A DNA stretch of 32,247 nucleotides from a virus, in IMG/VR virus record IMGVR_UViG_3300030060_005831, positions 1 to 32,247 of that record; one strand, given 5' to 3'. This document shows positions 1 to 32,247 of this stretch, piece after piece (positions within the stretch are counted from its first letter, which is position 1; each line of letters opens with the position of its first letter). The position numbers were made by a program, and so were the translations under genes. Below the pieces are notes generated by a model that saw only the letters and a list, made by a program, of their open reading frames with translations, made no database searches and had not been told where the DNA came from.

Positions 1-1093
1 CTGGCGGATTGCTGCGTGGGCTTTGATTACTAAACCCATATCCTTCAAGAATCTGAATGTCCGTCTGACTTGCATTAGTACTTCTGTTGCCTCCACTTGC
101 ATCTGGGTATATGTAAATCTTATTCATAGGGTATCTGGCTTTGATCTCTTGGGCAATGCTATCTGTATCGTGACTACCACTAATCTCATCAAATATTAAC
201 AATTTTTGATTTTGTACAATACCGATCACGCAGTTCATGTTCGATATATTGAAATCCAAGCCGATTCTTAAGGGTTCAAGGCCAATATCAGGTTTGACAG
301 TAGTAACATTATTCTCTCTGGAAAAGCGATCATATACCTGACCTGTAGTTAGATTGATAAACTCGCCATTAAGGTAAGCTTGCAACATTGATGGATCATA
401 GTTGCTTTGCATACGTTCAATAAAGTCACTAGGCAAATGTGGGTTGTCCTGAGTCCTCATCTTGATTAACTGCCTATCGGTTCTCTCCTTTGCTTCATCT
501 GTACCAAAGGTGTTGTATAGCCATCTGAATCCTTCTGGTGTACTTGCTGCACAAAACTGGCGAACATTACCAGCCCTTAACCTACCTAGTATTTTTGGGA
601 AGGCTTTATCTGCTATAGCTGGGCTAACAACGTCTATTTCATCAACTAATACGTGCGATAAATTTAAACCTATAATCCTCGACCAGTTCTCGAAGCTGCG
701 GCATAATAACTTGCTGTCACCTTCCTTAAAATGCAAAGTGTATTCTGGTAGTGGACTAGCTCTAAATGTATATGGAATCTCATACTGCTCAAGGAACATT
801 TCAAAGTCTGTTTGCCAAATGTCTCTTATCAATGGGGCAGTTGGTTCCATAACAGCACCAATAAATCCAATATTCATAGCAGCCAGCTTGACTGCCATAC
901 TGCACAACGCCCTAGTTTTCCCTGCTCCGTACCCTGCACTAAGTCCTACTATCTCATTCTGGTTATCAAAGAACTGTTGCTGTGGTGGGTGTAAGTCAGC
1001 CCTGATCCTATCTAATAACTCATCAGTATCAATGTCAGTGTAATGACTGCCTATGTGATCTAATACAGATCCTTCTCTACTTAAAATGCTCAA
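1..1093 (-). CDS. terL: Terminase large subunit (partial, C-terminus outside window)
   Basis: DNA-packaging motor ATPase and nuclease that docks on the portal and cuts and translocates phage DNA. The minus strand is open from 1093 to the left edge, giving 364 codons. Seen: Walker A GYGAGKT (residues 54-60), Walker B HVLVDEID (147-154), an STPEG coupling motif (184-188), and the start of the RNase H-like nuclease domain with acidic residues at D280, D302/E303 and D331. The start is a TTG at 1093 that overlaps the terS stop by 4 bases, with AGGTGA about 8 bases upstream; the frame is closed by a stop further upstream and has no ATG there. The missing end should hold the last nuclease acidic residue. 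Identity is secure; the exact start is less so. Confidence 0.93.
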   Translation of the reverse strand, partial: MSILSREGSVLDHIGSHYTDIDTDELLDRIRADLHPPQQQFFDNQNEIVGLSAGYGAGKTRALCSMAVKLAAMNIGFIGAVMEPTAPLIRDIWQTDFEMFLEQYEIPYTFRASPLPEYTLHFKEGDSKLLCRSFENWSRIIGLNLSHVLVDEIDVVSPAIADKAFPKILGRLRAGNVRQFCAASTPEGFRWLYNTFGTDEAKERTDRQLIKMRTQDNPHLPSDFIERMQSNYDPSMLQAYLNGEFINLTTGQVYDRFSRENNVTTVKPDIGLEPLRIGLDFNISNMNCVIGIVQNQKLLIFDEISGSHDTDSIAQEIKARYPMNKIYIYPDASGGNRSTNASQTDIQILEGYGFSNQSPRSNPP

Positions 1094-1413
1094 GACATCA
1101 CCTGACCGACCTTTGCCATTGAATTAATACAGCCTAAAGCAACCGTAAGCTGCCCTGATTTCCTAGCCTCTTTTGCCAGTGATGCGTATTGAGCTAAAAC
1201 TTCAGCCGTAAATTGTCTGCGGTCAATATCAAAGTCTTGCTTCAAGATCACAGTTGCCTCTTGGATATATCTATCAATAGTTCTTTGAGCTACACCCCAC
1301 TCAGTTGAGGCAAACTGACTTATTTCTGATCGAACAGTACCAACAGACATAAGCTTGGCCACTTTGTTGACTCTAAACTCATGTTCATTCTTGCTAGTTC
1401 TTCCGTTAGACAC
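1090..1413 (-). CDS. terS: Terminase small subunit
   Basis: DNA-recognition subunit of the packaging terminase, 107 aa. It lies directly upstream of terL and overlaps its start by 4 bases, the usual order. The N-terminal half fits an HTH: a repeated short-helix pattern followed by WGVAQRTIDRYIQEA (about residues 39-53), which matches the DNA-binding segment of many phage small terminases. The C-terminal half is Ala-rich and helical, consistent with the oligomerisation core. Short for the family (usually 130-180 aa), but complete from ATG to TGA. Confidence 0.8.
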   Translation of the reverse strand: MSNGRTSKNEHEFRVNKVAKLMSVGTVRSEISQFASTEWGVAQRTIDRYIQEATVILKQDFDIDRRQFTAEVLAQYASLAKEARKSGQLTVALGCINSMAKVGQVMS

Positions 1414-1449
1414 TATGGAATTATGGTTTTTATTATTCTAAATGTAGCG

Positions 1450-1578
1450 TCAATCGCTAGTTTTTGTCGATTTTCGTTGCTCTTCCCAACTTCCTATGAG
1501 GTATAAGAGATCAATTACACGCTTTCTTGCTGCTAAGATGCGGTCATTGTTGAAGCTGTCAAAGTCTTTATTTTTCAT
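1450..1578 (-). CDS. Small hypothetical protein, 42 aa
   Basis: ATG to TGA ORF whose start overlaps the stop of the upstream winged-helix gene in a TGATG arrangement, typical of translationally coupled phage genes. The product is charged and helical (MKNKDFDSFNNDRILAARKR at the N-terminus, then a short hydrophobic stretch and a polar tail). It fills most of the gap before terS. No family recognised; coding status rests on the overlap and the otherwise empty gap. Confidence 0.45.
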   Translation of the reverse strand: MKNKDFDSFNNDRILAARKRVIDLLYLIGSWEEQRKSTKTSD

Positions 1579-1892
1579 CAGAAAGGCAATGTTGATTGAC
1601 TAAAGGACTCTGGTTTTTTAGGTAAACACCAAAGATGTTCTTTCTTTCCATAATTACCCATAACAAAGTCTTTTGTTTTTTCTAGTTTGCCATCATCAGA
1701 TAAGTTTGTCATAGCTCTCCTGATTGATGTAATAGGGCAGTTCAATCCTGAGATAGAAAGCACCATTGATGGGCTTAGTGGCCTTTCGTACTGCTTGAAA
1801 CAGTTAATGATTTTCTGTTCCTGTGTTTTAGCTTTTGTTTGTGACCTAGCTAGTTCACTAGGGTTTTCATTGATTGTGTTGTAAAAAGTCAT
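1578..1892 (-). CDS. Winged-helix DNA-binding protein, 104 aa
   Basis: Likely DNA-binding regulator or replication accessory protein. Residues about 25-90 read as a winged helix: a helix (EQKIINCFKQYERPL), a PLSPSMVLSISGL turn, a recognition-helix-like ITSIRRAMTNLSDDGKL, then a wing ending in LWCL. The N-terminal 20 residues and the Pro/Ser tail look unstructured. It sits between the sigma-like HTH protein (start overlaps that stop by one base) and the small ORF before terS, so it belongs to the terminase transcription unit. A role in timing packaging genes is possible but not shown. Confidence 0.6.
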   Translation of the reverse strand: MTFYNTINENPSELARSQTKAKTQEQKIINCFKQYERPLSPSMVLSISGLNCPITSIRRAMTNLSDDGKLEKTKDFVMGNYGKKEHLWCLPKKPESFSQSTLPF

Positions 1893-2779
1893 TACTTCTC
1901 ACCCCTGATTCTTGCCCATCTTTTCTTTTGTCCAGCCGCTACAGCCAAATCATATCCACCATTAAGGATAGCTTGTTTTGTTTTTTCTGGATCGTACATA
2001 TATCTCTGAAAATAATGATCTCCAGTGAAGTAGTGTATGCCTTCTTTTAAAACACCTTTTCTTCTATAGTTTTGAATCGTATGAGAAGCAAAACCAATTA
2101 TTTTCTCTGTTTCCATGCCGTTGTATAAACCTTTCTCTGCAAAATGTTCTTTAGTTCTCATGTTTAAGTATTTTGAGTAATCAGTAGGAACATACTGAAC
2201 AGGTTTTATTAGGTTGTTAAATTCCTTCATCACTTCATTATTACGTCTTGAATTGTAAGAAAGTTTGCCTTTCCAGCCACCAGAATCTAATGAGATAAGA
2301 AATTTGTACCTTTTTTGAATCCTATGATGTGTAAATTTATAGGGATATGCAAGTCTTTCATTTATAAATCCTTCAAGAGCAATTTTTAAATATTTAATTT
2401 TTAGTTGAATCCATTTATCAATATCAGTTTTTTTCCAAAAACAATGATCTATACCACCAGATACACTTTTTTCTAGTTTTCTTGAGGGTTTTGGTAACCA
2501 GTTTTTTGCTAGTTGAACACGAATGTACTCCATTTCATATCCAGTAAGTTTTACTAAATCAAAAACAGAATACTCATCAGACATAATTTCTTCTGTTGGA
2601 TCAAAAGAAATATGTCCTGTTATATCAAATTCTTTAAGTAAGATTTGCCTTACCCACTCTCTTGTGACGTTAAATCTGTCTGCAATTTTTTGAAGTGTAT
2701 ATCCTTCTTTTCTCATGCGTAAGATGATTTCATTTCTTGCTTGTTTAAGCTCTGGTGTAACTGTGTACTGATTTTTCAT
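1892..2779 (-). CDS. DNA-binding protein with a sigma-70 region-4-like HTH and two further HTH-like segments
   Basis: 295 aa. Residues 14-50 match sigma factor region 4.2: YTLQKIADRFNVTREWVRQI corresponds to the TLEEIG..FGVTRERVRQI pattern that reads the -35 element. Residues about 70-124 look like a MerR/AlpA-type winged HTH (SVFDLVKLTGYEMEYIRVQL, then a wing FWKKTDIDKWI). Residues about 222-272 look like a third, excisionase-type HTH (EKIIGFASHTIQNYRRKGVL, wing, YMYDPEKTKQAIL). No sigma region 2 is visible, so it is not a complete sigma factor. It lies upstream of terS/terL and overlaps the Cys-rich gene upstream by 4 bases. A phage transcription regulator is the best guess; the target is unknown. 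Confidence 0.6.
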   Translation of the reverse strand: MKNQYTVTPELKQARNEIILRMRKEGYTLQKIADRFNVTREWVRQILLKEFDITGHISFDPTEEIMSDEYSVFDLVKLTGYEMEYIRVQLAKNWLPKPSRKLEKSVSGGIDHCFWKKTDIDKWIQLKIKYLKIALEGFINERLAYPYKFTHHRIQKRYKFLISLDSGGWKGKLSYNSRRNNEVMKEFNNLIKPVQYVPTDYSKYLNMRTKEHFAEKGLYNGMETEKIIGFASHTIQNYRRKGVLKEGIHYFTGDHYFQRYMYDPEKTKQAILNGGYDLAVAAGQKKRWARIRGEK

Positions 2780-3243
2780 AATGATTTGATTTGAAAGTTT
2801 GCTAATTGATCTTTTACTTTTTGTGCTTCTGGTGGAAGTGCAAATTGTTGGTTTTTAATATTTTTTTGTATAAGCTTGTTCATTAGCTTTTCTGTTTTAG
2901 TCCAGCCTTCTTTTCTCATGTTGTGTATTTCTCGAACAACGTCTATTGGTATGTCTACACCAACATTGTTTCTGATAGTGTTATCTGAATTTCTAAAACC
3001 ATGAGAGATTATCTGACCATCTATATCGTATTGAGCGTTAGCTGCATTGCAGTAACATATGAGAGCTAAATCCTGACCAGAGAACCGCCTTCCCTTGTCA
3101 TCAATGTCATAGTCTGGTAAATGATTGTTTACTAACTTGTCTGAGTTGTTGATTATGCCTGTATCATTGCAAGCATAACAAGTGTATTTAGGTGCGTTGA
3201 AAGTAACTTCTCTATCAACAGCAGATCTTTTATAATTTTTCAT
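2776..3243 (-). CDS. Cys-rich putative zinc-binding protein, 155 aa
   Basis: Not assigned to a named family. The N-terminal half holds CYACNDTG (C22, C25) and CYC (C63, C65), a DnaJ-like CxxCxxTG plus a second Cys pair that could hold zinc. The C-terminal half is helical and basic (IDVVREIHNMRKEGW, then an Asn/Lys/Gln-rich helix). It is coupled on both sides: TAATG with the 44-aa ORF upstream and ATGA with the HTH protein downstream. This suggests a nucleic-acid-binding or protein-binding helper made with the replication and packaging regulators; the function is unknown. Confidence 0.6.
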   Translation of the reverse strand: MKNYKRSAVDREVTFNAPKYTCYACNDTGIINNSDKLVNNHLPDYDIDDKGRRFSGQDLALICYCNAANAQYDIDGQIISHGFRNSDNTIRNNVGVDIPIDVVREIHNMRKEGWTKTEKLMNKLIQKNIKNQQFALPPEAQKVKDQLANFQIKSL

Positions 3244-3377
3244 TATTCTTTTTCAAATATTGTTTGTTCTATTTTTTCAAGGTCTTTTGAAATATCATAT
3301 AAAGAGCTATTAATATCCCAAGTATTACTCGCAATCTTTTCAAGAACTGCAAGTAGTTTTGTTTCAAATTCTGTCAT
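3243..3377 (-). CDS. Small acidic helical protein, 44 aa
   Basis: ATG at 3377, stop TAA at 3243-3245 overlapping the next ATG (TAATG). The product (MTEFETKLLAVLEKIASNTW, then a SSLYDISKDLEKIEQ helix) has a heptad-like pattern of hydrophobic residues and could form a short coiled coil. It fills the gap after the replication protein gene, which ends only 6 bases upstream. No family recognised. Confidence 0.5.
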   Translation of the reverse strand: MTEFETKLLAVLEKIASNTWDINSSLYDISKDLEKIEQTIFEKE

Positions 3378-3383
3378 AAGGTG

Positions 3384-4139
3384 TTAAAAAGGGGTGTTTT
3401 GTTTGGGTTTTCCTAATGTAGTTGCATTTTTAGATACTGTCAATAGATATTGTTCATATTGACCATTTTTTAGATAACGAAAACAATCAGGAAATAATGG
3501 TGTGAAGTTATCATTCTTAAGCTGCTTTGATCTGGCTCTTATATCAGCCTGTAAGCAGTCAAGTATCTTTTCCTGTGTCTTTTTACTTAACTTACTAAAT
3601 TCGGCTTTTGCAAGCTTTTTAGATTGTGATACAACTCGCATTGAAGTAGGTATCTTTCTATAAGCTTCCCAGAATGGTTCAAAAAAAGAACTAAAAGTTT
3701 TATAGTTATTTGTTTTAGTTAATATTGTTTTAGTTAGGGTCGCTGACAACGACTGGGGGGGTCGCTGTGGCGTACTGGGGGGGTAGTTCTCAACGACTGG
3801 GGTAGTATGTATCAACGACCCCGCATGAATACTGGTATCTGGCACAGGAATTGTCTTACATTGATGCCAAATTGTGACCCTATAGCAGTTTGTTCTTTGA
3901 CCATATTCATTAATCCTGTATTGCTTTTGGAGCAAACCTAGTTCTACAAGTTCAGCAACAGTCTTAATAACTTTATCTCTGGACATCTTTGCATCATTGG
4001 AAATGGTCTGATAACTAGGCCAGATGTTTGGATAATAACTTTGCAAAACCCATAAAACAGAAAGCTGAAATGGTGTTACTTTGCCCTTTAATGTTGTTGG
4101 CAAAGCTATGAATGGGGTATTCTCTGGAATAAAACTCAT
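3384..4139 (-). CDS. Replication initiation protein-like, winged helix plus DnaT/O-like C-terminus
   Basis: Probably the phage replication initiator or helicase-loading organiser. Residues about 15-90 form a winged helix of the phage-replisome type (TPFQLSVLWVLQSYYP, SYQTISNDAKMSRDKVIKTV, then a wing ending NCYRVTIW). A Pro/Thr/Ser-rich linker (about 95-140) follows. The C-terminal part has FFEPFWEAYRKIP and LFPDCFRYLKNGQYEQYLL, the pattern of the C-terminal domain of lambda O-like and other phage replication proteins. No Shine-Dalgarno is visible before ATG 4139, and the divergent rusA start is only 5 bases away. The specific mechanism is inferred. Confidence 0.65.
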   Translation of the reverse strand: MSFIPENTPFIALPTTLKGKVTPFQLSVLWVLQSYYPNIWPSYQTISNDAKMSRDKVIKTVAELVELGLLQKQYRINEYGQRTNCYRVTIWHQCKTIPVPDTSIHAGSLIHTTPVVENYPPSTPQRPPQSLSATLTKTILTKTNNYKTFSSFFEPFWEAYRKIPTSMRVVSQSKKLAKAEFSKLSKKTQEKILDCLQADIRARSKQLKNDNFTPLFPDCFRYLKNGQYEQYLLTVSKNATTLGKPKQNTPF

Positions 4140-4144
4140 TTTCT

Positions 4145-4597
4145 ATGGAATATATTATTTTTGTAAAAGGCATGGAATCTGCCCCTCAAGGCAGCAAAAA
4201 ACACGTTGGCAATGGAATAATGGTAGAGACAAGTAAGCGTCTAAAGTCATGGCGAAAACAGGTGGAAATGAGAGCAAAGTTGATAGTAACGGATATAATA
4301 TTAGAACCAGTTGAGGTTGAGGTGGTGTTCTGGTTTAAAAGACCGCTAAAACATTATTTACCTAATAAAATGATTCGTCAATCAGCACCTGTGTATATTA
4401 CGAACAAGAATAAAGGAGATTTAGACAAGCATTGTAGGTCACTTCTTGATTCTCTTACAAAATCCGCATTTGCTGACGATAGCCAAGTTGTATCTTTACA
4501 CGCTGTCAAAAAGTACTGTGATATAGAATCTGAAACTGGTGCAAACATAAAAATAAGAACAATCAATGAAACGAATTTCATGGGTGATGTGTCCTAA
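4145..4597 (+). CDS. rusA: RusA-family Holliday junction resolvase
   Basis: Structure-specific endonuclease that cuts four-way junctions during phage recombination and clears branches before packaging. 150 aa, near the usual 120-150. The signature block is present: DLDK (D92, D94, K95), the following helix LLDSL, and ADDSQV (D111, D112), matching the acidic residues that hold the metal in E. coli RusA. The N-terminal APQGSK corresponds to the family's PQGKGR-type start, which supports ATG 4145. No clear Shine-Dalgarno. It overlaps the zinc-ribbon gene by 32 bases. Confidence 0.88.
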   Translation: MEYIIFVKGMESAPQGSKKHVGNGIMVETSKRLKSWRKQVEMRAKLIVTDIILEPVEVEVVFWFKRPLKHYLPNKMIRQSAPVYITNKNKGDLDKHCRSLLDSLTKSAFADDSQVVSLHAVKKYCDIESETGANIKIRTINETNFMGDVS

Positions 4598-4763
4598 ATG
4601 CAAGGATTATACAGATCAAAAAGTAAGAAGGTCAGACCGCAATTCTAAACACGTTATTGTCAGACGCAGAGAATGTTATGAATGTGGTCATATCTGGCAC
4701 ACTATTCAATATCCAGAAATGATTGTTGAAGATATAAAAGCTAAATATATGTTGTGTGAGTAG
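4566..4763 (+). CDS. NrdR-like zinc-ribbon protein, 65 aa
   Basis: A four-Cys zinc ribbon: C9-P-K-C12 and C37-Y-E-C40, with VRRRECYECGHIWHT matching the RRRREC..C..RF.T core of the zinc ribbon of NrdR, the repressor of ribonucleotide reductase genes. The NrdR ATP-cone domain is absent, so this is a ribbon-only protein and should not be called NrdR. It overlaps rusA by 32 bases; an internal ATG at 4587 would remove most of the overlap and start just before the first Cys. Likely a small DNA- or protein-binding factor. Confidence 0.6.
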   Translation: MKRISWVMCPKCKDYTDQKVRRSDRNSKHVIVRRRECYECGHIWHTIQYPEMIVEDIKAKYMLCE

Positions 4764-4875
4764 TCGGGTGATGGATAAGCACTTCGCTTGCTCCCCTGCC
4801 TTCCCTTTGTGTTGCTTAAGGTATTGTATGGCTTTCAGACTTGCTTTGCATAAGTCATCAGGCTACCCGACTCTC
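4758..4875. other. Four-arm inverted-repeat structure, candidate structured RNA
   Basis: Between two convergent genes. Outer stem: GAG-T-AGTCGGGT (4758-4769) pairs with ACCCGACT-CTC (4865-4875), 11 pairs with one bulged T. It continues with GATG (4770-4773) against CATC (4856-4859). Inside are three arms: AAGC/GCTT (4777-4780, 4786-4789), GCC+CCTT/AAGG+GGC (4798-4807, 4818-4832), and GACTTGC/GC..AAGTC (4838-4844, 4848-4856). No U-run follows on either strand, so it is not a simple intrinsic terminator. It can fold from either strand. No known RNA family recognised. Confidence 0.5.
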
Positions 4876-5068
4876 ATAATTCATTTAAAGCGTGTTCTAA
4901 TTGAAAAACAACTCTGGAAATGATGCCAGCGTCAAGATGTTCTCTTGCTACACCAGATCCTTTAGTTGATGGGTTCTTTTTCAAAAACTGTCTGAGCCTG
5001 TGGGCATCTTCAGCTTTGATGTTGAGAAAGATGTTCATGTATCGTTTTTGGTAGCGAAGCATGGGCAA
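4874..5068 (-). CDS. Hypothetical protein, 64 aa
   Basis: Starts at ATG 5068 after AAGAGA with about 7 bases spacing, which supports this start over the internal ATG at residue 11. The product is basic in its first half and helical at the end (IISRVVFQLEHALNEL). The segment NIKAEDAHRLRQFLKKNPST has no family match I can name. Last gene of the methyltransferase operon, ending on the structured element. Confidence 0.5.
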   Translation of the reverse strand: MPMLRYQKRYMNIFLNIKAEDAHRLRQFLKKNPSTKGSGVAREHLDAGIISRVVFQLEHALNEL

Positions 5069-5092
5069 TCTCTTACATTTAGATATTAACTC

Positions 5093-5299
5093 TTAAAACA
5101 ATGGATCATCACATTCTGGAATATTTGCAGTATAAATAATATCGTCACAATTTTTTATTTGAAGCTGTAACAAAGCGATCTTTTCTATTGCAGCATAAAC
5201 TTCTTTTTTAGTTCTAGGCTCACAAAGATAATCAATAAACTTTTCTGACTCTTGTTCTAAAAAAGCTTTTTTAAATTGATATTCAAGTTTGTGATTCAT
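5093..5299 (-). CDS. Hypothetical protein, 68 aa
   Basis: Small helical, charged protein that starts 17 bases inside the 3' end of the methyltransferase gene, so it is probably coupled to it. Helices KLEYQFKKAFLEQESEKFIDYL and KKEVYAAIEKIALLQLQIKN are predicted by eye; the C-terminal tail is acidic and Pro-rich. No family recognised. Confidence 0.5.
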   Translation of the reverse strand: MNHKLEYQFKKAFLEQESEKFIDYLCEPRTKKEVYAAIEKIALLQLQIKNCDDIIYTANIPECDDPLF

Positions 5300-6569
5300 T
5301 TTCTAAATCCAAAACACGTTGTAAAGGGATAGCTGCACATTGCGGCACTAATCCGTTTCCGAGCAACTTGAGTCGGCTGGCTCGATTTGTGAGTAGTTCA
5401 GAGGCAGACCCATCAGGATCTCCACAAATTGCGGGTTCAACACCATATTCTTTCCAGTTTGGGTTGAGCAAGTGTTTTGTGTTTCTCCATCTGAAAGTAT
5501 TGTTATTGCATCCCTGAGTTTTACTCCCCATCTTTCCCCTTTCTTGTTTTCCCTGTAAAAGCTGCCGTTCTTGAATTGAACATCTTTGGCTGTCCCTCCC
5601 TCGATGTCCGATGCTGTCGGAGTTGGTAGTATTGGAGTCTTGGAAGTCCACTCCTTTGTTTTCACTGTTGTCATTTCTTTGTCGAATTGAATCTGTGTTA
5701 AATGTGGTTTTATCACTTCCCAGTCTTCGATGCTGGGATAGCTGAACCCCGCTTTGTCCTTTCTGAACCAGTGTTCTATCTTCGTTTTTTTGATTGTTGT
5801 CTTGACTGCCAGTTCCTTGATCGTTGTTTGTTCCCTTAGATAACTCACGAACTCTTCCTGACTTGGAAGATATGGCCTTTCCTGTATTTGATGATCCTGA
5901 TATATTTTCATTAACTCTGGATTGTCCTTGATGTGATTCATCATTACTTTGTCGCTCAAGGTTACTTGTATTGGTTGGCCTGATGATCTGTGAGTTTTCC
6001 CCTGCAGCATTTTGGTTGCGTGTTTCAGCCCATCTTCTCTTATATCCATCGCTGTCGGGGTCGGTAAAGTCTCTGTTAATTGCGATAAGCCACCAGCGAT
6101 CTCTGTGGTGACAGGTTCGGACATAATCGCTTGCTCGAAAAGTTCCCCATTCCGCATTATACCTTCCCTTGGAAAGCTCCCCGAGAACGATTCCCAATCC
6201 GTTATTAAGGATCGCTGCCACGTTTTCCATGATGACGTATTTGGGTCGAACCACGCATACGACTCGCATGAGTTCGTAAAAGAGACCCGACCTCGTCTCT
6301 TTTGTGATACCAAGGCGTTTGCCACTACAACTGACGTCTTGACAAGGAAATCCTCCGACCACAACGTCTGCTGAATATGGTTTTGGTTTAAAGGTTCTGA
6401 TGTCATCGTGAATAGGTACGTTAGGCCAATGTTTTTTTAATACTTTCTGACAGTATGGTTCAATTTCAACAAATTGTATTGTTTCATAACCGCCTACAAG
6501 TTTTTCAGCAGCGTAGGAGAATCCTCCACCGCCACTAAAAAGATCAATAATTTCAAGATTTTCACCCAT
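5283..6569 (-). CDS. dcm: DNA (cytosine-5) methyltransferase
   Basis: Transfers a methyl group from S-adenosylmethionine to C5 of cytosine in DNA, probably to protect phage DNA from host restriction. Motif I DLFSGGGGFS (9-18), motif IV GGFPCQ with catalytic C76, motif VI ENV (115-117), motif VIII HRDRW (155-159) and motif X LLGNGLVPQCA (402-412) are all present. Start chosen at ATG 6569 rather than the in-frame ATG at 6611: AGGAG lies 10 bases upstream and the ATGGGTGA overlap with the upstream stop is typical. Residues about 175-385, where the target-recognition domain should be, are rich in Asn, Ser, Gln, Gly and charged residues and nearly free of hydrophobic residues. A 352-codon ORF lies inside in another frame. 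Confidence 0.9.
   Translation of the reverse strand: MGENLEIIDLFSGGGGFSYAAEKLVGGYETIQFVEIEPYCQKVLKKHWPNVPIHDDIRTFKPKPYSADVVVGGFPCQDVSCSGKRLGITKETRSGLFYELMRVVCVVRPKYVIMENVAAILNNGLGIVLGELSKGRYNAEWGTFRASDYVRTCHHRDRWWLIAINRDFTDPDSDGYKRRWAETRNQNAAGENSQIIRPTNTSNLERQSNDESHQGQSRVNENISGSSNTGKAISSKSGRVRELSKGTNNDQGTGSQDNNQKNEDRTLVQKGQSGVQLSQHRRLGSDKTTFNTDSIRQRNDNSENKGVDFQDSNTTNSDSIGHRGRDSQRCSIQERQLLQGKQERGKMGSKTQGCNNNTFRWRNTKHLLNPNWKEYGVEPAICGDPDGSASELLTNRASRLKLLGNGLVPQCAAIPLQRVLDLENESQT
5348..6406 (-). CDS. Nested ORF inside dcm: methyltransferase-associated protein, 352 aa
   Basis: Entirely inside dcm on the same strand, shifted one base. It does not look like a random shadow. It has WSEDFLVKTS (16-25), SSWKTWQRSL (58-67), FPREGIMRNG (78-87), two LPTPTA-D repeats (114-121, 260-267), an HTH-like segment TTIKKTKIEHWFRKD (203-217) with FSYPSIEDWEVIKPHL after it, and LNPQFVEILMGLP (323-335). 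I recall these motifs, from memory, in proteins often found with phage and bacterial DNA methyltransferases. Its hydrophobic content is normal exactly where the Dcm frame is low-complexity. No Shine-Dalgarno is evident before ATG 6406, so how it is translated is unclear. Possible roles: target recognition or a modification partner; neither is shown. Confidence 0.55.
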   Translation of the reverse strand: MTSEPLNQNHIQQTLWSEDFLVKTSVVVANALVSQKRRGRVSFTNSCESYAWFDPNTSSWKTWQRSLITDWESFSGSFPREGIMRNGELFEQAIMSEPVTTEIAGGLSQLTETLPTPTAMDIREDGLKHATKMLQGKTHRSSGQPIQVTLSDKVMMNHIKDNPELMKIYQDHQIQERPYLPSQEEFVSYLREQTTIKELAVKTTIKKTKIEHWFRKDKAGFSYPSIEDWEVIKPHLTQIQFDKEMTTVKTKEWTSKTPILPTPTASDIEGGTAKDVQFKNGSFYRENKKGERWGVKLRDAITILSDGETQNTCSTQTGKNMVLNPQFVEILMGLPLNYSQIEPADSSCSETD

Positions 6570-6909
6570 TGTATTTCCACTCCTGTTGCTTTTCAAAAAT
6601 AAAAAGTTCATGGCTTACATGAATATATTTATCTCTGAATGTTTTTTGGAAATCTTTGTTTTCCATAAGCATATCAAGAATAATTCTTGAAACAATTTTT
6701 GCTTTTACATTTTTTGAATACATTGATTTAAAAGTAATCTTAAATAGTTCAACATCACCTTTTATAAGCTGTTCTATTTCATCTTTGAACTCATGCTTTA
6801 CGGCAAGTTCTGTAAGATGTCTTGCATCCTCTATGTCGTTTCTATCTGAACAGACAACAGCTTCTGTGATTAGGGCTTGAGCAAGTTTTAGTCTTTGATC
6901 TTTGTTCAT
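6562..6909 (-). CDS. Hypothetical protein, 115 aa
   Basis: All-helical, charged protein. The N-terminal half (LAQALITEAVVCSDRNDIED, then ARHLTELAVKHEF) resembles a tetratricopeptide-like helix pair; the C-terminal half is Lys/Phe-rich. The stop overlaps the dcm start by 8 bases and the start overlaps the stop of the 51-aa ORF upstream, so it is part of the same operon. No family recognised. Confidence 0.55.
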   Translation of the reverse strand: MNKDQRLKLAQALITEAVVCSDRNDIEDARHLTELAVKHEFKDEIEQLIKGDVELFKITFKSMYSKNVKAKIVSRIILDMLMENKDFQKTFRDKYIHVSHELFIFEKQQEWKYNG

Positions 6910-7064
6910 TACTTTGCCTCCTTGATTGCTGTTCTCATTGCTTCAAGTTCAGCAATGTTTTTTCTTATTTCTTTTACTTCTGCAAGCTTTCTTTTAAGAA
7001 TGTCTTTTTGACTGAGGAGTCTCTGATTGTTTTCCCAGAGTGCTTTTTCTCTAAATGCGTTCAT
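6909..7064 (-). CDS. Small coiled-coil protein, 51 aa
   Basis: ATG 7064 to TAA 6909, with the stop overlapping the next ATG (TAATG). The product is a near-continuous heptad pattern (ALWENNQRLLSQKDILKRKL, EVKEIRKNIAELEAMRTAIK), so a short coiled coil is likely. It follows the hairpin at 7093-7112, so its expression may need read-through or a local promoter. No family recognised. Confidence 0.55.
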   Translation of the reverse strand: MNAFREKALWENNQRLLSQKDILKRKLAEVKEIRKNIAELEAMRTAIKEAK

Positions 7065-7092
7065 TGTTTTAGGGGTGATAGGTGAATAAAGA

Positions 7093-7112
7093 CCCCACCA
7101 GTTGAGGTGGGG
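7093..7112 (-). terminator. Hairpin, likely minus-strand terminator or attenuator
   Basis: Perfect 7-bp GC-rich stem CCCCACC/GGTGGGG with a 6-base loop. On the minus strand it is followed by TCTTTATT, a short U-rich tail; on the plus strand no U tail follows. It lies just after the stop of the 70-aa gene at 7122 and before the 51-aa gene, so it could lower transcription into the methyltransferase genes. Confidence 0.5.
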
Positions 7113-7121
7113 CTGAATAGG

Positions 7122-7334
7122 TTACTGATTTAGGTAATCTTCAACAGATACATCTGATTTCATAACAAAGTTTCCTTTGTAAGTACAGGTATCGTCTGCG
7201 TCAGGGTGGTTAGTGAACTCTTCTTCTAACCTTTGTGTTTCTAGCCACTCAGCTTCAGTTCTTGGTCTGCCTAAGTTTGCTTTTGTGTTTTCAAGTTCGT
7301 TGTATCTGGTGATAATTTGTTGAATAGTTTTCAT
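7122..7334 (-). CDS. Hypothetical protein, 70 aa
   Basis: Acidic, mainly helical N-terminal part (TIQQIITRYNELENTKANLG, EAEWLETQRLEEEF) and a C-terminal part with a single Cys and EDYLNQ end. It begins one base before the stop of the winged-helix gene at 7335 is passed, so the two are read as a pair. No family recognised. Confidence 0.5.
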   Translation of the reverse strand: MKTIQQIITRYNELENTKANLGRPRTEAEWLETQRLEEEFTNHPDADDTCTYKGNFVMKSDVSVEDYLNQ

Positions 7335-7661
7335 TTACTTAGCCTCCTTTTGTGTATTTTTTCTTGCTAAATAGTTAATGAAGTTTTCGTTTAACCAATA
7401 TAAGTCTGGGCCTTCAACTATAGGGCATCTATGCTCTATATCAATAATGCCTTTTGCTTCAAGACTACTTATCAATCCAGCAATCTGATGCTTTGTAAAT
7501 CCAGTTTCTAAAGCTTCCTCTAAAGTGAAACACATAAAAGCTGGGTCGCCATCAAAGTGTTGATAGCCAAGTTCTGGACATTGAAAGTTGTTGAAACAAA
7601 TTTCGCCACACTCAGCGACTTTTGCTTCTTTTTCTGTTAGTTCGTAAGTTTTGGTTTCCAT
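7335..7661 (-). CDS. Putative winged-helix regulator, 108 aa
   Basis: Start chosen at ATG 7661: AAAGGA sits 5-6 bases upstream, and the longer in-frame start at 7745 would lie upstream of a good promoter. The first half has four Cys (AECGEICFNNFQCPE, then FMCF). The second half reads as a winged helix: LEEALETGFTKHQIAGLISSLEAKGIIDIE, a turn, then YWLNENFINYL. First gene of the leftward early operon, beside a dyad between divergent promoters, so it may regulate that region; this is inference. Confidence 0.55.
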   Translation of the reverse strand: METKTYELTEKEAKVAECGEICFNNFQCPELGYQHFDGDPAFMCFTLEEALETGFTKHQIAGLISSLEAKGIIDIEHRCPIVEGPDLYWLNENFINYLARKNTQKEAK

Positions 7662-7715
7662 TTGAATCCTTTGCGAAGTTTGAATAATCGGCCAATCTCT
7701 CGACCTCATATTTAA

Positions 7716-7744
7716 ATAATACATGATTAATATATTTATGTCCA
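7716..7744 (-). promoter_or_regulatory. Sigma-70-type promoter, leftward early operon
   Basis: Reading the minus strand: -35 TGGACA (7744-7739), 17-base spacer, -10 TATTAT (7721-7716). The predicted start of transcription near 7709 leaves a leader of about 45 bases before ATG 7661. One mismatch from consensus in each box. Confidence 0.6.
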
Positions 7745-7769
7745 CCCTTGCCCTGTAAGTTTATCTAAA

Positions 7770-7787
7770 TGTTATGGATCTGTAACA
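7770..7787. promoter_or_regulatory. Dyad between divergent promoters, possible operator
   Basis: TGTTA (7770-7774) and TAACA (7783-7787) form an 18-bp inverted repeat with GATC in the centre, almost midway between the two -35 boxes. The position fits a site for a repressor or activator controlling both directions. The arms are only 5 bp, so chance is possible in this AT-rich DNA. Confidence 0.3.
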
Positions 7788-7801
7788 ATATCTTATAGGA
7801 C

Positions 7802-7828
7802 TTGACAGTGCAACATAGTGCATATAAT
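7802..7828 (+). promoter_or_regulatory. Consensus sigma-70 promoter, rightward early operon
   Basis: Perfect -35 TTGACA (7802-7807) and perfect -10 TATAAT (7823-7828), separated by 15 bases, which is shorter than the usual 17; a weaker TAATAT at 7825 gives 17. The leader to ATG 7872 holds a small hairpin GGCT/AGCC (7837-7849) and AAGG about 10 bases before the ATG. Confidence 0.7.
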
Positions 7829-7871
7829 ATATAGATGGCTGAGATAGCCGTTCTTTCGCAAGGTATTTCAA

Positions 7872-8126
7872 ATGACCGACACAAAAATCAAAATAGCAAG
7901 ACAGCTATTTGAACACGCAATCACTCTTGTAAAAGAAGATTGCTTCCATGAGCCAGACAATGTTGACGATGATATTGCAGTCGCTAAATTGATTGCTGGC
8001 AAAATCAACTATGATCTTTTTACTTCTTACGACTATATAGAGCAACTCATGGTTGAACTTAATGACGATCAAGTAAGAGATTCATTTAACAGAATCCATG
8101 AAGTACACAATGCGAGGTGGGATTAA
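7872..8126 (+). CDS. Hypothetical early protein, 84 aa
   Basis: First gene of the rightward operon, just after the consensus promoter. Acidic helical protein: KIKIARQLFEHAITLVKEDC, then a DNVDDDIAVAKLIAG helix and an acidic C-terminal half. As the first early gene it may act on the host, but nothing in the sequence shows how. Its stop overlaps the next ATG (TAATG). Confidence 0.6.
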   Translation: MTDTKIKIARQLFEHAITLVKEDCFHEPDNVDDDIAVAKLIAGKINYDLFTSYDYIEQLMVELNDDQVRDSFNRIHEVHNARWD

Positions 8127-8464
8127 TGACAACTACTAAACTTCCCACAGATACAGAACTTGCCACCCCCATTGGTGGTAAGGTCGTTGACCCAGAGATC
8201 AAGGCCAAACTTACAGATGATAAGCAAAGGCACAAAAGGGCTAGATTCAAGGCTCTTATTCTTCCAAGACTCAAAGAACTTACGTTTCGCATGAAACAAG
8301 TTAAAAATGTCGCTAACCGCAGCAACTATGTTTATACAGAGGGTGAGGCCAAAGCAATCGTCAAGTTTATGCAAGAGCAACTAGATGAAGCGGCAGACGA
8401 GTTTCTTGACATACTCAAACCATACGCAGAACCTATTCAATTCGACACAACGGAGTACGACTAA
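8126..8464 (+). CDS. Hypothetical early protein, 112 aa
   Basis: Start set at ATG 8126, overlapping the upstream stop by one base and preceded by GAGGTGG at 7 bases; a GTG three codons upstream is possible but less likely. Basic middle (DDKQRHKRARFKALILPRLKEL) and acidic C-terminus (EQLDEAADEFLDIL). Helical throughout. No family recognised. Confidence 0.6.
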   Translation: MTTTKLPTDTELATPIGGKVVDPEIKAKLTDDKQRHKRARFKALILPRLKELTFRMKQVKNVANRSNYVYTEGEAKAIVKFMQEQLDEAADEFLDILKPYAEPIQFDTTEYD

Positions 8465-8598
8465 TGCAAAATCTATTACTTGCTATCGCTGGCATGGGTC
8501 TTTTATACACCACGTTGTCAGGGACACTTTATGACATGACATATGCAGACTGTTATGAAAAAAATATTGAAATGGCGTGTAGGGAGCTTCAGAAATGA
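8464..8598 (+). CDS. Small single-pass membrane protein, 44 aa
   Basis: ATG overlaps the upstream stop by one base. Residues 3-22 (NLLLAIAGMGLLYTTLSGTL) form a likely membrane segment or uncleaved signal anchor, followed by a short polar tail with two Cys. Its stop overlaps the next start (ATGA). Small early membrane proteins of phages often act on the host envelope; no direct evidence here. Confidence 0.5.
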   Translation: MQNLLLAIAGMGLLYTTLSGTLYDMTYADCYEKNIEMACRELQK

Positions 8599-8750
8599 CT
8601 TTTGAAATGACACGCATAAAGCAAAGGCTTGCTGATCTTGAAAGTCAAGCTAAATCTATTGAACTGTTGAAGGTTGCAGTTCTTGAAATAAATGAAAACC
8701 TTATTGATATAAAACAAAGACTTATTCAACTGGAGATCCAAAACCAATGA
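8595..8750 (+). CDS. Small coiled-coil protein, 51 aa
   Basis: Coupled on both sides by ATGA overlaps. The whole product is one heptad-patterned helix (RIKQRLADLESQAKSIELLK then VLEINENLIDIKQRLIQLEI), so it likely forms a coiled-coil dimer or binds a partner by one. No family recognised. Confidence 0.5.
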   Translation: MTFEMTRIKQRLADLESQAKSIELLKVAVLEINENLIDIKQRLIQLEIQNQ

Positions 8751-8995
8751 TTGACCTTAATTTTGAACCACCAACAAATCAACAGGAAGCTTTATATCAA
8801 GGTTTTTGTTTATTCTTCACAGCACCATCTAAAAAGCATCAACAAGACGTATTGAACTTAATACAACTTATCTTGGCTGATCCAGAGGTTTCTCAAGAAA
8901 TGGTGCAAGCTTGTTTTGAAAGAGCCTTTGGATTTCTTAATTTAGAAATGCAAATGCACTTAGACAAAAAAAATACTGGTAAAGACCACCCCTGA
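8747..8995 (+). CDS. Hypothetical protein, 82 aa
   Basis: Helical protein with an aromatic N-terminal part (EALYQGFCLFFTAPSKKHQQ) and an amphipathic centre (DVLNLIQLILADPEVSQEMV). It overlaps the coiled-coil gene by 4 bases and ends in the inverted repeat at 8974-9007. No family recognised. Confidence 0.55.
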   Translation: MIDLNFEPPTNQQEALYQGFCLFFTAPSKKHQQDVLNLIQLILADPEVSQEMVQACFERAFGFLNLEMQMHLDKKNTGKDHP

Positions 8996-9037
8996 TCTCT
9001 ACCAGTACTCCACCCATTGTCCTAACACCTAAGGACA
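8974..9037 (+). promoter_or_regulatory. Two hairpins in the leader of the RecE-like gene
   Basis: TACTGGTA (8974-8981) pairs with TACCAGTA (9000-9007), 8 bp with an 18-base loop, spanning the stop of the upstream gene. TGTCCT (9018-9023) pairs with AGGACA (9032-9037), 6 bp with an 8-base loop. Neither is followed by a U-run. The nuclease gene starts at 9054 without a visible Shine-Dalgarno, so the hairpins might tune translation or RNA processing. Confidence 0.35.
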
Positions 9038-9053
9038 CCATTACTATAACAAA

Positions 9054-9887
9054 ATGGAATCATTAAACAACACCACACCACACGTTACGTCAGTTGATAT
9101 TGACGAACAAGTGTATAGATCAGATCCAGCCATTGCAGCGTCTGACTTGAAATATGCCATAGATCATGGCCTTGAGGCTTTTAACATCTATAAGTATGGC
9201 AAAAACAATCCTCCCAGAATTGCAACTCCAGCAATGAAACTAGGGTCAATGATTCATAAATGGATTCTTGAACCTGACGTATTTCCAAGTAGTTATGCAC
9301 TTCTTGAAGAAAAGCGTACAAAAAAAGGTAAAGAGCTTGCTCTTGCCTGTGAGGAAAAAGGTTTACTCACTTATACTTCTCAGGAAAAGGAACTGCTAGA
9401 CAATATTGAACACTCCCTTGTTGAAAACAATTTTGCTTGGAAATATCTTCTTAGCAATGTCAAAAACAAACAAGGTTTAGCAGAACAATCTTTTTGGTGG
9501 AAACATAGAGAAACAGGTCTGCAATGCAAATGCCGTTGTGATTTTGTGATTGATGATATGGTTATTGATCTCAAAACTACAGGTGAAGGTGGTGCATCAC
9601 CAGATAAATTTACCAAAACTATAGTTAACTTTCACTACCATATGGCTGCGGCTCACTACCTTCAAGGTACTGGAGCAAAGCGGTTTATATTTGTGGCTGT
9701 TGAAAAGGTATTTCCATATAGCGTGGGAATATATGAACTCTCGCCCCACTTCATTGAACGTGGTTATGAACTACAAGAACAAGCTTTGTCTGACATCAAA
9801 CAAGCCCAAGAGTCAGGCATCTGGAAAGGTTACACCAACTATGAATCAGAGGGCATCAAAACACTTACACCCCCTAAATGGCTTTAA
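9054..9887 (+). CDS. RecE-like exonuclease (PD-(D/E)XK fold, exodeoxyribonuclease VIII-like)
   Basis: Double-strand DNA exonuclease that makes 3' single strands for annealing-type recombination. 277 aa, the size of the RecE nuclease domain. Seen: GSMIHKWILEP (64-74; the His and Glu of the family's helix), AEQSF (E144), CDFV (D163), VIDLKTT (D172, K174) and HYHMAAAHYLQG (194-205), in the order of the exonuclease VIII C-terminal domain. It is followed at once, with a 10-base overlap, by an annealing-protein-like gene, the standard two-gene recombination pair. Confidence 0.85.
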   Translation: MESLNNTTPHVTSVDIDEQVYRSDPAIAASDLKYAIDHGLEAFNIYKYGKNNPPRIATPAMKLGSMIHKWILEPDVFPSSYALLEEKRTKKGKELALACEEKGLLTYTSQEKELLDNIEHSLVENNFAWKYLLSNVKNKQGLAEQSFWWKHRETGLQCKCRCDFVIDDMVIDLKTTGEGGASPDKFTKTIVNFHYHMAAAHYLQGTGAKRFIFVAVEKVFPYSVGIYELSPHFIERGYELQEQALSDIKQAQESGIWKGYTNYESEGIKTLTPPKWL

Positions 9888-10528
9888 TTAACACCATGAC
9901 TAGACCACTATTAACAGGAATCATTCAGCCAGAGGACATTTACCTCAAAGGCAACTACAAATATGTTTCATGGGCAAAAATTGCTAATTACCTTCATGAA
10001 CACGCAAAAGGCTGGGATTTTCATTTAGAACTCCCTCCAGAATCGCCCACAAACCCCTTGTCAAATCTTGCCGTATGGAAAGCACCTGATGAAACAGGCT
10101 TTTTAATGGGTTATTTTACAGATCCAAAAGGCAACAAAACAAGTTCTTTCCCTTATCCAATAATGGATTATAGAAACAATCCTGTTAAATGGGAAAAGAT
10201 TTCATCAAGAGATATTTCTGATTCTCACCGAAGAGCTTTATGTGCTTGTGCAGCTTTTACTTTTTCTCTTGGCTCTGAACTTTGGACAGGAAATGAAATT
10301 GTAAGTAAAGAAATTGGATCAGAACCAGTCAAAGACAGATCAGCCCAGCCAGTTCAAAATCTTTCTGTCGCTGCTAAAGATGCAATTTTAAAAGCTGACA
10401 CCAGACAAAGACTTGATAAATGTGCTGAGTCTCTAGAGGTGCGTTATGCTAACAGACAAATACCGCAAAATGATTACAACGATCTTTGCGACCTTATCAA
10501 AACTAGAAAAGAGGTGATTACAACATGA
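9878..10528 (+). CDS. Single-strand annealing protein-like (Sak3 / DUF1071-like)
   Basis: Probably loads on the single strand made by the nuclease and anneals it to its complement. 216 aa. Residues 24-50 (LKGNYKYVSWAKIANYLHEH then WDFHLEL) and 95-142 (PYPIMDYRNNPVKWEKISSR, then DSHRRALCACAAFTFSLGSELW) match the SWA..., P.MD and R.L..A.A..LG..LW pattern of the DUF1071/Sak3 annealing proteins. The C-terminal 70 residues are a charged helical tail. Partnership with the RecE-like nuclease strengthens the call; the exact family is from memory. Confidence 0.65.
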   Translation: MALINTMTRPLLTGIIQPEDIYLKGNYKYVSWAKIANYLHEHAKGWDFHLELPPESPTNPLSNLAVWKAPDETGFLMGYFTDPKGNKTSSFPYPIMDYRNNPVKWEKISSRDISDSHRRALCACAAFTFSLGSELWTGNEIVSKEIGSEPVKDRSAQPVQNLSVAAKDAILKADTRQRLDKCAESLEVRYANRQIPQNDYNDLCDLIKTRKEVITT

Positions 10529-10749
10529 CAGTAGCTGGCAGCCAGTATTTCTCTACCGATCAACTCGCTAAGAGATATGGTATGCACCCAGACTCCATAA
10601 GAAGATGGCGGTACAAAGGCATAGGCCCTGAGTACTATGAACTTCCTATCTTCGCTGTCTCTTATGGTGATCCCAGAGTCAGATATGACCTTCACAAAGT
10701 CCTTGCTTGGGAAGAAGCAAACGGCATTACACCCATTGAACCCTTTTAA
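10525..10749 (+). CDS. AlpA/excisionase-like HTH protein, 74 aa
   Basis: MerR-superfamily helix-turn-helix: STDQLAKRYGMHPDSIRRWR is a helix-turn-helix, and DPRVRYDLHKVLAWEEA is the wing and following helix, the pattern of small excisionases and AlpA-type regulators. ATGA overlap with the annealing protein gene. No integrase is visible in the window, so a role as a transcription regulator or DNA-bending factor is as likely as excision. Confidence 0.7.
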   Translation: MTVAGSQYFSTDQLAKRYGMHPDSIRRWRYKGIGPEYYELPIFAVSYGDPRVRYDLHKVLAWEEANGITPIEPF

Positions 10750-10754
10750 TTACT

Positions 10755-11096
10755 ATGGCAAACACCGCATTTAACGCAAAATTCAGAATTGTTGATAACA
10801 ACAGCGATAGAGACAATGCACCAGAAAGAAACTTAATTATCGACATATCAGTTGATGAAGCTATGAAGATGGCAAACTGGTTACAAACTATGGTTGATAA
10901 TGCCCATATCGAAGATACTAAGATAAGGGTTTACAAAAGCAAATCAGATTATGATGAAATAGCTGGTTTTTCAATCTGGGGCGGTCTTTGGGGTAACTCA
11001 GGCAAGATTGCACCTCTAAACCCTAAACCAGCCTCTGAGAGGACTGTAAACGTCAAAGCAAACCAGCGTGAACTTCCAGAGGATTTACCTTTTTGA
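10755..11096 (+). CDS. Hypothetical protein with SSB-like acidic C-terminal tip
   Basis: 113 aa. The body (NLIIDISVDEAMKMANWLQT, then a beta-rich IRVYKSKSDYDEIAGFSIWG) does not clearly show an OB fold. The C-terminus is a Pro/Lys/Asn-rich linker ending in ELPEDLPF, which mimics the DDDIPF tip by which SSB recruits partner proteins. Position after nuclease and annealing protein fits a single-strand DNA-binding role. The fold is not proven from sequence alone. Confidence 0.5.
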   Translation: MANTAFNAKFRIVDNNSDRDNAPERNLIIDISVDEAMKMANWLQTMVDNAHIEDTKIRVYKSKSDYDEIAGFSIWGGLWGNSGKIAPLNPKPASERTVNVKANQRELPEDLPF

Positions 11097-11098
11097 TT

Positions 11099-11269
11099 AT
11101 GTACCTAGTAACTTTTCCAAAGAATCCCTATGTAGGTCAGATTTTTTATCACCTTGAATCTGAAAGAACTTATGAGTTTTGTGAAACTTTAAGGAAAAAC
11201 AAAGAGACTGGAGAACTTATTGAGTCTGTAAATTGGATTGATATTACAGAAAAGGATTTAGTTCCTTAA
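11099..11269 (+). CDS. Small hypothetical protein, 56 aa
   Basis: ATG 11099 to TAA 11269. Reads MYLVTFPKNPYVGQIFYHLE, then a charged helix and a WIDITEKDLVP end. It starts within a few bases of the upstream stop and is the last supported gene of the rightward early operon. No family recognised. Confidence 0.5.
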   Translation: MYLVTFPKNPYVGQIFYHLESERTYEFCETLRKNKETGELIESVNWIDITEKDLVP

Positions 11270-11473
11270 ATAGAGGCATGACAACTCTGATTACCTTCCA
11301 GAGTTTAAAGCTGCTCTTTTACAATTTTGAGGTTCATTGCCCTTCTAGCCTGACGCAACAACTTTGTAAAAAGATATGAGTTCCCTTCGAGGACTTACTG
11401 AGGGGCAAATGGGGGTTTACTATTTTTCCTCCACATTATCTCGGTAAGTAAGTGATAAAAGTCTGTAAGACCT
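11270..11473. other. Intergenic region between convergent genes, with one hairpin
   Basis: 204 bases without a convincing gene. A 7-bp hairpin AACTCTG/CAGAGTT (11283-11305, 9-base loop) lies 14 bases after the stop at 11269 and could end the rightward operon, but the sequence after it lacks a long U-run. Two very short ORFs (33 and 23 codons, from 11278 and about 11377) overlap by ATATGA; they are not supported further. Confidence 0.4.
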
Positions 11474-11758
11474 CTACTTTTTCCCAAATATTATATACCT
11501 AAAGCGATCCCAAAAGCTCGCTTTTTTCTTGTTTAGTCGTTTTTCTAATTTATATAAATAAGCTCCCTGCTGAGATATAACTTCAATCGAAGAACTTATA
11601 AAATGGGCTTGCTTTGCATTTGTCTGTAATAGCTTTATTGCATAAGGTTTGAGTAATTCAATATCCTCTAGTTTCTCAATAAACTGTATTGATTTTTGCA
11701 CCTCAAACTCACCCTCAAGGCTGTAGCTGCTAGTTAGTGCGTCAATTATATTTTTCAT
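11474..11758 (-). CDS. Hypothetical protein, 94 aa
   Basis: Helical protein ending in a basic, aromatic tail (LNKKKASFWDRFRYIIFGKK) that could lie on a membrane. ATGA overlap with the small gene upstream, so the two form a unit that points away from the holin-like gene. No family recognised. Confidence 0.5.
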   Translation of the reverse strand: MKNIIDALTSSYSLEGEFEVQKSIQFIEKLEDIELLKPYAIKLLQTNAKQAHFISSSIEVISQQGAYLYKLEKRLNKKKASFWDRFRYIIFGKK

Positions 11759-11940
11759 AAGCTAGGCCATAGCTTTGTTTCTATCATTTCAACAATTTTG
11801 TCATCAATCGTGTTATCGGTTGTTTTGACCAAAGCTTTTAAAAGGTCAATAATTAACTTTTTGACTGCATTTGTTTTGCAGAAAGTTAAAAGGATAGGCT
11901 TAAGAATACGAATCATTGAATTGTTTGTTTTTCCAAACAT
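11755..11940 (-). CDS. Small protein, possibly holin-associated, 61 aa
   Basis: ATG 11940 chosen over a TTG at 11964; neither has a strong Shine-Dalgarno. After a hydrophobic, basic N-terminal half (MIRILKPILLTFC), the C-terminal half (LIIDLLKALVKTTDNTIDDKIVEMIE) has the TDN..DD..VE pattern seen, from memory, in small phage lysis or holin-neighbour proteins. The function is not established. Confidence 0.45.
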   Translation of the reverse strand: MFGKTNNSMIRILKPILLTFCKTNAVKKLIIDLLKALVKTTDNTIDDKIVEMIETKLWPSL

Positions 11941-11978
11941 AGCTAAAATACCAGTATTCAACAATAATCTTAATTTTC

Positions 11979-12218
11979 ATGGACGATCAAGAGCCTAGTA
12001 AAGTTGAAACTATCGTGAAAGTTTGCGTACTTTTGTGGTCGGCAACACTTTTATCCCTTTCATACTATGAACCGCCATCTGGTAAAAAGATTGTAGATTT
12101 TGACCCGACATTTATTGCTTCAATTTTTTCAGCTTCCACAGCTTCACTAGGATTTCAGATAAAGAAGAAAAAAGATACTATAGTAGATAACAAGAACACC
12201 AAAGCTAGTATCAAATGA
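11979..12218 (+). CDS. Two-segment membrane protein, holin candidate, 79 aa
   Basis: Two hydrophobic segments: VKVCVLLWSATLLSLSYY (about 14-31) and FIASIFSASTASLGFQI (45-61), then a highly basic tail (KKKKD...). An acidic N-terminus, two membrane segments and a basic tail make a class II-like holin layout. No endolysin gene is recognisable nearby, so this stays a candidate. It overlaps the first secreted protein gene by 4 bases. Confidence 0.5.
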   Translation: MDDQEPSKVETIVKVCVLLWSATLLSLSYYEPPSGKKIVDFDPTFIASIFSASTASLGFQIKKKKDTIVDNKNTKASIK

Positions 12219-12706
12219 AAAAGCTCTTACTACTTGCCGCCCTCTGTGTTCCAACTGCGGCCTACTGTGACATTCAACACTCAATAACTTCAAGCGTAAA
12301 GCTAGAGAGTCTATCAGCAGCAACTTCCGCAGATAAAATTGGATCAAGTTATAGCATCAGTGGAAACAACATAACTACTACAGATTCAAACTCAGCCGCA
12401 ACTCTTGGTGGATTTGGTTCTGTCACATCAGGAACACCAGCAATAAGTTTTCCTAGTTCTGTTGTTCAAGCAAATAGTTCTGAGGCCTTTTCATTCAGTA
12501 CTAGCTACCTAGAAGGGGACGCTACTTCTGGTTCAGCCCCAACAGTAGGCACAGTGAGCAATTTTAGTGACCTTACTTCCACAAGTGCTGGCTCAGTAGG
12601 CACAGCAGCCGTTTCATTAGATAATCACACAATGACACTTTCTGCTGGAACAGGAACAGGGGTTGTTTTAACTGGTCAATTCGTTACAGACTTAACTGTT
12701 GATTAA
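12215..12706 (+). CDS. Secreted Ser/Thr-rich protein, 163 aa
   Basis: Clear signal peptide: MKKLLLLAALCVPTAAYC with a likely cut near residue 18. The mature part is rich in Ser, Thr, Gly and Ala, with few charged residues and no Cys after the leader, resembling beta-structured exported or surface proteins. First of three consecutive exported proteins, coupled by overlapping starts and stops. Similar leaders and neighbours occur, from memory, in marine cyanophages; the role is unknown. Confidence 0.6.
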   Translation: MKKLLLLAALCVPTAAYCDIQHSITSSVKLESLSAATSADKIGSSYSISGNNITTTDSNSAATLGGFGSVTSGTPAISFPSSVVQANSSEAFSFSTSYLEGDATSGSAPTVGTVSNFSDLTSTSAGSVGTAAVSLDNHTMTLSAGTGTGVVLTGQFVTDLTVD

Positions 12707-13128
12707 TGTGGAAATATCTGCCGCTTATATTTTTTGTTAGTCCAGCTTATGCTCAAACTGTAGTGCCAAATTTTACCAGTGCTACATCTACAAGTCGATC
12801 TATTACCACTAATAACCTCACAGAAAATATCCGAGAAGTTCGCTACAATTCTGGTTATACCTACAGTGTCACTGGTTCTGGTATCTCATGCGGCAACTGT
12901 GATTCAATATCCATGCCAAATGCCACAGTGACAGAAACCATCAATGGAACTACCTACGAATGGACAGGCTTGAATATGAATCAAAAACCTCAATGGCAAC
13001 AGACAGGTCAAGGAGCTTTTCAATTTTCGGAGTTTTACAAAGGCCCTTCTCTCGAATCAGTAATCGACATCACAAGGCAAGTAACCTCAGAGGTGGTAAC
13101 AGATACTACTATTATATTTTCCAACTAA
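12706..13128 (+). CDS. Secreted protein, 140 aa
   Basis: N-terminal MWKYLPLIFFVSPAYA is a short signal peptide with an AYA cut before QTVVPNF. The mature protein is Thr/Ser/Asn-rich and has a Cys pair CGNC (about 62-65) that may form a disulfide outside the cytoplasm. Start overlaps the upstream stop by one base. No named family. Confidence 0.6.
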   Translation: MWKYLPLIFFVSPAYAQTVVPNFTSATSTSRSITTNNLTENIREVRYNSGYTYSVTGSGISCGNCDSISMPNATVTETINGTTYEWTGLNMNQKPQWQQTGQGAFQFSEFYKGPSLESVIDITRQVTSEVVTDTTIIFSN

Positions 13129-13745
13129 TAACCCTTTTTTCTTGTCTGCCTAGTTATGCCAATCAAAGTACAATAGCCAATCCTCAGTCGAATACAAGTT
13201 CCTCAGTATCGAATTTCGCCACTCAAGTCTTAACGGGACCTATGACAGAAAATTCTTATGGTGCTGGTATTCAATGTTCTGGAGCTACATTATCAATTAG
13301 CCCATTTGCCACAACTTCGGTTGCAGTAAAGCGTCCTCAAGACTATATTTTTCATACACCAGTCTATAACGAAGCAACAGACTCAGATGGCAACCTCACA
13401 AATGCTGGTGAGATTCTTTATTACAGAGAAAACTACAGCGGCAACAAAGATTCTACTTCTTTAAATTTTGGGATAGCAGCTACAATATCCGTCCCACTTG
13501 ATAAGCGTTTTCAAACTGCTTGCCTCAAAAGTGCGACTACTCAGGAAAAGATAATGCGGCAACAATTATCGACAGCCAGATTAAACTATGAATTGGCTAG
13601 ATTGAAAAACTGCCACGAGCTAAGAGTTATGGGTGCTGAATATTCTCCAGACTCTGAATACTTTGACCTTTGCTCCGATATTGTAAGTAAACCTAAAATG
13701 AACCAAGTTATCCCTCATACACACAAAATTGAGCTAAATAAGTAA
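13116..13745 (+). CDS. Secreted protein with non-ATG start, about 209 aa
   Basis: The mature part (from NQSTIANPQS, at 13161) is clear: TENSYGAGIQCSGATLSISP, an EILYYRENYSGNKDSTSLNFG repeat-like strand, SVPLDKRF, then a helix (QLSTARLNYELARLKNCHEL) and a DLC end. I recall this set of motifs in cyanophage proteins. The leader IFQLITLFSCLPSYA fits a signal peptide but begins at an ATT (13116); the nearest in-frame ATGs (12960, 12993) would add a charged, non-leader-like extension inside the upstream gene. Start uncertain, product well supported. Confidence 0.6.
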   Translation: MFQLITLFSCLPSYANQSTIANPQSNTSSSVSNFATQVLTGPMTENSYGAGIQCSGATLSISPFATTSVAVKRPQDYIFHTPVYNEATDSDGNLTNAGEILYYRENYSGNKDSTSLNFGIAATISVPLDKRFQTACLKSATTQEKIMRQQLSTARLNYELARLKNCHELRVMGAEYSPDSEYFDLCSDIVSKPKMNQVIPHTHKIELNK

Positions 13746-13793
13746 ATTTAGTCCACTCAGAATGGCCTACAAAGGGCCTCTGGATTGCCTTGC

Positions 13794-14357
13794 TTATGTT
13801 TGTACCTTTGATTTATCATTCTTTTTGCTCAGTTTCTTTATGGCTGTCTTGATGAGGTTTTTTAGTAAATTGGCTATTATAGGAGAACTAGCCGCAGTAA
13901 CAGCAATAATTGAAGTGTTAACAAGAACAGGAGTGCTAGGTATCCATTTTTCAATAAAGGTTGAATCTCTGAAGATTTCATAGCAGCGTCCATTTTTTAC
14001 AGAATGACCTATGACCACTTGTAACTTAAGGTCATTGGGGTAGCTTCCTACTGGAATATTATCCTCAGACGGACATTTTATGAAGAACTCTTTATCTTTT
14101 TTGACTTTGGGTTTGTATTCTGGCGGCTGTGGTATTTCTGGTTGCGGTTGTTCTGGTTGTTTTACTGGGTCTGTTGGAATAAATTTGTCAGGATTATATT
14201 GAAGAGCCTCAAAAGTTGGATAGCTTACAACAGGATAGTCAATCTTTGGTTTATCAATAATATCTAAAGTTGTTGGATATTGTTCCCATGTTCTTGTTTT
14301 GGGAATAAATATTTCTTTAATTTTTATCTGTGGTATCTCAATTCTGTGGATTTCCAA
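13794..14357 (-). CDS. Proline-rich membrane protein, 187 aa
   Basis: Three parts: an N-terminal 80 residues rich in Ile, Pro and Lys; a Pro/Gln-rich linker (DPVKQPEQPQPEIPQPPEYK); and a folded segment with two Cys (FFIKCPSEDNIPVGSYP ... NGRCYEIF) followed by a membrane segment VLVNTSIIAVTAASSPIIAN (about 144-163) and a basic end. It resembles, from memory, a cyanophage protein of unknown role. Overlaps the membrane protein gene upstream by 20 bases. Confidence 0.6.
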   Translation of the reverse strand: MEIHRIEIPQIKIKEIFIPKTRTWEQYPTTLDIIDKPKIDYPVVSYPTFEALQYNPDKFIPTDPVKQPEQPQPEIPQPPEYKPKVKKDKEFFIKCPSEDNIPVGSYPNDLKLQVVIGHSVKNGRCYEIFRDSTFIEKWIPSTPVLVNTSIIAVTAASSPIIANLLKNLIKTAIKKLSKKNDKSKVQT

Positions 14358-14592
14358 GTGGTGTCACCTTTTTTGGTTCTGGTAGCTGTATAGATGGCCC
14401 TGTGAGACTTGGTATCTTGTCTCCCATCACATCTGGTAATTTATCCTCCAGACTTCCCATGATCTTGTTTTTCAATGTCCTCTCAAATTCGGGGCTTTGC
14501 ATATAGCGAATTGCTACATATCCGAAAGCTGCCATTGAAACTGACATTAAAAATGACAAAATAGAAATAATTTTTATAATTCGATCAAGCAT
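14338..14592 (-). CDS. Membrane-anchored protein, 84 aa
   Basis: Residues about 7-30 (KIISILSFLMSVSMAAFGYV) form one membrane segment; the rest is a polar domain with repeated DKLP/DKIP turns ending in LPEPKK. Its ATG overlaps, on the opposite strand, the ATG of the 44-aa gene at 14591 (CATG). Probably works with the proline-rich protein. Family unnamed. Confidence 0.6.
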   Translation of the reverse strand: MLDRIIKIISILSFLMSVSMAAFGYVAIRYMQSPEFERTLKNKIMGSLEDKLPDVMGDKIPSLTGPSIQLPEPKKVTPLGNPQN

Positions 14593-14725
14593 GGTTAAAG
14601 AGGCAATACTGAAAGCGATTTCTCACACTTTAATTATATCAATGCTCTTAATTATTCCCACTCTTGGGCCTTTATACATTTTAGGTGGCATAATGACTAG
14701 ACAAATGCAGGAATCTAAGCGTTAG
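14591..14725 (+). CDS. Small membrane protein, 44 aa
   Basis: ATG to TAG ORF that exactly fills the gap between two minus-strand genes. Product: charged N-terminus, then a hydrophobic stretch SHTLIISMLLIIPTLGPLYI and a basic tail MTRQMQESKR, a plausible single membrane pass. No Shine-Dalgarno. Small phage proteins of this shape can be holins or spanin helpers, but no function can be assigned. Confidence 0.45.
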   Translation: MVKEAILKAISHTLIISMLLIIPTLGPLYILGGIMTRQMQESKR

Positions 14726-15236
14726 GATCTGCTGGATATTGTGTCATATTATATTTTTCAAACTTTCCATCTGAATCATAAGTTGCACCATACAAAGTAA
14801 CTAAAGCTGCTGTATCTGAACAGGCATCAATCTCTGTTTCTCTTGTATTACAGGCAGTTCTAACACCATCACGATAAGTTGTAATAGCTGTAGGAATTGC
14901 AGTAGATTTTTCTGCTTTTCTTACAACATACCAATCATATTTAGCCAACAAAGAACCAGCAGTAGCTTTTTCCTGTGTCTTTAATACTGATTTAACACCT
15001 AAAGTAGTGTATTCAACTCCATCTTTAGTTTCTGTCTTATCATCAAGTTCCTTAGCAGCACCATCGCCCCAATAAAAACGTGAATCATACGTTGGTGCGT
15101 CAGCGACCTCCGTTATACCAATAGCTTCTTTTTCTGTCTTGGAAGCTAATCTAAGCCAGTTAGCAGGGTAGTTTATATTGTTGTGACTAAATGCCACATC
15201 AACTGGTAATAGGTTTCCGTCTAATTTAAATGCCAT
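14715..15236 (-). CDS. Tail-fibre-associated (assembly or tip) protein, 173 aa
   Basis: Last gene of the late operon, right after the large fibre gene. The N-terminal 80 residues (NINYPANWLRLASKTEKEAI ... YDSRFYWGDG) and the helix SLLAKYDWYVVRKAEKST, followed by ITTYRDGVRTACNTRETEI, resemble the YDW/R...R pattern of phage tail-fibre assembly proteins with a C-terminal three-helix domain. Likely chaperone or component of the fibres. Confidence 0.6.
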   Translation of the reverse strand: MAFKLDGNLLPVDVAFSHNNINYPANWLRLASKTEKEAIGITEVADAPTYDSRFYWGDGAAKELDDKTETKDGVEYTTLGVKSVLKTQEKATAGSLLAKYDWYVVRKAEKSTAIPTAITTYRDGVRTACNTRETEIDACSDTAALVTLYGATYDSDGKFEKYNMTQYPADPNA

Positions 15237-15245
15237 AACTATATA

Positions 15246-17930
15246 CTACCTTGCCCTTGCATTTTTGAAAGGAGATTCGGCAAATGCTAAATAAATAAAT
15301 GTATCGCCACTTCCATTATGTGTTCCTGCCGTCATTCTTAGTTTAAATCCATTTGATAATATATCTAAAGTTCCACTTGAACCATCTGATTCTGATTGAG
15401 CATTATCAGGGTGTAGATAATCATTATCTGCATTATATCCAGCCCTTTTATTGTCATGGATAACCCAAGCTGCGGCAGCATTAGTCCTCTTCAAAATTAT
15501 TACAGCGGGCCTAAAATTCGTGAAAACAAAGGTGCCATCGGTTGATCCATTGCCTGTATATGACCCAAACTTGCTATACCCTGCTACTTCACTAAATGCG
15601 TAGAAAACATTATTTTGAAAGTTTACTAATCCTGATCCATATGTAAAAACACTAGAAGTAGGTGCTGGATAGTTTACAGCACTATTACCTGTAGTTGCTG
15701 CTCCGTCAGTTTCAAAGAGTATCCAACCATTTTCACCAATATCTCGATGATAAACAACCCATGATGCACCATTAAGAGTTCTTGACTTTGTAATATATAC
15801 GTCTGGTGCAACACCTAATCCATGTCCTACTGTTGCCGATCCACTAGTTTGTGCGGTAAATAATCCAATTGAAAAACCTGCTGTTTGGTTTGCTTTTACA
15901 GTTGCTTGAAGCGTTCCATCAAAATTACTTGATCCAAGGGATGAATTTGTATTAACCTGTCCTCCCATTCCACTATGTATTGAACAGTAATAGTAGAGAG
16001 TAGGAGCAGAAGCAGCTACAACTATTGTTACCTGTGTTGAGCTATTATGTGTAACCCCTGTTGTATATTCAGATCCACCGCCATGCGTACCATCTGCTGT
16101 TGTGGAAAACTTTAATGGGTGGGCTGATGGGTAGTTAAATATATAAGTACCACCTTCTGCAAGGTCAAGGGTTACAGCAGATGTTCCAAAACCATCAAAT
16201 CTATACTTATTACCAGAATCATCAACAACTGTTACTGTATAGGTTTTGCCATCTGTATCGCCAGCGTTCCAGTTCCATGCAACATAATTCTGCCCATTTG
16301 TATTTTGTTGATCGCTTGCATCCGCAGAAGTTGTAAAACCATTACTGTCAAAACTATCCAAAGGATAATTTGAATCTTCCGTAGCAGATTCATTTACAAA
16401 CAAAACCCCCGCTGGTATACCCCTGACACTATCATGTGTTTGATGATAGTCAGTATTAGTTCTACTTTTTAACCAAACCCAATCAGGTTGAAAATTTAAT
16501 CCAGTAATTGCACGACTTGCCGCTCCATTACCAGACCAAAGCAAAGTATTAAAATGTTCATTAGGTAGCAGTATTGTTGGGTCGGGTAAGTTTGCTGAAC
16601 ATAATGATACAAATCCTGTTGGTGGGGTATAGCTAAATGCTTGTTGACCAAAATTTATACTCATTGATAAAGATTGACCTGTTCCAACTGCTCCAATACC
16701 TAAATGACCTTCAGTACTAACCAAAGAAATAGCACCTTGAGAGGTATTGTTTTTATAAAATGTAACTTGACCATTATCCATGTCTAAAGCAACACCTATT
16801 ACATCACCATTTGTAAAACTTTGATTATTATAAGTTGAACTAGAGCCTCCAACATACTTGTCTCCGCTTGAATAATATGCAACTGTATTTGCTACATTAA
16901 CAACATTTCCTGTTCCCAAATAAGTGTCCGCAGTTACACCGATAAATAAATAATCATTTAGAGGTCGAACTTCCCAATACCATTTCCCTGTCTTGGGAGA
17001 AGCCATTGAGGTAACATTACCTGATTGATTGTTAGCCGCATAAGTAACTTTTAAATTTCCTTCCGAATAAGTGTGATCATTATTCTCACATAAAGGATTA
17101 AAAGTAGGAAAATTGTTAGTTGGTGTATCTTCTACTGAATCATTACCAGCACCAGCACTTACAGAAAAATTATTTGGTGTAAAGTTATTAGAATTACCGC
17201 TTGTGTCCTTTCCTAATGTGGTTGCTGTTGTACCTGAGTTATCGGCAAACTGTAGTCTAAACCCATTTGTACCAAAAGTTAATCCAGATGTATTTATTGG
17301 AACCCATTGCCCTGTATCTGCATTTGTTTCTCCAAAAGATGAAGGTGTTAATTGTTGTCCATCAATATAATTAATTTCTGACATATAGCCATCAAATGCC
17401 CTATCTGAAGAAGCTGAATTATCTCTTCCTATTTGCAATACAGCAGAATTATTGCCTATTCCAAACGTACTATTCTGACTTAAATTATTTGATGATGAAA
17501 AACTTGTTTCTTCTACTCCGTTAATATAAATTTTTTGTCTATTATCTGCTGTACTTAAAGTTGTATCTACAGCAACAACGATATGGTACCAAGCACTAGG
17601 ATCTCGAAATATTCTATTTGTTGCTCTATGTGAACCACTCCAACCAGCAAATCTTAATTGTCCATTATAAAAATAAATTGCACCAAATCCAGAATTATTA
17701 TTATTTCCATCGTATCCATTAAACAATTCGCCGTAATTTGAAGTTGCTTCTGCCGCTCTGCCTAACTTTAACCAAACACTATATGTAAATTTATATTGAC
17801 TTGTAGAAGTACCAGAAGTCCGATTTAGATATCCTGTATCATCATAATTAAACCTTAAACTGCGATCTACTGTGTAATCAGCAGCAACAGCCCCTGAAGC
17901 CCCTATTCTTATTGGATCAAAAAATGGCAT
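15246..17930 (-). CDS. Large tail fibre: LamG-like, SPRY-like and cupredoxin-like domains, 894 aa
   Basis: Probable receptor-binding fibre. Residues about 28-235: concanavalin/LamG-type fold (SVWLKLGR, WYHIVVAVD, KIYINGVEE, FDGYMSEINYIDGQQL). About 285-445: SPRY-like (GKWYWEVRP, FIGVTAD, DVIGVALDMDNGQVTFYKN). About 470-560 and 670-894: two related beta segments with W.VYH/H...R motifs. About 561-660: cupredoxin-like domain with H604, C649, H652 and M655 in the copper-ligand pattern (HPLKF; YYYCSIHSGM). Starts one base inside the next fibre gene. Confidence 0.75.
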   Translation of the reverse strand: MPFFDPIRIGASGAVAADYTVDRSLRFNYDDTGYLNRTSGTSTSQYKFTYSVWLKLGRAAEATSNYGELFNGYDGNNNNSGFGAIYFYNGQLRFAGWSGSHRATNRIFRDPSAWYHIVVAVDTTLSTADNRQKIYINGVEETSFSSSNNLSQNSTFGIGNNSAVLQIGRDNSASSDRAFDGYMSEINYIDGQQLTPSSFGETNADTGQWVPINTSGLTFGTNGFRLQFADNSGTTATTLGKDTSGNSNNFTPNNFSVSAGAGNDSVEDTPTNNFPTFNPLCENNDHTYSEGNLKVTYAANNQSGNVTSMASPKTGKWYWEVRPLNDYLFIGVTADTYLGTGNVVNVANTVAYYSSGDKYVGGSSSTYNNQSFTNGDVIGVALDMDNGQVTFYKNNTSQGAISLVSTEGHLGIGAVGTGQSLSMSINFGQQAFSYTPPTGFVSLCSANLPDPTILLPNEHFNTLLWSGNGAASRAITGLNFQPDWVWLKSRTNTDYHQTHDSVRGIPAGVLFVNESATEDSNYPLDSFDSNGFTTSADASDQQNTNGQNYVAWNWNAGDTDGKTYTVTVVDDSGNKYRFDGFGTSAVTLDLAEGGTYIFNYPSAHPLKFSTTADGTHGGGSEYTTGVTHNSSTQVTIVVAASAPTLYYYCSIHSGMGGQVNTNSSLGSSNFDGTLQATVKANQTAGFSIGLFTAQTSGSATVGHGLGVAPDVYITKSRTLNGASWVVYHRDIGENGWILFETDGAATTGNSAVNYPAPTSSVFTYGSGLVNFQNNVFYAFSEVAGYSKFGSYTGNGSTDGTFVFTNFRPAVIILKRTNAAAAWVIHDNKRAGYNADNDYLHPDNAQSESDGSSGTLDILSNGFKLRMTAGTHNGSGDTFIYLAFAESPFKNARAR
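15951..16250 (-). other. Cupredoxin-like domain within the fibre gene
   Basis: Residues about 561-660 of the fibre. The order H...C-x2-H-x2-M (H604, C649, H652, M655), with YTVTVVDDSGNKY at the start and a GGTYIFNYPSAHPLKF strand, is the plastocyanin-type layout. All four type-1 copper ligands are present, so copper binding is possible; whether the phage domain holds metal is not known. Confidence 0.6.
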
Positions 17931-18889
17931 TACTTAACGTCTAAAGAAACTGCACAATGAATTACGTTACTGGATAAAATCACATAATCTATTCGATCTA
18001 CCGCAGCAGCAGTTGTCGTAAGTGTTGGTGCTGTACCGCCTACAAATTTAAAAGCTGAGTTAAATGCTGCTGTTCTAGATCCTGTACCATCTTGTGTAAT
18101 AAATATTGAACCTGCCTGACCTACTACCTGATTACTTGGTGCTGCAAATGTTCTATTACCACCAAGCGTTACTGAATGATGACAGGCTGTAGCCATGTCT
18201 ATTGTTATTGTTGCTCCGTCTGATAGTGCTGTAATATTAGCTGCTGCTCCCCCTGTAAGACTTACGCCCCCCGAAGCAGTTTCAAATTTCTTTGTAGCCG
18301 AATGATAAAGCTCATTTGCTCCACCATTAATAAACTGCGCCAAAATATTGGAACCGCCATTGTCTCTAATAATTACGTCATCTTCAGCTTCTAAAATAAG
18401 GTCATCACCATTACTGGTAATTTTTAGATCGTTTGTGGCACTTGTAATAGTACTGTCAGTTGCGTCATGCGTAATGGTCAAATCTGAACCAGCACCAAAA
18501 ACTGCACTTGCATTATCAGCAAACTCAAGAGCATTGTCTGACCTATCAAAAACAACATCCCTTCCAGCAGTAGCACCATCAAAAGTGACATCTTCTTGAA
18601 AAATATTTGTTGAAGTAAAAGTATTTGCTGCCGATAATCCAGCATGACCAAAGTTCGTTGCACTTACATCACCCAAAGTAACAAAAGCATTATTAGCAGA
18701 ATTTCTTATTTTTAAGGTATCGCCATCAATGTGTGGAACATAAGCTGCAACACCGATTGAAGGATCACCAGAACCTTGATTAAGTGTAGATAAAGCAGCA
18801 ATTATTTGATTTAACTTTGTTCTTACAACCAAACCAGTTCCGTTGTCAGTTGTAAAACCTGACCCTCCAGTATTATCGACTCTTGACAT
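17930..18889 (-). CDS. Tail fibre protein, 319 aa
   Basis: Beta-rich, repetitive fibre: NTFTSTNIFQEDVTFDG, then DNALEFADNASAVFG and HDATDSTITSATNDLKITSN repeats, and a C-terminal part SVTLGGNRTFAAPSN ... GSIFITQDGTGSRT of the kind found at fibre ends. The N-terminal 35 residues (NTGGSGFTTDNGTGLVVRTK) would attach to the tail tip. Located between J and the large fibre, the usual place. Confidence 0.7.
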   Translation of the reverse strand: MSRVDNTGGSGFTTDNGTGLVVRTKLNQIIAALSTLNQGSGDPSIGVAAYVPHIDGDTLKIRNSANNAFVTLGDVSATNFGHAGLSAANTFTSTNIFQEDVTFDGATAGRDVVFDRSDNALEFADNASAVFGAGSDLTITHDATDSTITSATNDLKITSNGDDLILEAEDDVIIRDNGGSNILAQFINGGANELYHSATKKFETASGGVSLTGGAAANITALSDGATITIDMATACHHSVTLGGNRTFAAPSNQVVGQAGSIFITQDGTGSRTAAFNSAFKFVGGTAPTLTTTAAAVDRIDYVILSSNVIHCAVSLDVK

Positions 18890-18925
18890 GACAACTCAGT
18901 ATTTTTTCTAAGTATATCCTAAATA

Positions 18926-21900
18926 TTAACCTTTACCAAAACCAATAGCAGTAAAGTTAAAGTTTCTATCTACAGAACTGCCAGAACTGTCTTTGAAGTG
19001 TACAGTGAATCCGCTACCAGTGATACTGGAAAGCTCGAAGAAATCACCAGAGGCCATATTAAAAGCTGTAATTCCTATTGCTGGCGGGTTAGAGTTTGAA
19101 CCTAATAATGCACTAGTACCTGTAAAAAATGGGTGGTCAAATGTGATGGATTTCGCCCCAGCCCCAGATGCAATGGTTGTTGTGCTTTGTTCTGTTCTTC
19201 TTTGAAATTCTGCAAAATATCCCAATTGACTTACTCTTATATCTTGGTTTGTATCTTGAGTTGTTAACACACATTTAAACTTAAATGCCCTACCTTTAAA
19301 TGTTCCATTTGCAAACTTTTGAAAACCTGAGTAGCTTGTTGCATCTTGTGAAGTCTGAACAAATACTTCTGCATTTGTATCAACTGACGCAGTTCCATCA
19401 AAATCTTGTCTTGCATCAATATCTGTTACTGAATCAATTAAATCTGAAGAATAAACAGAATCAGTTTGAATAAGTTTTCTAAGATCAAGGCTAAATACAG
19501 CACCTAAATCCAAAGTTTCATTAAATAAATATGTACCAGTTGTTGAGACACCGCCAATATCATCAATCGAAGTTTCAGAATCTATATCTGTGCTGTCATC
19601 AAAGTTTCCAGTTCCAGCCAAACTTATTGATGATGTTCCAGAATCAAATCCAACATTAGTTTTTGTACCTTGAAAAGGTGGAGAATCTTGATCCTCTCTT
19701 CTTGCCTGCACTAACAATTTAGGCTGTGTTTCTGGTAAATCAATTACAAGTGATGTTTCTCCAGTACTGAATCTGTCACCATCATCTTGTGCCTTAAGAA
19801 TGTACTCTCCTTCGAGTAAAGGAACAACTTTTTCTGTTGATGCACCACTTAATGCTAAAACAAGGTCGGTTGCATCTTGAAAAGTACCACTTCCATCTGT
19901 TTTAGGTGAATGGCGTATATGAATACGACCACCTGCTCTAACATCTGCATCTGCAACAGCATCCCATCTTAATCTGATTTCTTTATCTGATATCGGCTCG
20001 TAAGTAAGATTTGTTATGTCTGAAGGTGGAGCAGTTTTACCAACAGCATTAAAGGTCAATGTTGCTGGTGTTCTACTAGGCTCATTTAAACCATTGAAAG
20101 AAAATAGTCTAAATTCATATGTTCCAGCTTCACTGTTAACGATTTCTGCATAGCTTGAAACTGTTTCTATTTTTGTAAAACTTCCATTGTTTACTCTGTA
20201 ATGAAGTTCATATCTGGCAGCACCCGATTGAGTTTGCCAATCTAATAATATTTTTGAAACTGCTTTATTGTTAATTAACACAATTTGTTCTGTTGCCTGT
20301 AAACCAACAGGAGGATCTAAAACTTGCGTTAAAGAACTTATATTTCTTGTGGGTAAAGCTGACCCATCCTCAACAAAAGCATATTTTCCTTCATTATGTT
20401 CTAATGCTGTGATTGAATATGTAGAATCATCATTTTCACTTACAGAAACAACTCTCCATGTTGATGTTTCCAGAGTTGAATTTTCTAAAACATATGGAGC
20501 ATTTGTATTTGGTGATGTAGAAAAAGCTGAAGAAACAGTGATTGTTTTTCCGCTAATACCACTTATAGTTTTTGTTTCTAATGTACCATCTGGCATCACA
20601 ATTGAAATTGTCGGACTTAATGACAAACTGGGAATATCAGTGGAATCTTCATCATCTAAAACAACAACAGTTGTACTTGTAACAGATGAAAGCAAACCAC
20701 CTCTCCTCACTCCAGATTTTAGAGAATCTGCAATTTCAATAATATCTCCGCACCTTACCAAAACTCCAGCTGCAGCAGTTGTTGTAAAAGCACAGGTTTC
20801 TCCAGAATTTTGCTCATTAAATAAAAACCATCTTCCTAATCTTGCAGCTTGACCTCTTGAAGTACAAGCAAAAGCTTTTATAGTTTTAGTTCTTACTCCA
20901 TACTTTGTTTGAGTAATAGAATCAGCCTCCACAGTTTCAATATCTAATTCCTGTGTGGTCATATCAAAATATTGAACGTGAATTATTGTATGTCTTGTTT
21001 TTAAACTTGATCCGTTATAAACAAAACCATCTTCTAAAACATTTGAATTATTAAAAATGTATTTTGTTGCTTGACTCTCTGCATCTTGAGAAATAGCTAT
21101 TGAACCAGCAGAATAAAATGCAATTGCTCTCATAGAGCCACACAAAGCATTAATTAAATTAAATGCGGATTGTTGCTGTGTAATCGAGACGTTAACTGAG
21201 AAGCGTGGCTCGGTTGTTCCATTACCAGATCCATCATCAACCATCCCTCCACAATATTCACTGACGGTCTTAAAACTAAATTTATCAAGAGAAGATTCAG
21301 CAATATTACATCCATATCTTTCATTTGTTAATAAATCATATAAAATCCAAGCTGGATCTGAACTCCACTCTTTACTTGCTTTAAAAGTGCCATCCCATGT
21401 CCCAGAATAAGTAAGACTTCCAAAAGTAGAATTTACAGTTGCATTAGAAGGTATTTTTATTTTTATTCCTCTTATTCTAAAGCGTCTATTTGGTATTCTT
21501 GGGAATTTTTCAGCACTAAAACGTAAGCCAACATGAGCAGTATTTGGGTAGGCATTTTGCGTCATTATTATATTGGTTGCACTTGAGAATCTGAATGCAT
21601 TTACAATTTTTGAATCTGTACTGTCTGCTGTTACTCTTTCAACCCTTATTTGAACTGGAAAAGATGTACCACTTGCAAGGTTTATTAAATAATCTCTAAA
21701 ATATGCATTTGTCGATCTTCCTTTTACAGTGTCATCTACAGCAGTTGTTGTAGTCCCATCATTTTCAATTATTTTTATTCTTAACTGAACTTCTGTTCCA
21801 TCAATTCCACCGTTATCATTAAAAACTTGCATCGAAGGAAATTGTAAAGTTACCCTTACTGCATTAATTGTTGTCTGACTAACTGTATGAGTTACAGGAT

Positions 21901-22279
21901 TTGAAGTTGTAACCTCTGTTCCAATTCCTACTTCTGTCTCTATATTTTTAATTCCAGAAATAAAAGTTTGACTTGATGTTCCCTCCCTAAATTCAAAACC
22001 TACATCTTTAAAATTAAAATCGCTGTCATTGGGAGCAGTAACACTGGCAGCCGCTTGTAATATCGGTGTTTGATTTAAAAAAATATCTTTTTTGAAACTA
22101 TTTATATAAGCTGTTGATGTCTTATCTGTTACACCATTTTTTGATGCTGTTGCACTACCCTCAATTTCACCTTCGGAAAGAAGCTCCACAATTGTATTAA
22201 ACTGCTTTGAACTTAATGCACCACTGGGCAAATCAGGATTTGAAAAAGTTGTACTCTGGTCAAATTCTTTTATAGACAT
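18926..22279 (-). CDS. J: Tail tip / host specificity protein, lambda J-like, 1117 aa
   Basis: Central tail-tip protein that meets the host receptor and starts DNA entry. The N-terminus IVELLSEGEIEG matches the ISEGPIEG start of lambda J; PAWILYDLLTNERYG (309-323) is another hallmark. Residues about 655-750 and 750-850 look like fibronectin type III domains (PPVGLQATE ... YEFRLFSFNGLNE; PPSDITNLTYEP ... IRLRWDAVADADV). Similar in length to lambda J (1132 aa). Follows I, as in lambda. Confidence 0.9.
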   Translation of the reverse strand: MSIKEFDQSTTFSNPDLPSGALSSKQFNTIVELLSEGEIEGSATASKNGVTDKTSTAYINSFKKDIFLNQTPILQAAASVTAPNDSDFNFKDVGFEFREGTSSQTFISGIKNIETEVGIGTEVTTSNPVTHTVSQTTINAVRVTLQFPSMQVFNDNGGIDGTEVQLRIKIIENDGTTTTAVDDTVKGRSTNAYFRDYLINLASGTSFPVQIRVERVTADSTDSKIVNAFRFSSATNIIMTQNAYPNTAHVGLRFSAEKFPRIPNRRFRIRGIKIKIPSNATVNSTFGSLTYSGTWDGTFKASKEWSSDPAWILYDLLTNERYGCNIAESSLDKFSFKTVSEYCGGMVDDGSGNGTTEPRFSVNVSITQQQSAFNLINALCGSMRAIAFYSAGSIAISQDAESQATKYIFNNSNVLEDGFVYNGSSLKTRHTIIHVQYFDMTTQELDIETVEADSITQTKYGVRTKTIKAFACTSRGQAARLGRWFLFNEQNSGETCAFTTTAAAGVLVRCGDIIEIADSLKSGVRRGGLLSSVTSTTVVVLDDEDSTDIPSLSLSPTISIVMPDGTLETKTISGISGKTITVSSAFSTSPNTNAPYVLENSTLETSTWRVVSVSENDDSTYSITALEHNEGKYAFVEDGSALPTRNISSLTQVLDPPVGLQATEQIVLINNKAVSKILLDWQTQSGAARYELHYRVNNGSFTKIETVSSYAEIVNSEAGTYEFRLFSFNGLNEPSRTPATLTFNAVGKTAPPSDITNLTYEPISDKEIRLRWDAVADADVRAGGRIHIRHSPKTDGSGTFQDATDLVLALSGASTEKVVPLLEGEYILKAQDDGDRFSTGETSLVIDLPETQPKLLVQARREDQDSPPFQGTKTNVGFDSGTSSISLAGTGNFDDSTDIDSETSIDDIGGVSTTGTYLFNETLDLGAVFSLDLRKLIQTDSVYSSDLIDSVTDIDARQDFDGTASVDTNAEVFVQTSQDATSYSGFQKFANGTFKGRAFKFKCVLTTQDTNQDIRVSQLGYFAEFQRRTEQSTTTIASGAGAKSITFDHPFFTGTSALLGSNSNPPAIGITAFNMASGDFFELSSITGSGFTVHFKDSSGSSVDRNFNFTAIGFGKG

Positions 22280-22854
22280 TAATTTGTACCCTCTACTTGA
22301 ACTGTATCAATTCCATTTGAAACAACAATGGAACCAACTACAATTTCTCCATATGCCAAATTCACTGGAATACCAGCTTGACTAATATTTGTCAGCCCTG
22401 TGAATGAATAATTGCTTGCCAAAGCAGATGGGTCAAGTGGATCTTGCATTGATTGTTGGTTTTGTGTGGATTCTTGTGGTGCAATCATTTCATTAATTCC
22501 TTTTTGAATTAAATTTACTGCCACATAAGAAACAACATAGGTTAAAATTTTGTTTGTTATATATTTTTTTGCTGCATATTTAAGACCTAATCCTAAAATT
22601 AGTGTAAAAAAGTTTCCATGGACTAATGGTATTATTTTAATTTCTTGTTCAGTTTGTATATTTAACAAATCCTCTGTTATTGGCTTATCTCCAACTTTCA
22701 CACAAAAAAGTTGTTTAGACATTTTTTCTTCTAAACCTTTAAAATTGCAAAACAAAAAACTGAACGCTTGATAAGGTGAATTAACATCAACCATAAATTC
22801 ACTTTGACCTGTATATTTTTTTATAAAACCGTAAACTTTAATTTTTTTAAGCAT
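22279..22854 (-). CDS. I: Tail assembly protein I-like
   Basis: Lambda gpI-like tail-tip assembly factor. Start taken as ATG 22854, overlapping the upstream stop by 8 bases; a TTG at 22869 is also in frame. Residues begin with an ubiquitin-like segment (KIKVYGFIKKYTG ... EQEIKIIPLVHG), then a hydrophobic Ala/Gly-rich stretch (LILGLGLKYAAKKYITNKIL) and an end SQAGIPVNLAYGEIVVGS typical of gpI (PV.YG...VGS). Sits between K and J as in lambda. Confidence 0.85.
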   Translation of the reverse strand: MLKKIKVYGFIKKYTGQSEFMVDVNSPYQAFSFLFCNFKGLEEKMSKQLFCVKVGDKPITEDLLNIQTEQEIKIIPLVHGNFFTLILGLGLKYAAKKYITNKILTYVVSYVAVNLIQKGINEMIAPQESTQNQQSMQDPLDPSALASNYSFTGLTNISQAGIPVNLAYGEIVVGSIVVSNGIDTVQVEGTN

Positions 22855-23188
22855 CTTCCTTCGGTTCAATTACAATCATTTTATCTAAATCTGGACAAAC
22901 AAGATAAAAAGGTATTTGAATTGCATCACAACTTGCTACATCTTCTGCTGAAAACTCTAATACATTTTGAGGGTGCGAATGTACGACACCAACAACTTCT
23001 CCTTTATCCTCACCATCTGCAAAATCAAAAGGGTCAATAACAAATGAACTCATTTCAAATTCATAAGAAACATTTTTACATTTAAAATATTCATATCCTT
23101 TTTCAGTTTTTAAAAACAACCCACAACATTCATTAGGTACAGATTCCTTAGCATGATTTATGGCTGCTTTTTTGCATTCCTCGTTCAT
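22847..23188 (-). CDS. Tail assembly protein K-like, JAMM peptidase domain only
   Basis: 113 aa. JAMM/MPN metalloprotease signature complete: E20 (NECCG), H70-S-H72-P, S80, D83, that is HxHx7Sx2D. Lambda gpK has this domain plus a C-terminal NlpC/P60 peptidase domain; here only the JAMM half is present. It probably trims or helps build the tail tip. Its stop overlaps the I start. Confidence 0.85.
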   Translation of the reverse strand: MNEECKKAAINHAKESVPNECCGLFLKTEKGYEYFKCKNVSYEFEMSSFVIDPFDFADGEDKGEVVGVVHSHPQNVLEFSAEDVASCDAIQIPFYLVCPDLDKMIVIEPKEDA

Positions 23189-23190
23189 AA

Positions 23191-23820
23191 TTAATTTATA
23201 AAAGTACCGACTCCTTCAAAATCTTTTCTTGTGACTTGTCTTGCTGGTACTGTTTTATTTTCCATATCAAGTCTATTTACTAACTCAAAAGAAACAACAT
23301 CTCTGCTTTCTTGTATTTTTCTATCAATAAAATAGATTTCTTGAGGAAATTCATTTGTACTTGGTGTTCCAAATGGGTTACTTCCACCTGAGAAATTACT
23401 GGCATCCAACGAATCTGCAGTGAGTGTTCTTCTTGTGACTTTTGCATCTAGTAAATCATTATGTGCAGTCACCAAATTAACTGCAGCAAGAAGATCAGTC
23501 ACCCTTATCACACTGCTTGAACCACCAGCTACTCTTGTTATACCACCTAAATTACTTAAAACTAAAGTAGGTCTTGGAATTTTGCCTTCTCCAGCATACT
23601 CATAACCTTTTGCCTCTACAGGAAACCTTTGGTAAGTATTTGATTGCCAAACAATATTCGCATAACTATCAATATTAGTTCCAGCATGAAAACGAAAAAC
23701 TGTGGTAACACTTGTGGGATTCCCAGTTGCATAATGCAAACCCTCTACAAGCTCAAGTTCAAAAAGTTCAATAATTGAATTAGGATTAAGTTTTTGTAGT
23801 TCAGAATGAGGTATTGCCAT
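23191..23820 (-). CDS. Minor tail protein L-like
   Basis: Tail-tip protein of the lambda gpL kind, recognised by LQKLNPNSIIELFELEL at the N-terminus and TVPARQVTRKDFEG near the end (lambda L: P.R...R.D). Lambda L carries a C-terminal Cys cluster that binds iron-sulfur; here the protein stops soon after that point and has no Cys, so the cluster domain is missing. 209 aa, between M and K. Confidence 0.85.
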   Translation of the reverse strand: MAIPHSELQKLNPNSIIELFELELVEGLHYATGNPTSVTTVFRFHAGTNIDSYANIVWQSNTYQRFPVEAKGYEYAGEGKIPRPTLVLSNLGGITRVAGGSSSVIRVTDLLAAVNLVTAHNDLLDAKVTRRTLTADSLDASNFSGGSNPFGTPSTNEFPQEIYFIDRKIQESRDVVSFELVNRLDMENKTVPARQVTRKDFEGVGTFIN

Positions 23821-24167
23821 CAGGGTTCAAAAACTTCTTTAAACGTGAGATTCATAGTTACTCTGGAATTGAAAGGAATTGAAGATGACCTACTTGTGCA
23901 AACAAAATCTCTTGCTGAAGATTCTCCTCCTATGGTGTATTGAAAAGCAGCTTGATCGTCAAAACGTGCATTTAAAAAAGTATTAATTGTATCAGCATCG
24001 GTTTGTGAAATATTAAATGTCAAAGTTACAATATGATATCTTTTATTTGCTGCTAATCCCCTTACTAGGCGTTGTTCATAACCATCACCAAGTTTTACCA
24101 CAATATTATCTTGCTCGATTGTTTGAGTTTCTCCGTATGCAGGTTTGATTGATGGAAAAGTTGCCAT
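23820..24167 (-). CDS. Minor tail protein M-like
   Basis: Lambda gpM-like protein of the initiator complex at the tail tip, 115 aa. The N-terminal TFPSIKPAYG and central KLGDGYEQRLVRGL, plus LTFNISQTDADTINTFLNAR, follow the family pattern (P......GDGYEQR). Overlaps the tape-measure stop by one base. Confidence 0.85.
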   Translation of the reverse strand: MATFPSIKPAYGETQTIEQDNIVVKLGDGYEQRLVRGLAANKRYHIVTLTFNISQTDADTINTFLNARFDDQAAFQYTIGGESSARDFVCTSRSSSIPFNSRVTMNLTFKEVFEP

Positions 24168-25993
24168 TATGCTAGTAAACCTCCGCTTCGTTTTTCTCTT
24201 ACAAGTGTTTCTTGAACAACAAGAGCAATTGTCTGACCTAGTTCCTGTGAACCAGCCTGATCTCCTTGTACAGTGCTGCCAGTCGCATCTACTGAAACAT
24301 TAACTATATTTGTTATACTATCGCCTCCTGATGTTACAGATGGAATTATAGTACCTGATCTGTTAGGAATAAATAATTCTGGTTGACGTTCTCCAACAAT
24401 ATAAGGCTGACCAGCTTTTACTGGACCACCATTTTCTCTGTTAAAAATACCTCCAATGATTGATCCAATTATTCCTCCAACGCCTCCTTTATCACCTTCT
24501 TCTTTATTAAACCCTCTTTGGAAATTTTTAAATAATTCATCAAGAGCAAGGTCTAAAAGTTTATCTTTTATTTTATTTAAAACGTTATTCAGTGCATCTC
24601 CAAACGATTGTGCGCCTTTAATTGCTTCTTTAAGGTTATCTTTGATATTATCTTCTATTTCTTCACCGATTTCAGTAAATTTCTTTTTGAGTTCTTCTGC
24701 TTTTTTCTTACTTTCTTCTATTTTCTTTTTCCGTTCTTCTTCAAGCTTATTTGCTTTTTCAAGTTCTGCATTTTCTTGAATTGCAAGGTCTAATCTTTCT
24801 TTAATAGGCTTTATTGTTTCACGCAACAAGGCAAGCCTTCTTTCTGCCGCTTTTATTGTTCTCTTGTCATTTGATTTATTTATTGTTGCTATCTCCTTTG
24901 CCATTTTTATGCCAATATCAGCCTCTAAAGCTCTTAACTGAGCTAATTCCCCTTTTTTGATTGCTTCAGTCACTTTGTCTTGTTCTTTTTTCTGTTTAAT
25001 TAGTTGAGTTACTATAGCTCCGATACCTGTCGCTACAGCTACAAAAGGAATTGCATTAAGGGCAATAGTAAGCACACCACCAGCCGCAGCAACTTTGATA
25101 AGGGCAACACTTACTAATGGAAGTGCTACAGCAACTCCTTTTGCGGCAACAGCAAGAGCAGTAAATATTAAAGCTGTTTGTCCTATCGGTGAATTAACAA
25201 ATTCTGTAGTTTTATCAATTAATTTAGTAAGCAATATTGTTACCTCCTCAACGGCTGGTCTTAACTGGTCACCAAAGGCTCTGGACAAATCTTCTGTTGC
25301 ATTACTAAAGTTTTTAAATACTTGTGTAGGGTCATTTTTTAGTAATTCTTTTAAAAATCCACTTCCCTCATTTCCTACTCTTGCTAAAGCTCTAAGGACA
25401 ACATCACTTGTTAATTCTCCATCAGCAGCTAATTTTTTCAATTGTCCTATAGTCACACCAAGCTCTTCAGCAATTGGAGCAAGAACTGTTGGCACTTGTT
25501 CTGAAACACTCCTAAATTCATCACCTGCAAGCCTTCCTGAACCGAGAGCCTGTGCTAATTGCCTAAATGCGTTTGATGATTCTATTGCTGATGCACCAGC
25601 TAATTTTGCAGCTGTATTAAATCCAAAAAATACAGTTCTTATATCATCAACGCCAACTTTAAGTGGTGCAAGTCTTGCTGTAATATCTGTAACACCTTCA
25701 AGAGCCTCAGTTGCACTTAATCCAAAAGCTTTCTGTGCATCTGCTGCGATCTGAAGTGATTTTGAGAAACTGCCACTTTCTTTTGTAAGTAAACCTAATC
25801 TGACCTTGAGCTTTTCAAAATTTGCTGATGTCTTAACCGCTTGTCTACCAATAAGCACAATACCAGTTGCAGCAATGGCATTTCTTAAACCATTAAATGA
25901 GTTCTGTAATTTATTTGTCTGATTCTGTACACCATTCAACGCCCTTGTCGCACCGCTGGCATCAACTCTTAACCTAACGACTGCTTCTGCCAC
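24167..25993 (-). CDS. Tail tape measure protein, 608 aa
   Basis: Sets tail length and enters the tail tube. Residues 60-220 are the phage tape-measure domain (TEALEGVTDITARLAPL, then RLAGDEFRSVSEQVPTVLAP). About 275-330 is a strongly hydrophobic Ala/Val segment; 335-460 is a charged coiled coil (KKKIEESKKKAEELKKKF). The end has GGPVKAGQPYIVGERQPELF, a hallmark of tape-measure C-termini. At roughly 0.15 nm per residue the tail would be about 90 nm long (inference). Confidence 0.92.
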   Translation of the reverse strand: MAEAVVRLRVDASGATRALNGVQNQTNKLQNSFNGLRNAIAATGIVLIGRQAVKTSANFEKLKVRLGLLTKESGSFSKSLQIAADAQKAFGLSATEALEGVTDITARLAPLKVGVDDIRTVFFGFNTAAKLAGASAIESSNAFRQLAQALGSGRLAGDEFRSVSEQVPTVLAPIAEELGVTIGQLKKLAADGELTSDVVLRALARVGNEGSGFLKELLKNDPTQVFKNFSNATEDLSRAFGDQLRPAVEEVTILLTKLIDKTTEFVNSPIGQTALIFTALAVAAKGVAVALPLVSVALIKVAAAGGVLTIALNAIPFVAVATGIGAIVTQLIKQKKEQDKVTEAIKKGELAQLRALEADIGIKMAKEIATINKSNDKRTIKAAERRLALLRETIKPIKERLDLAIQENAELEKANKLEEERKKKIEESKKKAEELKKKFTEIGEEIEDNIKDNLKEAIKGAQSFGDALNNVLNKIKDKLLDLALDELFKNFQRGFNKEEGDKGGVGGIIGSIIGGIFNRENGGPVKAGQPYIVGERQPELFIPNRSGTIIPSVTSGGDSITNIVNVSVDATGSTVQGDQAGSQELGQTIALVVQETLVREKRSGGLLA

Positions 25994-26018
25994 AAATAAA
26001 AAAAACCTTTATTCTATA

Positions 26019-26201
26019 TTACCTTGAATTGCGTTTTTGTCGTTGCAATGCCTTCTTTTCTTCTTCATGTTTAATTTCATAGTATCCAGCCCAATATATA
26101 AACTCTGCCTCAGTCATATTTACTCTGAGTTCTTGTACTGTCTTGCCAAGTTCTGTTGCTAGGAAAAACTCAAATCTAAGCCAGTTATCCCCGTTTATTC
26201 T
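26019..26201 (-). CDS. Tail chaperone extension (gpT-like), read by -1 frameshift from the gpG-like gene
   Basis: 60 codons after the shift: RINGDNWLRFEFFLATELGK, TVQELRVNMTEAEFIYWAGY and so on, ending NSR at the TAA 26021-26019. It has no ATG of its own near the slip site. The sequence LG.TV.EL...MT..EF..W..Y is characteristic of gpT-type parts of tail chaperones. The fused product would be 117 + 60 = 177 aa. It lies between the gpG-like gene and the tape measure, as in lambda. Confidence 0.8.
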   Translation of the reverse strand, partial: RINGDNWLRFEFFLATELGKTVQELRVNMTEAEFIYWAGYYEIKHEEEKKALQRQKRNSR

Positions 26202-26551
26202 TTTTTTGCTGTATCAATATCAAGCTGAATATCATTTAAAAAAAGCTCAAGATCATTTAAAACTTTCTCTGGAAGTTGTCTTTGCAACATTGGTGCATCT
26301 GACATATCAAAAGCTGGACTTCCATCTTCTTTTTCTGCCATTTGACAAAGAAGTTGAGTTGATAAAACCAAAGCATCAGCATTTGGGCCAGCTAATTGTT
26401 GTGCCTTTACTCTTGCATATCTTGTAATTGGTTTGAAGTAAATAGTAGTAACTACTTTGCCTTTTGAATCTTTTACCTCAAATTGACGTCTTGTAACCAT
26501 TTCATCTTGGAAAGCTCCAAGAATAAGGTCTGCGGTTCTTTCAGTTGCCAT
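26195..26551 (-). CDS. Tail assembly chaperone (gpG-like), 118 aa
   Basis: Helps the tape measure and tube protein assemble. Short, with a strand-rich start (RRQFEVKDSKGKVVTTIYFK) and helical end (PEKVLNDLELFLNDIQLDID). The gene ends at GCA AAA AAA GAA TAA; slipping by -1 on the A-run extends it into the 60-codon gpT-like frame. Its place between tail tube and tape measure is the conserved one. Confidence 0.85.
   Translation of the reverse strand: MATERTADLILGAFQDEMVTRRQFEVKDSKGKVVTTIYFKPITRYARVKAQQLAGPNADALVLSTQLLCQMAEKEDGSPAFDMSDAPMLQRQLPEKVLNDLELFLNDIQLDIDTAKKE
26201..26207 (-). promoter_or_regulatory. Programmed -1 frameshift slippery site
   Basis: Seven A on the minus strand (26207-26201), positioned as A-AAA-AAA in the zero frame. 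Both decoding tRNAs keep pairing after a one-base slip back. The zero frame then ends within two codons (GAA TAA), while the -1 frame stays open for 60 codons. The lambda G/GT site works in the same way with a different heptamer. Confidence 0.75.
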
Positions 26552-26576
26552 AAATAAATGCGAAGATTTTTACTTT

Positions 26577-26996
26577 TTAGATTGCTGATGTAATAGTGCC
26601 AGATGGCTTAAATGTGATGTTAATTGTGCTGACATCACCCAAAGCTGAACCCTGCTCAAAGTTTGTTATAAGGCCACTAAAGCTTATTTTTTTAGTTCCG
26701 CTTGCACTATCAGGAAAAAGCTCAAAAGATGCTGTTGCAGTGTCACCTGTTGTCAAAACTCCGTCCATAAATGTTGCAGTCTCACCAGAGGCAGCGTTGT
26801 CATATTGGAGAACGGCAGACCCTTCACCCTCAATAAGTCCACCAACAAAAGATTTGAAAGTGTCACCTTGAACAGTTGTTTCTTGGGTATCTTTAGTGAT
26901 AGACATAGACCATTCTCTAGTGCCTAATACTGGATTGACTGAAGAGCCGTCATCATCAAATTTGACTTGCCCTACATCACCTTTTACAGCAGCCAT
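26577..26996 (-). CDS. Major tail (tube) protein, 139 aa
   Basis: Builds the tail tube. REWSMSITKDTQETTVQGDT (about 27-46) and FEQGSALGDVSTINITFKPS (near the end) fit the tube-protein fold of siphovirus gpV-like proteins. Short, like many marine-phage tube proteins. Placed right before the chaperones, the usual order. Confidence 0.8.
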   Translation of the reverse strand: MAAVKGDVGQVKFDDDGSSVNPVLGTREWSMSITKDTQETTVQGDTFKSFVGGLIEGEGSAVLQYDNAASGETATFMDGVLTTGDTATASFELFPDSASGTKKISFSGLITNFEQGSALGDVSTINITFKPSGTITSAI

Positions 26997-27025
26997 AACA
27001 ATAAAAAGAAATATTTATAATTATA

Positions 27026-27256
27026 TTAACCTTTTTTCTGTAGTTTTTCTATTTCTTCAATAAGTTTGTCTTTAGATTTTCTTTTATCTAACTCTATTCC
27101 AAGTTCTCTGCCTTTTTCCTCAAGTTCATCTTTTGATAAAATTGATAGATTTTTTTGTTTTTCCATATATCTTTTACACTTATTATCCCAATACTGTGGT
27201 TCTCTTCTGCCTTTGACTGCCTCAATAATATCAAGCATTTCTTCGGTAATTTCCAT
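27026..27256 (-). CDS. Small protein with Rho-N/SAP-like helix pair, 76 aa
   Basis: Residues about 37-72 (LSKDELEEKGRELGIELDKR then KSKDKLIEEIEKL) form the LSK.EL...A..LGI......K..LI..I pattern of SAP or Rho N-terminal domains. The first part is an acidic helix. A nucleic-acid-binding helper inside the tail module is unusual; it may simply be a helical protein. Start overlaps the tail-terminator stop (TAATG). Confidence 0.55.
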   Translation of the reverse strand: MEITEEMLDIIEAVKGRREPQYWDNKCKRYMEKQKNLSILSKDELEEKGRELGIELDKRKSKDKLIEEIEKLQKKG

Positions 27257-27678
27257 TACAAGTCCTCATAAATATTAAAAGTGATTCTAATTTGTGTTTG
27301 AAATTTACCCTCTGGACTTGAAGTAAGTATCTCAGGCCCAATAGGTGAATCAAAAATTACATTAGAAACAGTAATCCTATTGTATAAGTCTCTAAGCCTC
27401 TTGCAAATTGTAAAGTTTGACCCTGCTCCAATACCCTCTTCTGTAAAAACATTCAGTAAGACTAATCCAACAATATTATTACTGGCACTACTTGAGTCTC
27501 CCTGAGTCAGATATTCATTTGCACCAAAACTGGTTGTACATTGCACAAAAGTATCTTCAGCAGTTGAATCAAAGGTCATATTACTAAAAACAACAGGTAT
27601 CGCTGGACTTGAAGCAAGCTCTGTGGCTAACCTAGCCTCTATTGTTGATCTGACTGTGTTTAAATCAATTGCTGCCAT
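27256..27678 (-). CDS. Tail terminator protein (gpU-like), 140 aa
   Basis: Caps the finished tail tube and joins it to the head. VRSTIEARLATELASSP at the N-terminus, then a beta-rich core ending FQTQIRITFNIYEDL, are typical of gpU/DUF4128-type terminators. Sits between the gp10-like and the tube protein genes; overlaps the upstream stop by one base. Confidence 0.75.
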   Translation of the reverse strand: MAAIDLNTVRSTIEARLATELASSPAIPVVFSNMTFDSTAEDTFVQCTTSFGANEYLTQGDSSSASNNIVGLVLLNVFTEEGIGAGSNFTICKRLRDLYNRITVSNVIFDSPIGPEILTSSPEGKFQTQIRITFNIYEDL

Positions 27679-28046
27679 CAGATGCCCCTCCTAAGTTGTT
27701 TTATTACATATTGCTCAAGTTCCTTGCCTATAAGTTCTGGAAATCCAGCAACAGTATTTTGTCTTGTTCTATATTGACCACCCCATGATGGTGGTAGGTT
27801 TACACCAAAGCAAACAGGTTCTGCATAAACAAGATTATTAGTAACAGTCCCTTCAAATTTTTTTATTTCTGTTTGCCATGCAGCCCTTAACTGGCCTCCT
27901 CCTTTTGGCTCGCCCTTATAAACTATCCTTACTGGTGTTGCTTTTTTTACTCTTCTTGTCCACTCCAAAGTTGTAGCAGCAACAAGGTCAACAACAAGTT
28001 CCTCAAAAAAGTCATCAATCTCAGAAACTTTTATTTGTCTCGCCAT
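27678..28046 (-). CDS. Tail completion / HK97 gp10-like protein, 122 aa
   Basis: Neck-region protein. The pattern TRRVKKATPVRI...GGQLRAAWQ is the V..TP..TG.LR.SW core of the gp10/lambda Z family; VYAEPV is the YA..vE element. A C-terminal helix LIGKELEQYVIKQL follows. Its placement before the tail terminator supports this. Confidence 0.8.
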   Translation of the reverse strand: MARQIKVSEIDDFFEELVVDLVAATTLEWTRRVKKATPVRIVYKGEPKGGGQLRAAWQTEIKKFEGTVTNNLVYAEPVCFGVNLPPSWGGQYRTRQNTVAGFPELIGKELEQYVIKQLRRGI

Positions 28047-28048
28047 AT

Positions 28049-28402
28049 TTACCTCAAAATAAGATCAAAACTTACTGGTGTATTATTTTGCTCATTTATT
28101 ACAACTTGAATAATTTTAAATTCCACATTACTAATAACTACCCTGTCTTTTGTTGTAGGGACAAATGTAAGATCACCAGCAGATATTGTGAGCAACTTAT
28201 CCTGTGATTCAATCAAATCATTGACCTGATTTCTTGCAACATTACTTAATGCACCTTTGATAGTTGTATCAGATGTAGATTCTGTTATAGATCCAGTAGT
28301 GGTATTGTATGCCCCTGCTGTAACTTGTCTGATAATCACATCACCACCAAGCTTCTTAAGTGAAGCACTGGCAGCTTTTTTTAGTGCATTAGCAAGACTC
28401 AT
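28049..28402 (-). CDS. Head-tail joining (head closure) protein, 117 aa
   Basis: Small beta-rich protein. The N-terminal helix LANALKKAASASLKKLGGDV, then IIRQVTAGAYNTTTGSITES and TTIKGALSN, fit head-closure proteins of the HK97/SPP1 type (an LG....v.......P.tG....T.....g.l pattern). Position between the 81-aa protein and the gp10-like gene supports the call, which is mainly by order. Confidence 0.65.
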   Translation of the reverse strand: MSLANALKKAASASLKKLGGDVIIRQVTAGAYNTTTGSITESTSDTTIKGALSNVARNQVNDLIESQDKLLTISAGDLTFVPTTKDRVVISNVEFKIIQVVINEQNNTPVSFDLILR

Positions 28403-28644
28403 AATCTATAAGCTATTACTTGACCACTTGCAAGAGTGATACTTGTTATGACTCCACAGACCTCAGATGATGCCTTCATTGTGATGCCATTGATAGTTGC
28501 AGAACCATTTTCTGTAATATTCTCAGCAACAAAAGTTGCCTCTGCGTCTGTCAGGCAATGCACCTTACCAAATCTGCCTGTATGGGCAGCCGTATCGGTA
28601 ATAATGATTGCTGCTGGATATTCGTAGCCGTAGCCCATTTTCAT
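28399..28644 (-). CDS. Small virion-module protein, 81 aa
   Basis: Beta-rich with an ITDTAAHTGRFGKVHCLTDA motif and SATINGITMKASSEVCGVITSIT, like small phage head or connector proteins found next to the head adaptor. Overlaps both neighbours by 4 bases. From memory similar ORFs recur in marine siphoviruses; the role is not established. Confidence 0.55.
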   Translation of the reverse strand: MKMGYGYEYPAAIIITDTAAHTGRFGKVHCLTDAEATFVAENITENGSATINGITMKASSEVCGVITSITLASGQVIAYRL

Positions 28645-29201
28645 GACCTCTTAATTGATAAGTTTGCTCTTCCACCTATTCTAATACCCATCAAGTAATG
28701 ATCAACTATCGGTGGAATACGATCAATACCAGTAGCCCCATAAAATCTAGGGGTCACGTTTATATTTCCTATACTTACAGCAGCAAAGTCCTCTAAGCCG
28801 CTCAGTTCCAGTCCGTTCCTGTTGTTGTTTAGATATACAGCCAAGATAACCTGTGCGTGTTTTACCCTGTCTGGGATTTCAGTATCAAGATAATAGTCCG
28901 CAACTAATCTATTTGGAAAACTTAAACCATACAGGTTAGTGTATGTGTCAGGTTTCCTTACTCCTGATCTAGGCCACTCCAAAGCTTGAGTATCAGCTAC
29001 CCTAGCTCCTAAAAACTTCTCTCTGTCTATTCTCTGGGCTGCGGTAAATAAAGCTCTGTTTTTATTATCATTGCTTGAACCATCCCATGCGGCAGCGTCA
29101 TCACTAAGGACTAAACCCTCAATAAATGTGTTTGCATCAGCAAGAGTAATATAAGTGTTTGCGTTTGCACCGCCAACAGTAGCATCAAGAGTTATCGCCA
29201 T
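28641..29201 (-). CDS. Head-tail adaptor protein (DnaT-like connector family)
   Basis: 186 aa. GGANANTYITLADANTFIEG and ALFTAAQRIDREKFLGARVA, with ALEWPRSGV following, are the conserved start of the phage adaptor family often labelled 'DnaT-like'. It forms the ring below the portal. Overlaps the 45-aa gene by 17 bases. Confidence 0.75.
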   Translation of the reverse strand: MAITLDATVGGANANTYITLADANTFIEGLVLSDDAAAWDGSSNDNKNRALFTAAQRIDREKFLGARVADTQALEWPRSGVRKPDTYTNLYGLSFPNRLVADYYLDTEIPDRVKHAQVILAVYLNNNRNGLELSGLEDFAAVSIGNINVTPRFYGATGIDRIPPIVDHYLMGIRIGGRANLSIKRS

Positions 29202-29322
29202 TGAGTTTTACCTTTTTGGGCTTAGATTTTGGTTTTGGCTTTGTTTGAGTTTGAACAAGTGAAGCTGCCTTTTGAGCAGCCTCATTTTGTTCTCTCATAC
29301 GCCTAAATGCGTACATTGCCAT
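29185..29322 (-). CDS. Small basic head protein, 45 aa
   Basis: ATG 29322 overlaps the stop of the decoration gene (TAATG); the stop lies 17 bases inside the adaptor gene. The product begins MAMYAFRRMREQNEAAQKAA and ends in a Lys/Pro-rich tail (KPKPKSKPKKVK). The tight fit between two virion genes and similar short ORFs recalled from other phages support it. Role unknown; the tail could bind DNA. Confidence 0.6.
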   Translation of the reverse strand: MAMYAFRRMREQNEAAQKAASLVQTQTKPKPKSKPKKVKLNGDNS

Positions 29323-29687
29323 TAGCTTGATGCACCCTTAAGAGCAACAAAGTTAATAACGATTGCTTGGCTTAAGTTGCCAGCAGATACGTTAGAAACT
29401 GTTACTGCAAATGATCCACTAGCAATACTATTGGCGTTCACAAGATATGAACCAGCAGTTCCAGCAGAACCATGACAAGCTACAACAACATCTGTTGCTG
29501 CAATCTTGCTGTTAGTTACTGTGAAAGTTACTTCTGTGCCAGCGTCAAGCTGTGCATTGTTCATTGTGATTTGTCCAGACTCTGTGTTGAGTGTGACCCC
29601 AGTAGATTTGGAACTCGCCTGAGTAACAGTTCCTCCTGTTGTTGGGCCTACTAAAGACCCAGCAGTTACTTCAAATAATGATGGCAT
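29322..29687 (-). CDS. Head decoration-like virion protein, 121 aa
   Basis: Ser/Thr/Gly-rich beta protein: GTVTQASSKSTGVTLNTESG, then ITMNNAQLDAGTEVTFTVTN and GSFAVTVSNVSAGNLSQAIVIN. This pattern is common in proteins placed next to phage major capsid genes and thought to sit on the capsid surface. Follows the capsid gene after 3 bases. Confidence 0.6.
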   Translation of the reverse strand: MPSLFEVTAGSLVGPTTGGTVTQASSKSTGVTLNTESGQITMNNAQLDAGTEVTFTVTNSKIAATDVVVACHGSAGTAGSYLVNANSIASGSFAVTVSNVSAGNLSQAIVINFVALKGASS

Positions 29688-29690
29688 GAT

Positions 29691-30728
29691 TTAGTCCTGA
29701 TTAGAAACAACAGTAGCCCTTACGATAGGGATATTCTTTGTGTCAAAAACTTTCGACCAAGAACCCACAGTTTCAAGAACTGATCTATTTGGATTCACAG
29801 TTGACACGGCATATTTCAATCCACCTATGTGATAGATGTAGTGAAGATCAACAGCCATTGCTTCCTCAAGAGCAAGAATGTCTCTATCAGTTTGTGTTCT
29901 GATTGGAGCTTGCTCCCCAGTAAATACGGCTCCAGCCCCAAATAAGAAACAGGCATATTCCGTAGATGCTCCAGAGCCTGTTGTAGGAATGTCATCTGAC
30001 ACAATTACTCTTAATCCCATAAAGGTATTAACAGCAGATGGCCCATCAAATGCTCTTGTTGTGCTACCACCAGTTGCGTCCCCATCAGGTGCGCCAGTGT
30101 TGTCATATATGCGATCAATAGCATTTCTCTCTACCAAGTCGTAGAAAGTTTTGCTGTGCATTGCAATAGTTGTTAGCTTGCTTCCAGCATCACCAAGAAT
30201 AGACTGTGCTTTCGCAACGTGTCTTGGACTTAGTACTGTTGGAGTATCGCCTGACTCAGAGTCTATGCAATGTGTAAATAATGCACTACTTGAACTGTTT
30301 GCGTTCAAAGAACCAAATGCACCAGTCAAGCAAGAATATAAATCCTTTTGCTTTTGGTTATTTACATAAATTGCCATCTTTTGTGCGATAGCAGCCATTG
30401 GGTCTAACCCACCACCAACTGCAAGACTAGCCAAATCTCTAGAACTGAAAGCTCTACCCCTGTGAAGAACAGGTGCAACTTGGGAATCTGCTGTAATTTT
30501 TGCTGGTGTTAATGAAGTACTGTCTGTTAATACTTCAAAATCACCTGTTAAGTTCGCAACATAGTTTGGAATCTTAACAAAGTCACCGCCTCTCTCTGCG
30601 GAAAGATTTAATTCTGGCAAAGGCTGTACTACGCCACTCTGTAAGAAGGAATCTGAAAGTGTAGATGCCTCTGAGAGATATGGCGTGAACACCTCTGGAA
30701 TAATCAAATCGCTTCTTAAAGTAGCCAT
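29691..30728 (-). CDS. Major capsid protein, 345 aa
   Basis: HK97-fold coat protein by length, position and pattern: LIIPEVFTPYLSEASTLSDS (N-terminal arm), GDFVKIPNYVANLTGDFEVL, the long spine-like helix region (KMAIYVNNQKQKDLYSCLTG), and the C-terminal TRAFDGPSAVNTFMGLRVIV, AEYACFLFGAGA parts. Flanked by scaffold and decoration genes. No Shine-Dalgarno visible. Confidence 0.85.
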   Translation of the reverse strand: MATLRSDLIIPEVFTPYLSEASTLSDSFLQSGVVQPLPELNLSAERGGDFVKIPNYVANLTGDFEVLTDSTSLTPAKITADSQVAPVLHRGRAFSSRDLASLAVGGGLDPMAAIAQKMAIYVNNQKQKDLYSCLTGAFGSLNANSSSSALFTHCIDSESGDTPTVLSPRHVAKAQSILGDAGSKLTTIAMHSKTFYDLVERNAIDRIYDNTGAPDGDATGGSTTRAFDGPSAVNTFMGLRVIVSDDIPTTGSGASTEYACFLFGAGAVFTGEQAPIRTQTDRDILALEEAMAVDLHYIYHIGGLKYAVSTVNPNRSVLETVGSWSKVFDTKNIPIVRATVVSNQD

Positions 30729-30796
30729 TTAAATTTTTAAGATATGTTCAAATCGAGGCACAACCCCTGACGTAGCACAACCACGTTAGTTCTATA

Positions 30797-31468
30797 CTAA
30801 CCGCTAACTGCGTTTTTGAGCATATTATATTTATTTATATCTGTTCTATATAACCTACTTTGCTCTGTAAGGTTGAAAGAATCCTTTGCAAAGGGGTTCT
30901 TTTCACCAGCAGCTACTGTTTCAGTCTGAACTTTAGTTGTCGTTGCTCCACCGCCTTGTGGTCTTGGGTTCTTTTGTACCCATGCTGGCATTTTTGTCAT
31001 TGCCCAGTCTTTAACTGGTGTTCTGTTATACCCATCAACAACAACAACTGTTCCATCTGCCTCTCTTGCAAGTTGATCCTTACTGATGCGAGATAGCACA
31101 TATTGAGGATCGTGTACAACATCAGCAAGGGCTGTTACTGCTGGGGCTTCAACTTCAAGCTGTCTCTGCCTAGCTTCTAACTCTTGGATTCTTTTGTTTT
31201 TTGCCTCTTCAGCATCACGATACTGCTGTGCTTGTTTAGCTATTGCCTCATCATATTTGCCTTTTGCCTCAAGCTCTTCCTGTTCTTTTTTTTGCTTGAA
31301 AGCAATCAGAGCATCTACATCAACATCTGGTGGCACAGCTTTTGCCGCCTCTTTTGCTTTTTTGTAGTCATCTAAAATTTCTCTGTTGCTTTTTCTGAGT
31401 GCTTCAACTTCTGCCATCAACGCTGTTGTATCTACAGGTGGATTTGGTTTGATTGGTTCGTCAGCCAT
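30797..31468 (-). CDS. Scaffolding protein, 223 aa
   Basis: Acidic, highly helical with coiled coil (EALRKSNREILDDYKKAKEA, then KQKKEQEELEAKGKYDEAIA and RIQELEARQRQLEVEA), and a basic C-terminal end that would touch the coat. It guides capsid assembly and then leaves. Just upstream of the capsid gene, the usual position. Confidence 0.8.
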   Translation of the reverse strand: MADEPIKPNPPVDTTALMAEVEALRKSNREILDDYKKAKEAAKAVPPDVDVDALIAFKQKKEQEELEAKGKYDEAIAKQAQQYRDAEEAKNKRIQELEARQRQLEVEAPAVTALADVVHDPQYVLSRISKDQLAREADGTVVVVDGYNRTPVKDWAMTKMPAWVQKNPRPQGGGATTTKVQTETVAAGEKNPFAKDSFNLTEQSRLYRTDINKYNMLKNAVSG

Positions 31469-31497
31469 AAATAAAAAATTTACAATTATTCACAATA

Positions 31498-31779
31498 TTA
31501 GCTCCACTTTGTCCTGTCTGCCCAAAAAGCTGCTGACATTTTACCTTTGGCAATATTTTTAGCGTGTCTAGCCTTAAAACTTTTACGTTTTGCCTTATCT
31601 GCCATGCTTTCACCCTTTCTTGGTGGCTTTGTATCTGCGCCCTGCGCTCCAAATCTAATCAATTTAATCTTATCTCCTTCTTTTGCAAGAACAACATGAG
31701 ACTTTGTTGGGTGTGATGGGGTTCTTTTTGGTTTGTTAAAACCAGACAATCCAAACCTTTTCAGTCTAGGGTCACTCAT
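31498..31779 (-). CDS. Small basic protein (DUF6321-like), 93 aa
   Basis: Strongly basic: LKRFGLSGFNKPKRTPSHPT, SHVVLAKEGDKIKLIRFGAQ, SFKARHAKNIAKGKMSAAFW. From memory this is the DUF6321 pattern, found in many phages near structural genes. DNA or RNA contact in the head is plausible. ATG overlaps the upstream stop. Confidence 0.65.
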   Translation of the reverse strand: MSDPRLKRFGLSGFNKPKRTPSHPTKSHVVLAKEGDKIKLIRFGAQGADTKPPRKGESMADKAKRKSFKARHAKNIAKGKMSAAFWADRTKWS

Positions 31780-31931
31780 TTGCCTTTCCTCTTCATTGCC
31801 ATATTGTGTGCTTCAGTAAATGAAACTCCTTCTCTCATCTTACGTTTCATATATTCCATGTGAGCCTTTGTGTGACCATGAGCCTTTTGGTGCTTTGCAA
31901 GTGTGTTCTTTTGTCTGGTAGTTAGCTTCAT
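31776..31931 (-). CDS. Small basic protein, 51 aa
   Basis: Coupled by ATGA on both sides. The product, starting MKLTTRQKNTLAKHQKAHGH, with MKRKMREGVSFTEAHNMAMK at the end, matches a small conserved phage ORF recalled next to DUF6321-type genes. His/Lys-rich and helical. Function unknown. Confidence 0.6.
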   Translation of the reverse strand: MKLTTRQKNTLAKHQKAHGHTKAHMEYMKRKMREGVSFTEAHNMAMKRKGK

Positions 31932-32185
31932 CTTTTCTTGTTGTACCTCGAATAGATTGCTGCGTCTGCTGTTCTTGCTTTGTCACCTCTCATATAACTG
32001 TTTACCCTGCCCATAGCCCACGCTGCCATAGGAACATTTCTTGAACCACTAGACAAATAAGCTCCCTGCCCTTTTCTATAAACAGCCGCAAGCTCTCCAT
32101 AAAAAAACTTTGTGCCATCAGCTTTTTTCTTAAGACTGTTCTTAACGCTTTCGCTTAGTGGTTTTCTTCTTTTTGCCTGTGACAT
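31928..32185 (-). CDS. Small basic protein (DUF5824-like), 85 aa
   Basis: KFFYGELAAVYRKGQGAYLS, then SSGSRNVPMAAWAMGRVNSY and ARTADAAIY match the phage DUF5824 pattern (Y.KG.GA..S..R....W...RV.SF...A..AD.D). N-terminus very basic. Overlaps the upstream gene by 44 bases and the next by 4. Role unknown. Confidence 0.6.
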   Translation of the reverse strand: MSQAKRRKPLSESVKNSLKKKADGTKFFYGELAAVYRKGQGAYLSSGSRNVPMAAWAMGRVNSYMRGDKARTADAAIYSRYNKKR

Positions 32186-32247
32186 TTTGTTTGGTGCGTG
32201 ATTTAGATACAGCTTTTATATCAATATACTCTCCTTTTCTATAAGCT
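32142..32247 (-). CDS. C-terminal end of a cut-off upstream gene
   Basis: Frame open from the right edge to TAA at 32144-32142, 34 codons: AYRKGEYIDIKAVSKSRTKQ, then a Lys/Arg/Thr tail (KKKKTTKRKR). It overlaps the 85-aa gene by 44 bases. By position it could be the end of a portal, protease or another small basic protein; the piece is too short to tell. Confidence 0.4.
   Translation of the reverse strand, partial: AYRKGEYIDIKAVSKSRTKQNVTGKKKKTTKRKR

Follow-up and report, generated by a model that had tools for sequence, protein, structure and literature searches.

A viral DNA methyltransferase gene that probably encodes the two structural domains of the enzyme in overlapping reading frames

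The cytosine methyltransferase gene (dcm) of the virus studied here holds a second long reading frame, nested on the same strand and shifted by one base, and both frames are under selection. We consider it probable that the locus is a two-polypeptide C5-cytosine DNA methyltransferase (C5-MTase), the two structural domains of which lie in overlapping frames. Frame 0 (Dcm) would provide the large domain, i.e., SAM binding and catalysis with motifs I–VIII, followed by a long disordered linker and motif X. The +1 frame would be translated independently into a separate protein giving the small domain, with tandem target-recognition modules and then motif IX. The two proteins would assemble as a heterodimer into one active enzyme, in which the module array would determine which site or sites are methylated, and the methylation probably shields the phage DNA from host restriction.

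Layout of the Locus

The window, i.e., the whole stretch of 32,247 nucleotides that was analyzed, is an IMG/VR virus record (IMGVR_UViG_3300030060_005831). It carries a tail module of the lambda type and genes for recombination, a replication-initiation protein and a RusA-like resolvase, and no restriction enzyme was recognized among the scanned neighbor genes. Two conserved phage ORFs elsewhere in the window, phrog_650 and phrog_848 (12706–13128 and 12960–13745, + strand), share 169 nt that are read in different frames, which may be a start-site artefact.

The first-pass annotation had described a 352-codon ORF fully inside dcm, shifted by one base. This is correct: the nested ORF begins with an ATG and lies entirely within the dcm ORF at an offset of 205 nt, which corresponds to the +1 frame (Table 1), and all the protein motifs quoted from it are present. 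The second ATG of the dcm ORF (6569) is preceded by AGGAG 10 nt upstream and is likely the start of Dcm, giving a protein of 428 aa. No Shine-Dalgarno sequence was seen at the nested ATG of the window, and conservation of the nested start codon among the related loci was not significant (29 vs 24.6 expected).

Table 1. Positions in the window of the two reading frames and their parts.
Feature	Position	Strand	Details and evidence
dcm ORF (frame 0)	5283..6611	-	442 aa; PF00145 E 3.9e-37; phrog_363 E 3.4e-61
Dcm motifs I–VIII, large catalytic domain	6066..6557	-	residues 19–182; pLDDT mostly >90; alignment A1; M.HhaI match
Dcm linker, low-complexity, predicted disordered	5448..6059	-	residues 185–388; pLDDT ~40 over most; composition; position-1 substitutions
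Dcm motif X helices (LKLLGNGLVPQ)	5286..5390	-	alignment A1; pLDDT ~92
Nested ORF (+1 frame), proposed small-domain / target-recognition subunit	5348..6406	-	352 aa; phrog_1008 E 1.5e-19; selection tests
Nested N-terminal part (SSWKTWQRSL, FPREGIMRNG)	6068..6406	-	residues 1–113; overlaps Dcm motifs IV–VIII; family-wide openness
Nested module 1, starts LPTPTAMD	5630..6067	-	residues 114–259; same module in 12 loci
Helical HTH-like core of module 1	5663..5887	-	residues 174–248; N4/N6 MTase identity; PADLOC; pLDDT 86–95 over 191–240
Nested module 2, starts LPTPTASD	5453..5629	-	residues 260–318; module also in L001
Nested motif IX LNPQFVEILMGLPLNYSQIE	5381..5440	-	residues 323–342; profile match; HMM

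Both Frames Are Kept Open

The window sequence was analyzed on its own by fixing one protein, shuffling its synonymous codons and counting the stops in the other frame over 5000 trials, either with permutation of the own codons or with genome codon usage (figures in brackets). Stops in the nested region averaged 10.4 (17.4) when Dcm was held constant, with a minimum of 3 (7), and those in the dcm frame averaged 13.3 (35.2) when the nested protein was held constant, with a minimum of 3 (20). As the synonymous shuffles never left the other frame open, whichever protein was fixed, chance is excluded as the source of the double openness. The longest alternative-frame openings in the other long genes of the window are 24–87 codons.

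The related loci number 242, come from viruses and bacteria of many phyla, and were gathered with Dcm-only protein-based scans, which are blind to the nested frame, supplemented by phage records and a small number of nested-based hits. In 206 of the 242, a motif IX-type sequence is found in +1 and motif X in frame 0. Laboratory E. coli phages such as CarlMeissner/Bas48, Bas73, and Bas79 have a dcm locus of this type. The loci for the openness tests, which make up most of the sample, were selected by motif IX in +1 and not by openness. Frequent stop codons in the nested frame of relatives had been named in the first-pass annotation as evidence that would speak against dual coding, yet up to motif IX there were none in all 102 test loci, against 355.9 expected. 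Over the stretch that overlaps motifs IV–VIII, the +1 frame had 1 stop vs 280.2 expected in a set of 113 loci with identities below 75%, and was open in 112 of these vs 15.7 expected. No depletion was seen in the +2 control frame over the same motifs (422 stops vs 402.9 expected), nor in the +1 frame of canonical C5-MTases.

Conservation of each protein was examined with HMM scores while the other protein was held fixed. None of the 102 test loci was used in the training profiles. With Dcm fixed, the nested N-terminal part outscored all shuffles in 78 of the 102 loci, and nested motif IX did so in all 102, a figure partly conditioned by the choice of loci for a motif IX hit. Conversely, with the nested protein fixed, Dcm motifs I–VIII outscored all shuffles in 102/102 loci and Dcm motif X in 61/102. 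The window, which itself belongs to the training set, scored 111.6 for the nested N-terminal part (shuffle maximum 51.7, Dcm fixed) and 54.0 for motif IX (shuffle maximum 18.0).

A check of constraint in each frame of aligned loci, proposed in the first-pass annotation, gave Dcm-biased substitutions in Dcm-only DNA and nested-biased substitutions in the modules and motif IX. In the Dcm-only DNA of related pairs, 61% of the differences fall at Dcm codon position 3, while the commonest site in the modules and motif IX is Dcm position 1 (42 and 40%, respectively), which is the wobble position 3 of the nested frame. Between the window and locus L001, the modules differ by 30/7/6 substitutions at Dcm positions 1/2/3. 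The pattern in the N-terminal overlap is intermediate. Because the substitution positions shift by region, the frame in the lead changes along the gene, from Dcm to nested and back to Dcm.

Could the nested ORF be untranslated and simply reflect base composition or the conservation of Dcm? Some of its N-terminal motifs are indeed forced by Dcm (e.g., W-K-T from M-E-N), and higher GC makes an open +1 frame easier, so that the GC-rich loci stay open more readily. However, the stops are depleted in every GC class but not in +2 or in canonical C5-MTases, the HMM scores exceed those of synonymous shuffles, the substitutions are biased toward the nested frame, and the nested modules are homologous to in-frame proteins. 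This explanation is already contradicted, and we give it almost no weight. Selection for openness of both frames, and conservation of both proteins beyond mutual forcing, are strongly supported, and with them the dual coding put forward in the first-pass annotation.

Single frame switches within the gene were seen in four loci (L037, L167, L204, and L236), with motifs IX and X in unexpected frames; these could be pseudogenes, assembly errors or intermediates. Near dcm in L045, L052, L072 and other loci there are +2 openings of 240–660 codons, which are most probably adjacent genes.

The Dcm Frame Lacks the Small Domain

Frame 0 has the features of a C5-cytosine DNA methyltransferase (PF00145), with motifs I, IV (PCQ), VI (ENV), VIII, and X and an HhaI-like large domain. 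In the AlphaFold2 model of Dcm, residues 19–202 form a confident large domain and the motif X helices are ordered, while residues 208–403 have low confidence and are probably disordered. A Foldseek search with this model matched the large domain of M.HhaI (E 2.6e-15). The small domain is missing from frame 0 in the model and the linker takes its place. A target-recognition domain (TRD) and motif IX were not found in the Dcm polypeptide, and the motif IX-type sequence of the window is found only in the +1 frame.

The first-pass annotation had also pointed out that the Dcm frame is low in hydrophobic residues where the nested frame has a normal composition. This agrees with the counts, as ILMFVW make up 14% and NQSGTDERK 79% of Dcm residues 185–388, vs 25 and 60% of the nested modules read from the same DNA.

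Canonical single-frame C5-MTases have motifs IX and X in frame 0 and an unconstrained +1 frame, a description that the window does not fit but that the controls L057, L144, L148, L160, and L244 do. Plasmid genes of E. coli and E. fergusonii, examined as a possible EcoHK31I-like locus, turned out to be canonical single-frame enzymes and became controls.

The Nested Frame Carries Motif IX and Recognition-Like Modules

The nested frame ends with the family motif LNPxFVExLMGxPxGWT. In a profile comparison that used relatives with motif IX and motif X in one frame, this motif matched the canonical motif IX RLTPxECxRLQGFPDxW (prob 95.4, E 1.9e-8); the match to DRM2-type enzymes was weak (E 0.044). 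The AlphaFold2 model of the nested protein was poor (pTM 0.29) and a fold search with it gave no match, and Pfam and NCBIfam searches of nested proteins returned nothing of note.

Between the N-terminal part and motif IX the nested frame holds PTP-type blocks, commonly one to three and at most seven. The modules are exchanged among loci: 178 module pairs are at least 60% identical where the catalytic domains are less than 50% identical (e.g., 89% vs 44%). L001, which has module 2 of the window, and L042 are 76% identical over this module while their catalytic domains are 40% identical. The helical core of module 1 matches the PADLOC profile MTase_II (type II methyltransferase) and is 44% identical to an insert between the catalytic motifs of an N4/N6 MTase in Staphylococcus phage Alsa_4. 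The Alsa_4 enzyme is of the SPPY type and has this HTH-like module (L064:2001-2237) in the place of its recognition domain, which suggests that recognition modules may pass from one methyltransferase class to another, unrelated one. Judging from their sequences and their exchange, the modules are putative target-recognition cassettes.

With motif IX and the modules in the nested protein and only large-domain motifs in Dcm, a modification enzyme with its recognition partner, as the first-pass annotation had proposed, is the best-supported reading of the locus. Both proteins might instead be made with the nested one in another role, e.g., as a regulator or an inhibitor of host restriction, and not as a methyltransferase subunit, a role to which the HTH-like core in one of the modules would be suited. 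We regard this as unlikely, in that the nested protein has the motif IX that is missing from the Dcm frame, the nested-first sampling described below finds it together with Dcm, and fused lineages hold the same parts as one enzyme with Dcm.

Variants and Relatives of the Nested Protein

The division of the motifs varies among the loci. Motif IX and motif X share the +1 frame in L051, L053, L063, and L159, where frame 0 ends after motif VIII, and in actinobacterial phages the module array is joined in frame (Phinally, Shauna1, and prophi104-2). One fused relative (L215) aligns to PF00145 over 2–322/324. Since some lineages have motif X in +1 or an in-frame fusion, the partition between the frames is not fixed. 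In the actinophage methylases L068, L069, and L074 the modules are in frame 0, yet a leftover module is seen in the +1 frame (e.g., TPRATDGTKGGPNQRGSSGDLMLPSAV), as if the arrays had been re-fused by an indel.

The existence of lineages fused in frame, and the C5-MTase character of the modules and motif IX, would also be accommodated by a single polypeptide, in which ribosomal +1 frameshifting after motif VIII joins Dcm motifs I–VIII to the modules and motif IX with no separate nested protein. Such a mechanism seems improbable to us, although a little less so than a different role for the nested protein. The +1 frame is open and conserved upstream of such a shift, along motifs IV–VIII, as seen from both the stop counts and the N-terminal HMM scores, and in some phages (L041, L054, and kin) the nested ORF begins 4 nt past the dcm start. 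Moreover, the frame-0 tail with motif X is also conserved and no obvious slippery site was seen by eye. A two-polypeptide enzyme with an independently translated nested subunit remains our preferred reading.

Stand-alone homologs of the nested protein away from dcm, which the first-pass annotation had suggested searching for, did not turn up: a nested-first sampling with phrog_1008 over 295 and 300 bacterial genomes and four locus genomes gave no non-overlapping copy. Its matches overlie Dcm, except for L254 (frame-shifted) and L255 (too weak to judge), and relatives of the nested protein were found only nested, fused in frame, or as single modules within other methyltransferases. The 'Mte8-like' protein of Pseudomonas phage PMG1 was considered as a stand-alone homolog and rejected, as Dcm is present in the overlapping frame. 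In this phage (NC_016765) the protein annotated as 'DNA methyltransferase' (L071:1390-2151) is the nested-frame protein and the overlapping Dcm is unannotated. The family phrog_1008 is also labeled 'DNA methyltransferase'.

The nested ORF has already been annotated in a few phages, as phrog_1008 and as the GenBank entries 'internal gene' or 'Mte8-like' (Paenibacillus phage Shelly_56 and Tadhana_55, and ORF28 of coliphage K1ind2). These records label it as hypothetical or 'methyltransferase' and give no mechanism, and many records annotate one frame only. The literature searched, mostly papers outside subscription, yielded no account of this nested pair from phages.

On balance we favor, with less confidence than the two-polypeptide enzyme itself, the view that these loci represent a class of two-frame methyltransferases in phages and bacteria that is large, mobile, and for the most part unannotated. 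Because the modules would be swapped in +1 and translated in frame 0 as a disordered linker, specificity would evolve by cassette exchange under two-frame constraint. The pair would then be a long and very widely conserved case of same-strand overprinting in phage and bacterial methyltransferase genes, of which usually one frame is annotated, so that a phage 'DNA methyltransferase' annotation would often reveal just one frame of a pair. It would also be a methyltransferase split by nature, with a specificity subunit that is modular and separable, and a clean system for studying two-frame evolution with catalysis in one frame and recognition in the other.

Comparison With Known Systems

Multispecific phage C5-MTases of the SPR and phi3T type have tandem target-recognition modules between motifs VIII and IX in a single frame. 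Tandem, shared modules are seen here as well, between the same motifs, but the array and the catalytic part of the window are read in different frames; each module may recognize a site.

In M.HhaI and M.HaeIII most motifs are in the large domain, and the small domain consists of the variable region and motif IX and makes all the specific DNA contacts (PMC3404938). As the variable region and motif IX belong to the small domain in these enzymes, the two frames of the window appear to split the enzyme by domain. M.AquI (CYCGRG) has motifs I–VIII and motif IX on two polypeptides (PMC3404938). The catalytic motifs and motif IX are likewise separated in the window, and the four loci with IX and X in +1 resemble M.AquI in particular; the window differs in having motif X in frame 0 and a second ORF that is wholly nested.

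A second protein concealed out of frame in a phage methylase gene is also known from the actinophage ShiLan, where it is an HNH endonuclease (PMC11855218). That protein is an inserted homing endonuclease, whereas the second frame of the window would be part of the enzyme and overlaps conserved catalytic motifs.

The closest known system, compared here by description rather than by sequence, appears to be M.EcoHK31I. Its small ORF is reportedly contained in the large gene and read in a different frame, like that of the window, and both proteins are said to be required in vitro. M.EcoHK31I (YGGCCR) has a large polypeptide with motifs I–VIII and X and a small one with motif IX (PMC3404938, citing Lee et al., 1995), the same division as between the two frames of the window. 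Its predicted TRD, however, has been assigned to the large subunit (PMC3404938), whereas it is the nested frame of the window that holds the recognition-like modules, of which related loci often have several in tandem, and the frame-0 linker looks disordered. As M.EcoHK31I is the closest system, the window locus may be regarded as a much enlarged version of a known but little-noticed kind. M.EcoHK31I, a long-standing oddity, would then become one case of a broad family.
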